Part shown: one piece after another, positions 1 to 64,000 of the stretch | Layout of the letters: each line of letters opens with the position of its first letter | Position numbering within the stretch: the stretch's first letter is position 1 | Made by a program: the position numbers and the translations under genes | NCBI RefSeq assembly: GCF_007745175.1 | Contig: NZ_CP036271.1 | Location: 3,174,314-3,238,313 of the forward strand | Source: Caulifigura coniformis | GTDB lineage: Bacteria > Planctomycetota > Planctomycetia > Planctomycetales > Planctomycetaceae | DNA: 64,000 bases | Reading direction: 5' to 3' | The notes under the pieces: generated by a model | The model's database searches: none | What the model saw: the letters and a program-made list of their open reading frames with translations, nothing else | What the model was told of the DNA's origin: nothing

Positions 1-515
1 TTTCCTGCACGCTGAAGACGTTCGAGAAGGGGCGTCCGCTCGATGACTATGGCGTGGCGGTGATCCAGTTGGAGAATGGCGGCCTGATGACGGTGACGGC
101 CAGCCAGGTGTCGCATGGTCGTGAAAACGACGCCTTCATCGAAGTGGACGGCACGAAAGGTTCGATCCAGTGGCGTCAGGAGGAGCCGAACGTGCTTGTC
201 GTTCGAAGGAACGGTGAGCCTCACCAGCTCTACACGCGAAACGGCGGGCCGTATCTGTCGGCGATTTCGACGGCGTCCTCGCGTCTGCCGAGCGGGCATC
301 CTGAAGCGTTCTTCGAGGCCTTTGCGAACATCTATCGCTCGTCGTATGACGCGATGGTGGCCCGTGCGACGGGGCAGAAGTTTGAGACGAAGAACACGAT
401 CTATCCGAACGTGTACGACGGCGTGGAAGGGATGTACTTCATCCAGCAGTGCGTCGCCTCCAGCAAGGAAGGGGGCGCGTGGCTGCCGCTGAAGCATTCT
501 TCGGCGAGAAAGTAA
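1..515 (+). CDS. Gfo/Idh/MocA-type oxidoreductase, C-terminal part (5' end outside window)
   Basis: The open frame has no stop back to the window edge, so the true start lies upstream; the GTG at 54 is internal. The visible 170 residues read as the C-terminal substrate-binding half of a Gfo/Idh/MocA dehydrogenase: a beta-sheet stretch (VIQLENGGLMTVTASQ), then HPEAFFEAFANIYRSSYDA, a helix motif shared by inositol- and glucose-type members. These enzymes oxidise sugars or polyols with bound NAD(P); the nucleotide-binding N-terminus cannot be seen, so cofactor and substrate are unknown. The gene ends just before a strong terminator. The family call is confident, the substrate is not. Confidence 0.85.
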   Translation, partial: SCTLKTFEKGRPLDDYGVAVIQLENGGLMTVTASQVSHGRENDAFIEVDGTKGSIQWRQEEPNVLVVRRNGEPHQLYTRNGGPYLSAISTASSRLPSGHPEAFFEAFANIYRSSYDAMVARATGQKFETKNTIYPNVYDGVEGMYFIQQCVASSKEGGAWLPLKHSSARK

Positions 516-538
516 TTCGAGCCGGAGATTCGAGACAC

Positions 539-576
539 AGAAGCCCGGCTTCTTTGAAGAAGCCGGGCTTCTTTTT
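539..576 (+). terminator. Rho-independent terminator
   Basis: A perfect 15-bp stem (AGAAGCCCGGCTTCT pairing with AGAAGCCGGGCTTCT) with a four-base loop is followed by five Ts. It terminates the oxidoreductase gene and overlaps the stop codon of the convergent gene, for which it may also act. Confidence 0.9.
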
Positions 577-2128
577 ACTTCGTGGAGGGGAGTCGGGCGG
601 GTTTCAGACCTTCCGCGTCCAGGTCGAGCCTGTAGAGGATCTGGTTGTATTCGTACCGGGGCGTGGGCGCGATGTTTTTGGTGAAGCTGTTGGTGTAAGT
701 GCCTTCGAAATAGACGAATCGGCCTCCCTGCTCGTCGAGGTCGGCGTGGTGGCAGACGTTGTAGAACGACTGGCCGGCGTGAGTGACGATTTTCACTGCC
801 CTGGCGAACGGGCCGTTGGGGGCCGGCCCTTCCGAGTACCAGACTTCCCCCAGGAACGAACTCGAACCGTCGTGCTGGCCTGAGATGAGGACCCAGCAGT
901 TCCGATGTTTGTTGAAGCGAACGGTGCCGAAGGCCATGCGAATCCGCTGGCCGGGCTCCGTTCCGGATTCCGGCGAGAGTCGCAACTCTTCGGGCTTGAT
1001 CTGGCCGGCCTTCAGGAGATTCTGCTCGGCCTCGGCCGTGATCGGCGCGGTCTTGTGATCCCAGCGCCAGTTGAGTTGTCCTTCGGGCGTGCGGTCGACC
1101 TGCGGGGCGGCCCCTGTTTCCCCGCCCTTCAGGCAGGTGAACGCCTCGTACTGCGCCGGATCGCAGACAGCTTCGAACGTGGCAGGGACGCGGACGGTGG
1201 CCGTGGCGTCGCCCCACATCAGCCAGCGCGTTCCGCCCTCTTCGACGAACACCGGGTGCGAGTCGATGAATCGCCACTTTTCCGTGAGCGGCTGGTGAGT
1301 GACCGGAATGAAGATTTCCTGTTCGTCGTCGAATTCGGCGATGCCCTGTTCGATCTGCTCCAGGAGACCCTTGCGACGGGAATAGCGGCAGACCATCCGT
1401 TCGACGCCTTTCGAATTCGGAACGACGGCCACGCCGCTGATCCAGATGACGCCGTCCTTCTGCTCGGGATAGGGAATCATGGCCCGGGCGAAGCCGGTGT
1501 CGGACTCGGTGAAGTACTGATAGGGAAGGCCCCGGTCGAGCGAGTCCCTGCCGGGGACGAAGAGGGGCGTCGTCGCGCCGGCGGTGCGGAACAGGCCCAG
1601 CGGAAAGGCCGCGCGGCTGGTATCGCCCCAGAACCAATACTGCTTCCCGCGATAGATCGTGGCCTGGATCGAGTCCTGCCCGACGACCTGGCCGCGGGTG
1701 ATGCGATCGCCCTCGGGGACGTCGTCGCCCAGGAGGACACTGTCGCGATAGCGGCCGGCCCCGGTGAGGCGGCAGATGCGTTCGGCGATGTTGATCCGCT
1801 TCAGTTTTACGGTCGCCTCGCCGCCGGCTTTCGCGGGGAGACGAACGCCTTCGTAGCCGAAGGGCGCCTTTGGCGGCTCGTACCCCTGGCACTTCACGCC
1901 GAAGTAGACGTCGCCGTCGAATTGTTCCGACTCGTCGCAGGCGACCTGGCCCGCGCTGTCCGTCACATAGGTGACGTGGTTGACCGTGGTGAGTTCGACG
2001 AGCGGGATTCCGCGGCCGGTCGCTTCGTCGACGAACCGGATGCGAAACGGCCGAGGGGGCTCAGCGGCCTGCGTGGCGGCGGCCATGAAGGAACCGACGA
2101 TCAGGGAGGCGATCTTCAGTGCGCTCAT
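575..2128 (-). CDS. Secreted protein of unknown function, propeller-like
   Basis: 517 residues from the ATG at 2128, which begins a clear signal peptide (MSALKIASLIVGSFMAAATQAAE). The frame is open further upstream to 2452, but that part is only the translated heptamer repeat and was left out. After the signal comes a short beta-rich domain (about residues 30-110), then repeated Trp/Asp/Gly-rich blocks such as KQYWFWGDTSRAA and TRWLMWGDATATVR, which suggest a five-bladed propeller like those of glycoside hydrolase families 43 and 62. No catalytic residues can be assigned. Probably periplasmic or surface-located; a related-looking secreted protein lies at 17834-18952. Confidence 0.75.
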   Translation of the reverse strand: MSALKIASLIVGSFMAAATQAAEPPRPFRIRFVDEATGRGIPLVELTTVNHVTYVTDSAGQVACDESEQFDGDVYFGVKCQGYEPPKAPFGYEGVRLPAKAGGEATVKLKRINIAERICRLTGAGRYRDSVLLGDDVPEGDRITRGQVVGQDSIQATIYRGKQYWFWGDTSRAAFPLGLFRTAGATTPLFVPGRDSLDRGLPYQYFTESDTGFARAMIPYPEQKDGVIWISGVAVVPNSKGVERMVCRYSRRKGLLEQIEQGIAEFDDEQEIFIPVTHQPLTEKWRFIDSHPVFVEEGGTRWLMWGDATATVRVPATFEAVCDPAQYEAFTCLKGGETGAAPQVDRTPEGQLNWRWDHKTAPITAEAEQNLLKAGQIKPEELRLSPESGTEPGQRIRMAFGTVRFNKHRNCWVLISGQHDGSSSFLGEVWYSEGPAPNGPFARAVKIVTHAGQSFYNVCHHADLDEQGGRFVYFEGTYTNSFTKNIAPTPRYEYNQILYRLDLDAEGLKPARLPSTK

Positions 2129-2171
2129 TGCGGGATGCCTGGGAGGGAGAGGTGCAGTGGAGAGGGGATGA

Positions 2172-2311
2172 TAGTGGGTAGTGGGTAGTGGGTAGTGGGT
2201 AGTGGGTAGTGGGTAGTGGGTAGTGGGTAGTGGGTAGTGGGTAGTGGGTAGTGGGTCGTGGGTCGTGGGTCGTGGGTCGTGGGTCGTGGGTCGTGGGGCG
2301 TGGGTCGTGGG
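2172..2311. repeat. Heptamer tandem repeat, 20 copies
   Basis: Twelve head-to-tail copies of TAGTGGG (2172-2255) run straight into eight copies of TCGTGGG (2256-2311), one of them GCGTGGG. The array lies between two divergent genes, about 40 bp beyond one start and 80 bp before the other. Because the unit is 7 bp, three units restore frame, which explains the open frame with a Thr-Thr-His-Tyr-Pro-Leu-Pro repeat on the minus strand. A short relict of the same unit occurs at 36177-36200. Confidence 0.97.
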
Positions 2312-2393
2312 TCGGCGTTGTTGGGGGCGCTCTTGCAGAGTTTGTGGGAGCGACTCCAATCTGGTGTGGACTGTTTGTGAGGGGAGGCCGTTG

Positions 2394-3827
2394 ATGCAGA
2401 TGTTTCTGGAAGGCCGCTGGATGAGCGGCGGGAAGATGCAGCCCGTCATCAATCCTTATGACGGCAAGCCGTTCGACGAGGTTCCGGTCGGGACTGCGGC
2501 CGAGGTGGATCGTGCACTGGCGGCACTGGTTCGCGGGGCCGCGGCCATGAAGGCGCTGTCGGCCTGGGAGCGGTCAAAGATCCTGGAGCGGGCTGCAGAA
2601 CTCATGACGGCCCAGGCGGACGATTTTGCCCGCACGATCACGCTGGAAGAGGGGAAGCCGATCCGCGAGTCGCGGCTGGAAACGAGCCGGGCGATTGAGG
2701 TTTTGAGGCTTTCGGCGGAAGAGGCCCGCCGGCTGTGCGGCGAAATGGTCCCCCTGGATGGAACGGAATCGGGCCAGGGGAAGATTGGGTTTACGCTCCG
2801 TGTCCCGTGCGGGATCGTCGCGGCGATCACACCTTTCAACTTCCCACTGAACCTCACGACTCACAAGGTCGGCCCAGCGCTGGCGGGAGGGAATGCGGTC
2901 CTCATCAAGCCTGCGAGCAACACGCCGCTTTCCGCCCTCAAGCTGACTCGGGTATTGCTCGACGCGGGACTGCCACCGGAATCGATCGCATGCGTCACCG
3001 GGCCCGGAGGCGCGCTTGGGAAAGCGATCTGCGAGGATCGACGTCTCCGGAAAATCAGCTTCACCGGCAGCTACGAAGTTGGCGAGATGATCTGCCGGGC
3101 GGCGGGCGTCAAGAAGGTGACGATGGAACTGGGCGGGAATGCGCCGATCGTGGTGATGGATGACGCCGACCTCGACAAGGCCGCGACGGCGGTGGCGTCG
3201 GCCGGGTATGCGAACGCCGGTCAGGTCTGCATTTCGGCGCAGCGGATCGTCACGGACCGCCGGGTGCAGTCGGATTTTGTCGATGCGCTGACGATGCGTG
3301 TGAAGGGGCTGAAGTCGGGCGATCCCCTGGATGAGTCGACGACGATCGGGCCGCTGGTCCGCGAAGGCGACGCGGAACGTGTGGCGAACTGGATCGAAGA
3401 AGCCGCCGGGGAGGGGGCGAGCGTGGTGACGGGAGGGAAGCGATCCCGCGCGTTCCTCGAGCCGGCGATCCTGAACAACGTGACAAGCGCGATGAAAGTG
3501 GGGCGTGAGGAACTGTTCGGTCCGGCGGTGGCCGTGATGCCGGCGGCGAATCTCGACGACGCGATCCGCATGGCGAACGACACGCGGTACGGGTTGTCGG
3601 CCGGGATCTTCACGCAGGACATCGATCGGGCGATGCGGTTCGCGAAAGAGGTGGAGAGCGGGTGCGTCCACATCAACTGGTCGAGCCAATGGCGGGCCGA
3701 CCTGATGCCGTATGGAGGGCTCAAAGACAGCGGCTTCGGGAAGGAAGGGCCGTCGTCTGCGATCCGCGAGATGACGGAAGAGAAGATGATCGTGCTCCAC
3801 CTGCCGGCGGCCCAGGCGCCGGGGTGA
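2394..3827 (+). CDS. NAD(P)-dependent aldehyde dehydrogenase
   Basis: 477 residues, the usual length of the family, from the ATG at 2394 preceded by AGGGGAGG at good spacing; upstream in-frame codons only translate the heptamer repeat. It oxidises an aldehyde to a carboxylic acid in the cytoplasm. The general-base motif VTMELGGNAP places Glu245, and NAGQVCISAQR places the catalytic Cys279. The proline-rich PCGIVAAITPFNFPLN block and the GGLKDSGFGKEG C-terminal motif are also present. The sequence resembles the lactaldehyde/succinate-semialdehyde/non-phosphorylating glyceraldehyde-3-phosphate group, but the substrate cannot be told. It appears monocistronic. Confidence 0.95.
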   Translation: MQMFLEGRWMSGGKMQPVINPYDGKPFDEVPVGTAAEVDRALAALVRGAAAMKALSAWERSKILERAAELMTAQADDFARTITLEEGKPIRESRLETSRAIEVLRLSAEEARRLCGEMVPLDGTESGQGKIGFTLRVPCGIVAAITPFNFPLNLTTHKVGPALAGGNAVLIKPASNTPLSALKLTRVLLDAGLPPESIACVTGPGGALGKAICEDRRLRKISFTGSYEVGEMICRAAGVKKVTMELGGNAPIVVMDDADLDKAATAVASAGYANAGQVCISAQRIVTDRRVQSDFVDALTMRVKGLKSGDPLDESTTIGPLVREGDAERVANWIEEAAGEGASVVTGGKRSRAFLEPAILNNVTSAMKVGREELFGPAVAVMPAANLDDAIRMANDTRYGLSAGIFTQDIDRAMRFAKEVESGCVHINWSSQWRADLMPYGGLKDSGFGKEGPSSAIREMTEEKMIVLHLPAAQAPG

Positions 3828-3848
3828 TCGGGGCGCGGGCCCGCGAAG

Positions 3849-5300
3849 CTATTTCAGTTCGATGTTCATGGGGCTGTTGGCCTCCTTCACTTCCCGGATG
3901 TCGCCGGAGGTTCCCGCGCTGGTGTAGGCACCGGGGACCTTCTTGTAGTTTTCGGGATTGAAGGGGTCGATCCAGACGCGATTCTGGCCAATGACGGCGC
4001 CTCGCACGCCTTCCATATACATCAACTCGAAATTTCCTTCTTCGTCCGTCAGTCCTGTCGCCCCGCGGGGAGCCCCCTTCTTCTGGCTGCTCTCGGCGGG
4101 GTCTTTCACAACGATGGGCGTGAAATTCACGACGACCCCGGCGAGCGGCTGGTTCTTGAGAGTGACCTTTCCGGAGACACGGGCGAGCGGAGGGAGCTGG
4201 ACGTTCGAGCCCAGCATGTAGTTCATGCCGAAATACAGGACCGCGCAGAGGATGACGGTTCCTGCGATGTGCGGACCGAACTGTTTCCCAATCGACTTAA
4301 AGGCGCCGGCGTAGTCGAAGCGCTCGCGCTCCTCTTTGGGCATCTGGGCCGCGCGGCTGCGACCTTCCTGCGAGGCCTTGGCGAGCAAGTCCTTGGCGCT
4401 GGACGCCGTGCCTGAGGCGCCGGAGAGAGCCGCCATGGCCGATTCTGCGGTCGAGAGCCGGCCTTTGTTGGGGGGCGGAAGCGTTTCCGAGGGGCCTGAG
4501 ACGTTGGTTTCGTCGTCCGACATGGAAAGCCGCCGGCCTGCTCCAGGACGAGGGGCTGCGCCTTTCTTTGCGGCGCTGTCATCGGGAATCGGGGGAAGTG
4601 CCTTCGGCTTGGGACCTTCCATCAGGAAGGAGTCGAGATCGAAATCTCCATCGCCTGATTTTGCGGCGTCTTTCCCGGCGGGGGGGGCTGCCTCGGCGGG
4701 AGGAACTGCCTCCGCGGGGGCGGCTGGCTTTGCTTCGGCTGCGGGCTTCTTCGATTCGTTCTCCGCGGGAGGTTCCGGCTGGGGGCCATCCTCGGCGTCG
4801 GTCTCCGACATGCGGAGTTTCGGCTTGCCGGCGGACTGAGGTTTCTCGGCGGGAGCCTTTTCGGCCGCTGCTTTTCCGGATCGAGGTTTGTCTGCGTCGT
4901 CGTTCGCTTCGGCTTCCGGCGTGACTGGCCTGGGGCTGTCGCCGGGAGCGGGTTTGGCGGCTTTGGGCCGGGGCGTGGGCTCGGACAGGTCGTCGGTCGG
5001 GGCGGGCTTGACCTTTGAGCCGTTGGTTTCAGGGGGCGGCGGGGGAGCGGCTTCCGCAGCGGGCGCCTTGGGGGCGGCTTTGGTCTTCGTGGGGATCTTG
5101 AGGGCCCCGGTGTCGCCGGCGCCGGCCGCTGCTGCGGTTTCGGAGGCACCGAGCGGTGCGCCCGCAGCGCGGGCTGCTTCTTCAAGCGTGGGAACGTTGA
5201 GCGTTCCCTTGCACGCCGGGCACTTGCCTTTAGTTCCTGCGAGTTCTTCCTTGACCTTGAGAACGACGCCACATTTTTCGCAGGTCACGCGAATCGACAT
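3849..5300 (-). CDS. Membrane protein with zinc ribbon and carboxypeptidase-regulatory-like domain
   Basis: 483 residues from the ATG at 5300 (MSIRVTCEKCG); the open frame upstream is not protein-like. An N-terminal zinc ribbon has Cys7, Cys10, Cys27 and Cys30. About 270 residues of Ala/Pro/Lys/Glu low-complexity follow, then one membrane segment (IAGTVILCAVLYFGMNYML) and a C-terminal beta-sandwich (SGKVTLKNQPLAGVVVNFTP) of the carboxypeptidase-regulatory type. The ribbon and linker should be cytoplasmic and the sandwich exported. This layout is common among planctomycete proteins of unknown role. Confidence 0.8.
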   Translation of the reverse strand: MSIRVTCEKCGVVLKVKEELAGTKGKCPACKGTLNVPTLEEAARAAGAPLGASETAAAAGAGDTGALKIPTKTKAAPKAPAAEAAPPPPPETNGSKVKPAPTDDLSEPTPRPKAAKPAPGDSPRPVTPEAEANDDADKPRSGKAAAEKAPAEKPQSAGKPKLRMSETDAEDGPQPEPPAENESKKPAAEAKPAAPAEAVPPAEAAPPAGKDAAKSGDGDFDLDSFLMEGPKPKALPPIPDDSAAKKGAAPRPGAGRRLSMSDDETNVSGPSETLPPPNKGRLSTAESAMAALSGASGTASSAKDLLAKASQEGRSRAAQMPKEERERFDYAGAFKSIGKQFGPHIAGTVILCAVLYFGMNYMLGSNVQLPPLARVSGKVTLKNQPLAGVVVNFTPIVVKDPAESSQKKGAPRGATGLTDEEGNFELMYMEGVRGAVIGQNRVWIDPFNPENYKKVPGAYTSAGTSGDIREVKEANSPMNIELK

Positions 5301-5436
5301 AACGGAACTGCCTTCTGGGTCGAGGCCCCACCGGATGCGGCGCCGTTTCGCGACGAAATCGTTTCGCCGGACGCCAACCGTGCGCCGCTTCGACTCCCTC
5401 CAGAATACGCTGCCACGGGCTGGAACCAAAGTAAAC

Positions 5437-5469
5437 GGCCGCATGGCAATCCGATTTGCCATGCGGCCG
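5437..5469 (-). terminator. Hairpin terminator of the DUF1559 gene
   Basis: A perfect 14-bp inverted repeat (CGGCCGCATGGCAA pairing with TTGCCATGCGGCCG) lies about 40 bp beyond the minus-strand stop at 5509. Read on the minus strand it is followed by TTTACTTT, so it can act as a terminator. Confidence 0.75.
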
Positions 5470-5508
5470 GAGACGTTCGGTGGTTGCAGCCCCCGGAATT
5501 CGTCGGTT

Positions 5509-6594
5509 TCAGAACGCGATGTCGATGGGGGAGCCCTGGGCCATATTGCCGAGGTTTTCCCACGTCCGACGGTCGATGTTGACGCCGATCGCCTTCACAC
5601 TGCCGTCGCCCATGCAGACCTGGATGATTCCGTCATGGAGACTGTCGGCCTCGTCGTAATGGCGTCCGGTGTGCGGGGATTCGCGGGTGGAGAGCATCGT
5701 CGCCGGACCGCCGAAGCACCAGCCGTCGCTGCTGAGCAGGAGGTTGAGGTTGGCGTTGTTGGCGGCGGCGGCGAGGTTGGCGTTCTCGAAGATGCGTCGC
5801 TCGGCGATCATGATGACGTTGGAGGTGCCGTCGCTGACGCCGGCCATCGACGTCGCGCTGTTCACTCCGAACATTCCGACCTTGGAGGAGTGCTGCGAGT
5901 AGGGGGACATGTTGGTTGCGGTGATGACGGTGGTCGACAGCTGCGCCGGCGTGAGCCAGTAGGTCTGGCGCTGCTGCGGCATGAAGGTGATGCCGGAGCC
6001 GGTCACTGCGGCGTAGTCGTTGCCGCCCGAGTTCCAGCTGATGTCGACGCGGTCGGTGTTCTGGAACCGGCTGCCGGCGAACATGTCGTTCCGGCGCGTC
6101 GGGCAGTAGAGGGCCGTCAGGTTGACCTTGGGGGGATAGATGACGGCGAGGTCCTGGGTGGTGGCCCCGACTTCGCCCATCGTGCGGACGTTGAGGTTGA
6201 AGTTCCAGAAGTTGTAGAGGGCGCCCTGATCGATCATCGGCAGGATGTGCAGGATCCAGGAGGTCCCGTGGTAGCCGGGGCCGGTCGCGATGTTGCTCTG
6301 GTTCGGGAGGATGCCGGGGATGAGGAACTTGGGTTCGGTCGGATTGACGTAGCGTCCGACAGCGGGGTCGTTGCTGAAGAGGTTCGCGACCTGGCCGGGC
6401 GGGAAGACCTTGTGGGAATCGTGATAGTTGTGGAGTGCGAGGCCGAGCTGTTTCAGTTTGTTGGCGCATTCCGTCTTGCGAGCGGCCTCTCGGGCCCGCT
6501 GAACGGCTGGCAAGAGAAGCGACACGAGGATGGCGATGATGGCGATCACCACCAGAAGCTCGATCAGGGTGAATCCGCGACGAGTCTGTCGCAT
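5509..6594 (-). CDS. DUF1559 prepilin-like protein (copy 1)
   Basis: 361 residues. The N-terminus carries a type IV pilin/pseudopilin signal: short basic leader, cleavage after Gly at [16 protein letters not shown], methylation-type Glu, and one hydrophobic helix. The rest is the DUF1559 domain, ending with the H-x9-DG motif ([12 protein letters not shown]). Such proteins are expanded in planctomycetes; a surface or envelope role fed by the type II/IV secretion machinery is inferred, and the exact job is unknown. This copy stands alone with its own terminator. Two relatives lie at 16507-17562 and 22573-23661. Confidence 0.93.
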
Positions 6595-6827
6595 GGCAGG
6601 CCTCTACTCTGGAACGGAAAAAATGATCCCGGATCGGAATACGACCGGCGTCATGCCGCATCGTGAGCGAATCCGGAAAATCGCCGCAAAAACGTGCAAT
6701 CCTGCCGGCCCGCTTCTCAAACATCATCCGGCAGCCGAAGCCGGACTGTCAAGCTGAAAGACCTCTCCCTGAAAGGCGTTGAGTTGGAATAGAGTTCCGG
6801 CGTTTCGCGGCCCCAAGGCGATTCTTC

Positions 6828-7967
6828 ATGCAGCCGACAGTCCGGCAACTGCACCTCGCATTCGTCGGCGTTCTCGTCGGCGTGGGGGTCCTCATGGCGT
6901 TCAGCGCCAGCATGTCGTCGAAGCCGGGCGTCTCGAGCGCGGGATACATATTCCGGCACCTGGGGTGCCTGGCGCTGGCGATTCCCGCAGCGGCCGTTGC
7001 CTCGCGGATCACTCCCGAAACGTGGCGGCGGATTGCTCCGTGGGCGTTTTTCGGGACGTGCCTGCTGCTGGTGCTGGTGCTGATTCCCGGGATCGGCGCC
7101 CGGGTGAACGGAGCCCGCCGGTGGTTTCGCGTGGGCGGATTCTCGCTGCAACCCTCGGAACTGATGAAACTTGTGCTTCCGCCGTACCTCGCGGTCGTCC
7201 TCGAACAACAGCGGGCGCTGAAACGCCCGTTCCGCTCGGATGTCGTTCGACTGCTCGTACCGCTGGGCGTGGTGGCCGTGCTGTCGATCCTCGAGCCGGA
7301 CCTCGGATCGGCCGTGCTGCTGCTGACGACAGGGGGGATCGTCCTGTGGACGGGAGGGTGGCCGTTGAAGCGGATTGCCGGGGCGGCGCTGCTCTGCTCT
7401 CCGTCGCTTCTGGGCCTGTTGTTTCTCAAGCCGTACCAGCGGCAGCGGCTGACGGGGTTTGTGGACGTATGGACGGCTCCGGAACGGGCTCCGTACCAGA
7501 TCAAGCAGTCGCTGCTGACGCTGGGGGTCGGCGGCTGGTTTGGAGAGGGGCTCGGCAAGGGTTGGCAGAAGCTGAGCTTCCTGCCGGAGGCGAATACGGA
7601 CTTCGTGTTCTCCGTCGTTGGTGAGGAGGTGGGGCTGGTGGGAACGCTCGGGGTCGTGGGGGCCTGGCTGGGGGTGTATCTCACAGGCATGCGGATGCTT
7701 TCGACGCGGCATCCGCGTTCATTGCCGGCGATCGTGGGCTTCACGTGGCTGACGATGCTGGTGTCGCAGGCCGCGCTCAACATCTGCGTGGTGACGGCGC
7801 TGGCGCCACCGAAAGGGGTGTCGCATCCGCTTCTGAGTTACGGCGGGACGAGCCTGCTCGTGAGCATCGTCATCGTCGGGGCGTTCGTTGGAATGACCCG
7901 GGACGAATCGACCGAGGCACTGGACGAAGGGGCGCTCCCGGAGACGTCGCGGAGCCGGGCGGCGTAG
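6828..7967 (+). CDS. ftsW: FtsW/RodA/SpoVE (SEDS) peptidoglycan glycosyltransferase
   Basis: 379 residues, a normal SEDS length, with about ten membrane segments. Hallmarks are the GARRWFRVGGFSLQPSELMK block (charged loop then QPSE), LEPDLGSAVLL, the long extracytoplasmic loop with KPYQRQRL, and the C-terminal GGTSLLVSI motif. SEDS proteins polymerise lipid II glycan strands together with a class B penicillin-binding protein in division (FtsW) or elongation (RodA). No penicillin-binding, mur or fts gene is adjacent, so FtsW versus RodA cannot be settled by context; sequence flavour favours FtsW. AAGG precedes the ATG. Confidence 0.9.
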   Translation: MQPTVRQLHLAFVGVLVGVGVLMAFSASMSSKPGVSSAGYIFRHLGCLALAIPAAAVASRITPETWRRIAPWAFFGTCLLLVLVLIPGIGARVNGARRWFRVGGFSLQPSELMKLVLPPYLAVVLEQQRALKRPFRSDVVRLLVPLGVVAVLSILEPDLGSAVLLLTTGGIVLWTGGWPLKRIAGAALLCSPSLLGLLFLKPYQRQRLTGFVDVWTAPERAPYQIKQSLLTLGVGGWFGEGLGKGWQKLSFLPEANTDFVFSVVGEEVGLVGTLGVVGAWLGVYLTGMRMLSTRHPRSLPAIVGFTWLTMLVSQAALNICVVTALAPPKGVSHPLLSYGGTSLLVSIVIVGAFVGMTRDESTEALDEGALPETSRSRAA

Positions 7968-8037
7968 GGAACGTTGTTGCAGCCTGTTGCCGACCGACTC
8001 GTGAGGGCGCTACTGCGGGACTGCTTGACCGCGTGGA

Positions 8038-9816
8038 CTATTTCCCGGCTTCCGCTGTTCTGGCGGGCGTGTTCGCCGAGATGTCGACGCAGGCCATTTC
8101 GTGATGGTTCCTGACGTAGAGCCTGCCGCGAACGAGAGCGGGCGGATTCCAGGTCTTTTCGCCATCGAGCACGTGGAACTTGCCGAGGACGACGAGCTGA
8201 TCGGGCTGCGGACGGATCAGGACGAGGTCGCCATTCTCCGCCAGTACGATCAGGAGACCGTTGTTGACCAGGAGTTGCCCGTGGCCGAACTGGGCGGCGC
8301 GGGACTTCTTCCATGTCTGCTTGCCGGTGGCCGGATTGATGCAGGTGAGGAAGCCTTCATCGAGGCCGTAGACGTGGCCCTCGATCAGGACGGGGCTGGA
8401 CATCTTGCTTTCGAGGCTCTTGAGGTCCTCCCAGAGTTTCGACGCGGACCATTGTTCTCCGTCCTTCTTGATCTGCAGCAGGCGGGAGCCTTTGCCATAG
8501 CTGGCGGAGATCAGAATCCGGTCGTCCGGGAGGAGGATCGGCTGGGCGACGTTGACGGCGGGGGCATTCTGGAAGAGGTGGAACCAGAGGATGCGGCCGT
8601 CCTCGATGGCGTGGCCCCAGAGTCCGATGCCGTCGTAGTTGAGGATCTGCGGGACGCCGGCGATCGTGACGATGACGGGGGTCGCGTATCCGGCGAGATT
8701 GCGTGCGCCGGTTTGCGGGACGGCGTGGTCGCCGTCGGTCGCCTGCGGGAGATCGCCGGCCTTCTGGAGCTGTGGCTCGGCGACCGCGGGAGGCTGGCCT
8801 TCTTTGGCGGTGATGCCATCTGACTTCCAGACGTCCGTTCCGTCGGCGAGCTGAAGAGCGATGAGCCCGCCGCCATAGAAACCGCCGACGTTGACGATGA
8901 GCCAGTCGTTATGAACGAGGGGGGAGCTGGTGATGCCCCAGGTCTGGTTGGGAACGCCGAAATCGCCAAGGATCTCGCGCGACCAGAGCCTGGAGCCGGT
9001 GGCCAGATCGAGGCATGCGAGGTGGCCCAGAGCGCCGAGGGCGTAGACCTTTCCTTCGTGGATGACGGGCGTGGCGCGCGGGCCGGGGCCGCCCATGGCG
9101 TCAAACTTTCCGGGGGTGGAATAGGTCCAGCGTTCGTTGCCGGTGGCGGCGTCGTAGAGCACGACGACTTCATCGTCGCGACGCTGCTCGATCGTGACCA
9201 GGTGGCTGCCGACGACGACCGGTTGTGCGAAGCCACCGCCGACTTCGTGTTTCCAGAGGACTTCGGGAGGAGTAGCCGACCAGTCTTCCCGGATGGGAGG
9301 GCCGACCACGTAACCGTCGTGGTTCGTGCCTCGGTAGGTCGGCATGTCTTCGGGAGTGATCGGTTCGATCGCCGCTGCCACGACCGGTTGAGACTCGCTC
9401 GACCGGCTCTTCTGGTACTCCTCGAGACGTTCGTCGGCAGTCTTCTGCCAGCGCCATTCGAAGGCGAGCCAGGAGTCACCCGTCCAACTCCAGCTGCGAA
9501 TCATGGAGGCCGCGCCGCCGATGGCGACGAGGACGAGCGTGGTGACGGTCCAGACGGTCCGCCGTGAGAAGCGGGAGCAGAGCGTGAGCCACAGCAGGCC
9601 CATGATCGTGACGTAGACGATCATGCCATAGGTGACGAACCGGATGAGCGACCAGCCCATCGGCAGTTCGACAGTGCGGACCACGACCTGTCCGATGGCG
9701 AACAGGATCAGCGTGATGACGACAGCCCGGTTGATGTTGCGGTGGAGCCGAGGATGGCGACGGATCCACGGGAGACCGCCGCCCGGTGCGGGGGCCGTGT
9801 GTTCAGGGGGCGTCAT
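8038..9816 (-). CDS. Membrane-anchored PQQ-like beta-propeller protein
   Basis: 592 residues. Residues about 30-130 hold three membrane segments. The remainder is a PQQ-type (BamB-like) eight-bladed propeller with blade signatures such as VVLYDAATGNERWTYS, KVYALGALGHLACLDLATGS and FLTCINPATGKQTWKK. Typical PQQ dehydrogenase catalytic residues are not evident, so a scaffolding or binding role outside the membrane is more likely than enzyme activity. Planctomycetes encode many such proteins. No functional partner is visible next to it. Confidence 0.88.
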   Translation of the reverse strand: MTPPEHTAPAPGGGLPWIRRHPRLHRNINRAVVITLILFAIGQVVVRTVELPMGWSLIRFVTYGMIVYVTIMGLLWLTLCSRFSRRTVWTVTTLVLVAIGGAASMIRSWSWTGDSWLAFEWRWQKTADERLEEYQKSRSSESQPVVAAAIEPITPEDMPTYRGTNHDGYVVGPPIREDWSATPPEVLWKHEVGGGFAQPVVVGSHLVTIEQRRDDEVVVLYDAATGNERWTYSTPGKFDAMGGPGPRATPVIHEGKVYALGALGHLACLDLATGSRLWSREILGDFGVPNQTWGITSSPLVHNDWLIVNVGGFYGGGLIALQLADGTDVWKSDGITAKEGQPPAVAEPQLQKAGDLPQATDGDHAVPQTGARNLAGYATPVIVTIAGVPQILNYDGIGLWGHAIEDGRILWFHLFQNAPAVNVAQPILLPDDRILISASYGKGSRLLQIKKDGEQWSASKLWEDLKSLESKMSSPVLIEGHVYGLDEGFLTCINPATGKQTWKKSRAAQFGHGQLLVNNGLLIVLAENGDLVLIRPQPDQLVVLGKFHVLDGEKTWNPPALVRGRLYVRNHHEMACVDISANTPARTAEAGK

Positions 9817-9853
9817 GGAATTTCGCTCTCAGGAGAAGTGAGCCCGATTGTAG

Positions 9854-10609
9854 TCAACCCGCGACGGCCGTCAGGCCGGGATCGCCTTCGGGGGCGGCCG
9901 CGAGGGAGCGGTCTTCGTTCTTGACGCCGCCCCTGGCGTTCGGGCGGCGGAGACTGTCGGAGAGCGGCATGTCTTCGAGAGAACGCAGTCCGTAGGCCTC
10001 GAGGAACTGGCGCGTCGTGCCGTAGAGGTAGGGGCGTCCGAGGGAATCGTCCTCGCCGACGATCTTCACGAGCCCGCGTTCCATGAGCTGCTTCAGCATT
10101 TCCGCGGCCGCGACGCCGCGGACGGCCTCAATGTCGGCACGTGTAATCGGCTGGCGGTACGCGACGACCGCCAGTGTTTCGAGGGCCGGTCCCGAGAGCT
10201 TGAGACGTTCCTGGCGATGGTGGACGCGGTCGAGCCAGCGGGCGAAGACCGGACGTGTGAGCATCTGGTAGCCGGCGCCGACCCGTTCGACGCGAAAGGC
10301 CGAGCCATCGGCGTCGTAGGCTTCATTCAGTTCATCGACGACCTGTTTGGCCTCGCCGGCGTCGAGCAGCGCGGCGCATTGTGCGATGCGACGGGCCGAG
10401 AGAGCCCCATCGGCGACGAGCAGGGCGGCTTCGACGCGAGCCTGCCGCGCGGTGCGGCGGCGGGCGAGTTCTGATTCGGAGACGGGCTCGGCGGTGGCCG
10501 TTCCTCGACGCAACTGCCAGAGCGCGAATTCCCTGGCCGACTGCCCGATGGCGTGGTCTGCCAGGCCTCGCCCGGTCGACGACCAGCCCCAATGAGCCGC
10601 TTGCCTCAC
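9854..10609 (-). CDS. scpB: Segregation and condensation protein B
   Basis: 251 residues starting with GTG at 10609. It matches ScpB, the winged-helix kleisin partner of the SMC-ScpA condensin: VEAALLVADGALSARRIAQ, GYQMLTRPVFARWL and the highly conserved LSGPALETLAVVAYRQPITRA segment are all present. About 50 N-terminal residues precede the usual start. The start overlaps the stop of the upstream gene by four bases (GTGA), so translation is probably coupled. ScpA is not next to it, which is unusual because scpA and scpB commonly sit together. Confidence 0.92.
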   Translation of the reverse strand: MRQAAHWGWSSTGRGLADHAIGQSAREFALWQLRRGTATAEPVSESELARRRTARQARVEAALLVADGALSARRIAQCAALLDAGEAKQVVDELNEAYDADGSAFRVERVGAGYQMLTRPVFARWLDRVHHRQERLKLSGPALETLAVVAYRQPITRADIEAVRGVAAAEMLKQLMERGLVKIVGEDDSLGRPYLYGTTRQFLEAYGLRSLEDMPLSDSLRRPNARGGVKNEDRSLAAAPEGDPGLTAVAG

Positions 10610-11379
10610 CGCCGGAACTCCACTCCGGCGGTCTTGGTGACGGAGGATTCCGCCTGCCAGTCGGAGAGTTGCCGCGTCACTTCCGTCACGGCGGCGGCGG
10701 GATCTGCGGCCTCGGCTTCGAATCGGTGGATCGTGCCGGCCTCTCCTGCGGCTTCGACCTGACAGACGAACAGGTACTGGCCGGCCTCCAGCCCCGGTTC
10801 AAGGTGGAAGCGATCGACACCCATGGCTCGCAGTTTTTCGACTCCGGCGGCGAATCCGTCAGGTCGGGCCTGCGAGGGGGCAGGCGTCGTGTGCTCCGCC
10901 GTCGTTACCGAGGGACGCGACTTGAACGGTTCTGTGGCGACCATCGGCTCGATGGCCTCGGGTTCCTTCGGCGACTGACCGAACCGGCTCCGCGGCGGAT
11001 TCTTGAAAAAGTCGTCAGGCTCTTCGTCGAGGTCGGATCCGAAGCTGTCGTCAGCGGGTTTGGACTTGTTCCCGCGCGCCAGAGAAGACCGGGACCTGGC
11101 GGATTTCGGCTTACCGCCGAATTCGTCAGCTTCATCTTCGAGACCGCCGACTTCATCCCAGGGGGCTGCTTCGGGATCGCTGTCGCGGCCGAGTTTGGAA
11201 GAGCCGCGTTTCGATCGCGCGCGGGGAGTGAAGCCGTCTTCGCCGAATTCGTCGTCACCGTGCGACGAGGCGGGGGAGAGCATCTCCTGCAACTTCGGCA
11301 CTCCGACGACGCCGACGAGGGCGACGGCGGTGAGCGGAACCGAAAGCAGTAACGCGACGAATGAGCCGCCTGAACCCAT
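10606..11379 (-). CDS. Membrane-anchored protein of unknown function, coupled to scpB
   Basis: 257 residues. An N-terminal hydrophobic helix (FVALLLSVPLTAVALVGVVGV) is followed by a long acidic, Ser/Lys-rich disordered stretch (about residues 40-165) and a C-terminal folded part of about 80 residues (GVDRFHLEPGLEAGQYLFVCQ, then VTRQLSDW). I do not recognise the family. It is the first gene of a two-gene unit with scpB, overlapping it by four bases. Confidence 0.75.
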   Translation of the reverse strand: MGSGGSFVALLLSVPLTAVALVGVVGVPKLQEMLSPASSHGDDEFGEDGFTPRARSKRGSSKLGRDSDPEAAPWDEVGGLEDEADEFGGKPKSARSRSSLARGNKSKPADDSFGSDLDEEPDDFFKNPPRSRFGQSPKEPEAIEPMVATEPFKSRPSVTTAEHTTPAPSQARPDGFAAGVEKLRAMGVDRFHLEPGLEAGQYLFVCQVEAAGEAGTIHRFEAEAADPAAAVTEVTRQLSDWQAESSVTKTAGVEFRR

Positions 11380-11707
11380 GGTGAACGCCTCCCTGCGAGT
11401 CGACAGGGCAAACCAGGGCGGGGCAGCTGTTGTTCAGCCCCGCACCGTCTGCCGTCATCGCGTCGAGACTGTTTCCATCAGACTCGCCACGATGACCGGC
11501 AGTTTCTACCGGAGAACTGCGGGATGACACAATCGCAGTTGCGGTCGGCGGGCGACCAGGGCTTCGAACTCGATCGATGAGGCAGGATGGGGGGATTGGC
11601 GGAAGACGCGGCGGGGGAATTTCGGACTCTCGCGAGCCCGACCCGGGCGGAGTAGGCTGGGCGGTCCATGCCCATGGCCTGTGATGTTTACCCCCGGAGA
11701 GAAATCG
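11380..11707. other. Intergenic region between divergent genes
   Basis: About 330 bp between two divergent starts. It must hold both promoters. An open frame crosses it on the minus strand but shows no protein-like composition. No hairpin or repeat stands out. Confidence 0.5.
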
Positions 11708-12835
11708 ATGCTTCGACGCCGCGGATTTTTCCTGTCTGGATTGAGCCTCGTTCTTCTGGCGCTCGCGGGGGCTGTCCCCTGTCTGGCCGCCGAAGAGTTG
11801 AAATCGACGGAGCAGGAAGGGGTGCGGTGGTACGACATCCGCCAGCTGGGAGTTGAAGGGCAGGGGTGGACGGACACGACCTCGCCGTACGACCGCTTGC
11901 CAGCCCGAGCGAAAGGAGTCGTTCGCGACGCGGTGTGGAATCTGAGCCGCGACTCGGCAGGGATGTGTGTCCGTTTCAAGTCGGCCGCTTCGAAGATTCA
12001 CGCCCGCTGGACCCTGACCAAGGCCAATCTGGGGATGCCGCACATGCCGGCGACGGGTGTGAGCGGAGTCGACCTGTATGCCAAAGATCCCAAGGGAACC
12101 TGGCGGTGGGTGGCCTGCGGCAAGCCGGCGGCCAAGACGACGAACATCGTGCTCGCCAGCGGTCTGGCCGCCGGGGAGCACGAGTTCCTGCTGTACCTGC
12201 CGCTGTACAACGGGGTCGAATCGGTGGAAGTCGGCGTTCCGGCCGATTCATCGATCAGCGATGCGCCCGATTATCCGGCCGAGGCGGCCCAGCCGATCGT
12301 GTTCTATGGGACGTCGATCACACACGGGGCGAGCGCCATGCGTCCGGGGATGGTGCACACGGCACTTCTGGGCCGGTGGCTGGGAAGGCCGGTGATCAAC
12401 CTGGGCTTTTCCGGGAACGGGAAGATGGAGCTGGAAGTGGGGCAGTTTCTTGTGGAATTGAAGCCGGCGGTGTTCGTGATCGACTGCTGTCCGAACCTGA
12501 CGGGGCCTGACACAGCCGCCCGGACGAAGCCGCTGGTGGCTCAGTTGCGGGGGGCTCATCCGACGGTTCCGATCCTGCTGGTGGAAGACCGGCGATACAC
12601 CGACGCGTGGATCAACCCGTCGAAGGCGCAGAAGAATGACGAGAACCACGCGGCTCTCAAGAAGTCGTTTGATGAACTGATCGCCGCCGGCGACAAGAAC
12701 CTTTATTACCTGACGGGCGACCAGTTGCTGGGAGACGACACCGAAGGGGCGGTCGATTCTTCGCATCCCACCGACCTGGGCTTCTACCGGCAGGCGGTGG
12801 AATTCGAGAAGGCGCTGCGTCCGATCCTGAAGTGA
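11708..12835 (+). CDS. Secreted SGNH/GDSL hydrolase with GxDLY domain
   Basis: 375 residues from the ATG at 11708, chosen because GGAGAG lies just upstream and a signal peptide (MLRRRGFFLSGLSLVLLALA) follows; a GTG 27 bp upstream is also in frame. Residues about 30-190 form the beta-sandwich that includes the GVDLY motif naming the GxDLY domain. The SGNH domain follows: Ser203 in GTSITHG, the Asn/Gly blocks (NLGFSGNGKME), and Asp350/His353 in DSSHPTD. The family removes acyl groups, often acetyl esters from carbohydrates; that substrate is inferred. It lies upstream of a DUF1080 gene on the same strand. Confidence 0.9.
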   Translation: MLRRRGFFLSGLSLVLLALAGAVPCLAAEELKSTEQEGVRWYDIRQLGVEGQGWTDTTSPYDRLPARAKGVVRDAVWNLSRDSAGMCVRFKSAASKIHARWTLTKANLGMPHMPATGVSGVDLYAKDPKGTWRWVACGKPAAKTTNIVLASGLAAGEHEFLLYLPLYNGVESVEVGVPADSSISDAPDYPAEAAQPIVFYGTSITHGASAMRPGMVHTALLGRWLGRPVINLGFSGNGKMELEVGQFLVELKPAVFVIDCCPNLTGPDTAARTKPLVAQLRGAHPTVPILLVEDRRYTDAWINPSKAQKNDENHAALKKSFDELIAAGDKNLYYLTGDQLLGDDTEGAVDSSHPTDLGFYRQAVEFEKALRPILK

Positions 12836-12848
12836 TGCGATTTGAGGC

Positions 12849-12884
12849 TTGCCACCCTGCGAAGCAGTTTGCGCCGGGTGGCAA
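12849..12884 (+). terminator. Hairpin after the SGNH hydrolase gene
   Basis: A 9-bp stem (TTGCCACCC pairing with GGGTGGCAA) with an 18-base loop lies 14 bp after the stop. There is no T-run, so termination would be partial or factor-dependent. Confidence 0.4.
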
Positions 12885-12928
12885 TCCCTGCGTCCCGAGA
12901 GTGAAGCCTTCTGCCCCTGAGAATTCCG

Positions 12929-13741
12929 ATGATCCAAGCGTTCCGAAATCTGCTGGTTCTGTTCATGGCACTTGGCGGGTCGTGCTCGACTTCGTTGGCT
13001 GCTGAGCCTGAGATTCCACCGGGCTTTCGATCGCTTTTCAACGGCCGGGATCTTGAGGGCTGGGAAGGGATGGCCGGGGACTGGAAGGTTGATGAGGGGG
13101 CTTTGACCGGGACGACGGATGGAACGCTGAAGCACAATCGGTTCATCGTCTGGCGGGGGGGCCCCGTGAAGAATTTTGAACTGCGAATCCAGGTGAAGGT
13201 CACACCGGGTGGGAACAGCGGTCTGCAGTATCGGGGCGTCGAGCGTCCCGATCTTGGGGAGACCGTTGTCACGGGGTACCAGTGCGACGTTGTCGCGAAC
13301 CGGGCCGACTACAATGGCATGCTGTACGAAGAACGGGGCCGGCGGATCCTGGCGCACACCGGCGAGAAGGTGGTCATCGACGCGGAAGGGCAGCCGTGGG
13401 TGGTGGGCGAATTGCCGGTTGAGGAGTTCGCGGCGGGGGAATGGCACGACTACCGGGTGCTGGTGGAGGGGAACCATCACCAGCACTGGATTGACGGGCA
13501 TCAGACGGTCGACGTGATCGACCTCGATGAGAAGGGGCGACGCCTTGAAGGTGTGCTGGGGATGCAGGTGCATGTCGGTCCGGCGATGACGATCCGTTAC
13601 CGGAACATCCTGCTGAAGACACTGCCGGACGATTCGCCGGTGCTGACGGCGAAGGAGGCTCCAGTGCAGACCGATGCGCGGAAAGTCGTCCCGCAGGGGC
13701 AGGACAAACCGAAGGCAGCGGCGAAGAAATCGTCGGATTAG
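12929..13741 (+). CDS. Secreted DUF1080 protein (3-keto-disaccharide hydrolase family), copy 1
   Basis: 270 residues with a signal peptide ending at SLAAEP. The DUF1080 jelly-roll starts at GFRSLFNGRDLEGWEGMAG and continues through NFELRIQVKVTPGGNSGLQYRG, EVQ-like surface strands and IRYRNILLKTLP at its end. The C-terminus is a Lys/Ala/Gln-rich tail. DUF1080 proteins are found in glycoside-cleaving loci and some members hydrolyse 3-keto-glycosides made by Gfo/Idh/MocA oxidoreductases; that activity is not shown here. The neighbouring SGNH hydrolase fits a carbohydrate role. Confidence 0.9.
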   Translation: MIQAFRNLLVLFMALGGSCSTSLAAEPEIPPGFRSLFNGRDLEGWEGMAGDWKVDEGALTGTTDGTLKHNRFIVWRGGPVKNFELRIQVKVTPGGNSGLQYRGVERPDLGETVVTGYQCDVVANRADYNGMLYEERGRRILAHTGEKVVIDAEGQPWVVGELPVEEFAAGEWHDYRVLVEGNHHQHWIDGHQTVDVIDLDEKGRRLEGVLGMQVHVGPAMTIRYRNILLKTLPDDSPVLTAKEAPVQTDARKVVPQGQDKPKAAAKKSSD

Positions 13742-13788
13742 TGCTGCGGGTCGCTATGCTGTGAGCCGTCAAGGAAGGGGGCTGCCCG

Positions 13789-16338
13789 ATGGAGCGTGGG
13801 CTGTCGACGCGGTGCATTGCGCTGGCTGTCATGTTTCTCGTTCTCTGTGGACCGGGTCATTGCACCGCCTGGGGCCAAGGGCGCGGGAGGGAAACGATCG
13901 CCTGGGCCCGGGGGACGGTGCGAGACGAGGTGGGAGCACCGATCGCCGGCGCCAAGGTTTACGCTCGCGCCACGTTCCACGGCGGAATTCGGATGGTGGG
14001 CCTGGTTCGCACGACCACCTCGAATGAGGAGGGGGAGTATGTCATTCACGGCCCGGGCGGATTGTCCCGCTTCTCGGCTTCGCTCGTGGCGTACGTGCCG
14101 GGGCGTCCGCCCGCACTGTCGTGGTTCCACTTTCCTGACACGTATCACTCCGATCCGCTTTTTGATCCCCCTCCACCGCTTCCCCGATGGGCGGACGTCG
14201 ATCTCGTCGTCCCGAGTCGCGGCGGTGCGATTGAGGTCCGGGTTCTGAAAGACGGAAAGCCGTTGCCGAAGGCGAGTGTGGCACTCCGGCTCGAAGGGGC
14301 TGATCCGTCAGATCTCTGGGGACAGGACGCCGAGTCGGAGGAACTCAAGGCCCTGTACGACATCTGCCGGCCGAACGGGCACACGGGCGAGGATGGCACG
14401 GTCAGATTCGAAGGGGTGTCGCCCGGCTTGTACTCCATCCTCGCGATTGAAGGGGGGTGGCGGCGCGGACTCGGTTGGGCGAATCAATTCCAGCAATGGT
14501 TCTTTACTTCAGGAACGCTCAAGGATCCCTGGCAACATATCGCGGTCCACGCCGGCGAGACGTCATCACATCAGCTGTCGGTGTTTTCGCGATTCGGGAT
14601 GGCGACGTTCGACGTCCGGCGCGATGGAAAGCCGTGGATGGATCTCGAGGCGATCACCATGACGGGTGTTCTCCCGAGCGGCGATCATGCGGCTGTTGGA
14701 AGCAAAATTGGCGGGGAGAATTCAGACGTTTATCGCCTGCCCCCCGGGGTGATGCCGATCAGTTTCATCAAGGCCACGCGCACCACGCGTTACCCCAGGA
14801 CGTTTCCGTTCTACTCCGCGGACGGCGTGATCGCGGTCTCGCCCCGTTTGCCGAACTCATTCCCGATTCGATTCGAAGCCCTCGAGAATCACGGCGGCAT
14901 GGTCCGAGTTCGAATTGAGGATGCGGGAGGGGGGCCGCTCACGGGGACGGCGAAGTTCTACGGACGACGAAAAGGGGGACTGGGGTGTGACTCGGGGGTG
15001 CGTGACATCTCCGTCGATGGGACGTTGATTCAGGATTTCGAACCTACCGACGGGATCGTCCAGGGAGATGGACAGGGAGTGTTCCGGCTCGTCCTGGGCG
15101 AGAAGCTTGAACGCATGCCTGTTCCAGAGGAACTCGTCGGCCGCACCGCGATCCTGCCTCAACCCTTCACCGCTGAGAACAACCGGTTGGGAGAGGTGAC
15201 TCTGCGCGAGGAGCGGGTTGGATTTCTCCGCGGTCGCATCAAGCCGCCGATGGGGCAGAAGGTGAGCGATTATCGGGTTCGGATTCGACCAGAGGAGTAT
15301 CAAAAGGGGGCCGGCGTCTATTACGAGCCCACGACGGGCGAGTTTGTCGCCGGGCCGTATCGCGCCGGAAGCACGCTCCTCAACATCTCCAAGGAGCGGA
15401 GCCTTAACCCCTTGCTGTTCAAGAAGGTGGATCTCCGGGCCGGTGAGGTGACGGACGTGGAGATTTCCATCAACGACGATGCGGAGCAGATGGCGCCAGA
15501 TCGTCGGCTGCTCGATGCGAGAGTCTTTCTCGAAGATGGACTGACACCCGCCAGACTGGCCCGTCTCGGCTATTACTCACCAGGTGAGAAGGCCACCCGT
15601 GGGATCTGCATGACCGACACCGGCGGGACTCCGCGCTCGAAGTCCTGGCAGGATTACGACGACAAGGATGTCACCGAGCCTCCGGGAACACCGCAGGACG
15701 AGGTCGCCGTCGCGTGGATTCCCGGCCGCAATGGGGCGGCGATCGTTCCGTTTCCGGAGCGGCTGGACGAACCTTTGGTCATCAAGCTGCCGCCGCCGAT
15801 TGCGGTTTGCGGAAAGGTGATCGTTGAGGGAGAGGGGGAGACGGTCACGAACGGGACGCTGACCGTGCGGGCTCAGTTTGAGGGACTCGGAAGGCTGGAC
15901 GACTGGCTGAGCGTGGAGACGACCGCCGGGGCAGATGGGGCGTTCGAACTGGCGGGGCTGACGCCGGGAAGGTATCGCGTTCAGGCGGCGCTCGATGGGA
16001 TCTGGCTGTCACCGTCGGTAGAGCTCACGGCCAGTGATCAGACTTCCGAATCGATCCGGTTGACGATTCCTCGGCCGGGCGGGCCGGTGCTTGTGAAGGT
16101 TTCGGGGCCAAAGAAGGAATCACCGGCGCAGCTCGTTGTGGATCGTCCTACTGGGCCGCTTCGCGACCGTCTGTGGCCGAGAGTTTTGACGGCCGATGGG
16201 GCGGGGGTGGTGCGTATTCCGGCGCTGGAGGCGGGGAGGCATCGGATCCGCGTCGGGGATGTGGAGAGGGTGGTGGAGGTTCCGCCTCTGGAGGGGGCGA
16301 AAGGGGAGCCGGTGGAAGTGGAGTTGGGGGTGGAGTGA
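13789..16338 (+). CDS. Large secreted protein with carboxypeptidase-regulatory-like repeats
   Basis: 849 residues with a signal peptide (CIALAVMFLVLCGPGHCTAWG). At least three beta-sandwich segments of carboxypeptidase-regulatory type can be seen: GTVRDEVGAPIAGAKVYA near residue 45, GGAIEVRVLKDGKPLPKASV near 145, and CGKVIVEGEGETVTNGTLTV near 675 followed by FELAGLTPGRYRVQAAL. No protease or glycosidase motif is visible. It probably sits at the cell surface or in the periplasm as an adhesin-like or structural protein. Confidence 0.75.
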   Translation: MERGLSTRCIALAVMFLVLCGPGHCTAWGQGRGRETIAWARGTVRDEVGAPIAGAKVYARATFHGGIRMVGLVRTTTSNEEGEYVIHGPGGLSRFSASLVAYVPGRPPALSWFHFPDTYHSDPLFDPPPPLPRWADVDLVVPSRGGAIEVRVLKDGKPLPKASVALRLEGADPSDLWGQDAESEELKALYDICRPNGHTGEDGTVRFEGVSPGLYSILAIEGGWRRGLGWANQFQQWFFTSGTLKDPWQHIAVHAGETSSHQLSVFSRFGMATFDVRRDGKPWMDLEAITMTGVLPSGDHAAVGSKIGGENSDVYRLPPGVMPISFIKATRTTRYPRTFPFYSADGVIAVSPRLPNSFPIRFEALENHGGMVRVRIEDAGGGPLTGTAKFYGRRKGGLGCDSGVRDISVDGTLIQDFEPTDGIVQGDGQGVFRLVLGEKLERMPVPEELVGRTAILPQPFTAENNRLGEVTLREERVGFLRGRIKPPMGQKVSDYRVRIRPEEYQKGAGVYYEPTTGEFVAGPYRAGSTLLNISKERSLNPLLFKKVDLRAGEVTDVEISINDDAEQMAPDRRLLDARVFLEDGLTPARLARLGYYSPGEKATRGICMTDTGGTPRSKSWQDYDDKDVTEPPGTPQDEVAVAWIPGRNGAAIVPFPERLDEPLVIKLPPPIAVCGKVIVEGEGETVTNGTLTVRAQFEGLGRLDDWLSVETTAGADGAFELAGLTPGRYRVQAALDGIWLSPSVELTASDQTSESIRLTIPRPGGPVLVKVSGPKKESPAQLVVDRPTGPLRDRLWPRVLTADGAGVVRIPALEAGRHRIRVGDVERVVEVPPLEGAKGEPVEVELGVE

Positions 16339-16348
16339 GGTGCGGGGG

Positions 16349-16478
16349 GATTTGCTCGCAGATCTGCGAGCGGGTTGCCAGACGGGCATTGCCCGCAGGG
16401 GAGTTCGACTGGCCAGGGGAGTTCAACTGGCAGGGAGGCTCCGCGCCCTGCCAGTCGAACTCCCACAGGCAGCAAATC
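16349..16478. repeat. Nested inverted repeats between convergent genes
   Basis: The 170-bp gap between two convergent stops contains an outer pair (GATTTGCT 16349-16356 with AGCAAATC 16471-16478), a perfect 16-bp palindrome CTCGCAGATCTGCGAG (16355-16370), and an inner 17-bp stem (16419-16435 with 16446-16462). The left arm of the inner stem is partly duplicated at 16401-16413. It could terminate both genes, but no T-run is seen. Confidence 0.7.
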
Positions 16479-16506
16479 TGTCGTCGAGATTTCGTCGTTG
16501 TCCGAG

Positions 16507-17562
16507 TCAGAACTCGCCGGTGGTTTCTGAGCCCGAGATGGAGCCCAGGGCGCCCCAGACGCCGTAGGGGGATCTTCCGGTCACGACGCGGAGGTCCTGC
16601 GACGAGAGATTCCCCGCATCGATGTTTTCGCTGACGAACCGGACGGCGCCGTCGCCCAGCACCACGTGAGCACCCCCGACGTGGCGGCTCTGGACGGGAT
16701 ACTGGCCTGCTTGACGGAAGTCGGATCCGACCGTGCAGGCGGGCGAGTTGGGGGGGAGGATCGTGTTGACGGTGGTGTAGGAGATCATGCCACCTGCCCA
16801 GCGCGAGCCACGGCTGGTGGAGACGAAGTCGGTTCCGAGGAATTCGCCGGTTCCCTTGTTCGCCATCACAAGACAGCTGGCGGGATTGTCGACGACTCCA
16901 TTCCCCTGACCACGGAGGACGCCTCCCAGCGAATCGCGTCCGCCACGGGACGTCGTGAGTTCCCCCATGAGGATCGTGTTGCTGGTGCCGTCCGAGAGGT
17001 CCGCGATTCGCTTTGAGGTCTGGTATCCGAACGGTCCACGGACGAGCTTTCGTGCGTTGTCGAGGCTGACGTACTGCGTGGCCCACCAGGCAGTATCACC
17101 TGACGAGAACCCGTAGTGCACGAGGGTGATGTAGTGCTTGGTGGTGGGAGACGAGGGGCAGACCAGGACGGGGATATCGGAATACCAGGGGCGGTAGGCG
17201 GATCCATCGGGGACGTCGTCGCCGAACGGTTCGAAGTTCACGCCGCCGAATGTCTGGGACGAACTGATCTGGTTATAGAGTGGGCCCTGTTCGAAGTAGG
17301 GAAGGAGCTGGATGTAGCCGCTGGCGCGGGTGATGTTGCTGGCGGTGCCCCCCTGCCGATAGGGGAAGACTCCGTGAGTGTCGTGGTAGTTATGCAGCGC
17401 CAGCCCGAGCTGCTTCATGTTGTTCTTGCACTGTGAGCGTCGGGCGGCTTCGCGGGCCTGCTGCACGGCCGGGAGGAGCAGGGCGATCAGAATCGCGATG
17501 ATCGCGATGACCACCAGCAGTTCGATGAGCGTGAAGCCTCGGCGCGAATGACTCATAGACAT
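16507..17562 (-). CDS. DUF1559 prepilin-like protein (copy 2)
   Basis: 351 residues; a second ATG six bases downstream is equally possible. The prepilin motif ([20 protein letters not shown]) is followed by [20 protein letters not shown], diagnostic of DUF1559, and the C-terminal H-x9-DG motif appears as [12 protein letters not shown] with FVSENIDAG after it. Predicted role: pseudopilin-like protein exported to the envelope. It has no carboxypeptidase-regulatory-like lipoprotein partner next to it, unlike copy 3. Confidence 0.93.
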
Positions 17563-17833
17563 CGGCTCCTCTCAAATTCAGACACGTTGTCGAATGATGG
17601 GTCGCCGAGCGCTGGCTGAAAAAAAATAGATCAAGAGATACAGCTCCGTGCACGAATTATGCCGGGGCAGGGGGCGGCGACGGCCGGGCCGTGTGCCGAT
17701 TGACGGAACCCTGATCAATCGAGGGGAATTCCGTCCCCAAGGGGGGACCTCTTGGGATGGTTTTCGCCGTCTGCCTGGCAGAGCTGCCCGTTTCGTTGGC
17801 AGCAGGCGACGGGGGGGGCAGGAAGGTCGCGCT

Positions 17834-18952
17834 TTACGGGTGGATGCGGAACTGTCCACGAACTGTGTTCCAGGAGTCGTTCTCTTTCCGGCCGCTGAAG
17901 ACCATGGTGAATGAGCGTCCGTCGGCGGACATCCATTTGGTCGGGAGAAACCAGCAGAACGTGTTCAGGGGAATGTGTCCTGCCCCCCAATCGTTCTCGT
18001 AGAGCACTGTGGTCCACGGGCCCCAGGGTTCCGGCGCGTCGAAGACGCCAATGATGCCGCGGTGGGATTCGCCGTGTTCGGTGCAGAGGAGATAGCGCTT
18101 GAGTCCGGCGTTGTAGCTGACGCCGAGGTTCCAGCCGACGCCCCCGGTCGGGTCTTCGAAGACGGGCTTGCGTTGGTCGAGGTCGCTGGTCCAGGTGGGC
18201 TCGCCGCGGTCGTTGTGGCCCGAGAAGAAGGTCCAGGCGCTGCGGTCGAGTTGCCTGTGTCGGGGAACGCGAGCGAGGTCGATCGCGCCGGGGCGCTGGA
18301 TGACGAGGCAGGCGTTGCGATCGGGAGCGCTATCGGGGCCGGTGTCGGACTGGAAGCGGATGAGGTAGTGGTACACGAATTCATCGCGGGCGCCGGCGTT
18401 GTCGCGGCCGAACTGGCAGATGGTGGGGACCATCACCCCCTGTTCCCTCGTGAAGGCCCAGTCGGCCAACTGCCAAGACTTGCCGTGATCGCGTGATTCG
18501 GCGAGGCGGGCTTCCTGATAGGGCCTCGGCTGGTCTGGTCCGTTGGGGATGGGGGAGCTGTTCCACATCGTGAGGACGCCGTCGACACAGATGATGCCGT
18601 AGCTCTTGCCGGGGAAAGTGGCCTGCCTTTCGGCGTCGACGCCGCCCCAGACGTTGTGTCCGTGGTAGCTGTCCCAGTCTCCCTCGATGCGGGCGACGCC
18701 GAGGCTGACGCGGCCTTTGGAATTTGTGCCGCCGAAGCCTCCGCCGTCGCCGAAGGCGGTGTATTGATGTCCGTCGTCGGCCCAGGTGATGGGCCAGTTG
18801 TCGCTGCCGGGAGCGAGACGCCGGTGAGTGGACCAGTCGAACTGCACGCCCGTAAGGACAGGGCTGCGGGGGAGCGGAGGATCCGAGGCGGTCGCGAGGA
18901 GAGGAGCCAGGCCGCTCAGGAGGGCGACGGTGGCCCTCAGAAAGCTTGTCAT
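17834..18952 (-). CDS. Secreted protein, DUF4185/propeller-like
   Basis: 372 residues from the ATG at 18952, which starts a signal peptide (MTSFLRATVALLSGLAPLLATAS); the frame is open upstream to 19024 without signal-like features. Repeated blocks such as ADDGHQYTAFGDGGGFGGTN, GVLTMWNSSPIPNG and GVGWNLGVSYNAGLKRYLLC suggest a five-bladed beta-propeller of the DUF4185/glycoside-hydrolase-43-like kind. The active site cannot be identified. A carbohydrate-related role outside the cytoplasm is inferred only from fold and neighbours. Confidence 0.7.
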   Translation of the reverse strand: MTSFLRATVALLSGLAPLLATASDPPLPRSPVLTGVQFDWSTHRRLAPGSDNWPITWADDGHQYTAFGDGGGFGGTNSKGRVSLGVARIEGDWDSYHGHNVWGGVDAERQATFPGKSYGIICVDGVLTMWNSSPIPNGPDQPRPYQEARLAESRDHGKSWQLADWAFTREQGVMVPTICQFGRDNAGARDEFVYHYLIRFQSDTGPDSAPDRNACLVIQRPGAIDLARVPRHRQLDRSAWTFFSGHNDRGEPTWTSDLDQRKPVFEDPTGGVGWNLGVSYNAGLKRYLLCTEHGESHRGIIGVFDAPEPWGPWTTVLYENDWGAGHIPLNTFCWFLPTKWMSADGRSFTMVFSGRKENDSWNTVRGQFRIHP

Positions 18953-19162
18953 TCTCGCGAATCCGTACAGGCCGTGACAGATTGAGAAGATTTGATTGTC
19001 CTTCCGGGTTCGCCCCTTGTCCACGCTCGGCGGCTTCCATATCTTCTTCGCGTTCGCGCTGGTGAAAATTGCGCCCGAGTTGCGGTCTGCTCAGGAGCGG
19101 GCCCTCATGTGGCCGCCTCGCTGTATTCCCGGTGCTCCCCCGCCTCAAGAGGTTTTGACGAA

Positions 19163-20494
<1,332 letters not shown>

Positions 20495-20518
20495 GAATTG
20501 CGGGCGTGCACACGCCAG

Positions 20519-20550
20519 AAGCCCGGGGACGAACTCCCCGGGCTTTTTTT
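20519..20550 (+). terminator. Rho-independent terminator of ahcY
   Basis: A GC-rich stem GCCCGGGGA (20521-20529) pairs with TCCCCGGGC (20535-20543) around a short loop, followed by seven Ts, 25 bp after the ahcY stop. Confidence 0.93.
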
Positions 20551-20647
20551 GTGGACAGGGAGGGTCGCCTGATCAGGACTGCGGGCGCCGTTGACCATGT
20601 CGATCGAGGCTCCCAGCCCGGTGACCGACGACGTTGTTCGCGGTGAT

Positions 20648-21859
20648 TTACATCCGGAAGAAAAGTCCGCGTTTCTCCATCACTCTCAGAATGGCCCAGG
20701 TGATGGCGAAGTAGACTGCGAAGGCGCCCCACATGGTGATGGGCGAGCAATCGCGGGGAGCGTACTGCCGAATAAGGTCCCCGGTGAAGTCATGCAGGAT
20801 GTACCCCGCGAGGGCATTGACCCCCAACGTCCGGAACAGTGAGCTGTGCCAGCCCAGGATGTCGCAGGCGACATAGAACAGGGCGAAGACCACCATGCTG
20901 AAGCCGGCAGAAAACGTCAGGTACGAGAGCGAGCCGGCCCGCTGGCTCATCATCCAGTAGTTCCACTGACGATGCCTGGCGTCGGGCGGAGGCACAAACG
21001 GCGGCTCGGCCAAGAGGGATGTCCAGGTTCGACCTTCCCATGTCTCACTGGGAGGAATCACTGCGTCGGGCGCCAGCTTTCTGTGCGCGACTTCCCGTGC
21101 CGTCGCGAACGTCTCCGCGCTCTGCGGAACGTCGTACAGGCGCGTTCCGCAGGACATGATCCAGCCAGCGAGCATGAGCGCGACGCCGGACTTCACCATT
21201 GCCCCGATGGGGGACCGGAGATGGCTTCCCGTCACCATGTCGCAGGCCAGGGTTCCTGCGATGGCGGGGATCGTCCAGGTCAGGAATCCGAGCGGGCCGC
21301 CGTCGATGCCATTAGGCGTCGTATTGACCCAGGTGAAATTGAACCAGGCCGAGAGGCCGACGTGCAACGCTCCGGAGGCCGCGGCGAACGCGATCCTGAG
21401 GGGCGCGGGCGTGCGGATCACGGGAAGGATCCAGAGCGACGTGATCGCGATGTGGAGCAGCGTCTGGCACCATTCGCGTTTGCAGATGGAATAGAAGAGT
21501 TCGCCGGGAGGGCGGTCGAGGATTTTCGGCCACGACTGGATGGCGGGGACGACGACGTAGACCGCAAAGGCGACGAGCGCCAGTCCCAGGATGCGGCGGA
21601 CGGCGCGGAGATAGGCTGCGAGCGCTCCTTCCCGCTGCACGCGTCGTTCGAAGGTCAGCCGGAACGCGAAGCCGACCGCGAACAGGAACTGCGGCATGAT
21701 GGTGTCGGCATAGCTGCAGTAGTCGTGCGTGTGTTTGAGGATTCGCGGGCAGGCCAGGAACGCCCCGAGAAAGTTGACCAGGAACATTCCGGCCACTGTG
21801 TAGCCGCGGAACTGATCCAGCGACACGATGCGGGCCGGTCCAGTGGAATCCGACGACAT
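20648..21859 (-). CDS. Multi-span acyltransferase, HGSNAT/DUF5009-like
   Basis: 403 residues from the ATG at 21859 (MSSDSTGPARIVSLDQFRGY); an upstream ATG at 21928 is possible. The opening RIVSLDQFRGYTVAGMFLVN and the following ADTIMPQFLFAVGFAFRLTF match the DUF1624/DUF5009 family related to heparan-alpha-glucosaminide N-acetyltransferase. About nine or ten membrane segments are visible. Such enzymes move acetyl groups across the membrane onto sugars; substrate unknown. It stands alone on the minus strand, convergent with ahcY. Confidence 0.8.
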   Translation of the reverse strand: MSSDSTGPARIVSLDQFRGYTVAGMFLVNFLGAFLACPRILKHTHDYCSYADTIMPQFLFAVGFAFRLTFERRVQREGALAAYLRAVRRILGLALVAFAVYVVVPAIQSWPKILDRPPGELFYSICKREWCQTLLHIAITSLWILPVIRTPAPLRIAFAAASGALHVGLSAWFNFTWVNTTPNGIDGGPLGFLTWTIPAIAGTLACDMVTGSHLRSPIGAMVKSGVALMLAGWIMSCGTRLYDVPQSAETFATAREVAHRKLAPDAVIPPSETWEGRTWTSLLAEPPFVPPPDARHRQWNYWMMSQRAGSLSYLTFSAGFSMVVFALFYVACDILGWHSSLFRTLGVNALAGYILHDFTGDLIRQYAPRDCSPITMWGAFAVYFAITWAILRVMEKRGLFFRM

Positions 21860-22013
21860 GCTTGATCCGGGGTGTCCGACGACTCTCACGCGGCTAGCGC
21901 GCGTTTCATTCAGGTGACTCGACGGCAATACTCGCGGTTCAGGAGGAGCCTCGAAATCCCATCGCCATTGCCGATCGGATGTGATCTCGTTCAGCGATGG
22001 TCGGGGGCGAGCG

Positions 22014-22457
22014 CTATTTCTTGAACGGTTCCACTTCGAATTTCAGGTCCTGGCCGTCCGCGGTCACTTCCGCTTCCAGCGGAGTGAGCGTGACGTTGGC
22101 GTACTTGCTTGAAATCCGGGGTTTCTTTCCCTTGGTGAGGTCCATCTCCCCCCCGGCGCGTCCCATGAATTTCTCGACGATGCTGACATCGCGGAGGACA
22201 ACCTTGTGCTTGCCGAGCACGGCGCCCGGCTTGTCATCATCGATCGTCGCCAGGACGAATTTCCCTTCCTCGTTCGTCAGACCGGCCGACTGCGGCCCCT
22301 CGGTGACGGGCCAGAACTCCACCCGCACATTCTCGAGGGGCTTGCCGTCCAGGAGGATCGCTCCTCCGGCGTTCGCCAGGGTGAGTTCGCTTTCCCCGCA
22401 ACCCGAGAAGACTGCGAGCGCGAGCAAAGCCCAGACGGTGCGTTCACGCGTCGACAT
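22014..22457 (-). CDS. Small lipoprotein with carboxypeptidase-regulatory-like fold
   Basis: 147 residues. A lipoprotein signal ends in a lipobox (VFSGC at residues 16-20), so the mature protein should be lipid-anchored. The body (GGAILLDGKPLENVRVEFWP, then GLTNEEGKFVLATID) is a transthyretin-like/carboxypeptidase-regulatory beta-sandwich. Planctomycete DUF1559 genes are very often followed by such a lipoprotein, and this one lies 115 bp downstream of DUF1559 copy 3 on the same strand, so the two probably form one operon. Function is unknown. Confidence 0.85.
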   Translation of the reverse strand: MSTRERTVWALLALAVFSGCGESELTLANAGGAILLDGKPLENVRVEFWPVTEGPQSAGLTNEEGKFVLATIDDDKPGAVLGKHKVVLRDVSIVEKFMGRAGGEMDLTKGKKPRISSKYANVTLTPLEAEVTADGQDLKFEVEPFKK

Positions 22458-22572
22458 GGTGCAAAGTCCTCAAGGGAAGTAGGCGACCAGGATCTGCAGG
22501 GACGGGAATCCCGGGCTGAACCCTCTCAGCGCCGGGGTTCACTCACGATCAGGCAGGGGATTCCGCCTGCCG

Positions 22573-23661
22573 TCAGAATTCGCCGACGATATCTCCCTTG
22601 CCACGGCTTCCCAGGGCAATGAACACAATGTTGGAAATGTTCTCTGACAGGAACCTGACAGAGCCGTCCGTCATCGCCACCTGTGTTCCGCCGACGTGCA
22701 TGCTGCCCATGGCATTCATTCGGTCGTCGAACAGTTGCTGCTGAGTCCCGGCGTCGAGGCCGGCGAAGTTGGCTGGCAGGCGGAAGTTGATCTTCACGCC
22801 GGTGGCGATCAGGGCATCGGCCTGTGCGCCGAACCAGACCCAGCCCCAGTCGGCGATGCTTTCATCGGGGATTGCGTCGAACACCGGATCGTAGATCTGC
22901 CGTTCGCCGAGAAGGATCGTGTTGGACGTGCCGTCGGTCGCGTCGCGGATCTTCAGTTTCACGTTCTGGTGGAACATTCCGGCGAGATCCTTGGGATTCA
23001 TCGTGGGATGAAAGCAGAGCCCGGGGCGGGTTGAATTGCACCGCGGATAGCTGCGAAAGCCTGCACAGCCGAGGTAGCTGGTGATGGCGTACTTGCCGGA
23101 GTCGGCCGGGGTTGTGGATCTGTTTTTCGGTCCGGCCGGGTTTGTCGGGCAGATGAGGTAGGGGAGCGATGTCTGGAAGAAGTGTTCGCCGACCCAATCG
23201 GGATCTGTCGGCTGAACTCTGCGGTTTCTGTTGAAGTCGACGTTGTCCCAGCGATTGAAGAGGGGGGCCTGCTCCATGTAGGGGAGGAGCTGGTGCATCA
23301 TGGCGTAGCGTCGCGGTTGGGACGGGGGCATCGTCGACTTATTCGTCCACTCCGGGAATGGCATGGCGAACGGCTGACAGCCGGCGCTGAACTCCGCGGT
23401 GTCGATGCCGGGGTTATGGTTGGCCGTGCCGCTCAGATAGTTTCCCTGGGCTCTGAGAATGCCGTAAGGGAAAGCCTGGTAGGTGTCCTCAAAGTTGTGG
23501 CAGGCGAGCGCCAGCTGCTTGAGGTTGTTCTTGCATTGGGTTCGGCGTGCCGCCTCACGTGCCTGTTGAACAGCGGGCAGCAGGAGGGCAATGAGAATCG
23601 CGATGATCGCGATCACAACGAGCAGTTCGATCAGCGTAAAGCCCCGGCGAGAACGAGACAT
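22573..23661 (-). CDS. DUF1559 prepilin-like protein (copy 3)
   Basis: 362 residues. Prepilin signal [20 protein letters not shown], then the DUF1559 signature [18 protein letters not shown], a mid-domain [13 protein letters not shown] block, and the H-x9-DG motif as [12 protein letters not shown] followed by VRFLSENI. Probably processed by a prepilin peptidase and placed in the envelope. It is the upstream gene of a likely two-gene unit with the small lipoprotein at 22014-22457, and faces the GntR-type regulator across a 180-bp divergent gap. Confidence 0.94.
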
Positions 23662-23845
23662 CCAGCGTGCTCCTTTGGAACGGAAGCAGAAACGTGGTTT
23701 GTCAGCGTGAATCAGCGAGTTTCGTCGAATTTGGCAGTAGCCAATTGCATGAAACTAGAGTTCAATTAATTGGGACTGCAGCTTTTCATCCTACCGTCGC
23801 GGCCGAACCAGTCAAACGTGTTCTCGGAATTCACGGGTGATTAAT
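23662..23845. promoter_or_regulatory. Divergent promoter region with AT-rich palindrome
   Basis: The gap between the DUF1559 gene and the GntR-type gene is clearly more AT-rich than its surroundings and contains the palindrome CAATTAATTG (23763-23772). GntR-family proteins often bind short palindromes near their own promoter, so this is a candidate operator. No footprint-like consensus can be proven from one site. Confidence 0.35.
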
Positions 23846-24568
23846 ATGACGCTTGGCCAGGCTCTTGTTCCCCGTTCGCTTTCGAAATCGTCTCTTCTGA
23901 TGCCCACTCGAAAATCGGCTGGTCCATCGCCGAAACGCAGTGGAGCCCTGACCGCCCGTGTCTACGAGCGTTTGCGGGAGGAGATTCTCGACGGCGTTCA
24001 TCCACAGGGAACGCACCTCTCAATTCAGTCGATCGCGACCTCGATGCGGACGAGCAACGGGCCGGTCATCACCGCCCTGCATCGCCTGGCGCATGAGGGA
24101 CTGGTGCAGCATGGCCGCGGGTCGGGTTACCGAATTGCCGAATGGACGCCACTCCTTCTTGATCAACTGCTGGTGGTGCGACGGGCCCTCGAGACGGAAG
24201 CGGCCCGCCTGGCGGCGCGACTGTCGAACAGGGAGGACATCGACGAACTGCAGACACACATCGCGCAGATGGAAGCGATGGTGGCCGAAGGGCGACGGGC
24301 GGATGCGGAAAGGATCGACGTGGAGCTGCATGTTGCGATCGCCAAGCTGAGTCGCAATGCGCAGTTGATCGACGCGCTGGCCCGGAGTCATATGCTGGAG
24401 ATCGTTCGCCGGCGGCTGCTGGCGAACGCGCCCCGGGGCGATTTCAAGAACATGGCCCGCAATCACCAGATCCTGATCGACGCGATCGCCTCGGGCGATC
24501 CGGACGAGGCGGGCAAGGCCATGCATTGGCACCTTCGCAGCAAGTCTTCGACGACAGGGAATGCGTGA
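23846..24568 (+). CDS. GntR-family transcriptional regulator (FCD type)
   Basis: 240 residues from the ATG at 23846; GTG at 23837 and ATG at 23900 are alternatives. The N-terminal winged helix (YERLREEILDGVHPQGTHLS, then GPVITALHRLAHEGLVQ and GSGYRIA) is typical of GntR. The C-terminal FCD ligand domain has the metal-binding pattern: Asp/His in VELHVAIAKLS and His in NHQILIDAIASGDPDEAGKA. Ligand unknown, probably an organic acid as for many FCD members. Its stop shares one base with the start of the SpoIID-like gene (TGATG), so the two are co-translated. Confidence 0.93.
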   Translation: MTLGQALVPRSLSKSSLLMPTRKSAGPSPKRSGALTARVYERLREEILDGVHPQGTHLSIQSIATSMRTSNGPVITALHRLAHEGLVQHGRGSGYRIAEWTPLLLDQLLVVRRALETEAARLAARLSNREDIDELQTHIAQMEAMVAEGRRADAERIDVELHVAIAKLSRNAQLIDALARSHMLEIVRRRLLANAPRGDFKNMARNHQILIDAIASGDPDEAGKAMHWHLRSKSSTTGNA

Positions 24569-25800
24569 TGACGTTTTCAGAGGTTTCGCGGCGCGCGGCT
24601 TTGGCCGCCTTGGCCGCCGCGACAACGCCTCGTCTGCTTCTGGCTGCGGCTGCTCCGACGGATCAATTGCCGGAGGTGGGAAAGACAGGGGACATCCGGG
24701 TCTGTCTGAGCGACGACCCGTTCGAGGGTTCGGTTGTCATCACGACTGCCTTTGAGACGACGCTGCACGAACTCGGGAAAGCGAAGTCGCAGCTGACCTC
24801 GGCCGCGAGATCGGACGTGCGGATCGAACGGAAGGGTGGAGAATGGATGGCCGGCGGCAGGAAGCTGTCGGGGCGGGCCATTGAACTCCGGCCAGCGACA
24901 TCGCCGGGGCTGTGGGTGAACGACCGCTTCTACCGCGGGAGCCTGCGGCTGGTTCCGTTCGACAATCGGCGGTTCTGGGTGGTCAACGTGCTTCCGTTCG
25001 AGCACTACCTGTGCTCGGTGATCGACGGTGAGATTCCGGGGCAGTTCCACAACGAAGCCCGGAAAGCCCAGACCGTGGCCGCGCGAACCTATGCGTTGCG
25101 TCGCCGCGAGCAGAACGCGGCGAGGGAGTTCGACGTCTACGCGTCGCCGACGCGAGACCAGAACTACCACGGGTTCCAGTACCGGGACGGAAAGGGGCGG
25201 GCTTTTGCCGGGGAATCGGCGAAGTCGCGGCAGGCGGTTCGGGAGACCCTTGGAAAGGTTCTGCGGCGCAATGGGAAACTCGCCCGGACGTATTACTCAG
25301 CCTGCTGCGGTGGAGTGACGAGCACCGGAACGACGACGTTTCCAGACGCGACGGACATGCCGAGCGTCGTGTGCGGCCACTGCCAGGAGTGTCCGCGCTA
25401 TCGATGGTCGACCCGGCTGACAGCCTCGGAGATTTCGGCCGGCATGCGGAAGGGACTGGGGAAGAAGGCTCCGGCGACGTTCGAAGTGCACGCGGCCGAG
25501 GTTGCACACTCAGAAGACCGGACCCGACTTCCGGAGCTGATCGTTCGCGACAAAGCTGGCCAGAGTCTGACGCTCGATACGCGGAGCTTCCGGAGCGGGC
25601 TGCCGCGGACCGATCTATTCAGCGTGTGGTTCTCGGTCGAGAAAGAGGGGGACCGGTGGCGGCTTGATGGGATCGGGCATGGCCATGGCGTGGGGCTGTG
25701 CCAGTGGGGGGCGAACGGATTCGGCAAGGCGGGGAAGGCGTTCGATGAGATTCTCAGGCACTATTATCCAGGAGCGGACGTTGTCGATGGCGGTGCTTGA
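24568..25800 (+). CDS. SpoIID/LytB-domain protein, probably TAT-exported
   Basis: 410 residues from the ATG at 24568, which overlaps the regulator stop by one base. The N-terminus SRRAALAALAAATTPRLLLA resembles a twin-arginine signal. The SpoIID core is clear: FEHYLCSVIDGEIPGQFHNEARKAQTVAARTYAL (split around the conserved catalytic-type Glu), YYSACCGGVTSTG, and the end motif HGHGVGLCQWGANGFG. SpoIID cleaves peptidoglycan glycan strands in sporulating Firmicutes; relatives in non-sporeformers are thought to remodel the wall. Two Cys pairs (VVCGHCQECPRY) are a lineage trait of many SpoIID proteins. Confidence 0.92.
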   Translation: MTFSEVSRRAALAALAAATTPRLLLAAAAPTDQLPEVGKTGDIRVCLSDDPFEGSVVITTAFETTLHELGKAKSQLTSAARSDVRIERKGGEWMAGGRKLSGRAIELRPATSPGLWVNDRFYRGSLRLVPFDNRRFWVVNVLPFEHYLCSVIDGEIPGQFHNEARKAQTVAARTYALRRREQNAAREFDVYASPTRDQNYHGFQYRDGKGRAFAGESAKSRQAVRETLGKVLRRNGKLARTYYSACCGGVTSTGTTTFPDATDMPSVVCGHCQECPRYRWSTRLTASEISAGMRKGLGKKAPATFEVHAAEVAHSEDRTRLPELIVRDKAGQSLTLDTRSFRSGLPRTDLFSVWFSVEKEGDRWRLDGIGHGHGVGLCQWGANGFGKAGKAFDEILRHYYPGADVVDGGA

Positions 25801-26116
25801 CCCCATCATCAAGCGCATGGTGACGACCGCGATTCGAGTGACGCCCGTCGCGTTCGCGGTCGTGTTGTGGACCGCATTGATCCTGGAGTTCCACTCGCGC
25901 ACGCCGGGTCCCGGGGCCGGCACGGTCGTCCTTGTTTTGAGTGGGGTGTCCGCTGCTGTTTACTTTCTGATTCGCGGACGCCGGCATGCGATCGGGTTAT
26001 CGATGCTGATCGCTTATTCTGTGGCTGTTCTTTCGGTTGCGACCTTCGTCATGCTGCTTCGCAGGATTTACGATCTTCAGGATTGGATCGAATTTGGCCT
26101 CCTCCCCTGGCGATAG
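25787..26116 (+). CDS. Small three-span membrane protein
   Basis: 109 residues from the ATG at 25787, with GGAGCGG upstream at good spacing; it overlaps the end of the SpoIID-like gene by 14 bp in another frame. Three hydrophobic helices are visible (AIRVTPVAFAVVLWTALIL, TVVLVLSGVSAAVYFLI, LSMLIAYSVAVLSVATFVML). The family is unknown. Overlaps on both sides place it in one transcription unit with the SpoIID-like and alpha/beta-hydrolase genes. Confidence 0.75.
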   Translation: MAVLDPIIKRMVTTAIRVTPVAFAVVLWTALILEFHSRTPGPGAGTVVLVLSGVSAAVYFLIRGRRHAIGLSMLIAYSVAVLSVATFVMLLRRIYDLQDWIEFGLLPWR

Positions 26117-26972
26117 ACTGGTTCGGGTTCCGACGACAGACGGACTGCTCCTCGATGGCGCCGTTTCCGCGCCGCCAGAAGGAAAGCCACGCGGGCGAGC
26201 GTGGATTTTCGTGCACGGCACCGGCTCAAATTTCACGGCGCCCGGGATCCTGGAAGGGCTGGCGCAGTTGCTGTCATCCCGCGGCGAAGCAGTGCTGCGA
26301 CTGAATACACGAGGGCATGACCTCGTGGCGAAGATTCCGACGATGTCGGGGAGCGTTCGAGGCGGGGCGGCGTATGAGAGCCTGGCAGACGCTCACCTCG
26401 ACATCGAGGCTGCGGCTGCGTGGCTGAACGATGCGGGTTACGAACAGCTCTCGCTCCTGGGGCACAGCCTGGGGGGTGTGAAGGCGATCGTGTCGCAGTC
26501 GGAACATCCGATCAAGGGCGTGGAGGAGATCGTCGCGCTGTCGCCGCCGCGTTTGCAGTACGAGCAACTCATTCAGGATCACGCGTTCCGACGGCATTTC
26601 GATCAGGCCCGGCAGCTCGTTGACGACGGGCGCGGGGACGAACTGGTGGAAATGACGAGCCCGCTCAGGTTGTGGATTCCGGCCCGGGGAATCGTCGAGA
26701 AATACGGCATCGAGGACCGGTTCGACTTCGTTTCGCATCTTCCCCGCGTGCAACCGGCGACGTTGGTGTTCATCGACTCGATGTCGCTCGAGTCGTCGAT
26801 CGCTCACCGGGGACTGGAAGACGCGCTGGCCGATGTGGCGCGGTCGCATTCCGCCTTCACCGTGCATCGGCATCCTGACGATATCCGATACGCCGGCTCC
26901 GAAGTGGCGATCGCGAACCAGATTGTCGGCTGGAGAGCGAAGCGCGATACCTTGATGGATGCAGGAATCTGA
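26094..26972 (+). CDS. Alpha/beta hydrolase
   Basis: 292 residues if it starts at the TTG at 26094, inside the end of the preceding gene; a TTG at 26037 is also in frame. The fold is shown by the oxyanion motif VHGTGSNF, the nucleophile elbow GHSLGG (Ser125), and a late Asp/His region (HRHPDDIRYAG). It hydrolyses an ester, amide or similar bond in the cytoplasm; the substrate is unknown and no lid-domain signature helps. The start is the weak point of this call. Confidence 0.82.
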   Translation: MASSPGDRLVRVPTTDGLLLDGAVSAPPEGKPRGRAWIFVHGTGSNFTAPGILEGLAQLLSSRGEAVLRLNTRGHDLVAKIPTMSGSVRGGAAYESLADAHLDIEAAAAWLNDAGYEQLSLLGHSLGGVKAIVSQSEHPIKGVEEIVALSPPRLQYEQLIQDHAFRRHFDQARQLVDDGRGDELVEMTSPLRLWIPARGIVEKYGIEDRFDFVSHLPRVQPATLVFIDSMSLESSIAHRGLEDALADVARSHSAFTVHRHPDDIRYAGSEVAIANQIVGWRAKRDTLMDAGI

Positions 26973-27023
26973 AATCACCCACGGGACAGTGCTATTGTTC
27001 CCGGTTTTCCAACAGGAGTTTGA

Positions 27024-27350
27024 ATGTCCCATCAGCACGATCACGATCACGATTGCGGCCATGATCACGACCATGACCACGACTGTGGAGAAGGCGGAAT
27101 CGAAGTTGCGTTCGAACTCATTGAGGGCGCACTCGAGCCGCGCAACCTCACGGTCGATGACGTGAACGACGCCCTGATGGCGGCCATCGATGCACGCGAG
27201 GCGATGGTCGAACGGGGCGAATCGCCTGGCGAGATCGACGAGATGCCGCTGCTGGTCGGCGGGAAGAGCTACCGCTGTGGCGACATCTTCACAGTCACGA
27301 TCACCGACGTCGACGACTGGGATGACGAGGAGGAAGAAGAAGAGGCGTAG
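27024..27350 (+). CDS. Small His/Asp-rich acidic protein
   Basis: 108 residues. The N-terminus alternates His and Asp (HQHDHDHDCGHDHDHDHDC, residues 3-21) with two Cys, a pattern suited to binding Ni, Zn or Co. The middle is a folded-looking alpha/beta stretch (EPRNLTVDDVNDALMAAIDA) and the tail is a run of Asp/Glu (WDDEEEEEE). I do not recognise the family. ACAGGAG lies at good spacing before the ATG and a terminator follows. A metal store, chaperone or nickel-insertion accessory are guesses; no nickel enzyme genes are nearby. Confidence 0.8.
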   Translation: MSHQHDHDHDCGHDHDHDHDCGEGGIEVAFELIEGALEPRNLTVDDVNDALMAAIDAREAMVERGESPGEIDEMPLLVGGKSYRCGDIFTVTITDVDDWDDEEEEEEA

Positions 27351-27385
27351 GCGCCACGAGAGGGCGTTGGCAGGCTCGAAAAAAA

Positions 27386-27410
27386 AGCCCCCGGGGGCGA
27401 CCCGGGGGCT
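27386..27410. terminator. Bidirectional terminator
   Basis: AGCCCCCGGG pairs with CCCGGGGGCT around a five-base loop. On the minus strand the stem is followed by eight Ts, so it is strong for the ferredoxin gene; on the plus strand only a short TTT follows. It separates two convergent genes. Confidence 0.9.
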
Positions 27411-27429
27411 TTGAGAGCTGAATGCGTCG

Positions 27430-28050
27430 TCAGTCCATCCAGATGCGTTTCCACTCGGGAAAGATGCAGTCGAGGAGGTCGCGGCCTTCAGGAGTTGCGA
27501 CGTATTTCACCTTCGTCTCATCCCGGCCGGCGAGGCGAGCGATCGGAACTGTCTCGCCTTCTTCGCTGTAGAGCCAGTCGGGACGGGTGAACCACTCAAC
27601 GTGGTCGATGAGGTCCTGGCGACCCGTGGGCAGGTAGACCTGACCTTCGAGGAAGAGCTGGTAGCCGTACTCTTCGAGCTTGCCCCAGGGGAGGGCGGCT
27701 TCCGATCCCTGCCAGTAAGGTGCGAGCAACGACACCGCGTCCGGGCTGACGTTGGGGTTGTGGAGCATGTCGATCGCGTTCCACGGACAGATCGTCAGCG
27801 TGTAGTGATCGTTGGAATCGTTGGGCGACCGGTAGCACATCTGGCAGCCGATGCAGCGCGACGTGTCGATCTGGTGATAGCTCTGGCCGGGGATGGCGCT
27901 CGGGACTTCATAGATGCAGTCGACTGGGCAGACCGTCGCACAGGACTGGCAACTGGTGCAGGAGTCCTTGTTGATGACGTTGAGGTAGCGAGTCTCTTTC
28001 TTCCGATCGTCCTTACGGGTGCGGAAGTACTCGTCGACAGCGATGGTCAT
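27430..28050 (-). CDS. Ferredoxin-type 4Fe-4S protein
   Basis: 206 residues from the ATG at 28050; the longer frame upstream is not protein-like. Two 4Fe-4S sets are visible: Cys31, 34, 37 and 41 in CTSCQSCATVCP, and Cys66, 69, 72 and 88, where a 15-residue insert separates the third and fourth Cys. The C-terminal 115 residues (YWQGSEAALPWGKLEEYGYQ, WFTRPDWLYSEEGE) form an extra domain of unknown role. It should transfer electrons in the cytoplasm. The wide second cluster and the extra domain set it apart from small ferredoxins. Confidence 0.88.
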   Translation of the reverse strand: MTIAVDEYFRTRKDDRKKETRYLNVINKDSCTSCQSCATVCPVDCIYEVPSAIPGQSYHQIDTSRCIGCQMCYRSPNDSNDHYTLTICPWNAIDMLHNPNVSPDAVSLLAPYWQGSEAALPWGKLEEYGYQLFLEGQVYLPTGRQDLIDHVEWFTRPDWLYSEEGETVPIARLAGRDETKVKYVATPEGRDLLDCIFPEWKRIWMD

Positions 28051-28406
28051 TTCGCAAACCTGCAGGAGAACGGGTGTTCCAGGCAGAGCCGATACGATAA
28101 TTGCCGTCCGGAAGGGGGGCCAGTGGAGAGGAGATCGGCGGGGGGCTTTCCGGAAGTTGAGACAACCTAAACGCAGGCGGGTTAGAAAGATGTGAGCGGA
28201 AGGGGCTCGATTACGGCCGGACGATCGCAAAGTCGACCTGTAGCTTGTCAGGGCCTCTATGATGGAGGTGCAGGATCGAAAAGGACGGGATGATTGAAAC
28301 CGAGGCTTTTCGATGTTGTGGGCGCCTTCCGTGATGTCAGCGGGGTGTTCCGTGTTGCCGCGTCCTGAAATGACCGGAGGCTAGCGCCTTCCGCTCACCA
28401 CTTCGC
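28051..28406. other. Intergenic region with a short palindromic element
   Basis: About 355 bp between divergent genes with no credible gene. Near its right end, 28375-28392, lies GGAGGCTAGCGCCTTCC, an imperfect palindrome resembling short intergenic palindromes scattered in planctomycete genomes; I see no second copy in this window. The rest shows only expected promoter space. Confidence 0.4.
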
Positions 28407-29063
28407 ATGCCCGCCGTCATTCCTGCTCCGTTCCTGTTTCATTTTGCGCTGCCGGTCCACCGGGTGGTGGACCTCCCACGCGACGCGGCCCCGTGGCTGA
28501 AGCTGCCGGAGGCCTGCCGGCTGGTGAATGCCGGGGCGATTGGGGATGAACCGCAGTTCGCCGACCTCCGGGCGGCGTGGAACCCTGACGGGTTTGCCAT
28601 CTCGGTGAAGGTGACGGGGAAGAAGTTTCCGCCGTTCTGCGATCCGGGGGATGTGCAGCGGTCGGACGGGCTGCGGCTGTGGTTCGACATGCGGGACACC
28701 AAGTCTCTGCATCATGCCACGCGGTTCTGCCAGCATTTCATCCTGCTGCCGGCGGGCGGAGGAGATGACGGTCTCGCGGCGCTGGCCAAACCGCTGCCGG
28801 TTCCGCGTGCCCGTGAAGAAGCGCCGCGTGTCGACGAGGACGATGTGCTGGTGTGGTCGTCCGTTTCGAAGACCGGCTATGAGCTGGAAGCCTGGTTCCC
28901 GGCCGGCGTATTGAATGGGTTCGACCCGGCGTCGCAGTCGCGGCTGGGGTTCTTCTACCAGCTGCACGATTCCGAACTGGGGGACCAGTCGTTCAGCGTG
29001 ACGTCGTCGTTTCCAGTGTCGTCGGATCCGAGCCTGTGGGGGACATTGCTGCTTGAGAAATGA
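28407..29063 (+). CDS. CBM9/DOMON-like beta-sandwich protein
   Basis: 218 residues without a signal peptide. The pattern FADLRAAWNPDGFAISVKVTG, then CDPGDVQRSDGLRLWFDMRD and GYELEAWFPAGVLNGFDPAS, matches family-9 carbohydrate-binding modules (DOMON-like sandwiches). It lacks any attached catalytic domain, so binding alone is predicted. The downstream gene starts before this one stops (11 bp), suggesting one unit. Confidence 0.75.
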   Translation: MPAVIPAPFLFHFALPVHRVVDLPRDAAPWLKLPEACRLVNAGAIGDEPQFADLRAAWNPDGFAISVKVTGKKFPPFCDPGDVQRSDGLRLWFDMRDTKSLHHATRFCQHFILLPAGGGDDGLAALAKPLPVPRAREEAPRVDEDDVLVWSSVSKTGYELEAWFPAGVLNGFDPASQSRLGFFYQLHDSELGDQSFSVTSSFPVSSDPSLWGTLLLEK

Positions 29064-29550
29064 TCGCGTGTTACCAAGCAAAAGTTCGCCGAGATCGCTC
29101 CCGCAGTGGGTGATGGCTCTCTTGCTGCTGCTTGTGCTGCCCTTGTTTCTGGTTGTGGCTGCCTGTCAGGCGGTGTTGGTGGCAGGCATTGAATTCGTCA
29201 TCTGGATCGCATGGCTCCCGCGCGGGAAGGACATCCTGCTGGTCTATTCCAACAGTCCTCACTGGCAAGAATTCTTTGAGCGCGAAATGCTGCCCCGGCT
29301 TGCAGGACGCGTGGTCACGCTGAATTGGTCGGAGCGCAAGTCCTGGATCAATCAGATGACGATGACATCGCTCACGTTTCGGCTTTTAGCGGGATCAAGA
29401 GACTTCAATCCCATCGCCTTCCACTTTCGTCCGTTCCGGATGCATGCGACCTATCGCTTCCTGCAGCCGATCCGGGCATGGAGGAAGTCGGGGAGTCGAA
29501 CGGAGCTGGACGCCTTGATGGCGCGGTTCGCTGCTGAAACTGGCGTTTGA
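29053..29550 (+). CDS. Membrane-anchored protein of unknown function
   Basis: 165 residues from a TTG at 29053, chosen because GGGGGA lies about nine bases upstream; a GTG at 29068 is the alternative. It overlaps the preceding gene by 11 bp. One long N-terminal hydrophobic segment (MALLLLLVLPLFLVVAACQA, continuing to about residue 55) is followed by a roughly 105-residue soluble part with ILLVYSNSPHWQEFFEREML, rich in aromatic and basic residues. The family is unknown. Confidence 0.65.
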   Translation: MRNDRVLPSKSSPRSLPQWVMALLLLLVLPLFLVVAACQAVLVAGIEFVIWIAWLPRGKDILLVYSNSPHWQEFFEREMLPRLAGRVVTLNWSERKSWINQMTMTSLTFRLLAGSRDFNPIAFHFRPFRMHATYRFLQPIRAWRKSGSRTELDALMARFAAETGV

Positions 29551-29642
29551 GAGAGTCCGGGACGCGGCCCGCAAGTCGCCACTGAAAAGAGCCGTCTGGA
29601 ACGGTGCGAAATGGTTCGCACAGCCATCAGCTCAGGCCTGCG

Positions 29643-29855
29643 TCAGGCGGATGCCGTTACAGGTTCACGGTCGGCGGAAGGTGCTTTGGTCGTCGTAGCC
29701 GCGGCCAGTTCCACTGGTTTCTCCCACAGCGGCGTGGCGAAGGTGTAGCAGCAGCGCTGGCAGCGCATCATTTTCTGCAGCACGAAGCGGAACCAGATCG
29801 AGTCCTGGGACTGACTGCGGCGAATGTTCTGAGATGCACAACGCGGACAGTTCAT
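29643..29855 (-). CDS. Small zinc-ribbon protein
   Basis: 70 residues from the ATG at 29855; the longer frame upstream is not protein-like. The core is a four-Cys ribbon, MNCPRCASQNIRRS (Cys3, Cys6) and MMRCQRCCYTFATP (Cys-x2-Cys-Cys), followed by an Ala/Thr-rich tail. Short CPRC-type ribbons of this form are frequent in planctomycetes. Function is unknown; nucleic-acid or protein contact is a family-level guess. Confidence 0.7.
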   Translation of the reverse strand: MNCPRCASQNIRRSQSQDSIWFRFVLQKMMRCQRCCYTFATPLWEKPVELAAATTTKAPSADREPVTASA

Positions 29856-30028
29856 GCCGATAGCCCCTTGAGCATGCCCCGCATGCACTGCAGGGCGGAC
29901 AGTGAGTCCTTCGACAACACCCGGGGCGTCTCGCCGCGCCGTGAGGCTGAAATTGCCGCGCCGTGGCTGAATGGCTGCCGGCAGAATCGATTTTGCCAAA
30001 CGTATGCCAGCCGATTCGACCGTTGCCG

Positions 30029-31327
30029 TTACTTGCGGGGCATCAGAGAAATCATGGCTGCTGCAGAAGTCGCGAGCCCGGTTTTCAGCGCGGGCCGTAC
30101 ATCCGGGGCGTACTTCGAGGAATGCAGTGACGGAAGTGGAATTCCCTCATTCTGCGACTTCTCGTACAGCTCGGGTTTCACTGTTCCCAGGCGAAACATG
30201 AAGATCGGAACACCGGCCAGCCCGTAGAAGCTGAAGTCTTCTGCGCCCATCGTGCGATCGGCGAGGTGCATGCGATCGTCGCCCGTCGCCTCCGCGAGAG
30301 CGGGAATGACACGCTGGACGAGGTCTTCATCGTTTTTTGTCGCGGGTGTTCCTTCATTGAACTGGACCGTTGGCTCCGGCGCGTTGAATGACGCCGCGAC
30401 CGCCAGGGCCTTCCGCCGGATGCCGTCGTGCAGGGCCTTGCGGACCTCCGGTGTGTAGCTGCGGATGGTCAGCTTGAGTGCGCATTCGTTCGGGATGATG
30501 TTGTGCTTGCTGCCGCCGTGAATGGAGCCGACGGTGATGACGGCCGGTTCGAGGGGTGAGATCTCGCGCGCCACGACCGCCTGCAGTTCGACGACGAGTT
30601 GCGCCGCCTGCAGGATCGGGTCGATACAGGCCTCCGGCTTCGATCCATGTCCGCCCCGGCCCTTCATCACGATGTCGCAGGCGTCGGCATTGGCCATCAT
30701 GTATCCGCCGCGATAGGCGACATGGCCGGACTGGAGTCCGGAGTCGCAGTGCAGGGCGAGGGCGAAATCGGGGCGGCGGATCTTCGTGAAGAGGCCGTCA
30801 TCGAGCATGATCTTGGCGCCGTTTCCGAGTTCTTCAGCGGGCTGGCCGACGAACATGGCGGTCCCCGACCACGCATCGCGGTGCGCGGCGAGGATACGGG
30901 CGAGGCCGATGAAGTTGGTCATGTGGACGTCGTGCCCGCAGGCGTGCATCACACCGACCGGAGTGCCATCGGCGCCGGCGATCCTGACCTTCGAGGCGAA
31001 CGGCAGGCCGGTCTCTTCGATCACGGGGAGGGCATCGAGGTCGGTGCGCCACATGACGGTGGGGCCGTCGCCATTTTTCAGAAGGCCGACGACTCCGTGG
31101 CCGCCAACGTCGGTCTGGACTTCGTATCCGGCGGCCTTGAGTTCGGAGGCGATGCGGGCGGCAGTTTCCTTCTCCTGGAACGAAACTTCCGGATGGCTGT
31201 GCAGGTGCTCGTAGAGGGGGATGAGAGAATCGAGTTCCTTTTCTGCCCAGGCCTTGACGTCGGCCGCTGGAGCGGAGGATGAGAAGAAGTTGCCCCCGAA
31301 CAGAATCAGTGCCGCGAAAACTCTCAT
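30029..31327 (-). CDS. Exported M20-family amidohydrolase
   Basis: 432 residues with a signal peptide (MRVFAALILFGGNFFSSSAP). The M20D family pattern is clear: WRTDLDALP (94-101), the metal-binding HACGHD (128-133), GQPAEELGNGAK with the catalytic-type Glu pair, and a late GAEDFSFYG. Such enzymes cleave N-acyl or N-aryl amino acids (hippurate, IAA-amino-acid type). It lies in a stretch of amide-cleaving enzymes, followed upstream on the same strand by gamma-glutamyltransferase; the 115-bp gap leaves co-transcription open. Confidence 0.93.
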   Translation of the reverse strand: MRVFAALILFGGNFFSSSAPAADVKAWAEKELDSLIPLYEHLHSHPEVSFQEKETAARIASELKAAGYEVQTDVGGHGVVGLLKNGDGPTVMWRTDLDALPVIEETGLPFASKVRIAGADGTPVGVMHACGHDVHMTNFIGLARILAAHRDAWSGTAMFVGQPAEELGNGAKIMLDDGLFTKIRRPDFALALHCDSGLQSGHVAYRGGYMMANADACDIVMKGRGGHGSKPEACIDPILQAAQLVVELQAVVAREISPLEPAVITVGSIHGGSKHNIIPNECALKLTIRSYTPEVRKALHDGIRRKALAVAASFNAPEPTVQFNEGTPATKNDEDLVQRVIPALAEATGDDRMHLADRTMGAEDFSFYGLAGVPIFMFRLGTVKPELYEKSQNEGIPLPSLHSSKYAPDVRPALKTGLATSAAAMISLMPRK

Positions 31328-31441
31328 AGTTGCCAGTCCTGGTGGAGGTGAACTTCGAAGAGGGCGAGCGCTGGTGGATCGATTTCTTCGTGGTCGCGTT
31401 CAGCCGGGGCGGTGCTGCGACCTTGGGCGACGCGGGGAGTG

Positions 31442-33199
31442 TCAGTAACCGACGGCGGCGCCGTCCTTGCGGGGATCGGTTCCTCCGTGCAGGACGCCGC
31501 GTTCGCGGTCGATGAGGATGGCCTGGTATCCGCCGAAGGAGCCGGGCGAACGGATGATGGTGTGGCCCCGATCTCCGAGGGACCGCATGGTGGCGTTGGG
31601 GATTCCCGATTCGACGGCCACCTCACCGCCATGCGGCGACGCGGGAGTTCCTGTGGGCGAGGCGGATCCCTGATGGTAGATCCGGGCAGCGTCGCCGGCC
31701 TGCTGGACGTTCATCCCGAAGTCGATGATGTTGATGAGGACCTGCACCTGTCCCTGCGCCTGCATGTCTCCTCCCATGACGCCGAAGACCAGCCAGGGGG
31801 CTCCGTCGCGCGTGACCATGGCGGGGATGATCGTATGGAAGGGGCGCTTCCCCGGCTCGAGCCGGTTGGCGTGGTCTTCTGCGAGAGCAAACTGCGACCC
31901 GCGATTCTGCATCACGAAGCCGACGTCACCCGGAGTGACCTTGGAGCCGAAGGCCTGAAAGTTACTCTGGATGAACGAACAGCAGTTTCCTTCAGAGTCG
32001 ACGACGCACAAGTAGACGGTGTCGCCCTTGGTGATTGTCAGGTCACCGGCGGGAACATCGGTTGCGGCCTTGTTGGGATTGATTCTTTTACGCTGGCGGG
32101 CCGCATACTCCTTCGAGAGGAGGTTCTTCACCGGGACGAGGCCGAACTTGGGGTCGGCGAAATACTTGGCCCGGTCGGCGAAGGCGAGTTTTTTGGCCTC
32201 GATCAGCAGGTGGAGGTAGTCAGGGCTGTTCGGGCCCATCGTCTTGAGGTCGTAAGACTCGAGGATGTTGAGCATTTCGAGAACGGCCAGCCCCTGGCCG
32301 TTCGGTGGGAGCTCCCAGACGGTGTTGCCGCGGTAGTCGGTGGAGATCGGCTCGACCCATTCGCTCTGGTGCTTCTCGAGATCGACCTTGCGCAGGTAGC
32401 CGCCATTGGCGTCGCTGAATGCGGAAATGCGGTCTGCGATCGAGCCCTTGTAGAAGGCGTCGCGTCCTTCTTTCCCGATCATGCGGAGTGACTCGGCCAG
32501 TCGGGGATTGCGGAAGATCTCTCCGAAGCGAGGGGCCTTTCCATCCGGCAGCCAGGTGGCGGCGGAGTCGGGCCACTTCGCCAGATCGGGCGCCTGGGCG
32601 TTCCAGCTTTCCGCAATCACTTCCGAGACCGGGAACCCTTCCTCCGCGGTATGAATGGCGGGCTGGAGCAGGTCGGCGAGAGTCTTACGTCCGAAGCGTG
32701 ATCGCAGTTCTTCCCAGCCATCGACGCATCCGGGCACAGTCCAGGTCAACGGGCCGTCCTTGGGGATCTCCGTCAGCTGGCTGGAGGTGAAGACGTCGCG
32801 GGAGATGGCCTCCGGAGCGCGGCCGGAGGCATTGAGTCCATGGAGCGTTTTTGTTTTGGCGTCCCAATAGAGGACGAACATGTCGCCGCCGATGCCGCAG
32901 CTCATCGGTTCGACGACGCCGAGCATGGCGTTGACGGCGATGGCGGCATCGGCCGCGGTTCCGCCATTCCGCAGCACTTCCACACCGACTTCGGCGGCCA
33001 TCGGATGGCTGGTGGCAACCATTCCGCGGCGTGCGAGGACGACCGATCGCGACTGTTGGGCGTCATTGCCGGGCCGGTCATATCCCGCGGCCATGATCCG
33101 CTTTCCGAACGCCCAGGGCCCGGTCAAGAGGCAGAGCGAAAACATCGCCACGCCGACGAGGCGAGTCAGGTTCGTGTATCGCACTCCGTCACCGCGCAT
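31442..33199 (-). CDS. ggt: Gamma-glutamyltransferase/hydrolase
   Basis: 585 residues from the ATG at 33199, giving a leader with one hydrophobic segment (LVGVAMFSLCLLTGPWAFG). This Ntn-hydrolase self-cleaves into two subunits at Thr394 in GDTVYLCVVDSEGN, then transfers or hydrolyses gamma-glutamyl groups, for example from glutathione. Also present are VATSHPMAAEVGVEVLRNGG, GIGGDMFVLYWD near the start and the HTIIPAMV/GVMGGDMQAQGQ blocks of the small subunit. It is probably periplasmic. Typical length. Confidence 0.94.
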   Translation of the reverse strand: MRGDGVRYTNLTRLVGVAMFSLCLLTGPWAFGKRIMAAGYDRPGNDAQQSRSVVLARRGMVATSHPMAAEVGVEVLRNGGTAADAAIAVNAMLGVVEPMSCGIGGDMFVLYWDAKTKTLHGLNASGRAPEAISRDVFTSSQLTEIPKDGPLTWTVPGCVDGWEELRSRFGRKTLADLLQPAIHTAEEGFPVSEVIAESWNAQAPDLAKWPDSAATWLPDGKAPRFGEIFRNPRLAESLRMIGKEGRDAFYKGSIADRISAFSDANGGYLRKVDLEKHQSEWVEPISTDYRGNTVWELPPNGQGLAVLEMLNILESYDLKTMGPNSPDYLHLLIEAKKLAFADRAKYFADPKFGLVPVKNLLSKEYAARQRKRINPNKAATDVPAGDLTITKGDTVYLCVVDSEGNCCSFIQSNFQAFGSKVTPGDVGFVMQNRGSQFALAEDHANRLEPGKRPFHTIIPAMVTRDGAPWLVFGVMGGDMQAQGQVQVLINIIDFGMNVQQAGDAARIYHQGSASPTGTPASPHGGEVAVESGIPNATMRSLGDRGHTIIRSPGSFGGYQAILIDRERGVLHGGTDPRKDGAAVGY

Positions 33200-33385
33200 A
33201 GCAAGCAATCCGTCCGCCTGATGTCTTCGCTCACGACCCACATCGACCCGCAATGCAGTGTCCCTGCTCGCTGTCCAACTCTCAACCGTTCGGCCTATGC
33301 ACTTTGCGGAACTTGCGCAGGCAAATGGACGACTTTCCCCGGGGTGGTTGCATCGGCGAGGCGGTGCGCCGAAGAATGGCGGCTG

Positions 33386-34816
33386 ATGTCCCGCCCCGAG
33401 GAGAACGCTGTGTCCGAACTGTCCCGCCGTGACTGGTTGAGTGCCGTTTCCGCCGCTGCCGCCGCTGGATCAGTTCCGCTTTCCGGGCTGGCGCAGGGGG
33501 CGCAGGAACAGGGAGGCGCTGCGAAGCCTCTCCAGATCTCGACATTCCGTGTGGACGCCACTTCGCCCAAGGGGCAGCCCTGCTGCGGGGGCTGGATCAA
33601 GCCGATCGAGGTCGTTGACGACGCGCAGGAGGTGTTGGGTTATGTGATCCAGGGGGCGGGGAAGCCGATCGTGGTGTGCGCGGTCGACTGGACGGGAATC
33701 ATGAACGGAGCGCACCTCGAGTTCCGGTCTGAAGTCGCCAAGGCGGTCGGCACGGATCCGGAGCGGGTTGCGGTGCAGTGCCTTCACCAGCACAACGCGC
33801 CGTTCACGTGTGTCGAAGCGCAGAACATTGTTTCCCAGCACAAGGACCTGCCGCCGCTGACGTTTGTCGACTTCTTCCGCGCGACAGTGCAGAAGGTCGC
33901 CGCGGCGGCAAAGGCGTCGCTGGCGCAGGCGGTTCCACTGACGCACATCGCGACGGGGGAGGCGGATGTGTTTCGCGTGGCGGGGAATCGCCGGATCGTG
34001 CAGGAGGATGGCACGCTGATGTCGATGCGAGGCAGCGCCTCGAAATCTCAGATCCATGCCGACACGACCGAAGGGGTAATCGACCGGAAACTGAAGACGG
34101 TCGCGTTCTACAGCGGCGACCGGAAAGTGGCGTCGTGCCACTACTACGCCTGCCATCCGATGAGCTACTACGGGGACGGGCGTGCGTCGTCCGATTTCGT
34201 CGGCCTCGCCCGAAAGAAGCGGCAGGCAGAGGAGCCCGACTGCACGCATATCTACTTCAGCGGGTGCGGCGGAAACATCGCGGCCGGGAAGTACAACGAC
34301 GGGACGCACGAGATGCGGCCTGTGCTTGTTCGCCGTATCTATGATGCGATCGTCGCTTCCGAGGCGAAGCTGGCCCCGACGCCGGTGAACGCGATTGAGT
34401 GGTCGGCCGTGCCGGTGCAGCTGACGCCCGATCCGAAGTGGGATGAGGAGGCGATCCTGAAGCAGGTTGCCGACACCTCGCAGTCCGTCGTCAATCGCCT
34501 TCGGCCGACTTACACGGTGGCTTACCTCAGGCGTTGCCGGGCTGGCCAGCCGATTATTGTCTCGGCGTTGCACGTCAATGATGCGACGATGCTGCATCTG
34601 CCCGCGGAGAGTTTCATCGAATACCAGTTGCGGGCCCAGGAGGAGTCGCAGGGGCGTTTTGTGGCCTGTGCCGCATATGGCGACGGAGGGCCGTGGTACA
34701 TTCCGACGGAAGCAGCGTTCCCGCTGGGCGGGTATGAAGTGTCGGTGTCTTGGTGCGGGCCGACGGTGGAAAAGGAGCTTTGGGGCGCCGCTTCCAAAGC
34801 GCTTCGGCTGGCGTAA
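33386..34816 (+). CDS. TAT-exported neutral-ceramidase-like protein
   Basis: 476 residues from the ATG at 33386; the open frame upstream to 32840 is antisense to ggt. The N-terminus SELSRRDWLSAVSAAAAAG is a twin-arginine signal. The body shows features of the neutral/alkaline non-lysosomal ceramidase superfamily: the early FRVDATSPKG strand, VQCLHQHNAP with metal-type His, the CHPMSYYG segment and IYFSGCGGNIAAG. It may cleave an amide, but a bacterial ceramide is not implied. It is divergent from ggt. Confidence 0.75.
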   Translation: MSRPEENAVSELSRRDWLSAVSAAAAAGSVPLSGLAQGAQEQGGAAKPLQISTFRVDATSPKGQPCCGGWIKPIEVVDDAQEVLGYVIQGAGKPIVVCAVDWTGIMNGAHLEFRSEVAKAVGTDPERVAVQCLHQHNAPFTCVEAQNIVSQHKDLPPLTFVDFFRATVQKVAAAAKASLAQAVPLTHIATGEADVFRVAGNRRIVQEDGTLMSMRGSASKSQIHADTTEGVIDRKLKTVAFYSGDRKVASCHYYACHPMSYYGDGRASSDFVGLARKKRQAEEPDCTHIYFSGCGGNIAAGKYNDGTHEMRPVLVRRIYDAIVASEAKLAPTPVNAIEWSAVPVQLTPDPKWDEEAILKQVADTSQSVVNRLRPTYTVAYLRRCRAGQPIIVSALHVNDATMLHLPAESFIEYQLRAQEESQGRFVACAAYGDGGPWYIPTEAAFPLGGYEVSVSWCGPTVEKELWGAASKALRLA

Positions 34817-34845
34817 GTCCCTGAGCGGCGTCATGCAGGCAGGAC

Positions 34846-35088
34846 ATGAACGACCCTGACCGGATCCTCGAGTTGCTGACGCAGATTCGCGATGAACTGC
34901 GGGAATCGCGCGAGCGGACTCTTCGCCGCTATGACGAAGTCCTGTCCGCCCAGTCGACAACGGAACAGCGGAGCGTCGAATACTGGAACGCCTACGAACG
35001 CAAATTCCGGTTGCTCACCTATGGGTATCTCACGATGCTCGTCCTGATTCTCGCGGCCACGATCCTGGTGCTCGCACTGAAACGCTGA
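34846..35088 (+). CDS. Small tail-anchored coiled-coil protein
   Basis: 80 residues. A charged helical N-terminal half (ILELLTQIRDELRESRERTL) is followed by a C-terminal membrane helix (LTYGYLTMLVLILAATILVL) with a basic end, giving tail-anchored topology. The family is unknown. It starts 29 bp after the ceramidase-like gene, on the same strand. Confidence 0.7.
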   Translation: MNDPDRILELLTQIRDELRESRERTLRRYDEVLSAQSTTEQRSVEYWNAYERKFRLLTYGYLTMLVLILAATILVLALKR

Positions 35089-35176
35089 ATCGGGCCATTG
35101 CGGACCGGGAGAACGATCCAGCCGGTCCGCCTCCCGTTTTTGAAATGGCAGGGGGCCTGTTGCTAGACTCCGCCGC

Positions 35177-35599
35177 ATGTCTGAAACGCCTCTCGCCTCC
35201 TGCAAGACTGTCATCCGCGTCCGCTACTGCGAAACGGACGCGATGAGCTATCTGCATCACGCCAACTTCTTCAATTACTTCGAGATTGGGCGCACGGAGT
35301 TGTTCCGCCAGCAGGGGGGCAACTACCGGACGATGGAAGAGCGGGGTTTTTTCCTGGTCGTGGTTCACATCGAGTGCGACTACAAGTCGCCGGGCCGATA
35401 TGACGATGAGCTGACTCTCGAGACGCGGCTCGCGCGTCAGACGCCCGCGAAGCTCGAGCACGAGTACACGGTCATGCGGGGTGAGACGCTGATCGCGAAG
35501 GGGAAGTCGACGCTGGCCTGCGTGGACCGGACGGGCCAGGTGCAGCGGCTGACGGACGAGATTCTCTTCGGCGATCGGCTGTCGAAGTCGCGCGTGTGA
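35177..35599 (+). CDS. Acyl-CoA thioesterase, 4HBT/YbgC type
   Basis: 140 residues, the normal size of a single hot-dog domain. RVRYCETDAMSYLHHANFFNYFE contains the catalytic-type Asp21 of the YbgC/4-hydroxybenzoyl-CoA thioesterase motif, with His28 and Asn30 after it; ECDYKSPGRYDDELTLETRL completes the fold. It hydrolyses an acyl-CoA thioester. The specific acyl group is unknown, and no Tol-Pal genes, the usual ybgC partners, are nearby. Confidence 0.92.
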   Translation: MSETPLASCKTVIRVRYCETDAMSYLHHANFFNYFEIGRTELFRQQGGNYRTMEERGFFLVVVHIECDYKSPGRYDDELTLETRLARQTPAKLEHEYTVMRGETLIAKGKSTLACVDRTGQVQRLTDEILFGDRLSKSRV

Positions 35600-35635
35600 G
35601 ACACTGGCAGCATCTGAAGAGGAGATCCGCCGCAT

Positions 35636-35662
35636 CGATGTGGAATACGGTTCTCCACATCG
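35636..35662 (+). terminator. Hairpin after the thioesterase gene
   Basis: CGATGTGGA pairs with TCCACATCG around a nine-base loop and is followed by TTTG, 37 bp after the stop. It is a plausible weak terminator. Confidence 0.6.
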
Positions 35663-35998
35663 TTTGAACATCGTGATTTCGGGCCACGCGTCGTCTGGAG
35701 GGCTGGAATCAACTTCGGCAGGTTCTGCCGAATTCGGTTCGTTCTGAGAAAAATCTCATTGCTTCACTTTAGGGAAGGGCTTAAAACACGGGCGTCTGGT
35801 GAATGCGGAAGGTCAACGAAGACAACCAAGTTCACCTGCAAAGCGCCTTGCAGCCGGGGATCGAATTCGCCGGGGCGGGTGATGAAGCGGGACGTGCGTC
35901 CACTGCGGTGGCGGCGTCCTCCCCCTCGAGTCGCCCAGGACGTCCGACTCGAGTGGCCATCCCCAGACGTCCGCCAACGTCGTTGAAGGATCACGAAT
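35663..35998. other. Leader region of the tiny basic protein
   Basis: About 335 bp without a credible long gene. It contains a 9-bp stem hairpin at 35925-35953 (CTCGAGTCG with CGACTCGAG) and an AT-richer patch near 35740-35770, candidate 5' leader structure and promoter of the following gene. Open frames on the minus strand are shadows. Confidence 0.4.
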
Positions 35999-36097
35999 AT
36001 GGCCACTGCCAAGAAGCCCGCTGCCAAGAAGACCCCTGCCAAGAAGTCGCCGAAGGCCAAGACCGGCGCTGCCAAGACCACCACGAAGAAGAAGTAA
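35999..36097 (+). CDS. Tiny Lys/Ala/Pro-rich histone-H1-like protein
   Basis: Only 32 residues, below usual gene-calling limits. It consists of repeated AKKP/AKKT/AKKS units (MATAKKPAAKKTPAKKSPKA and a lysine-threonine tail) with no acidic residue. An AAGGA ribosome site sits eight bases before the ATG, and a strong terminator follows 35 bp after the stop, so it looks like a stand-alone gene. Composition matches the tails of eukaryotic histone H1 and bacterial H1-like nucleoid proteins; DNA or RNA binding is inferred from charge alone. Confidence 0.75.
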   Translation: MATAKKPAAKKTPAKKSPKAKTGAAKTTTKKK

Positions 36098-36131
36098 TTT
36101 CTTCGCGACGCTGGTCGCATGAGAAAATTCC

Positions 36132-36157
36132 AAGGCCGGACAGCAATGTCCGGCCTT
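36132..36157 (+). terminator. Rho-independent terminator
   Basis: An 11-bp perfect stem (AAGGCCGGACA with TGTCCGGCCTT) carries a GCAA tetraloop, a very stable loop type. A short T-containing stretch follows. It ends the tiny basic gene. Confidence 0.85.
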
Positions 36158-36176
36158 GCTGCGTTTAAGAAGTGGA

Positions 36177-36200
36177 TCGTGGGTGGTTGGTAGTGGGTAG
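36177..36200. repeat. Short relict of the TCGTGGG/TAGTGGG repeat
   Basis: TCGTGGG, TGGTTGG and TAGTGGG stand in a row here, the same unit as the 20-copy array at 2172-2311 but nearly eroded. It lies just before the stop of the large minus-strand gene. Confidence 0.6.
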
Positions 36201-36221
36201 GAGAGGGCCGGGCGGCGGCGC

Positions 36222-39017
36222 TTATCTCGTTCCGCCGGCGGTCTGGACGGCGGGTTCCTGGGGCTCGATGGCGCTGACGGCCAGATCGTCGATCCAGGCC
36301 TCGCCCCAGCCGCGCAGCTCGAAGACGAGCTTGAACTCTCCCGAGCTGAGGACGTCTCGATACATCTCGAATGATTGCCACTTCCCCGGCGGCGAGGCCT
36401 TCCGGAAGCGATGGGCGCCGACGGATCCTTTTAACGTGTCGTAGACGACGAGGCCGTCAGTGCTCCCCTGCAGGTCTTGCGGAAGCAGGACGCGTCCGGT
36501 CACCCGCACGAGCTGCCCGGTTCGGACGGCAACGGGCGGGGAATAGAGGGTGACGAGCGGATCGTCGACTGGCGCGGGTCTGTCGGTTGCGGGCTGCGCG
36601 GTGAGCGCCAGGCTGAAGCGTCCCTGGGCCGAACGGGTATTCAGGGCCACTCCGCCGCGGCCGGAGGGATCGGCGCGAAGGGTCCACTGTGTCTGGACGG
36701 CGTCCTGGTCTTCGAAGTCGCCCGAGCGGAGCAGGTTTTCCCCGGCCGATCGATCGCTGTTCAATCGGCGAAGCATTCGCCAGTGATCGGGCAGCGTCTG
36801 GAAGCAGATGGCGTGCGGCGACGCGACCGGGGAGGAAAGGCGCTTCACGGCGAGGTCCCAGTAGGACTTTTGCACATGCCGGGTCCAGGCCATCGCTTTC
36901 TGGGACTTGCGACGGGCTTCGTCGTAGCGTCCGCCGACGAGGTCGTCGTCGGCCGCCCGCAGATACTGGCGGGCAGTGTGGAGTGTCTGGGCGGCATCGG
37001 CCACGGGAGGAGAAAGCGGCTGCAGTTCCTGGTGGACCTTCTCGACGCGCGTCAGCTTGGCAGTCGCCAACGCGACCGAGGCAGTCGCGGCTTCTTTCGC
37101 GATGACGCTGACTTCCCGACGGAGTTCTTCAATTTTTGAGAGGTCGCTCGTCATCACGATCGCGGCATGCTGGTCGAAGTCTTTCAGCACAACTTCCAAC
37201 CCGCCGCCCACGGGCTGCTGGTCGAGTTCGATCATCTTGATGGAGGTCGTCGTCACCTCGAATGCGGTCGGGACGTCGTCGTAGCGCATCGTGATGAACC
37301 GCAGGCTCTGTTCGGTCATTGGGCCCGGCTGGAACTGGGCTCCGTCCTGGAGGCTGTCGACCAGCACGAGCAGGCCGGGCGACGCGCGGAGGATGACGGC
37401 CTGGTAGGGAGACTTCGGACCGGCTTCATCGGCCGGCGTGCTCCAGCCGGAAGCAAAGGGATTGAAGCTGACCCTGGACTTCGATTTCTGACGGGCGGGG
37501 GCTTCGCCAACCCGCACATCGGTCGGGCGAATGATCGACCCGGAAGAGAGCCAGGGCTCGAGCAGCCGGAACTCGAGGTTGAGGAGCTTGAGAATCTGCC
37601 GCCGCTCTTCCATCCCCGGAGCGTCGCTGTCGAGCGGGGTATGCGTCCAGAACCCGAACAGCTTGTATCCGGACGCGGCGGCGAGGTGCGTGCAGAGGGC
37701 GATCTGTTCGGGCTCGAAGACGGGCTCGATGTCGGTTGAGCGCCGCGTTGTGCGGATCGCTTCGGCCGTTTCCGTGGGGAGCAAAGTCGTCATTGGTCGG
37801 CCTGCCAGGGCCTGGCGGCGACGCGTCTCAAGGAATTCGGCGTAGTCGGCGGGCGAATGACTGGTGTGAATGATGTGCCGGCTGGCTCCGAGCAGCGGCA
37901 CACAACGATGGAACTCGCGGACATGTCCGGCGACGTCGCCCAGCAGCAGCCGCCGTTGGCGATCGGCATCCTGCACCATTTCGGACCAGTGCTGAACCTC
38001 ATCGAGCTTTCGCATGTCGAGACGACCGAGCATCCAGCAGTCGACGGCCGCGGACTCGGGGCCGAATGGCGGCATTGAAACCTTCTCGCGGCCGGCAGCG
38101 TCGGGAGGGGCGGGAGGCGTTGCGAAGATTCCGATCCCTTCACCGGAGAGTGCCTGCATGACCGATTGTTCGGTGGCGTCTTCGATCCAGGCGGCATTGA
38201 AACAGAGTTCGCGCAGGATCGTCGCGGGCTCTCCCTGGTAGGTGACGAATCGGGGAGTGACCGGCTGGCCGTCCGACAGCAGTCGATTATCTGCCCAGGA
38301 GAGCCTGGCTGTGCGCGGGGGGGCGCTGGCGGCCGCCTGCTCGACGTCTGTGGGCGCCACGATCGGACCGATCGCGAGATCGTCCCAGTGCACATCGCTT
38401 TCGCCGATACCGGTCGGAACCAGCAGGACGACCTGATCGACATAGGGATCGCGAAAATCGATGGTGCGCGTGTCGACGCGGCGCCCGAGTCGTCCGCGAT
38501 GCAGCGTCTGCACGCGGGAAATCTCGTCGCGCGTGACGGTCACCGTCAGTTCCTGGAAGCGGTCGCTCCCCTCTGCAGGGGCTCCCTGGATCAGGGCGAA
38601 GAGGGGACGTCCCGTTTCCGGATCGATCTGGTGCGGAAAGGTGATTCCGAGGCCGAGGGTCGACCCTTTGATGCGATATCGGACCCACAGCGACGCCTTC
38701 AAGTCTTCCAGCGCCTGAGCTGGCGGCGTGGCGCGGAAGATTGCGATTCGCCCTCCGACGTTCCGGGAGCGGACCACCAGTTCTTCGGCATCCTTGCCGT
38801 CATGGAACAGGCGGTTCTGCCGCCGATGCCGGACGAGATCGGCGTCAGCTTCGCGGAGTTCAATTCCCCAGGAAACGTTGGCTCCTTCGGCCGGATCGCG
38901 GAAGATTTCCTCGGATCGGGCAGCCGTGGCGCCGGCGAGAATGAAGGCGCAGACCAGCCACGTCACCAGTCGCGGTGGGCGAGCGAAGAGTCGTTGATCG
39001 GCGGCTGTTCCATCCAT
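36222..39017 (-). CDS. Large secreted protein of unknown function
   Basis: 931 residues with a signal peptide (LVTWLVCAFILAGATAARSE). Residues about 40-230 and about 790-920 look like two carbohydrate-binding-type beta-sandwiches (LKASLWVRYRIKGSTLGLG; VAVRTGQLVRVTGRVLLP). The middle has a helical part (about 590-720, many Ala/Leu/Arg) and a region (AASGYKLFGFWTHTPLDSD) that could be a degenerate TIM-barrel. Planctomycetes carry many such giant proteins. No catalytic motif could be assigned; possibly an inactive glycosidase-like protein at the cell surface. Confidence 0.75.
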   Translation of the reverse strand: MDGTAADQRLFARPPRLVTWLVCAFILAGATAARSEEIFRDPAEGANVSWGIELREADADLVRHRRQNRLFHDGKDAEELVVRSRNVGGRIAIFRATPPAQALEDLKASLWVRYRIKGSTLGLGITFPHQIDPETGRPLFALIQGAPAEGSDRFQELTVTVTRDEISRVQTLHRGRLGRRVDTRTIDFRDPYVDQVVLLVPTGIGESDVHWDDLAIGPIVAPTDVEQAAASAPPRTARLSWADNRLLSDGQPVTPRFVTYQGEPATILRELCFNAAWIEDATEQSVMQALSGEGIGIFATPPAPPDAAGREKVSMPPFGPESAAVDCWMLGRLDMRKLDEVQHWSEMVQDADRQRRLLLGDVAGHVREFHRCVPLLGASRHIIHTSHSPADYAEFLETRRRQALAGRPMTTLLPTETAEAIRTTRRSTDIEPVFEPEQIALCTHLAAASGYKLFGFWTHTPLDSDAPGMEERRQILKLLNLEFRLLEPWLSSGSIIRPTDVRVGEAPARQKSKSRVSFNPFASGWSTPADEAGPKSPYQAVILRASPGLLVLVDSLQDGAQFQPGPMTEQSLRFITMRYDDVPTAFEVTTTSIKMIELDQQPVGGGLEVVLKDFDQHAAIVMTSDLSKIEELRREVSVIAKEAATASVALATAKLTRVEKVHQELQPLSPPVADAAQTLHTARQYLRAADDDLVGGRYDEARRKSQKAMAWTRHVQKSYWDLAVKRLSSPVASPHAICFQTLPDHWRMLRRLNSDRSAGENLLRSGDFEDQDAVQTQWTLRADPSGRGGVALNTRSAQGRFSLALTAQPATDRPAPVDDPLVTLYSPPVAVRTGQLVRVTGRVLLPQDLQGSTDGLVVYDTLKGSVGAHRFRKASPPGKWQSFEMYRDVLSSGEFKLVFELRGWGEAWIDDLAVSAIEPQEPAVQTAGGTR

Positions 39018-39378
39018 GGAACTGGCAAGGTCAACGCCGCTCGCCGGCGTTGCGCACGTCTCTCGATCTGAGGATTGCGACTGCAGCCAAAGGGAAACTG
39101 GTCGATTGGCTCAACTTTGCGCGGGGCCCGTCTGCCGCGCGCCTGCCGCGGCGCACTTTCCTGATGCGCTTTTGGCAAGGTCTGATCTTAACACGACTTG
39201 CAGCGATCGGCCAAGGCGAAGGTGTGTGGCGTTTTGGCCACGCGGGCGCGGGAAGCGGAGAGTGCGATCTGGCGTTAAGGAGTTGCCATACAAAACGTTA
39301 CTGCGACGAGTTGCGTTCGGTCCAAATGGAGCGCAGAATCGGTCGTAACGATTTTCTTCCACGTTTCCAAATGGCAAC
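39018..39378. other. Intergenic region between divergent genes
   Basis: About 360 bp without a supported gene. The segment next to the plus-strand gene (39280-39378) is richer in A and T, with candidate promoter elements, but no consensus is clear enough to name. No repeats are seen. Confidence 0.4.
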
Positions 39379-39681
39379 ATGATCACTCCCGAGCAGCTCC
39401 CCGCCGCCGCCCGCCCGGAACTTCCCCGTGAAGTCATCGATCTCGGGAAAGCGATTGCTGCGCTGCCACCGGAAGTCGCCAAGGACGTCGAAGCGGCTTA
39501 CGTTCAGGTGGTCGACTGTGTCCATCGCCGTCGGCGGCTGCTCGCCCTCGTTCAGGAAGCCCTCGCGGAACTCCGGCTCGACATCAAGTACCTGATGTTC
39601 GACCTGGATGCGACCCGCAAGGAGCGTGACGTGCTTCGCGCCCAGCTCGATGAATACGAGCGTCCGGAAGCCGGATTCTGA
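39379..39681 (+). CDS. Small coiled-coil protein of unknown function
   Basis: 100 residues, almost wholly helical: an early LPREVIDLGKAIAALPPEVA, a basic patch (HRRRRLLALVQEAL) and a C-terminal coiled coil (DATRKERDVLRAQLDEYERP). It has no membrane segment or signal. I do not recognise the family. It stands about 120 bp upstream of a DUF1080 gene on the same strand. Confidence 0.7.
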   Translation: MITPEQLPAAARPELPREVIDLGKAIAALPPEVAKDVEAAYVQVVDCVHRRRRLLALVQEALAELRLDIKYLMFDLDATRKERDVLRAQLDEYERPEAGF

Positions 39682-39803
39682 TCCCGGCCACCGGCGGTCG
39701 AGAACTTCCTCCCGCAAATGACTTCGGGCGCCCCGCCCGGTTCGTTTCCTCTCCTCAATGCGACCATCGGCCTTCGGGCCGGACGGTTCCTGCCGGATTG
39801 CCC

Positions 39804-40541
39804 ATGCGCCTTTTCCTGTTCACTGCAGCGGTGTTGTTTGCGTGGTTTGGGATGCAGATGCTCGTTCGCGCGGACGACCCTGCGCCGAAGCGCGCGTTCA
39901 TCGACGGGACCGGACCGGGGTGGGTTACGCTCACGGGCGATGACTTCATGAAGGTCAACGGCGACGACGACACCTGGAAATGGGACGGCGCCCACGTGGT
40001 TGGCACCGGCAAGCCGATCGGAGTGTGTCGCTCGAAGAAGCAGTACACGAACTTCGAGTGGGTCGCCGAATGGAAGCACAATGAGTCGGGGGGCAACTCG
40101 GGGTTCTTTGCCTGGACCCCTCCGAGCGTCCTCGAGAACCTGCCGCCGGGCAAGCTGCCCGGCGGGGGAATCGAAGTGCAGATTCTCGACCACGGCTACG
40201 TCCAGAAATGGGAGAAGTCGAGCGGTAAAAAATGGGAGGACGGAAAGAGTTTCTTCACGACGAACGGCGACATCTTCGCCGTCGGCTCGTCGAAGATGAA
40301 TCCCTTCGAGCCGCTGTCACCCGGCGGTCACCGCAGTTTTCCCCGCAAGAACCTGAGCAAGGGGGTCGGCGAGTGGAACCACTACTACGTCCGCGCGATC
40401 AACGGCGAGCTACGCCTGTGGGTGAACGGTGAAGAAGTGTCTGGCGGCAAGAATTGCGAGCCGCGGACCGGTTACCTGTGCCTGGAGCAGGAAGGGGCTC
40501 CGATCGAGTTCAGGAACATCCGGGTGCGCGAACTGCCGTAG
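39804..40541 (+). CDS. Secreted DUF1080 protein, copy 2
   Basis: 245 residues from the ATG at 39804; a TTG six bases upstream is also in frame. The signal peptide is MRLFLFTAAVLFAWFGMQML. The jelly-roll motifs FEWVAEWKHNESGGNSGFFA and GGGIEVQILDHGYVQK are those of the DUF1080/3-keto-disaccharide hydrolase family, and the C-terminal IEFRNIRVRELP is the usual ending. It is clearly divergent from copy 1 (12929-13741), so it is not a recent duplicate. Role in cleaving oxidised sugars is a family inference. Confidence 0.92.
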   Translation: MRLFLFTAAVLFAWFGMQMLVRADDPAPKRAFIDGTGPGWVTLTGDDFMKVNGDDDTWKWDGAHVVGTGKPIGVCRSKKQYTNFEWVAEWKHNESGGNSGFFAWTPPSVLENLPPGKLPGGGIEVQILDHGYVQKWEKSSGKKWEDGKSFFTTNGDIFAVGSSKMNPFEPLSPGGHRSFPRKNLSKGVGEWNHYYVRAINGELRLWVNGEEVSGGKNCEPRTGYLCLEQEGAPIEFRNIRVRELP

Positions 40542-40577
40542 AAGCGGAAGTTCGCCCGGAAGCCATTGCTGCGTTGG

Positions 40578-40618
40578 CGACGCTGCCAGCGTCGCGGCCG
40601 ACGCAAGCTGCGTCGGCC
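40578..40618. terminator. Two adjacent hairpins between convergent genes
   Basis: CGACGCT/AGCGTCG (40578-40594) and GGCCGACGCA/TGCGTCGGCC (40596-40618) form two perfect stems back to back in the gap between convergent stops. Neither has a clean T-run, so they may act as a bidirectional stop for both genes. Confidence 0.6.
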
Positions 40619-40651
40619 ACGAGTGTGCCGGTCAACTTGTGTCTGGTTGAT

Positions 40652-41695
40652 TTACACCGCGATCGTCACGCCCAGGCGACCCGCGGTCTCGTTAATCAGC
40701 CGCCACGTTTCATCCGGAATGGCGACGCCCGCTTCTTCCCGCTGCTGACGCCTGCGCAGTTCGATTTCGCCTGGCAGCAGAATCTCGGTGCATCCGGGCG
40801 TGAGCCGGCAGTCCTTGAGATAGGCGACGTACTTCTCCATCCACGCGTCGTATTCGCTGCGAGGCAGGAACCGCTCGATCTCGAGCAGGTGCAGCCAGAC
40901 TCCGTTCGATCCGCGGGGAAGGTCGTTCCGGCCGATGCCGCTGTTGGACAGGATTCCGCAGAGGATGTCGATCATCACGGCCAGCCCGAAGCCCTTGTGT
41001 CCCATGCTTCCGCCGAGGGGGAGGATCGAGCCGTAGGGCTTGTTGTAGTAGTCGGCCGGGTTGATGGAGGGATTGCCGTGGCCGTCGATCATCAGTCCTT
41101 CGCCGACGGTTTCGCCCTTCTGGAAGGCGACGCGCAGCTTCCCTTCGGCCGTCGCGCTGGTCGTCATATCGAGCACCACCGCGGCGCCGCCCCACGGGGC
41201 CGCCAAGCAGATGGGGTTTGTTCCCAGCTTGCGGTCGATCCCGCCGAACGGAGCGACTCCGCCGGGGCCGGGGGAGTTCACGGCCATCATCGCCAGGAAG
41301 CCGGCCTTCGCCGCCGTCTCGGTGTATGACCCCAGGCGGCCGACATGGTTGCAGTTGCGGATCATGACGGTTGCCGAGCCGGTCGCCTTTGCCTTGGCGA
41401 GCGCGCTGTCGAGGGCCGCCTTGGCGGCGACCTGCCCGAGATTGAAATGGGCGTCGAACACGGCGGTGCTGGCGTCGTCGCGGACGAGTTCGATCGGCGA
41501 GCCGGGCTTCACGAAGTTGGCCTGGATCATCTCGACGTACTGCACGAGCCGCATGACTCCGTGGCTGTCATGCCCGACGAGGTTGGCTTCGGCGAGCTCT
41601 TCGGCGACGACGAGTGCGTCTGCCGCGGGAACGCCAGCAGCGGTCAGAACGGTTTTTCCAAGTTCAACGAGTTGTGAAGCTTTGAGGTTGGGCAT
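40652..41695 (-). CDS. Malate/L-lactate dehydrogenase family oxidoreductase
   Basis: 347 residues from the ATG at 41695; the frame continues upstream to 41827 without likeness. The family (MdcH/YlbC-like, unrelated to classical MDH) uses NAD(P) to reduce 2-oxo acids or imines. The signature LVGHDSHGVMRL (His42, His45), ATVMIRNCNHVGRLGSYTE, the substrate block GTNPICLAAPWGGA and GGSMGHKGFGLA are all present. The substrate (malate, lactate, ureidoglycolate or 2,3-diketogulonate in relatives) cannot be told. Cytoplasmic. Confidence 0.93.
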   Translation of the reverse strand: MPNLKASQLVELGKTVLTAAGVPAADALVVAEELAEANLVGHDSHGVMRLVQYVEMIQANFVKPGSPIELVRDDASTAVFDAHFNLGQVAAKAALDSALAKAKATGSATVMIRNCNHVGRLGSYTETAAKAGFLAMMAVNSPGPGGVAPFGGIDRKLGTNPICLAAPWGGAAVVLDMTTSATAEGKLRVAFQKGETVGEGLMIDGHGNPSINPADYYNKPYGSILPLGGSMGHKGFGLAVMIDILCGILSNSGIGRNDLPRGSNGVWLHLLEIERFLPRSEYDAWMEKYVAYLKDCRLTPGCTEILLPGEIELRRRQQREEAGVAIPDETWRLINETAGRLGVTIAV

Positions 41696-42025
41696 GACTG
41701 TCAATGAGGCTGATGAGCGGACCGGCAAAACGATAGTGAGATCGTCGCACATCGAATAGCCGGAGTCCGCTCGGACATTCGTCCGTCCGCGGCACTGGCA
41801 ATCGCTCAAGCCGATCGCGGCGGACAACCGAACCGATGCAGCAGGCAGCGATTGCCGGACGGCCGAGGCCGCAATGCGTCAAGGACCACTCGACGCGCGG
41901 TGCGGCCGTGACGTGCTTGCGACTCGGGAGCCGTGGCCGCGTGTTTGACCCTCCTGTTTCGCCGCCGTAGCATCATTCTTCTCGCTGCGTTCCCGCCTCA
42001 AAACCTCCCTCCATCGGAGACCTCG
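41696..42025. other. Intergenic region between divergent genes
   Basis: About 330 bp carrying the promoters of the dehydrogenase and of the TAT-exported oxidoreductase. The antisense-looking frames here have no protein-like features. No repeat or strong hairpin was seen. Confidence 0.4.
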
Positions 42026-43513
42026 ATGTCGCTCAATCGTCGACATTTTCTGCAGCACGCGGCGTTCGGCGTGACGGCCGCTGCCTCTCTCGGCAAAACG
42101 GAATGGGTTGTCGGCGCCCAGACGCCCGCCAGCAAGAGCCCGAACGAGAAAATCAGCGTTGCGTTCATTGGCGTGAACGGCCGTGGACAGGATCACATCA
42201 AAGGGCTTGCAGGCCGCAGCGACATCGAAGTGTTGTACGTCTGCGACGCGGATGAGGAAGTGGGGCAGGCTCGGGCCGCGGGCATCGCCAAGACAACGGG
42301 TGGCAAACCGCCCCAGGTTGTCAAAGATATGCGGAAAGTGTTTGACGATCCGGCTGTCCATGCGATTACGACGGCGACTCCCAACCACTGGCACTCGCTG
42401 ACTGCGATCTGGGCGATGCAGGCGGGCAAGGACGTGTACGTCGAGAAGCCGGTGTCTCACAACGTGTGGGAAGGGCGGCAGGCGGTGAACGCCTCGCGCA
42501 AGTACGGCCGGATCTGCCAGACCGGCACGCAGAGCCGTTCGAGCCCGAGCCTGGCCGAAGCGGTGAAGTTCGTGCGAGAAGGGAATCTGGGCGCGATCCA
42601 GTATGCCATCGGCACGTGCTACAAGCCTCGGAAGAGCATCGGCAAGCTCGACAAGCCGCTCGAGATTCCGAAAGAGATCGATTACGACCTGTGGTGCGGC
42701 CCGGCGGCGAAGGTCGATCTCTATCGCCCCAAACTGCACTACGACTGGCACTGGGACTACAACACGGGCAACGGCGACCTGGGGAACCAGGGGATCCACC
42801 AGATGGACATCGCCCGCTGGTTCCTGGGCGAGATGGGACTGTCTCCGGAAATCATCAGCTTCGGCGGCCGGCTTGGGTATGTCGACGCCGGCGACACGCC
42901 GAACACGCAGGTCATCCTGCACAACTACGCGAAGGCCCCGTTGATCTTCGAAGTCCGCGGACTACCCAAGTCCAAGGAATTCCAGGAAAAGGGCTGGGGC
43001 GAGAACATGGACAAGTATCGTGGCTCCGGGGTGGGCGTGATTGTCCAGTGTGAAAAGGGGTACGTGGTGGTCCCGAGCTACACGAACGTGACCGCCTATT
43101 CGCCGGATGGCAAGGAGATCAAGTCGTGGAAGGGGGGAGCCGACCACTACGAGAACTTCCTGAAGGCGATGCGCTCCCGGAAGATCGAAGACCTCAACGC
43201 CGACATTCTCGAGGGGCATCTTTCGAGCGCCCTCTGCCACACCGGAAATGTGTCGTACCAGCTCGGGAAAAAGACGACGCCGCACGAAATCGCCCAGAGC
43301 ATCAAGGGGAACGAATTGCTGGCCAATTCGTTCGAGCGAATGGTCGAGCACCTCGCGGCCAACGGCGTGCCGGTCGATCAGCCGATCATGACTCGCGGTG
43401 AACAGCTGCACATGGACGGCAAGGCCGAGAAGTTCCTCGGCAACGAAGCGGCCAGCCAGCGGCTGTCGCGTGAATACCGGAAGCCGTACGTTGTGCCGGA
43501 AATCACGGTCTGA
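42026..43513 (+). CDS. TAT-exported Gfo/Idh/MocA oxidoreductase
   Basis: 495 residues from the ATG at 42026, with GGAGA five bases upstream. The twin-arginine signal MSLNRRHFLQHAAFG (Arg5-Arg6) precedes a Rossmann domain (SVAFIGVNGRGQDHIKG) and the conserved EKPVSHN at 140-146, where Lys141 is the expected catalytic residue. The C-terminal half has WHWDYNTGNGDLGNQGIHQM, a His/Asp-rich substrate block. Such enzymes pair with DUF1080 hydrolases: one makes a keto-sugar, the other cleaves it. A DUF1080 gene lies 1.5 kb upstream. Confidence 0.95.
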   Translation: MSLNRRHFLQHAAFGVTAAASLGKTEWVVGAQTPASKSPNEKISVAFIGVNGRGQDHIKGLAGRSDIEVLYVCDADEEVGQARAAGIAKTTGGKPPQVVKDMRKVFDDPAVHAITTATPNHWHSLTAIWAMQAGKDVYVEKPVSHNVWEGRQAVNASRKYGRICQTGTQSRSSPSLAEAVKFVREGNLGAIQYAIGTCYKPRKSIGKLDKPLEIPKEIDYDLWCGPAAKVDLYRPKLHYDWHWDYNTGNGDLGNQGIHQMDIARWFLGEMGLSPEIISFGGRLGYVDAGDTPNTQVILHNYAKAPLIFEVRGLPKSKEFQEKGWGENMDKYRGSGVGVIVQCEKGYVVVPSYTNVTAYSPDGKEIKSWKGGADHYENFLKAMRSRKIEDLNADILEGHLSSALCHTGNVSYQLGKKTTPHEIAQSIKGNELLANSFERMVEHLAANGVPVDQPIMTRGEQLHMDGKAEKFLGNEAASQRLSREYRKPYVVPEITV

Positions 43514-43538
43514 TTCGGCGCCCGAACGCTGAGAATTC

Positions 43539-43570
43539 CAAAGCCCGGTCGCTGTGGCGGCCGGGCTTTG
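43539..43570 (+). terminator. Rho-independent terminator
   Basis: CAAAGCCCGG (43539-43548) pairs with CCGGGCTTTG (43561-43570) around a 12-base loop, 26 bp after the oxidoreductase stop; only a short T stretch is present. It is the last clear chromosomal signal before the tRNA-Phe gene. Confidence 0.8.
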
Positions 43571-43723
43571 TGCGTATTTGGCCGATTTTGCTCAATCCAT
43601 GAGGTTCGGGAGGGCGATTTCGGTGCGAACCTGAGGGAAGTGGCCGCGGTCTCGTTGACGCCGCCCGCTGGCCTCTTAAACTACCGTGCTCGCGACGTTT
43701 GGGATCTCCCGCGGCCGCGAATG

Positions 43724-43796
43724 GGACAGATAGCTCAGCAGGTAGAGCACAGGACTGAAAATCCTGGTGTCGCCGGTTCGATTCCGGCTCTGTCCA
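43724..43796 (+). tRNA. tRNA-Phe (GAA)
   Basis: 73 bases fold as a standard cloverleaf: acceptor GGACAGA with TCTGTCC and discriminator A, D-arm GCTC/GAGC, anticodon stem CAGGA/TCCTG with loop CTGAAAA giving anticodon GAA at 43757-43759, and T-arm GCCGG/CCGGC with loop TTCGATT. The CCA end is not encoded. It is the likely integration target of the element that follows. Confidence 0.97.
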
Positions 43797-43860
43797 CTCA
43801 GCGGATCCACGCCAGGGGGAACCTCTCCCCCGGGTCCGCTGTTCTGGATGGAGCGGACCC

Positions 43861-44454
43861 ATGGTCCTTCAGAACTGGCTCGGATCTCTCGCCTTTCTAG
43901 TGCTTTTCTTAGCGTCACCGCTTGTGGCGCATGCTCAGCCAGCAGCGAGCACAAAGCCCAGCACGGCGGTCCAGGCGTTGCTCCGGCAGTCCCAGCTCGA
44001 GACCCGCGCCCGCGTGCAGTCGGCACAAGCCGCCGTGCGAGCCACGAAGGGGCCTGCGAAGAAGGCGCTCGCCGAGCAGTTGTCGCAGCTGCAGAAAAAA
44101 CAGGCCATCGTCGTTGCCGAGATGAATAGCAAGGAGCTGGGCGTCGGCTCACTTGGCGGCCTGTCGAAAGCTGGTGTCTTCCAGGTTATCGATAAGAACA
44201 ACGTGCTGATCGACTGGCTCGATCGAGACGTGCCTGGCGGGCAGAAGGAAACGTTCTGGCTCCGCGGTGTCGATACCGCGTCGATGGCAAACGGCAAGGA
44301 GGTCGAGCTCCAGGGCTGTTTCCACATCGCCGAGACAACGACCTACCGCAACGTCGGCGGTGGAACGAAGACGATTTTCGTGATCGAGCCTTTCGATCTC
44401 TCGCCCTACGTCGGTGAAAAGACCGTCGTGCTCTCCAAGTGGCGGGTGGACTGA
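43861..44454 (+). CDS. Exported protein with coiled coil, unknown function
   Basis: 197 residues. A signal peptide (MVLQNWLGSLAFLVLFLASP, cut near AHAQ) is followed by an Ala/Gln/Lys-rich coiled coil (about 30-90) and a C-terminal beta-rich part (KNNVLIDWLDRDVPGGQKE, ending VVLSKWRVD). The end resembles small OB- or SH3-like barrels. The family is unknown. It lies between tRNA-Phe and the regulator, one base before the next start, so it may belong to the host or to the element. Confidence 0.7.
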   Translation: MVLQNWLGSLAFLVLFLASPLVAHAQPAASTKPSTAVQALLRQSQLETRARVQSAQAAVRATKGPAKKALAEQLSQLQKKQAIVVAEMNSKELGVGSLGGLSKAGVFQVIDKNNVLIDWLDRDVPGGQKETFWLRGVDTASMANGKEVELQGCFHIAETTTYRNVGGGTKTIFVIEPFDLSPYVGEKTVVLSKWRVD

Positions 44455-44455
44455 A

Positions 44456-44914
44456 ATGAGAACAGCGATGGTCCTGCAGCAACGCTTCCAAACCAATGTC
44501 GCCTCGCTTATCGCCGGACTCGGCTGGACGCAGGCCGAGCTGGCTCGCCAGATCGGCGTCAGCCGTTCGCTGGTGCACACCTACATGAGTGGCGACAGCT
44601 CACCCGGACTTGAGGTTGTTCAGAGATTTGCTGACGCCCTCGGCGTTGACCCAGCTCGGCTGCTTAGTGAGAGTGGTGTTGAAAAGTCAAGCGGCGACGA
44701 TAAGGTTGCTGCTATGGAAGAGTTGCTCACAGTCACGGAAGCTGCTCAGCTCGCGAAGCTGAGCAGGGCTGAAATTAACCGCAAGGTCGCGGTTGGAATT
44801 CTGCCGGCGGTGAGGCGATCCTCCGGGTGGTGGATTTCGCGAGAAGCAGTTCTCAAGCTGATTGATGCGCCACGGAAACGTGGTCGCCCTAGAAAATCTC
44901 AGCAAGTGTCTTGA
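44456..44914 (+). CDS. Regulator with XRE HTH, second HTH and AT-hook
   Basis: 152 residues from the ATG at 44456, one base after the preceding stop. Residues about 20-66 form an XRE/lambda-repressor-type HTH (GWTQAELARQIGVSRSLVHT). Residues about 88-136 form a MerR/excisionase-type HTH (LTVTEAAQLAKLSRAEINRK, then GWWISREAVLKLID). The tail PRKRGRPRKSQQ (139-150) contains the AT-hook core GRP flanked by basic residues. Candidate repressor or recombination-directionality factor of the element, located beside the recombinase. The three-module combination is unusual. Confidence 0.88.
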   Translation: MRTAMVLQQRFQTNVASLIAGLGWTQAELARQIGVSRSLVHTYMSGDSSPGLEVVQRFADALGVDPARLLSESGVEKSSGDDKVAAMEELLTVTEAAQLAKLSRAEINRKVAVGILPAVRRSSGWWISREAVLKLIDAPRKRGRPRKSQQVS

Positions 44915-45347
44915 TTTAATTTGAGCCGGGCTTATCCTCGCCGACGTTGCTTCTCCCATTGGGTGAAGTAACCGGCGTCTCTCATGTCCCCGCCAGCGTG
45001 GCGAGGGCCTGTCGCGAGCGCTGATTCCGACAGCCTGACACAGGGGAGCGGAGTTTCTCTGATTTGCCCGATCCGCACCTGCCGGATCACAACCGCGATC
45101 GTCATCGCACGATTTGCTGGATGCGACAAAAACTCATAAGGCGAGCGCCTGTGATGAATTCCGCTACAGCAATCTGCAGCGCTGGCAGACTTCGGTGGGC
45201 AACGAATTGAGTAGCGCCCAGGATTCGTGCTCCTGTGCGCACCAGTTTGTTTCCTAGGACCGAGTCGAGGATCCGGAGGAGTACGCAGGGCAAGCCCGTT
45301 GACGGAGTCTGCAAGGGAAAGACACCGGGCGCAACTCAGAGGACCGA
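44915..45347. other. Intergenic region before the recombinase
   Basis: About 430 bp; no frame here has protein-like composition. The stretch should contain the recombinase promoter and possibly recombinase binding sites. I see no clear direct repeats or strong hairpin. Confidence 0.45.
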
Positions 45348-46427
45348 ATGCTTCAGGCGACTGTCAGGCTGCATGATGCGGACGCGGAGTGGGCGGCATG
45401 GAACGCACGTCAGATCTCGACCTATCAGCCGCGGCACGTGCCGCCGGAGCGCCGCGAGCATTACGCGGCGACGACCTCGCTCAGGCAGTTCTATCTGGAC
45501 TGCAGCGAGGGGCGGTGGGAGCCGGTCGGACGGAAGAAGGGGCGATCCAAGGGGACCGTGGACAAGGAGCGGCAGGCGCTCAATCGTTGGGAGAAGTACA
45601 CCAGGCCGGAGGACTGGCCGAGCAACAAAGCCTGGCCGGGGCCGAATCTGGCGATGATCGAGACGATCTCGGCCGAGTGGTTTTCGGATCTGTACGACAA
45701 GATGCTGGCAGGAGGGCTCTCGAACGGATCGGTCAAATCGACCCGGTCTCATCTGAATGTCCTCATCAATCATGCGACCGCTGTGAAGGCGATCCTCAAA
45801 TCGCCGCAGACGCGCGCGATCGAGAATCGGGACCTCAAGAAACGGATCTACACGCCGGACGAGGTCACGAAGATCTTCACCGTCTTCGAGGCGGTCAATC
45901 ACAAGCTGGCGATTGCGTTCTGGGTCGCCCTGCATGTGGGGCCCCGGGCCGAAGATCTGTTCACCCTGCGAAAGTCGGACGTCATTCAGGACACGCGCGG
46001 CCGAAGGCTGATCGAGTTCGAGGCGAGGAAGACGGCCAAGTTGCAGGCGATTCCGATTTCAGACGAAACCTGGCAGTGGATCCAGCCACTCACGTCGGGG
46101 GACTCGCCGTACCTGTTTCACGACCTGACGTCACCGCAGGCACTCAATCCAGAGAAGAGCTATCGGGCGCGGGCGCGAAACTCGCTTGTGAAGCAGCTCC
46201 TGGCCAGCGTCGGCATCACCGACGTCGATCGACCGTGGCAGATCGCTCGGCGGACCTGCAACGAGCGGTACGAGTCGCACAGACCCGGAGTCGGGGAATT
46301 CATCACCGGCCACGGAAAGCAGGGGGTCAACGCCCGCAGCTACCGCGAGCCCACCGAGGCGGTACACGAGGCGGTCAGGACGTTGCCGCCGTACACACAA
46401 CTGGAGAGACAGCTTCGCCTGTTTTAG
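45348..46427 (+). CDS. int: Tyrosine recombinase/integrase
   Basis: 359 residues, starting after AGAGGA. Residues about 40-160 are the SAM-like core-binding domain; about 165-345 the catalytic domain. Expected active-site residues: Arg200 in HVGPRAEDLF, Lys228 in ARKTAK, Arg301 in QIARRT (the usual first His of the HxxR box appears as Gln298), His322 in GHGKQG, and the nucleophile Tyr332 in NARSYREP. It should integrate and excise the element, probably at tRNA-Phe. Terminator-like hairpins follow immediately. Confidence 0.92.
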   Translation: MLQATVRLHDADAEWAAWNARQISTYQPRHVPPERREHYAATTSLRQFYLDCSEGRWEPVGRKKGRSKGTVDKERQALNRWEKYTRPEDWPSNKAWPGPNLAMIETISAEWFSDLYDKMLAGGLSNGSVKSTRSHLNVLINHATAVKAILKSPQTRAIENRDLKKRIYTPDEVTKIFTVFEAVNHKLAIAFWVALHVGPRAEDLFTLRKSDVIQDTRGRRLIEFEARKTAKLQAIPISDETWQWIQPLTSGDSPYLFHDLTSPQALNPEKSYRARARNSLVKQLLASVGITDVDRPWQIARRTCNERYESHRPGVGEFITGHGKQGVNARSYREPTEAVHEAVRTLPPYTQLERQLRLF

Positions 46428-46436
46428 GCGCGGAGC

Positions 46437-46505
46437 AGAGTCGTTCGGCGAGGTTGAGCACGGTTTTAGCCCGCCAGTGTTCCCGAAACCGAACGACTCT
46501 TTTTG
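46437..46505 (+). terminator. Long-loop terminator-like hairpin 1
   Basis: AGAGTCGTTCGG (46437-46448) pairs perfectly with CCGAACGACTCT (46489-46500) around a 40-base loop and is followed by five Ts. The long loop could itself be a structured RNA. It follows the recombinase gene by 9 bp. Confidence 0.75.
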
Positions 46506-46514
46506 TAGATGGAC

Positions 46515-46572
46515 CCGCCCCCAGGTCTCCGATGACGCTGGAGGTGTGTCGCCTCAGCCTGGGGGCGGTTTT
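46515..46572 (+). terminator. Long-loop terminator-like hairpin 2
   Basis: CCGCCCCCAGG (46515-46525) pairs with CCTGGGGGCGG (46558-46568) around a 32-base loop, followed by TTTTC. It comes only 10 bp after hairpin 1 and has the same architecture. Confidence 0.75.
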
Positions 46573-46725
46573 CTTACACGTGCGAAGTGCCAGAGAGGAC
46601 GGCGATCGCGACATCCTCCAACCACGCCGCCGTGGGATGGCCCGCGCGCGGCGGTGTGGGACGACCGATCCAGGCGGCGCGGGGGACGTCCCGCGCTCTG
46701 CTGACAACGACGGAAGGGGGCTTTC

Positions 46726-47193
46726 GTGCACCTTCTGAAAGACGACCCGCTGTTGCTGGGCATTGTCGTGGGCGCCGAGCTGGGGGAGGAGGACTCCTTC
46801 TGCCCCGAGCTGGCGCCGCCGGCCAAAGTCGACCGCATCATTCTGCGAGTTGGCCGGCGAGGTTGCCGGCTTGAGAAGGATGAAGAGATCAGCGCCCAGT
46901 ACGTGAAGGCGCGGATCTTGTCGCTGCGTCTTCAGGATCTCCGCGGCGATCGATCGGTGGCCACCGCCGGAGAGCTGCAAGTCGGGGCCATGACGGCCCG
47001 TCTCGTCCTGGCTCTTGGATTCATCTCAGGGGCGACGGCGACGTGGGCGATGTTCGCCGCCGCGCGAGATTGGCGGCTCGCCGTCGCGTTGGGCCTCGGG
47101 AGCGCCGTTGTCGCGGGCATCGCCGAAGTGATCCTGACTCTCGATTCCGCGGCCGACCTGCCGGGACAGGAGGACAGCACGCATGTCGGGTGA
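46726..47193 (+). CDS. Membrane protein of unknown function
   Basis: 155 residues from a GTG at 46726 with GGAAGGGGG upstream. Residues 1-85 are soluble and mixed (LLLGIVVGAELGEEDSFCPE; KVDRIILRVGRRGCRLEKDE); two membrane helices follow (ARLVLALGFISGATATWAMF; LAVALGLGSAVVAGIAEVIL). First gene of a long run of overlapping small genes on the plus strand. The family is unknown. Confidence 0.7.
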   Translation: MHLLKDDPLLLGIVVGAELGEEDSFCPELAPPAKVDRIILRVGRRGCRLEKDEEISAQYVKARILSLRLQDLRGDRSVATAGELQVGAMTARLVLALGFISGATATWAMFAAARDWRLAVALGLGSAVVAGIAEVILTLDSAADLPGQEDSTHVG

Positions 47194-47410
47194 TTCGCGA
47201 CTGATGAGGTTCGTCTGCCTCGCGATGGACGGAGCCAGGCCGGATGCCACCGAGCGGCAGAAGGGAGCGCGGGCCTTGGCGATCGCGATTGCTGCATGGA
47301 CTCCGACGTTGACCAAGGAGGAGGCCGAGGGGGCTTCGTTGTTGGTGATCGAGGCGATGGTGCGACCGCAGGAGTGCCGGGATCTGCTCGGACTCCCGGC
47401 CGGTGAGTGA
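47183..47410 (+). CDS. Small protein of unknown function
   Basis: 75 residues, mostly helical (RQKGARALAIAIAAWTPTLT; ASLLVIEAMV), from an ATG with a perfect AGGAGG upstream. It overlaps the preceding gene by 11 bp, pointing to co-transcription. No motif is recognised. Confidence 0.65.
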   Translation: MSGDSRLMRFVCLAMDGARPDATERQKGARALAIAIAAWTPTLTKEEAEGASLLVIEAMVRPQECRDLLGLPAGE

Positions 47411-47741
47411 TTTCATTCCGCGCGAAATGGAGGGGCCGATGCCGCTGCCTTACCCCGATGCCCACGTGATGGTGGGGCCGAGGTCGACGCAGATTCTGCG
47501 GTTCAGGGGGCGACGTTTCGTCCCTCTGCTCCGCACGTGCCTGCATTGTCGCGAGAGCGTGACGGTCCCCATGAACGTCTTCCTCTCGCTCGTCGAGCTT
47601 CGGTCGCGAGTCTGCAAGCCACTCCGTTGCGTCTGTTCGACCTGCTTGCCGCTGTTCTGCGCGGATCCAGAAGAGCTCCACCACCGTCGGTGGGCCAGTC
47701 TCGTTCCATTCGAGCTCAAGTCGGAGGCCTCCGTTCCATGA
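47403..47741 (+). CDS. Small zinc-ribbon-like protein (paralogue A)
   Basis: 112 residues from a GTG that lies 8 bp before the previous stop. Four Cys suit a zinc ribbon: RTCLHCRESVTVPMNVF and PLRCVCSTCLPLF. The spacing and the P-x-x-V-F and P-L-R landmarks recur in the protein at 48825-49151, so the two are diverged copies flanking the sigma-factor gene. Role unknown; nucleic acid or RNA polymerase contact is a guess from context. Confidence 0.7.
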   Translation: MSDFIPREMEGPMPLPYPDAHVMVGPRSTQILRFRGRRFVPLLRTCLHCRESVTVPMNVFLSLVELRSRVCKPLRCVCSTCLPLFCADPEELHHRRWASLVPFELKSEASVP

Positions 47742-47851
47742 CTCAGTCGACCTACCGCCGGTACCAGGTCTCGATCCAGGCGTCGTTCATCCTGATGCGT
47801 GCCCGGATCCAGCGGCGCGCGAAACGTGATCGTCGGAAGGCCAAGCGATAG
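47738..47851 (+). CDS. 37-residue basic protein
   Basis: Starts by four-base overlap (ATGA) with the preceding stop and encodes a helical, strongly basic peptide (MTQSTYRRYQVSIQASFILM, then RARIQRRAKRDRRKAKR). The frame is open upstream, but the coupled ATG is the natural start. Possibly nucleic-acid binding by charge. Short ORF, so confidence is moderate. Confidence 0.55.
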   Translation: MTQSTYRRYQVSIQASFILMRARIQRRAKRDRRKAKR

Positions 47852-47916
47852 CGATGAAGCATGACGCTGCTCGGAACCCGTTTCTCAATCCCTTCGCCGC
47901 GTGACCGGTCCTCGCG

Positions 47917-48819
47917 ATGGCCAGACCTTCACTCATCAACCGCAACCACGAGGAGCGACTGTGGTCGGCCTTTCAACACGCGCGTGGCTCCGCAGAGCGA
48001 AACGCCCTGGTCGAACTGTATCACCCGCTCGTGCGAATTGTTGCTGCCCAGGTCATCAAGCGACTGCCCGCCGGCGGCGCTGTCTCTCGGGACGATCTGG
48101 AGCAGGAGGGGATGTTCGGGTTGTTTCGGGCCATCGATCGCTTCGACGCTGGCCGCGGGTACCGGTTCTCGACGTTCGGCGTGTCTCGCATCAGGGGCGC
48201 CATGCTCGACTCACTGCGGGAACTGGATCACGTTCCGCGACTCGAGCGAGTGAGGGAGCGTTCCGGGGAGGCGACTCCACGCAAGCTCGGGCAGCTCGCG
48301 GGCCTCACCGCGGACAGGTTGGTAGAGCGATCCAACGATCACGCCCGGGACGACGACTTTTGGCGAGAGCAGCTTCAGGGGATAGGCAGCCGGGACCGTC
48401 TCATCGTCCTGCTGCACTTTCGTGAAGGCTTGCCGATGTGGGAGGTCGGCAGGTCAGTGGGACTCAGCGAGTCCCGCGTCTCGCAGGTCATCAGCGGAGT
48501 TTGCCGCCAGCTGCGAAGCAAGTCGGAGGCGCCGCCAGTGTTCTCAACGCCCGTGCCTGAAAGAGTGGCACGGGGCCCAAGGGTTCGGAGGCCGAAGGTC
48601 ATCTCCATGGCTCAGCACCAGTCAACAAGTTCGCTTTCGCAAAGTGATGGCGACCTCACCGATTTGCTCGAACGGATTACCGTCGCCCAGATCGACTCCC
48701 AGATGCGGCAATGCGAGACACGCCTCAAAGCCTGGGCGGCTCTCCGCGTGCTGATCGAACAACGCGATCTGGAACGTGCCACGTCGCTCTTGACCTCCAG
48801 CACCGCGAGCGTGGCGTGA
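47917..48819 (+). CDS. FliA/WhiG-type sigma factor with C-terminal extension
   Basis: 300 residues. Residues about 28-108 match sigma regions 2.1-2.4 of the FliA family: RNALVELYHPLVRIVAAQVI, SRDDLEQEGMFGLFRAIDRF, and RIRGAMLDSLRELDHVPR. Region 3 is shortened; residues about 155-203 form region 4 (RLIVLLHFREGLPMWEVGRS, then SESRVSQVISGVCRQLR). Residues 206-300 are an unrelated extension with a helical end (SQMRQCETRLKAWAALRVLI). It should redirect RNA polymerase to the element's own promoters. The host flagellar sigma is not in the window. Confidence 0.93.
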   Translation: MARPSLINRNHEERLWSAFQHARGSAERNALVELYHPLVRIVAAQVIKRLPAGGAVSRDDLEQEGMFGLFRAIDRFDAGRGYRFSTFGVSRIRGAMLDSLRELDHVPRLERVRERSGEATPRKLGQLAGLTADRLVERSNDHARDDDFWREQLQGIGSRDRLIVLLHFREGLPMWEVGRSVGLSESRVSQVISGVCRQLRSKSEAPPVFSTPVPERVARGPRVRRPKVISMAQHQSTSSLSQSDGDLTDLLERITVAQIDSQMRQCETRLKAWAALRVLIEQRDLERATSLLTSSTASVA

Positions 48820-48824
48820 ATCCC

Positions 48825-49151
48825 ATGAGCCAATCCCACACCGATGAAAAGCGGCCGTGGCCGCGGGACGTCTACACGATCGTCGCTCCGCGGGCGCGTG
48901 AGATCGAGCATTTCGTGGACGCCAAGTCGATCCCCATGCACCGTCACTGCATGTGCTGCGGCGAGGTGACCTCGCTGCCAGTCCAGGTGTTTGAAGCATC
49001 ACGGACCTGTCCGACCCGCGGCAGCCGACCGCTGCGAACGCTCTGCGTCATCTGCCTCGATCAGTTCCGACGAATTAGTTCCGTAAGTGCCGACCAGATC
49101 CGCGCCGGCATCGCGCAGTCCTACGCGACGTGGAAGGGATGGGCCGCCTGA
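48825..49151 (+). CDS. Small zinc-ribbon-like protein (paralogue B)
   Basis: 108 residues from the ATG at 48825; a GTG at 48816 would overlap the sigma stop by four bases (GTGA) and is a real alternative. Cys pairs in HRHCMCCGEVTSLPVQVF and PLRTLCVICLDQF align with those of the protein at 47403-47741, including P-x-x-V-F and P-L-R. Probably a zinc ribbon. Its stop shares one base with the next start (TGATG). Confidence 0.7.
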   Translation: MSQSHTDEKRPWPRDVYTIVAPRAREIEHFVDAKSIPMHRHCMCCGEVTSLPVQVFEASRTCPTRGSRPLRTLCVICLDQFRRISSVSADQIRAGIAQSYATWKGWAA

Positions 49152-49483
49152 TGACGCAAGAGGCCGTTTTGAAGGCATTGCTGAAACTCGTCGGTGAGAA
49201 GGGATCCGCCGGCGCGACCCTTCACCGATATGCCGCAATCGATCCCGACCACCGATATGAATCGGAATCGTGGAGCGGGACGCTGCGAGTTGAGCTCGAC
49301 GTTGAACCCGAGCCGATCACCGCCACGGTGGTGGAAGCCAGGTCGGGCGAGATCCTGATCCAGAAGCTGAGGGCCGAGCTGAAGAAGGCCATTCACGCGC
49401 GGGCGTTCGCGCGGAAACAGCAGTCCCTCGATGCGCCACGCCGGCGTATCGGCCAGGTCCTTTGTTTGGAGCATCGGCCATGA
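49151..49483 (+). CDS. Unknown protein, MTQE start (first of two)
   Basis: 110 residues from the ATG at 49151, which overlaps the preceding stop. Opening helix MTQEAVLKALLKLVGEKG; then a beta-rich middle (SGTLRVELDVEPEPITATVV) and a basic C-terminus (KAIHARAFARKQQSLDAPRR). I do not recognise the family. Part of the overlapping gene run. Confidence 0.65.
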   Translation: MTQEAVLKALLKLVGEKGSAGATLHRYAAIDPDHRYESESWSGTLRVELDVEPEPITATVVEARSGEILIQKLRAELKKAIHARAFARKQQSLDAPRRRIGQVLCLEHRP

Positions 49484-49776
49484 CGCAAGAAGAAATGTGG
49501 CAGGCGATGAAAGCCTGGGCCAGTGAGCAACACGAGCCGCTGCAGGTCGCGGTGACTCGCCCCGAGCTGATTTTCCTTTTGGACACGACTCATTTCGTGC
49601 TGGCGACGACGCCAGATCTATCGGACGTCGACCGGGCGGAAATGCTGCAGCTCGCTTCTCGCCTTCGCGGGTTCATCCCTGCCGAGTTTCGCGACGTGAA
49701 TCTTGATGGCCTGCCGCAGCCGGCAGAAGCGTCAACGGACGTCCCGGCCGGGCCGCCAGCGGAGGTCGAATCATGA
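49480..49776 (+). CDS. Unknown protein, MTQE start (second of two)
   Basis: 98 residues from the ATG at 49480, overlapping the preceding stop by four bases (ATGA). It also opens with MTQEE, followed by MWQAMKAWASEQHEPLQVAV and FLLDTTHFVLATTPDLSDVD; the tail is Pro/Ala-rich. No known domain was recognised, and likeness to its neighbour is limited to the first residues. Confidence 0.65.
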   Translation: MTQEEMWQAMKAWASEQHEPLQVAVTRPELIFLLDTTHFVLATTPDLSDVDRAEMLQLASRLRGFIPAEFRDVNLDGLPQPAEASTDVPAGPPAEVES

Positions 49777-50366
49777 AACAGGGACTCGTCACACGGGAGC
49801 GCCTCGAGGAGTTCACCCGCGACCACGTCACCTGGGTCGAGAAATGTGTTGCCGACGGCGACCACGCCGACTGGATGCCTCACCTGTCCGTCCTCTGCAC
49901 AAACATGAAGGGGGAGGAGTCCGTGACGATGATGGCGCTGGCGATTCCCTTCAATACCTCGAAGGAGAAGGTCGACGCCATGCGATGGGCGGGGCTGCAG
50001 GTTTTTCAGGACCTGAAGGCTCCCACGATGTTTGTCCTTTCGGTCGGAGCCTGGGTTGCACCTGAGGCGTCCTGTGAGCCGAAGGATCATCCGGACCGCG
50101 GCGAGTGCCTGATCGTCTGCGGCATGAGCATCGTCAATGGCGAGGCGGCCTACGCCTTTCACAGCGCGACGTGCCACAGGTCCGCGAGCAACAAGCTCAT
50201 TGCCGGTCCGTTTCATCGGATCGAAGGCGCCGCTCTGCCTCTGATGCGGCACGTCTACAGCGGCTGGGCCGCGCCCGCGATGGCGTCTGGGCAGGCTGTT
50301 CCGCCCAGCGGCGCACCCGGACTCTTCACGCGGCCGATCGGCAAGGCCAAGGAGGCGTCTGTCTGA
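49773..50366 (+). CDS. Unknown protein
   Basis: 197 residues, again started by an ATGA overlap. An alpha/beta fold of about 150 residues (DWMPHLSVLCTNMKGEESVT; MFVLSVGAWVAPEASCEPKD; ECLIVCGMSIVNGEAAYAFH) is followed by a Pro/Ala-rich C-terminus. The family is unknown. It is the last gene of the coupled run before the second tRNA, which begins 7 bp after its stop. Confidence 0.68.
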   Translation: MKQGLVTRERLEEFTRDHVTWVEKCVADGDHADWMPHLSVLCTNMKGEESVTMMALAIPFNTSKEKVDAMRWAGLQVFQDLKAPTMFVLSVGAWVAPEASCEPKDHPDRGECLIVCGMSIVNGEAAYAFHSATCHRSASNKLIAGPFHRIEGAALPLMRHVYSGWAAPAMASGQAVPPSGAPGLFTRPIGKAKEASV

Positions 50367-50372
50367 GTCAGG

Positions 50373-50448
50373 GGAGACGTAGCTCAATCGGTAGAGCGCC
50401 GCGGTGTGCAGACCGCGGAGGTTGGTGGTTCGAGTCCATCCGTCTTCA
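50373..50448 (+). tRNA. Cys-like tRNA (GCA) with atypical anticodon arm
   Basis: 76 bases: acceptor GGAGACG with CGTCTTC (one G-T), D-arm GCTC/GAGC, T-arm GGTGG/CCATC with loop TTCGAGT. The anticodon arm is odd: a 6-bp stem (CCGCGG with CCGCGG) encloses an eight-base loop TGTGCAGA. The best reading is anticodon GCA after T, i.e. Cys, but the extra pair and extra loop base make decoding uncertain. It could be a functional phage tRNA, a suppressor-like variant or a pseudogene. Confidence 0.75.
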
Positions 50449-50546
50449 TTGAGGTTGTTCGTGTTGCGGAATGGACCCCGCGGCCAGTCGAAGAATCAGC
50501 AGACGTTGCACGGATGCGACGTCTGCTGCATGGGAAGGAATTCCAA

Positions 50547-50741
50547 ATGCTCACGCTCACGCGCAAGCCAGGCGAACGAATCATTCTCGATGGTGGGATC
50601 ACCATCGTCATCGGGGAGATCCGAGGTCAGAAGGTGAAGGTCAGCATCGACGCACCGAAGGGCCAGCGCATTGCCCGCGAGGAGCGTTGGGGACTGGGTC
50701 CGGCATCGCCGGACGCGACAGAAACCCGAGCAGCATCTTGA
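50547..50741 (+). CDS. csrA: CsrA/RsmA-type carbon storage regulator
   Basis: 64 residues from the ATG at 50547 with GGAAGGAA upstream. The start MLTLTRKPGERIILDGGITI and the KVSIDAPKGQRIAREE block are canonical; the RNA-contact residues Leu4 and Arg44 are both kept, so GGA-motif RNA binding should work. The C-terminal 15 residues extend beyond the standard CsrA end. It represses or stabilises mRNAs by binding near ribosome sites. In an integrated element, it may bind host or element mRNAs. Confidence 0.95.
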   Translation: MLTLTRKPGERIILDGGITIVIGEIRGQKVKVSIDAPKGQRIAREERWGLGPASPDATETRAAS

Positions 50742-50753
50742 CGGAGGCTTGGC

Positions 50754-52028
50754 ATGGAAGCCTCCGGCGCCAATCGTCCGAGCCCCTGGCTCCGGCGGCT
50801 GGATCTCATCAAATCAATTTCGTTCCGCACGATCGCGGACGAGATTAACGCCCGCCGCCTGCGGGGGTTCAACGTTCGCCTGCTCGATCCGAAGCAGGCG
50901 AAGGAGATCCCCCGACTGGCCAAGCGGGCCGCGACGGAGGGTGGCGTGCTGAAAAGCCTGCCGCCAGACCTGCGCGCGTCAGGGCCACGGATGCAGCGAG
51001 TCCTGCTGGCGCTCCACTCGAAGATTGGAGCGAACCCGAGTTGGGTCGTCCGTAAGGCGCTGATCGCGAGGGAGATGGGTCTCAGTGATGATGCGACCGC
51101 AGAACGCGGTATTCGGGATCTGGAAGAATCCGACATCATCCACGTGACCCGACGGGAAAGGGAGCCCCGGACCGGTGGTCAGGGGCCGAGCGAGTACCGG
51201 ATAATCTGGGCGACGGTGAAAGACCTGGCACTGAACCAGGGCGCTCAACCGTCGCTCTTTATTGAGCGGGATCTCGCGGCCGCGTCGAGCGGCCGGCCGG
51301 ACAAGTCGTCCGGGCGTGGTCCCAGGAGCCGGGAGGCGCCCCCGCACAGTGCGGAGGCGCCCCCTCATTATGCGGGGGCGGGTCCGCATTATGCGGAGGC
51401 GCCTCCGCATAATGCGGGGGCGCTTATAGTAGACCCGCGTGCGCGCGTCTCTCCTTTTCACTCTCCCATTCATCCCTCCTCCTCATGCCCGCCGGAGCGG
51501 AGCGAGGAGGAGGGTGATTGGTCTCGAATCCGAGACAGGCTGCGGGCCTACGGCCTCGGCAGCCATCGGCAAACCGCCCGCGAAGCCCGCGACGGCGGCT
51601 GGACTGCGGCCCAGGTCGACGCGCTGCTCGATCGCTGCGAGCAGCACACGATCGTCGCCGGGAAGGTCCGCATCCAGGCGTGGCCGGCGGGGGCAGTGTG
51701 GTGGCAGCTGCGGAACGCTTCGCCGGGCGCACTGATCACGATGCAGCACAGCGAAACCTATCGCCGTGCCAAGCGTGACCAGGACCTGAAGGCGGAACAG
51801 GAACGCGAACGAAAGGCGCATGCAGAGCGGGCGGCCGAGCTCGCCCCGATCAACGAGGCCCTGCTTGTGCTGTCGCTGGAGCAGGTCCGCGAACTGGTCG
51901 ATCGACTCCCCAAAGAGATGCGCCCCCATGCGGTCGCCGATCTGCGCGAGGGACGTGATCCACGTGAGCGGGTGCTGCTGCGGACGGCCTTGTTGGCGCT
52001 GCTGGAGAAGGGAGCGCCGGTCCGATGA
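50754..52028 (+). CDS. Winged-helix protein with internal iterons, possible replication initiator
   Basis: 424 residues starting 12 bp after csrA. Residues about 80-145 look like a winged helix (LIAREMGLSDDATAERGIRD, then DIIHVTRRER). A low-complexity linker contains four heptapeptide repeats (consensus APPHYAG/E, residues 195-222) encoded by the 21-bp iterons. The C-terminal half is helical (TAAQVDALLDRCEQHTIVAG; ELAPINEALLVLSLEQVREL). The arrangement - DNA-binding N-terminus, origin-like repeats in the middle of the gene, then a loader-like part - parallels phage lambda O. Initiator function is inference. Confidence 0.72.
   Translation: MEASGANRPSPWLRRLDLIKSISFRTIADEINARRLRGFNVRLLDPKQAKEIPRLAKRAATEGGVLKSLPPDLRASGPRMQRVLLALHSKIGANPSWVVRKALIAREMGLSDDATAERGIRDLEESDIIHVTRREREPRTGGQGPSEYRIIWATVKDLALNQGAQPSLFIERDLAAASSGRPDKSSGRGPRSREAPPHSAEAPPHYAGAGPHYAEAPPHNAGALIVDPRARVSPFHSPIHPSSSCPPERSEEEGDWSRIRDRLRAYGLGSHRQTAREARDGGWTAAQVDALLDRCEQHTIVAGKVRIQAWPAGAVWWQLRNASPGALITMQHSETYRRAKRDQDLKAEQERERKAHAERAAELAPINEALLVLSLEQVRELVDRLPKEMRPHAVADLREGRDPRERVLLRTALLALLEKGAPVR
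51336..51419. repeat. Four tandem 21-bp iterons with 34-bp palindrome, candidate origin
   Basis: Units at 51336-51356, 51357-51377, 51378-51398 and 51399-51419, each in frame with the gene, with consensus GCGCCNCCGCATTATGCGGRG; each contains the inverted core CGCATTATGCG or a variant. Units 3 and 4 form a perfect 34-bp palindrome centred between 51400 and 51401. A pyrimidine-only-like tract (51448-51486) follows. Iterons plus skewed tract suggest a replication origin. Confidence 0.75.
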
Positions 52029-52228
52029 CTGAGTCCATCCGCTTCAGCTTGAAGGCGAAGAACGTCGAGTTCGAATTTGACGGCCCGCCCGAGGAGTTTT
52101 CCAAGCTGATCGCCACGGCTGCGGAGAAGCTGGCCGACGCGGTTTCGCGGGTCGCGAAAGAGAAGGGGCACGACAGCGAGTCACGCAGCCCCTTTGGTTT
52201 CCAGCCAAGCTCGGGAGGCCTGTCGTGA
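52025..52228 (+). CDS. Small unknown protein
   Basis: 67 residues, started by an ATGA overlap with the winged-helix gene. Short alpha/beta part (MTESIRFSLKAKNVEFEFDG, then EEFSKLIATAAEKLADAVS) and an unstructured Ser/Gly-rich end. Strict overlap on both sides supports it as a real gene. Function unknown. Confidence 0.6.
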   Translation: MTESIRFSLKAKNVEFEFDGPPEEFSKLIATAAEKLADAVSRVAKEKGHDSESRSPFGFQPSSGGLS

Positions 52229-52950
52229 ATGAGCCTTTCCGCGCCCGCTTCGCCGCGGCGGGCCTCTGTGTGATGACCAGGTCATTTCCGGGAGACCATG
52301 GCCAGCCGTTGCACTACGGCTGCTGGCGCGAGCCAGGCGAGGAACCGGAGCCTGGCTGGAGGAAGGGACGCGAGTTCTTCGTGGACCTGGAGTCTGGAGA
52401 TTGGTCGCGGTTCGGCGGTCCCTGGCGGCCGTTCCGCGAATTCGCATTGTCGGGAGACCATGAAAAAAGCACGCCCCCCGCGGACCACTCAGCCGCGGCG
52501 ATTGTCTCAACGAGCCTGCAGGAGGACGGACAGAGTGCCGCGTCCGAGGCTGGGTGTGGATCCGACAATTCACCGGACCGGCAGGCCGGACATTCCGCGC
52601 GGAATAGCGAGGTTCTGTCCGGCCTGCCGACGGAGGTGCGTCCCTGGTTCGAGCGGTGTGTGGCCGCGGGCTTCGAGCTCGAGCTGGACGGGCTGAAGCA
52701 TTGCATCGGCGGCTGGGACACGGGCAATCGATTCGGGACCTATCGAGGGCAGTACGAACTGCTTTGCGGTCGGACGGGACGGATCATCACGGGCCCCGCG
52801 CGACGGTTTCAGAAGTTCACGCTTGAGGAGTATCTGGCCCACGACTCCCAGGCGGCTGCGCCCACGGCGCGGGCCGTCATCGCACGGCCCTTCCAGGTCG
52901 AACATCCAACGGGGCCGCGGGCATCAGAACAGAGGAGCCTCTTCGCATGA
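52225..52950 (+). CDS. Two-domain unknown protein with clamp-binding-like tail
   Basis: 241 residues from a GTG overlapping the preceding stop by four bases. The N-terminal part (ARFAAAGLCVMTRSFPGDHG, then REFFVDLESGDWSRFGGPWR) and the C-terminal part (RCVAAGFELELDGLKHCIGG, then ELLCGRTGRIITGPARRFQK) look like diverged repeats of one domain, joined by a Ser/Ala linker. The last residues, EQRSLFA, resemble the bacterial sliding-clamp-binding consensus QLSLF. Function unknown. Confidence 0.65.
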   Translation: MNEPFRARFAAAGLCVMTRSFPGDHGQPLHYGCWREPGEEPEPGWRKGREFFVDLESGDWSRFGGPWRPFREFALSGDHEKSTPPADHSAAAIVSTSLQEDGQSAASEAGCGSDNSPDRQAGHSARNSEVLSGLPTEVRPWFERCVAAGFELELDGLKHCIGGWDTGNRFGTYRGQYELLCGRTGRIITGPARRFQKFTLEEYLAHDSQAAAPTARAVIARPFQVEHPTGPRASEQRSLFA

Positions 52951-53318
52951 GCATTGGAGTTGGCGACGTCGTCCTATTCGCCCGGGCGCTGCATCAGGCG
53001 CTCGAATCGATGCCGGCGACCGCTTCAAAAGCGACGGCCGCAGGCAACCTGAAAGAAGGCCTCAGTGCCGTCCTCAAGGAACTGGATCCGGGCGGCGCTG
53101 CTCCCCGGGAATCGCTCTTGGCGGTTGCCGAGCGGGCACTGCTGATGGAAGCGGCCGCGCGCCACGGAGTTTCCCAGGGCGCGGTAGTCGTGGGGGTCGG
53201 CATTCGCACGATGAGCGGCAAGCTGCGGGAGTATGGGTTCGGCCCGCGGGAAACGCCGCAGGGGGCCTGGCCCGGCGACGTCGCGGCTGTAACGCGGTTC
53301 CTTCAGGGGGCCCGGTGA
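52947..53318 (+). CDS. Unknown small protein
   Basis: 123 residues, ATGA-coupled to the preceding gene. Predominantly helical (VVLFARALHQALESMPATAS; LLAVAERALLMEAAARHGVS) with a short beta part (GAVVVGVGIRTMSGKL). Its stop shares one base with the next start. No domain recognised. Confidence 0.62.
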   Translation: MSIGVGDVVLFARALHQALESMPATASKATAAGNLKEGLSAVLKELDPGGAAPRESLLAVAERALLMEAAARHGVSQGAVVVGVGIRTMSGKLREYGFGPRETPQGAWPGDVAAVTRFLQGAR

Positions 53319-53521
53319 TGGCTGATAAAGACCGCGCACGCAAACGGGCGATTCGACCGGAAACCGCACTGGCGACGTTCCAGTTCCTCACCGGCAGCAG
53401 CGAAGGATGCGTGTCGGTGGCCATGCCTGACGATCGCGCACGGCGCGTCCTGCAGTTCGTGACCTTGCTCGGATTCCCGACAGTCGCGCCCGAGCAGGCA
53501 TTCAAGGAGTCGTTCGGGTGA
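53318..53521 (+). CDS. Unknown small protein
   Basis: 67 residues from the ATG at 53318 (TGATG overlap). Basic start (MADKDRARKRAIRPETALAT) and a compact rest (VLQFVTLLGFPTVAPEQAFK). The longer open frame upstream is in the shadow of other genes. No family is recognised. Confidence 0.58.
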   Translation: MADKDRARKRAIRPETALATFQFLTGSSEGCVSVAMPDDRARRVLQFVTLLGFPTVAPEQAFKESFG

Positions 53522-53721
53522 TTGAGGTCGTCGCGATGGCAAAGAAGCAGAAGCACCGGCTCGTCGCAGGTCAGAGGTCGCTTTACGAGGCCGAGTTTGG
53601 TGAGAAGCCGGTGACCTATTGCCGGCGATGCAAGCTCCGACTGAGGTCTGCGAAGTCGATCGACGCTGGCATCGGGCCGGTGTGTCAAAAGGACGAACGG
53701 AAAGAGAAGGGCGGGAAATGA
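53518..53721 (+). CDS. DUF6011-like zinc-binding protein
   Basis: 67 residues from a GTG that overlaps the previous stop by four bases (GTGA). The motif YCRRCKLRLRSAKSIDAGIG followed by PVC is the DUF6011-type pattern (C-x2-C-x-x-L, then S-I-x-x-GIGP-x-C), giving three clear Cys. DUF6011 proteins are small and often found in phages and mobile elements. Charged tails lie on both sides. Role unknown. Confidence 0.75.
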   Translation: MIEVVAMAKKQKHRLVAGQRSLYEAEFGEKPVTYCRRCKLRLRSAKSIDAGIGPVCQKDERKEKGGK

Positions 53722-55445
53722 AACAGCTGGCAATTGCCAAGAACCTGTCGGTGCCGCTCGATGCAATCTCGCGCCCCTGGGCGTTCCTGGGTATCCGCGG
53801 ATCCGGGAAGACCTACGCGGCTGGGAAGCTGGTCGAGACGATGCTCGACGCCAAGGCCCAGGTCGTGATCCTCGACCCGATCGGGAACTGGTACGGGCTG
53901 CGCCTCGACCGGACGGGAAAGAAGCCGAGCCGCTTTGCGATCCCGATCATCGGCGGGTTGCACGGCGACGTGCCGATCGAGCCCCAGGCTGGCGGACTCG
54001 TGGCCGACTTCGTCGTCGATACCGGATCGTCCGTCGTCCTCGACGTCAGCCAGCTCCGCAAGGAACAGCGCAAGCACTTCGCGACCGATTTCGCGGAGCA
54101 GCTGTTTCACCGGAAGAAGGCGCATCGTTCGCCGCTGCATCTGGCGATCGAGGAGTCTCAGGTTTTCATTCCGCAGATGGGCAAGGGGCAGGAGCGAATG
54201 CTCGGTGCCTTCGAGGACCTGGTGCGTCTCGGCCGGAACTTCGGCATCGGCGTCTCGATGATCACTCAGCGACCACAGAGCGTGAATAAGGAGGTGTTGA
54301 ACCAGGCGGAACCGCTGGTCGTGTTCCAGCTGGTCGGGAAGCATGAACGGGACGCGGTGAAGGGCTGGATGCAGCACGTCGGCGCTGATCTCGACGACGC
54401 CATGGCGAAGCTCGCCGGCCTGCAGGAGGGGGACTGCTACTTCTGGTCGCCGGCGTGGCTGCGAACATTTCAGCCGACGCGGTTCCTCGAGAAGAACTCC
54501 TTCGACGGATCGTCGACGCCGGGCATCGGCGAGGCCACGGCCTCCAGGAAGCTGGCGGCCGTCGACCTGGGCGCTCTGCAGAAGTCGATGGCCACGGTCA
54601 TTGAGAAGAAGAAGGCGGACGATCCGGCCGAGCTGCGGAAGACGATCGCCCAACTCCAGAAGCAGCTCGCCGTAAAGGTCCCGGCCGGCGCGATGAAGAG
54701 TGATCAAGCAGCCATCGATCGTGCCGTGAAGAAGGCGGTGCATGAGTCCGACAAATGGTGGAGTGCGGAAGCCGGGAAGCTGTTGAACAAAATCAACAGG
54801 ATCAAAGGCGTTCTAGGTGATGGCGGTCTCGACGCGATACCAGTACGTCCGGCACTTCAGTTGGCAACGGAGCCGGCGATGGTGCCAGCCCCACCAGAGT
54901 TGCTCGCCGCCGTTGAGCGGAGGCATTCCGCGCCAAGGTCCACCGGCGACGACGGTCTTACAGGGCCCGAGCAGCGCATCCTCGACGCGCTCGCCTGGCT
55001 CGAATCGATCGGCGTCAAGCAGCCGGCAAATTCGACGGTCGCGTTCATTGCTGACTACAGCCCGACGACGTCGTCTTACAAGAACGCGAAGGGGGCACTT
55101 CGGACGAAGGGGCTGATCGAGTACTTGCCTGGGGGCTGTCTGTCGTTGACGGACGATGGAGTCGCCGCGGCCGTCCATCCGACCGAGATCCACACCGACA
55201 ACCAACTGCGTGAACGGATTCTCAGCCGTCTGCCTGGGCCCGAGCAGAAGATCCTGACCGTTCTGATCGAAGCCTACCCGGTCAGCGTGAGCTACGCCGC
55301 GCTCGCTGATGCGACGGCCTATTCGTCGACAACATCCTCTTTCAAGAACGCACGCGGCGCTCTCCGCAGCCTGGGCTTCGCGACCTATCCGGCAGCCGGT
55401 GAGGTGCGAGCTGCGGACCTGCTCTTTCCCGGGAGAGCGCCATGA
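53718..55445 (+). CDS. HerA-like ATPase with C-terminal winged-helix repeats
   Basis: 575 residues from the ATG at 53718 (ATGA overlap). Walker A GIRGSGKT (25-32), then VILDPIGNWYGLRLD, and Walker B LHLAIEESQVF with Glu145-Glu146, plus GIGVSMITQRPQSVNKEVLN and a RecA-type arginine region. It belongs to the FtsK-HerA fold, DNA-pumping hexamers used in end resection, defence or conjugation. The C-terminal quarter holds two similar winged-helix copies (LTGPEQRILDALAWLESIGV; LPGPEQKILTVLIEAYPVSV). No NurA nuclease partner is visible. Confidence 0.87.
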   Translation: MKQLAIAKNLSVPLDAISRPWAFLGIRGSGKTYAAGKLVETMLDAKAQVVILDPIGNWYGLRLDRTGKKPSRFAIPIIGGLHGDVPIEPQAGGLVADFVVDTGSSVVLDVSQLRKEQRKHFATDFAEQLFHRKKAHRSPLHLAIEESQVFIPQMGKGQERMLGAFEDLVRLGRNFGIGVSMITQRPQSVNKEVLNQAEPLVVFQLVGKHERDAVKGWMQHVGADLDDAMAKLAGLQEGDCYFWSPAWLRTFQPTRFLEKNSFDGSSTPGIGEATASRKLAAVDLGALQKSMATVIEKKKADDPAELRKTIAQLQKQLAVKVPAGAMKSDQAAIDRAVKKAVHESDKWWSAEAGKLLNKINRIKGVLGDGGLDAIPVRPALQLATEPAMVPAPPELLAAVERRHSAPRSTGDDGLTGPEQRILDALAWLESIGVKQPANSTVAFIADYSPTTSSYKNAKGALRTKGLIEYLPGGCLSLTDDGVAAAVHPTEIHTDNQLRERILSRLPGPEQKILTVLIEAYPVSVSYAALADATAYSSTTSSFKNARGALRSLGFATYPAAGEVRAADLLFPGRAP

Positions 55446-55693
55446 AACCCGGTGACGCCGTTCGCGTAGTGAAAGCAATCCCGACGCTCGGCGGGGTGAT
55501 CCCCGTCGGCCGGGAGCTGGTCGTGCTGCAGCTGGCGGGCCCGGGCCGGGTCACCGTCGGCGATCAACGGGGCCAGATGTTGGTGTGTGCTTGTCCGGTA
55601 GACCGCTTCGAGGCCGCGGCCGTGCCGGTTCCCAAGGTCTCAAAACCGCCGGCCCGGCCGGCGACAACTCAGAAACGAGGGCTTTTTGCATGA
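55442..55693 (+). CDS. Small beta-barrel-like protein with clamp-binding-like tail
   Basis: 83 residues, ATGA-coupled on both sides. MKPGDAVRVVKAIPTLGGVI and ELVVLQLAGPGRVTVGDQRG suggest an SH3-like barrel. A Pro/Ala linker leads to the C-terminal TQKRGLFA, which resembles the ending of the protein at 52225-52950 (QRSLFA). Possible sliding-clamp peptide, weaker than the other. Function unknown. Confidence 0.6.
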   Translation: MKPGDAVRVVKAIPTLGGVIPVGRELVVLQLAGPGRVTVGDQRGQMLVCACPVDRFEAAAVPVPKVSKPPARPATTQKRGLFA

Positions 55694-57474
55694 CGACAGC
55701 AGCAGCCAAGCGGACGACGAGGATGCCCGATCATTGGAAGTGCACAGATTGCGGCGCTTTGAACGCGATCGATCTCGACGATTGTGCTCGATGTGAACAG
55801 AACCGCCTGAATGCGACGAATCACGCGACCTGGCAGGCGTGGCACGCTGACCTGTCCGGATCGCATGATCTGGCGAACGTCGACCTCGAAATGCTTCGGG
55901 ACGCTTACTACGAGCGGAAGGAACCGCCGACTGTCGCGGCCGCTCGGCTCGGATTGCCGGCGCTGGTGATCGGAACGAAACGGCCGAAAGCCGGGACGAC
56001 TGCCGCGATTCCCGGAACGATTGACGGCATTCCGGAAACGCAGGCCGCGGCCGCGGCGAAGGAAAAGGCTGCGACGCGAACCGTGGGAGTCGAGACGATC
56101 GACCTCGATCTGAAGTTGGTCGACGTCTCGAAATTCAATCCGCGGCAGACGTTCAACCAGGAGGCGCTGGAGTCCCTGGGGAAGTCGCTGGCCCGCCGGC
56201 AGATTGAGCCGATCGCGGTTCGCCGGCTCGATCGCGGCCGCTACGAACTTCTTTGGGGGGAACGCAGGCTGCGGGCCGCTCGCCTGGTCGGGCTGAAGTC
56301 GCTGCGAGCGGAGATCCACGAGTGCAACGGCCAGGAAGCCATCTTCCTTCGCGGGGAGGAGAATGAACGTCGCGAGCAACTGGACGCGATCGAGCAGGCC
56401 ATCTGGTACCAGCAACTGATCGATACCGGCCTGACGCAGCAGCAGGTCGCCGAGATGGTCGGCTGCGAGCAGGCGAAGATCTCGACGGCCGTCGGGATGC
56501 TGAAGCTGCCGGCGGATTGGCAGAAACGAATTATCGCGCGCGAAATAACGCCGACCCATGCCAAGGCCCTGCTCGCCTGGAAGGAGCGTCCGACCGTCCT
56601 GGCGGCTGTCGCAAAGGCCTTGGATGAGTGGAAGAAACCGAAGTACGGCGACCCGCGGACCGGGACGATTCCGTCCCGCGAGTTCGAACGGATGGTCGAA
56701 GACGCCGTGGTGAAGTGCACGCGATCGCTGAGCAAGGGCCGCGTGCACGAGTCCGGCGGATGCCACTTCACGGTCACGAAACAACTGCGTGAGCAGCTCG
56801 ACGTCGTCACGGTGAAGATGCCTTGGGGCGGCGCGCCGCAGCCGCGGGCGTTCAACGTCTCGCTTTGGGCCAGGCTCAACAAGGAGGCGAAAGCCGCGGC
56901 CAAAAAGAAGGCCGGCGACTCGAAGCCGGCACCGGCGCGACAGACCTTCCCAACGCATGAAGGGCCCTACGCGTACCAGATCGATCGCACCCTGAATGAG
57001 TCTCTTGGCGCGATGGTCGCCGCACGACTGAAGAAGTCTGATCGGGAGCTGACGCTGCGGCTCCTGTTCATCGGATGCGAGCGAGGTATCTCCCTTGTAG
57101 CCCCGGGCGCGGAGAAGCATCAGCGACTTGATGACCGCGAGATCTGGGATTGGCTCGCGCCGCTCAACAAGGGACAGCTCGAGTCAGCCGCGTTCGAAGT
57201 GGCGAAGGCCGCGCTTGTGGACGGCGGCATAGAGGCAATGGCCCTGTTGCCCATTGCGACCGAACTCGGCTTTGACATCAAAGCGGAGTGGAAAGCGACC
57301 GCCGCCGACCTCGAAATCTTCCCGCTGAGGAGCTTGCAGAAGATGCCAGCTGCCAAGCGGTCCGGCTATGCCGGCTCAGACAAAGCGGAACTCATCGCCG
57401 CGATGGTGGACTGCTGGACTCCCGGCGAACTGCCCAAAGAGTTCGAGAAGGCCTTGAAGGAGCCTGCATCGTGA
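55690..57474 (+). CDS. ParB-like protein with N-terminal RanBP2-type zinc finger
   Basis: 594 residues from the ATG at 55690 (ATGA overlap). Residues 16-35 fit the RanBP2 finger pattern W-x-C-x2-C-x3-N-x6-C-x2-C exactly (Trp16, Cys18, Cys21, Asn25, Cys32, Cys35). The ParB/Srx-type domain follows: LKLVDVSKFNPRQTFNQEAL, the EERR-like GEENERREQLDAIEQA with GERRLRAARLVGL, then a central HTH (TQQQVAEMVGCEQAKISTAV). The C-terminal 250 residues are unassigned. No ParA gene is visible beside it, so partition versus regulation is open. Confidence 0.88.
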   Translation: MTTAAAKRTTRMPDHWKCTDCGALNAIDLDDCARCEQNRLNATNHATWQAWHADLSGSHDLANVDLEMLRDAYYERKEPPTVAAARLGLPALVIGTKRPKAGTTAAIPGTIDGIPETQAAAAAKEKAATRTVGVETIDLDLKLVDVSKFNPRQTFNQEALESLGKSLARRQIEPIAVRRLDRGRYELLWGERRLRAARLVGLKSLRAEIHECNGQEAIFLRGEENERREQLDAIEQAIWYQQLIDTGLTQQQVAEMVGCEQAKISTAVGMLKLPADWQKRIIAREITPTHAKALLAWKERPTVLAAVAKALDEWKKPKYGDPRTGTIPSREFERMVEDAVVKCTRSLSKGRVHESGGCHFTVTKQLREQLDVVTVKMPWGGAPQPRAFNVSLWARLNKEAKAAAKKKAGDSKPAPARQTFPTHEGPYAYQIDRTLNESLGAMVAARLKKSDRELTLRLLFIGCERGISLVAPGAEKHQRLDDREIWDWLAPLNKGQLESAAFEVAKAALVDGGIEAMALLPIATELGFDIKAEWKATAADLEIFPLRSLQKMPAAKRSGYAGSDKAELIAAMVDCWTPGELPKEFEKALKEPAS

Positions 57475-57818
57475 CGCCGCTCAGCGAGCGGGTTGGAACC
57501 CTTTGGCAGCTGCGGGACGCCTGCCTGCAGGGCCGCGTCGAGGCCTGGATCGACGCCTGCGTCGTCGCCGCGAAGCTCGTCGGCGATCAGTACAGCAATC
57601 CCGAGCTCAACTGGAGCGACGCGCTGTACGACCTTCGCCGGCTGGCCCAGGAGCGGCAGCAGCGGGCGACGAACGGGCTGCCATTCGAGCAGGATCCGGA
57701 GTGGTTTCGTGAACGCCAGGACGCGGCGCTGGTCGCGTTCTACGAGGACGTCGACGCGGCGATCGAGGAATGGGAGTCACAGTTCGACGAGGCGGTGGTC
57801 GTGGCCCAGGACTCTTAA
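57471..57818 (+). CDS. Small unknown acidic protein
   Basis: 115 residues from a GTG coupled to the ParB stop by GTGA. Helical throughout (MTPLSERVGTLWQLRDACLQ; WIDACVVAAKLVGDQYSNPE; AAIEEWESQFDEAVVV), acidic at the C-terminus. No family recognised. It ends the long coupled gene run. Confidence 0.62.
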   Translation: MTPLSERVGTLWQLRDACLQGRVEAWIDACVVAAKLVGDQYSNPELNWSDALYDLRRLAQERQQRATNGLPFEQDPEWFRERQDAALVAFYEDVDAAIEEWESQFDEAVVVAQDS

Positions 57819-57867
57819 TCCCGGGCTCGTCGATCGAGTTCCCGTTTAATAACAAAGGAAGAGGATC

Positions 57868-58128
57868 ATGTCCGAAGCCCAGCCGATGACGATGCCGTTC
57901 GTGAATACAGAAATCTGGCTGAAGGAGCACACGCACGGCCACGTGATGGAGAACGCGCACGCCCGTGTCGCTAACTGCATGGGCCCAGCGGAGTGCGAGA
58001 CCTGTCGAGTAGAACTTGAGCTGAAGAGGCTGATTGATGCGAGCCGAGAGGCGTCCGGGCCTCCAGTCGTTGCCCATGATGCCTCAGCGTCTCCTCGGGA
58101 AGAACTAGGTGAAAGACCTTCCGAATAA
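57868..58128 (+). CDS. Small unknown protein
   Basis: 86 residues from an ATG with AAGGAAGAGG upstream, an excellent ribosome site. His-rich middle (WLKEHTHGHVMENAHARVAN) followed by CMGPAECETCRVELELKRL with three Cys; a small metal-binding fold is possible. Last plus-strand gene before the minus-strand methyltransferase cassette, with which it converges. Confidence 0.65.
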   Translation: MSEAQPMTMPFVNTEIWLKEHTHGHVMENAHARVANCMGPAECETCRVELELKRLIDASREASGPPVVAHDASASPREELGERPSE

Positions 58129-58264
58129 ACACTCCGCGTTCTGAGACGTAGGCGTATCCCAGAATCTTCGGAAAACTCGGGCGCGACTGTGACGAGCGTC
58201 CCGATGGAGGTGGTGAACGATCACAGCCGGCTCTGGAGACGCGGGGAAGAGTGCGTTCCACGAC

Positions 58265-59341
58265 TCAGGTCGGAGTCCGTCTTCGTTGTCTGCAGCGAAG
58301 ATGATCGATAATCGTTTCCCCTTGTAGGCGGACGAACTCCGGAGGGAATGCGTTACCGATTAACTGAGCCACCGCGAACTTTCCACGGTCCAGCGGGAAG
58401 GCGTAATCTGATGGGAAGGACTGAAGAAGCGCGGCCTCCCTCAGGGTGATCGTCCGGTTCTCAGTTGGATGAAGGAATCGGCCTTTTGATGGATTGACGC
58501 AGCCACCGGTGATTGTCGGGGCAGGGTCGGCCCACGCCATGCGGCCGTAGACATCCTTGAAGCCATCGCATCGACGATGACACGCGAGCTGCCGTCTTGC
58601 GGGCAATGCGGCCCGGCTGCCCCCGTCGCGTGGAATGGAATTGATCAGTGCTGCAACCTTCTTCGATCGGGTCTCGGGAAAGTCGTGTAATGGGTCTCCC
58701 GAGATTCCAGCAGGGAGAAGGTCCGCAATGGCATCGCGAACGCACCGCCGTAGTGAAAGCGGAGCAGCATGGCTTACTTCCCCAATACGGCTTCCAATGT
58801 AGACCATCCTCAGCCGACGTTGGGGCACACCATAATCTCGAGCGTTGAGAATCGTTGGCTGGCCGACGTATCCAACTTCACGTAGTTTGCGGAGCACCTT
58901 CCGGAATCGTGGTTCCTCCGCGAGGCGAGGAACGTTCTCAATCATCACGATTTTCGGGTTGACGCCCTCAACGATTCGAAGCAGCTCAAAGACCAAGTCT
59001 TTATTTTCCGGGTTGCGGATGTATCTCCCACCATTGAGCCGGGCTAAAGCAGAGTGTGCTTGGCACGGGGGACAGCCGACTACGAGATCGATCTGTCCTG
59101 ATTTGCGCTTTAGGCGGGCCAGCAGTTGAGGAACATCAACCTGGCAGACGTCATCCCAAAGCGGGATCGCCGGGTGGTTCAACTCGTAGGCCTTCCTGGC
59201 CAGAGGATCGATCTCAACGCCAGCGACGACATCAAAGCCCGCTTGCACTAGGCCAAGAGTTGTACCTCCGCAGCCTGAGAACAGGTCGATCGCCGTCGGT
59301 GCAACCTCGTCGAATGGGGCATCATGCGAACCTGTCCTCAT
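58265..59341 (-). CDS. C5-cytosine DNA methyltransferase
   Basis: 358 residues from the ATG at 59341, chosen because it overlaps the upstream stop by four bases (ATGA); the frame is open further. All main m5C motifs are seen: I DLFSGCGGTTLGLVQAGF (20-37), IV VVGCPPCQAHS with catalytic Cys93, VI IENVPRL, VIII VPQRRLRMV, the TRD between, IX SKGRFLHPTENRTITLREAA and X QLIGNAFPPEF. It methylates a cytosine in a short DNA site, unknown here. Downstream partner of the GHKL-nuclease gene. Confidence 0.96.
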   Translation of the reverse strand: MRTGSHDAPFDEVAPTAIDLFSGCGGTTLGLVQAGFDVVAGVEIDPLARKAYELNHPAIPLWDDVCQVDVPQLLARLKRKSGQIDLVVGCPPCQAHSALARLNGGRYIRNPENKDLVFELLRIVEGVNPKIVMIENVPRLAEEPRFRKVLRKLREVGYVGQPTILNARDYGVPQRRLRMVYIGSRIGEVSHAAPLSLRRCVRDAIADLLPAGISGDPLHDFPETRSKKVAALINSIPRDGGSRAALPARRQLACHRRCDGFKDVYGRMAWADPAPTITGGCVNPSKGRFLHPTENRTITLREAALLQSFPSDYAFPLDRGKFAVAQLIGNAFPPEFVRLQGETIIDHLRCRQRRRTPT

Positions 59342-61323
59342 GGATCTTGATTCCCCAATCCTTCTTTGCGTTGTTCTCGTGATCGGTGAGCAGTGCCCAT
59401 CTCCAAAAGTCGGCGTGTCGCGACGACTTCCTTCTGCTTTTGACTGAAAGCGGGGTCGCTGACGTCGCCATTCAGCACCGCGGCGTAGTGGGCGTAAAAC
59501 TTTCTTGCTCTGTGAAACATCTCGCTCCAAGGAAGCAGCTGTAAATCTGGATCCTTCTCAAGGCCGGGCAACTTGGTTTTGGGGACAGTGAGCGTCCCGC
59601 CGTAAACCAGCACTCGGCGACAGCGTGGGCGAGTTGCCATCAATGCCACCTGATAGCGCTCAAGACGTTGGATCTCATCGAATGTGACAGCGTGGCCGGG
59701 CCGCTTGAGTTCGACGATGACGATGTCCTCGGCATCTTTCTCAAAAGCTAGGAAGTCGACCCGCTTATCAGCCATATCCTGCGGAACATCCTGTTGCCCC
59801 CACTCCCTGAGCTGTCTGCCGATGGACTTTTCTTCAACGAAAACTTGCCATTCCGGGTTAAAGAGCCATGGGTAACCGGCCAGCAAGTCATGCAAATTGT
59901 CGTGTGTGATTTTCGATGCAGTCTCAGGAGCATTGTCCAGAATCATTGCTTCGAGCTTATTCACGACGCTCAGTCGCCCTTTGACAATCTCGAGAATCGC
60001 GCGGCTTTCAAGGACCTTCCAGTCATGAAGTCGCCCCAGAGTTTCCGCCAGTTTCGCGGGATCTGTACTGACCTCTTCGATGTGGTCGATCACATCGTGA
60101 AACATCCTGAATTCGTAGGCGCGAATCAGCGACTCGGCCAACTCGCGTGTTCGCGGCTCGTTCTTTGCCGACTGCTGCCCAAGCACCTTGAGGAACCCGC
60201 GAATCTGCTTCTTTGTGGGCGTGTCGAGCCTGTCCAACCTTGCGCCAAACTCCGAATCGGCAATCACCCAGTTCTCGAGCTCCTCGCCCATCATCTCGCC
60301 GCAGTCACGCAGAATCTTTCGGGTCAGTTTCTCGCCCCAAGCCTTAAGCTCTTTGAGCTCCTCTTTCTCCCAGTCGACCTCCTGTCGATCGGTGGAGATG
60401 AGGTCAGACTCAGAATCGGTGCCCGTGTCGATGTAGTCTGCAACGATCTCGCCGCTGACGTATCGCGTCGAGTGTTGCGACGAAGCAGTCGATTCGACGT
60501 TGAAGAAGAACGGCGGCGCCTGGGCTGTCCGCTCGTTGGCATAGACCACGAATCCTTGCAGCTCCTTCGACCGCAAAGGAGATTTCGCGAAGCCGTACTT
60601 GTACCTCACCGTTTTGCCCTCAGCGATCTCCGCCTCCAAGAATCCGTCATCGCCTTCTGTCTGGAAAAGCCAGTCGATGGTCGGCTCAGGAAGTGGCGAC
60701 CCGTTCAAGTAAATCTTCATCTCGCGCCGCGTTATCCGCGAGAATCGCCTCGTGAGGGTCTCCGCCAGCGCGTCGAGATCCAGTGGCGACCCATGTCGTA
60801 GCTGTGACAGCTCCACCTCCGTTCCGTGAGGCGCGCTATTGGCTGGCTTATCGACTTGCGACCAAGGAAAAACGATGTCGTCAGCCTTGCCCGCAGCGAC
60901 ACGGAATTGATCAAGCTGCATCGAGAAACGCAGCCCTTTCGGCTGTGCCGCGGTCCAAGTTGTGACAGTGACCTTGGTGGCGAGACCGAAACCAGCAAGC
61001 TTGCCAATTCCTTTGCGGCCCATGACTTTCCGATTGTGGACCATGCCGTGGTCCGTTTCTCGACGGTTGCGGCCGACAACCATGTAGTGATCTTGGACGG
61101 TGTTCTCTGACATCCCGTCGCCGCTGTCCTTCACCGAGATAACGCTGGCGCCAGGGTCATACTCGGCGGCCGTGGGAACGGTCAGCCAGCACTCCTTCGC
61201 TCCTGCATCCCAGCAGTTCGCCACCAGCTCCGCGATGGAGGGCGCGCGGTGTTTGTACATCTGCGTGCCGAGATGTTCGATCGTGCGACCTAGGACGGTC
61301 ATTCGGAAACTGCCATCCGACAT
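59338..61323 (-). CDS. GHKL ATPase fused to PD-(D/E)xK-like nuclease
   Basis: 661 residues from the ATG at 61323; the frame is open upstream to 61392. The N-terminus is a GHKL ATPase of the Hsp90/MutL/MORC kind: Glu32 and Asn36 in SIAELVANCWDAG, VKDSGDGMSE (64-73), MGRKGIGKLAGFG (101-113), HGTEVEL. The middle (about 250-480) is helical. The C-terminus contains RVDFLAFEKDAEDIVIVELK, whose Asp523, Glu538 and Lys540 fit the PD-(D/E)xK nuclease motif. Predicted restriction component gated by ATP-driven clamping; the methyltransferase follows. Confidence 0.87.
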   Translation of the reverse strand: MSDGSFRMTVLGRTIEHLGTQMYKHRAPSIAELVANCWDAGAKECWLTVPTAAEYDPGASVISVKDSGDGMSENTVQDHYMVVGRNRRETDHGMVHNRKVMGRKGIGKLAGFGLATKVTVTTWTAAQPKGLRFSMQLDQFRVAAGKADDIVFPWSQVDKPANSAPHGTEVELSQLRHGSPLDLDALAETLTRRFSRITRREMKIYLNGSPLPEPTIDWLFQTEGDDGFLEAEIAEGKTVRYKYGFAKSPLRSKELQGFVVYANERTAQAPPFFFNVESTASSQHSTRYVSGEIVADYIDTGTDSESDLISTDRQEVDWEKEELKELKAWGEKLTRKILRDCGEMMGEELENWVIADSEFGARLDRLDTPTKKQIRGFLKVLGQQSAKNEPRTRELAESLIRAYEFRMFHDVIDHIEEVSTDPAKLAETLGRLHDWKVLESRAILEIVKGRLSVVNKLEAMILDNAPETASKITHDNLHDLLAGYPWLFNPEWQVFVEEKSIGRQLREWGQQDVPQDMADKRVDFLAFEKDAEDIVIVELKRPGHAVTFDEIQRLERYQVALMATRPRCRRVLVYGGTLTVPKTKLPGLEKDPDLQLLPWSEMFHRARKFYAHYAAVLNGDVSDPAFSQKQKEVVATRRLLEMGTAHRSREQRKEGLGNQDP

Positions 61324-61736
61324 ACTTGATTCTCCGACGCGATCGAAGTGCAACACCCGGTGATCGGCAGGTTTGCGGAGCCCCCAAGACACCCACTGTC
61401 GCTGACTTTCCCCGCAGAGGAAAGCGCGAGCCCGATACCGCCTAAAGTAGGAGATGGTCGTACATCCCGCAAAACCACTGCGAAAAGAAAAGGAGGACAG
61501 ATCTGACGCGCTAAAGAAAGTCTGTGACTTTCCGCGATGCCTTCGGCAGGCACCGGGGGCGTTCGGGGAGCCGGGAAGGACCCGCCGGCCCTAGGTAGGG
61601 CTGGCCTGTATAGAACCGTTCAATAGCCGCTTCGCTATATGGGGGCTGGGCTTGGTGGGCTGTGCCAATCGCCCGTATTGCGCGCGAAATATTGGCAAGT
61701 CGACCTTGCCCCGCGCTATGGAAAAGCCCCGTGCCT
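61324..61736. other. Intergenic region upstream of the defence cassette
   Basis: About 410 bp of lower GC than most of the window. It should hold the minus-strand promoter of the GHKL gene and the plus-strand promoter of the PadR-like gene. Short frames on both strands lack protein-like features. A purine tract (61490-61500) is visible; no clear repeats. Confidence 0.4.
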
Positions 61737-62027
61737 GTGACCCTGCCCCAGATCAGCCCTGTCCAGTTCATCGTCCTCAAGCAGCTGCAGCCCAAGGAGC
61801 GGACGGGCAAGCAGATCCGCGAGGTGCTCGACAAATGGCGAAAGCCCACCACGCTGGTGAGCTTCTACCTGGCGATGGCCAGGCTGGAGGAAATGGAGCT
61901 GGTCTCAAGCCGCCTGCAGGCGATCCGCGTGGCGAACGTCGCCTGCAGGGAGCGAGCGTACAAGCTGACGGCCGCGGGGAGATCGGCCGTTCGTAATGCG
62001 ATCGCTTTCTACGCGCTCAAGCGGTGA
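61737..62027 (+). CDS. Small winged-helix regulator, PadR-like
   Basis: 96 residues from the GTG at 61737; another GTG is six bases upstream and the frame opens earlier. PQISPVQFIVLKQLQPKERT, GKQIREVLDKWRKPTTLVSF and LTAAGRSAVRNAIAFYAL resemble PadR-type winged helices (helix, HTH, wing, then RAYKLTAAGR). Candidate regulator of the adjacent divergent cassette. Its end overlaps the convergent right-edge gene by 11 bp. Confidence 0.7.
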   Translation: MTLPQISPVQFIVLKQLQPKERTGKQIREVLDKWRKPTTLVSFYLAMARLEEMELVSSRLQAIRVANVACRERAYKLTAAGRSAVRNAIAFYALKR

Positions 62028-64000
62028 CCGGGCCCGGAACGTCCTCAACCACGTACATGCCTTCGCACCAGGCCAGATCCTTTTCGCCTGCGACGAGAGC
62101 GGTGTTGCGGATCGAGAAGGGGAACGTTCCTGAAGCGGTGTGCGCGCTGGCCGGCACAACGAAGCTCGCGATGTTGAACGCTGCGCCTTCTACGTCGAAT
62201 TCGTCGACCACGATCGTAACCGTTGCCGAGAGCTTGAGGGCGAACTGCAGAGTCATCGATCGCAGGTCGACCGGCTGCCGGTCCGCTGTAATGGGCACGC
62301 GATGGCGGCGTTGCTCTCTTGTCCTGGCCTCGAGCTGCGTCGGTGCCATCAGCCGGCGGGAGTTCGAGGCGACTGTTGCGAACAGTGGCTGAGGCACGGC
62401 CGCGGCCAGCTGGGCCAAGGCCTCATCACTGAAACTGCTCACCACGCCGGATCCCTGGGAGGGGGACGTCGTGGCGATCTTGAAGGGGGTGGAATCGTCG
62501 GCTGCGATTCCGGGGAGGGCGGCGAGCACTCGCAGCACTGCAGTCGCGGACACCTGGTCCGCCGAGGGCGTCCAAGTATAGGTTCCCGCGTTCTCGAGAT
62601 CGTCGGCGAGGACGATGGGAAATGACGCGCCGCCATCGATCGACAGCAGGATGTCGACGGCGTCGACATCTTCCGACGCCCAGTTAATAGCGGTGGGCAC
62701 GCTGGCGAGAACGATGGCGTCGACTGCCACGTTCGTGATCTCCGGCGAAGGTGGGGGATCGGCTGCCTGGACCGTGAAGATCGACGATTCGGCGAAGACT
62801 CCGGCATCTGCTGCGTTGACAACCTTGATCCGGGCCGTCGCGCCGACCTGACCGTTCGTTGGCGTCCACGCATGAGAACCGTCGCTGGCCGTGCCGCTGA
62901 CGATCGTGTTCGGGTAGCTGCTCCCGCCGTCGAGGCTGAGCAGGATGTTGACCGTGGTGACATCCGTAGACGCCCAGGTGATCGACGCCGCCTGCCCCTC
63001 GGTCGGGGAGGTTGGGGAGACCGCGACCGCGGAAATCTCGGCCGGGCTGCCAGCGACCTCAATGGCCCCGGCCGTCATCGCTCCGGAACGGAGGACGTTG
63101 TTGTAGGAGCGTGTCCCGGCCAGTTCGGCGATGGCTCCGCTGTCGATCATGCCGATGGCGACCGAGCCCGAACCGGGCGTGTAGTCATCGGGGTCAATTT
63201 CCGCGTCATCGACTCGAAGCCCATTCGCGTCCTGTTCACCGAACTGAAACTCCCTGTCAGCCGTCGTGCTGCCGTCGTTGTAGGACAGTAGGGGACGAAC
63301 GCTCGTGGCCGGTCCGGCGTAGACGTTCCAATCGAAGTCGAACGTGTCGGACGACTCGGCCGCACGAATCCAACCGTTGGTTCCTGCACCGAACAGAAGA
63401 AGGTTGCCCTTGGCGACCATCTCCACGTCGCCGGCATCCAACCATGTCCCTTGCTCCGGCGATGCGGACGTGAAGTCCAGCGTGCAGCCGTAGATCTCCG
63501 TGACGCCCGCGGCCGAGCGGTAGCCCCCGCTGGACGTGCTGCCCGTGAAATCGAGAACTGAGTTGAAGATCCGAATGGGACTTCCACCCGCGCCAGACAG
63601 GCCGATCCTGCTTCGACGAACTTCGACACCGTCGTCGCTGGCCCACTCAATCAGACCGCACACCGAGCCGTGAACGGTCATCTTGCTGTTGTTGATTCCC
63701 TCGGCGGCGATCGAGCCACTGAGGAATGCGCATCGCGTGAAGTGCGGCCCGGCGATCGCCTGGCCGAGCGAATGGCTGTAATAGGCCAGGCCGGACGTGC
63801 CGCCGCCAGTCGATCCGACGCTGCCCAAGATCCCGGTAATGCTGCAACCGTGATAGTAGGTCGCGATCGTCCCGGTCCCGCCGCCGCGAAAGTCGACGTA
63901 GCTGGTGAACGAGTTCGGGTCGTAGGCCGTGCCAGCTCCAGCCTCGCAGTCCAACCACATGACCGTCGCATCGTTCGCGTTGCTCGTGAGACCGAACGAG
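62017..64000 (-). CDS. Large beta-rich protein, probable tail/fibre, 5' end beyond window
   Basis: The frame stays open to the edge, so at least 661 residues are visible. The first 290 or so are Gly/Ser-rich beta (SITGILGSVGSTGGGTSGLA), resembling a right-handed beta-helix of phage fibres. Two similar sandwiches follow (SITWASTDVTTVNILLSLDG; AINWASEDVDAVDILLSIDG), of the Kre9/KNH-like type. The C-terminal 110 residues (TLQFALKLSATVTIVVDEFD) resemble baseplate-type Ig domains. Virion role is inferred from architecture and context only. Confidence 0.68.
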   Translation of the reverse strand, partial: SFGLTSNANDATVMWLDCEAGAGTAYDPNSFTSYVDFRGGGTGTIATYYHGCSITGILGSVGSTGGGTSGLAYYSHSLGQAIAGPHFTRCAFLSGSIAAEGINNSKMTVHGSVCGLIEWASDDGVEVRRSRIGLSGAGGSPIRIFNSVLDFTGSTSSGGYRSAAGVTEIYGCTLDFTSASPEQGTWLDAGDVEMVAKGNLLLFGAGTNGWIRAAESSDTFDFDWNVYAGPATSVRPLLSYNDGSTTADREFQFGEQDANGLRVDDAEIDPDDYTPGSGSVAIGMIDSGAIAELAGTRSYNNVLRSGAMTAGAIEVAGSPAEISAVAVSPTSPTEGQAASITWASTDVTTVNILLSLDGGSSYPNTIVSGTASDGSHAWTPTNGQVGATARIKVVNAADAGVFAESSIFTVQAADPPPSPEITNVAVDAIVLASVPTAINWASEDVDAVDILLSIDGGASFPIVLADDLENAGTYTWTPSADQVSATAVLRVLAALPGIAADDSTPFKIATTSPSQGSGVVSSFSDEALAQLAAAVPQPLFATVASNSRRLMAPTQLEARTREQRRHRVPITADRQPVDLRSMTLQFALKLSATVTIVVDEFDVEGAAFNIASFVVPASAHTASGTFPFSIRNTALVAGEKDLAWCEGMYVVEDVPGPVTA

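What the first reader, a model, noticed from the sequence alone, without database searches (positions are those of the whole stretch)
58265..61323. GHKL ATPase-nuclease plus C5 methyltransferase: a candidate MORC-type restriction-modification system
Two genes overlapping by four bases encode a GHKL ATPase whose C-terminus has a D-x14-E-x-K nuclease motif (Asp523, Glu538, Lys540) and a complete C5-cytosine methyltransferase. GHKL proteins in restriction-modification contexts have been described as relatives of eukaryotic MORC ATPases, but this exact two-gene pair with a fused nuclease has no well-known experimental model that I can name. It sits opposite to all neighbouring element genes and looks lower in GC, as expected of a cargo defence island.
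Basis: partly seen in the sequence, partly recalled or inferred. Interest (0 to 1): 0.85.

Follow-up and report, generated by a model that had tools for sequence, protein, structure and literature searches.

The report
Prophage-borne GHKL-nuclease restriction-modification pair
A virus integrated in this bacterium's chromosome carries a two-gene DNA-protection and DNA-cutting system whose cutter is joined to an ATP-driven clamp; it is a divergent member of an already named restriction-enzyme family (BbrUII/HgiDII), so it is real but not a new kind of system.

Summary
On the minus strand, 61323-59338 encodes a 661-aa GHKL ATPase whose C-terminus carries E467, D523, E538 and K540. It overlaps by four bases a complete C5-cytosine methyltransferase (59341-58265, 358 aa). 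The GHKL protein matches NCBIfam NF050001, "BbrUII/HgiDII family restriction enzyme" (5.4e-66; 223 bits, below the 550-bit equivalog cut-off). The same architecture was described as paraMORC3 in 2008, and an E. coli phage gene deposited as "ParaMORC3" scores 751 bits against the same model. All six close homologues (45-61% identity), from several phyla, sit beside a C5 methyltransferase, on either side. The C-terminal domain is related to the Shedu/NucS PD-(D/E)xK nucleases. The window system belongs to a separate, strongly supported clade whose methyltransferases have their own target-recognition signature, so its site is probably not GTCGAC. It is prophage cargo: the pair lies inside a 46-kb element flanked by a 48-bp direct repeat of the tRNA-Phe 3' end. 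Verdict: a new member of a known kind. Open points: the unknown site and the role of the ATPase in cleavage.

The parts
59338..61323 (-). GHKL ATPase fused to a C-terminal PD-(D/E)xK nuclease (661 aa); putative restriction subunit, BbrUII/HgiDII (paraMORC3) family
   Evidence: Pfam HATPase_c_3 3.5e-17; NF050001 5.4e-66, stretches 1-203 and 295-576 of 659; conserved E467, D523, E538, K540
60942..61284 (-). GHKL ATP-binding domain (about residues 14-127; motifs E32/N36, D66-x-G-x-GM, GRKGIGK)
   Evidence: model resembles Hsp90/TRAP1 and MORC3/MORC4/MORC2 ATPase modules
59341..59958 (-). C-terminal nuclease region (residues 456-661), E467-D523-E538-x-K540
   Evidence: SduA_C in 9 of 12 members, best 1.8e-6; PDB profile hits NucS 1.5e-4 and Shedu 5.1e-4; fold match EndoMS prob 1.00, E 0.01
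58265..59341 (-). C5-cytosine DNA methyltransferase (358 aa), overlaps the GHKL gene by 4 bases (ATGA)
   Evidence: PF00145 3.3e-53; TIGR00675 3.2e-41; solved relatives include M.HaeIII and DNMT1
43724..43797 (+). tRNA-Phe (GAA), the integration target of the carrying prophage
43751..43798 (+). attL: 48-bp tRNA 3' end, repeated perfectly at genome C1:3264247-3264294 (attR, beyond the window)
45348..46427 (+). phage-type integrase of the carrying element
   Evidence: phrog_1 2.4e-15

Best explanation
A phage-encoded two-gene restriction-modification system of the BbrUII/HgiDII (paraMORC3) kind. The methyltransferase puts 5-methylcytosine on one short site throughout the lysogen. The other protein dimerises through its GHKL ATPase and S5-like domains and uses ATP binding and hydrolysis to close on, and be licensed by, unmethylated DNA. 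Its C-terminal Shedu/NucS-like PD-(D/E)xK domains then cut that DNA, so the prophage protects its host against other phages. Shown here: the genes, motifs, conserved pairing, family membership by profile, nuclease-family kinship and prophage location. Inferred: dimer clamping, ATP gating of cleavage, site-specific cutting and anti-phage effect. The recognition site is unknown and probably not GTCGAC.
For: The GHKL protein hits NF050001 (BbrUII/HgiDII family restriction enzyme) at 5.4e-66, matching both the ATPase region and the distal region; PADLOC calls it REase_II at 7.9e-35. All six close homologues (45-61% identity) lie beside a C5 methyltransferase of 44-58% identity, downstream in four of seven loci including the window and upstream in three, so the pairing survives rearrangement. 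Distant homologues keep the pairing too: the E. coli phage, Pantoea, Halobaculum, Campylobacter, Rhizobium, Streptococcus, Burkholderia, Pseudomonas, Acinetobacter, R. daejeonense and Listeria. Active-site residues are conserved. The C-terminal domain is kin to SduA_C, NucS and Shedu. A single-gene GHKL-Shedu protein, VcSduA, needs both ATPase Glu27 and nuclease Lys557 for phage defence (PMC12137116). The carrying prophage has attL/attR, integrase, portal, capsid and terminase genes.
Against: No biochemistry was possible. The score of 223 bits is below the 550-bit equivalog cut-off, so shared specificity and exact function are not implied. Structural matches of the nuclease domain are weak (best E 0.01). 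GTCGAC is not avoided in the host (757 seen, 767 expected in 800 kb) or in the window, which is uninformative for a recently acquired system. A minority of distant homologues lack an adjacent methyltransferase (L049, L051), so the GHKL-nuclease can work otherwise.
Confidence: 0.85

Rival explanations
1. A Shedu type I-D-like defence nuclease (VcSduA-like) that senses DNA ends or phage replication rather than a short site, with the methyltransferase only loosely associated or acting as a modification marker.
For: The nuclease domain is closest by profile to SduA_C, NucS and Shedu; VcSduA works as a single gene without a methyltransferase (PMC12137116); some distant homologues lack a methyltransferase neighbour (L049, L051).
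Against: In the window's own clade every member has the methyltransferase, in swapped orders, and the named family is of restriction enzymes.
Confidence: 0.1
2. The pair is inactive or maintained mainly as a prophage stability module (post-segregational killing) or as phage self-protection against host restriction.
For: It is prophage cargo; restriction-modification systems are known to stabilise elements (general knowledge); the methyltransferase could protect phage DNA.
Against: All catalytic motifs of both proteins are intact and both frames are open. Selfish maintenance is compatible with, not an alternative to, active restriction-modification.
Confidence: 0.05

Closest known systems
BbrUII/HgiDII family restriction-modification (NCBIfam NF050001; M.HgiDII = GTCGAC)
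   Same: GHKL-containing restriction protein of about 660 aa next to a C5 methyltransferase; profile match at both ends of the protein
   Different: 223 bits against a 550-bit equivalog cut-off; separate clade (100/100); different methyltransferase target-recognition signature
paraMORC3 (Iyer, Abhiman and Aravind 2008, PMC2292703)
   Same: GHKL, then S5-like, then C-terminal RE-fold domain with E-D-ExK; association with restriction-modification genes
   Different: Defined in silico; no helicase gene beside this pair. Phage PhiR44_1's gene named ParaMORC3 scores 751 bits against NF050001, so the two labels overlap.
VcSduA, GHKL-Shedu type I-D (PMC12137116)
   Same: N-terminal GHKL plus C-terminal Shedu-type PD-(D/E)xK nuclease; ATPase and nuclease residues both essential there
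   Different: Reported as a stand-alone gene, no methyltransferase; its sequence was not compared here
MORC ATPases of eukaryotes (MORC2/3/4)
   Same: ATPase module fold
   Different: No nuclease; only remote kinship, no Morc6_S5 match above cut-off

Membership tests
BbrUII/HgiDII restriction enzyme (NF050001) | Significant profile match over the whole protein | tested here: met
   5.4e-66; stretches 1-203 and 295-576 of 659
BbrUII/HgiDII restriction enzyme (NF050001) | Score above the curated equivalog cut-off (550 bits) | tested here: not met
   223.5 bits; homologues L034, L036, L039 and L047 reach 651-801. Hence same superfamily, not the same equivalog.
BbrUII/HgiDII restriction enzyme (NF050001) | Adjacent C5-cytosine methyltransferase | tested here: met
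   4-base overlap; six of six close homologues paired
BbrUII/HgiDII restriction enzyme (NF050001) | Recognition and cutting of GTCGAC | tested here: inconclusive
   Target-recognition region differs from that of equivalog members; no site avoidance
paraMORC3 | GHKL + S5-like + C-terminal RE-fold domain with E-D-ExK | tested here: met
   E467, D523, E538, K540 conserved; domain order in the model
Shedu (DUF4263 / SduA_C) | SduA_C domain above gathering score | tested here: not met
   Window protein 14-17 bits against 27; the best relative in the alignment reaches E 1.8e-6
MORC family proper | Family-specific GhXhhpXXRhl motif in S5 / Morc6_S5 match | tested here: not met
   Morc6_S5 15.4 bits against 26.2; the motif itself was not checked
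Type II restriction-modification | Sequence-specific cleavage blocked by cognate methylation | not testable with these tools
   Needs biochemistry or a methylome

The most novel reading that the evidence does not exclude
A subfamily in which a GHKL ATPase clamp gates a Shedu/NucS-type nuclease to make an ATP-controlled Type II-like restriction enzyme with a new 5mC recognition site, mechanistically between MutL/MORC clamps and classical restriction enzymes.
Probability: 0.35. Interest if true: 0.5.

Novelty: new member of a known kind. Interest (0 to 1): 0.3.

Why it matters
It shows that three literature labels overlap: the in-silico paraMORC3 class, the classical restriction enzymes HgiDII/BbrUII, and GHKL-Shedu nucleases. 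This makes the question of why a restriction enzyme carries a MutL/Hsp90-type ATPase directly testable. It also supplies a distinct clade with a different predicted site, and an example in which the system travels as prophage cargo.

Tried and rejected
Site prediction by palindrome avoidance: GTCGAC is not depleted in 800 kb of host or in the window; the strongest depletions (GCGC, CTAG, AAGCTT) are genome-wide and cannot be tied to this pair. PDB sequence search with the single GHKL protein gave only chance-level HtpG hits; profiles were needed. A full-length fold search returned only the Hsp90/MORC ATPase part among the matches listed, so the nuclease region was modelled separately; its matches include RE-fold proteins (EndoMS, Shedu, Cap4, BbvCI, Rpb5) but are weak. 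A viral-contig search with the family alignment was not possible (no conserved stretch). The primary papers on R.BbrUII and on Shedu classification were not held.

Full report
The two genes are real. The minus-strand ORF starting at ATG 61323 and ending at 59338 encodes 661 residues, and the methyltransferase starts at 59341 inside its last codons (ATGA) and ends at 58265. The longest ORF of the first gene starts upstream at GTG 61392; ATG 61323 is the more likely start because homologues align from there. The cassette is 57.1% GC against 63.3% for the host; only 3 of 646 equal-length host stretches are as low.

The first protein has a GHKL ATPase domain (Pfam HATPase_c_3 3.5e-17) with the catalytic glutamate E32 and the N36, D66, G102-K108 and G167 motifs conserved across homologues. 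A model made with 12 homologues (mean pLDDT 79) matches Hsp90/TRAP1 and MORC2/3/4 ATPase modules. The C-terminal 200 residues contain E467, D523, E538 and K540, the E-D-ExK set of PD-(D/E)xK nucleases. D523 is invariant in an 18-member alignment and E538 is invariant or at least 90% conserved; K540 varies in some distant members, for example ELM in L017. By profile this region is related to Shedu SduA_C (9 of 12 members, best 1.8e-6) and to solved NucS and Shedu structures (1.5e-4 and 5.1e-4). Its separate model gives weak matches that include RE-fold proteins (EndoMS prob 1.00 but E 0.01; Shedu, Cap4, BbvCI).

The family is already named. NCBIfam NF050001, BbrUII/HgiDII family restriction enzyme, is hit at 5.4e-66 in two stretches, but at 223 bits, below the 550-bit equivalog cut-off. 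M.HgiDII has been experimentally characterised as a 5mC methyltransferase of GTCGAC and M.BbrUII as a 5mC methyltransferase (PMC5867850). Iyer and colleagues described the architecture as paraMORC3 in 2008 (PMC2292703). An E. coli phage, PhiR44_1, carries a gene deposited as ParaMORC3 next to a Dcm gene, and that protein scores 751 bits against NF050001. The paraMORC3 label and the BbrUII/HgiDII label therefore overlap. A single-gene relative by architecture, VcSduA, needs both its ATPase glutamate and its nuclease lysine for phage defence (PMC12137116); its sequence was not compared here.

Pairing with the methyltransferase is conserved. Six close homologues at 45-61% identity (Nitrospirae, Spartobacteria, Synergistaceae and Prosthecobacter genomes, and two genomes of the host's own family) each have an adjacent C5 methyltransferase, downstream in some and upstream in others. 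More distant homologues on plasmids and a phage mostly keep it too, with L049 and L051 as exceptions. The close type is patchy, 3 of 170 genomes of the host's family, as expected of mobile cargo.

The window system forms its own clade with five of these close homologues (100/100 support; the sixth is a fragment and was left out), apart from the NF050001 equivalogs. The methyltransferases of this clade share a target-recognition signature (RDGGSR..LP..CH..CDGFKDVYGRM..NPSKGRFLHP) that differs from the signature beside equivalog members (PGGTW.DWP..VYGRM..GFGNGRFGHP). The site is therefore predicted to differ from GTCGAC, but it is not identified; palindrome avoidance gave no answer.

The carrier is a prophage. 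A 48-bp perfect copy of the 3' end of tRNA-Phe (window 43751-43798) lies at genome C1:3264247-3264294, bounding a 46.2-kb element. An integrase follows the left end, a ParB-like protein and a HerA-like ATPase precede the pair on the plus strand, and tape measure, capsid/protease, portal and terminase genes follow on the minus strand beyond the window. Homologues in PhiR44_1, Pantoea and Campylobacter also sit among phage genes.

Conclusion: a real, intact, phage-carried restriction-modification pair of a known kind, in a distinct subfamily with an unknown site. The role of the ATPase in cleavage is the interesting untested question. Confidence in restriction-modification is 0.85; ATP gating is inference.

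Noticed in passing
window 43751 to genome C1:3264294 (46.2 kb): Complete-looking prophage in tRNA-Phe with 48-bp att repeats, integrase, ParB-like and HerA-like genes, tape measure, capsid/protease, portal and terminase.
   Followed up: partly
genome C1:3264294-3278441 (beyond the window): A third, partial copy of the tRNA-Phe 3' end (93% over 27 bases) lies 14 kb further on, with a DUF3987 helicase gene between; possibly a second, tandem element or satellite.
   Followed up: no
window 61662-62027 (+): Small gene with a weak PadR-like HTH match (0.0017), divergent from the restriction-modification pair; could be a regulator.
   Followed up: no
window 50373-50448 (+): ARAGORN reports a tRNA with an odd four-base anticodon (tgca) inside the prophage.
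   Followed up: no
host genome G000: GCGC and CTAG are depleted genome-wide (GCGC 5480 seen, 7055 expected in 800 kb).
   Followed up: no
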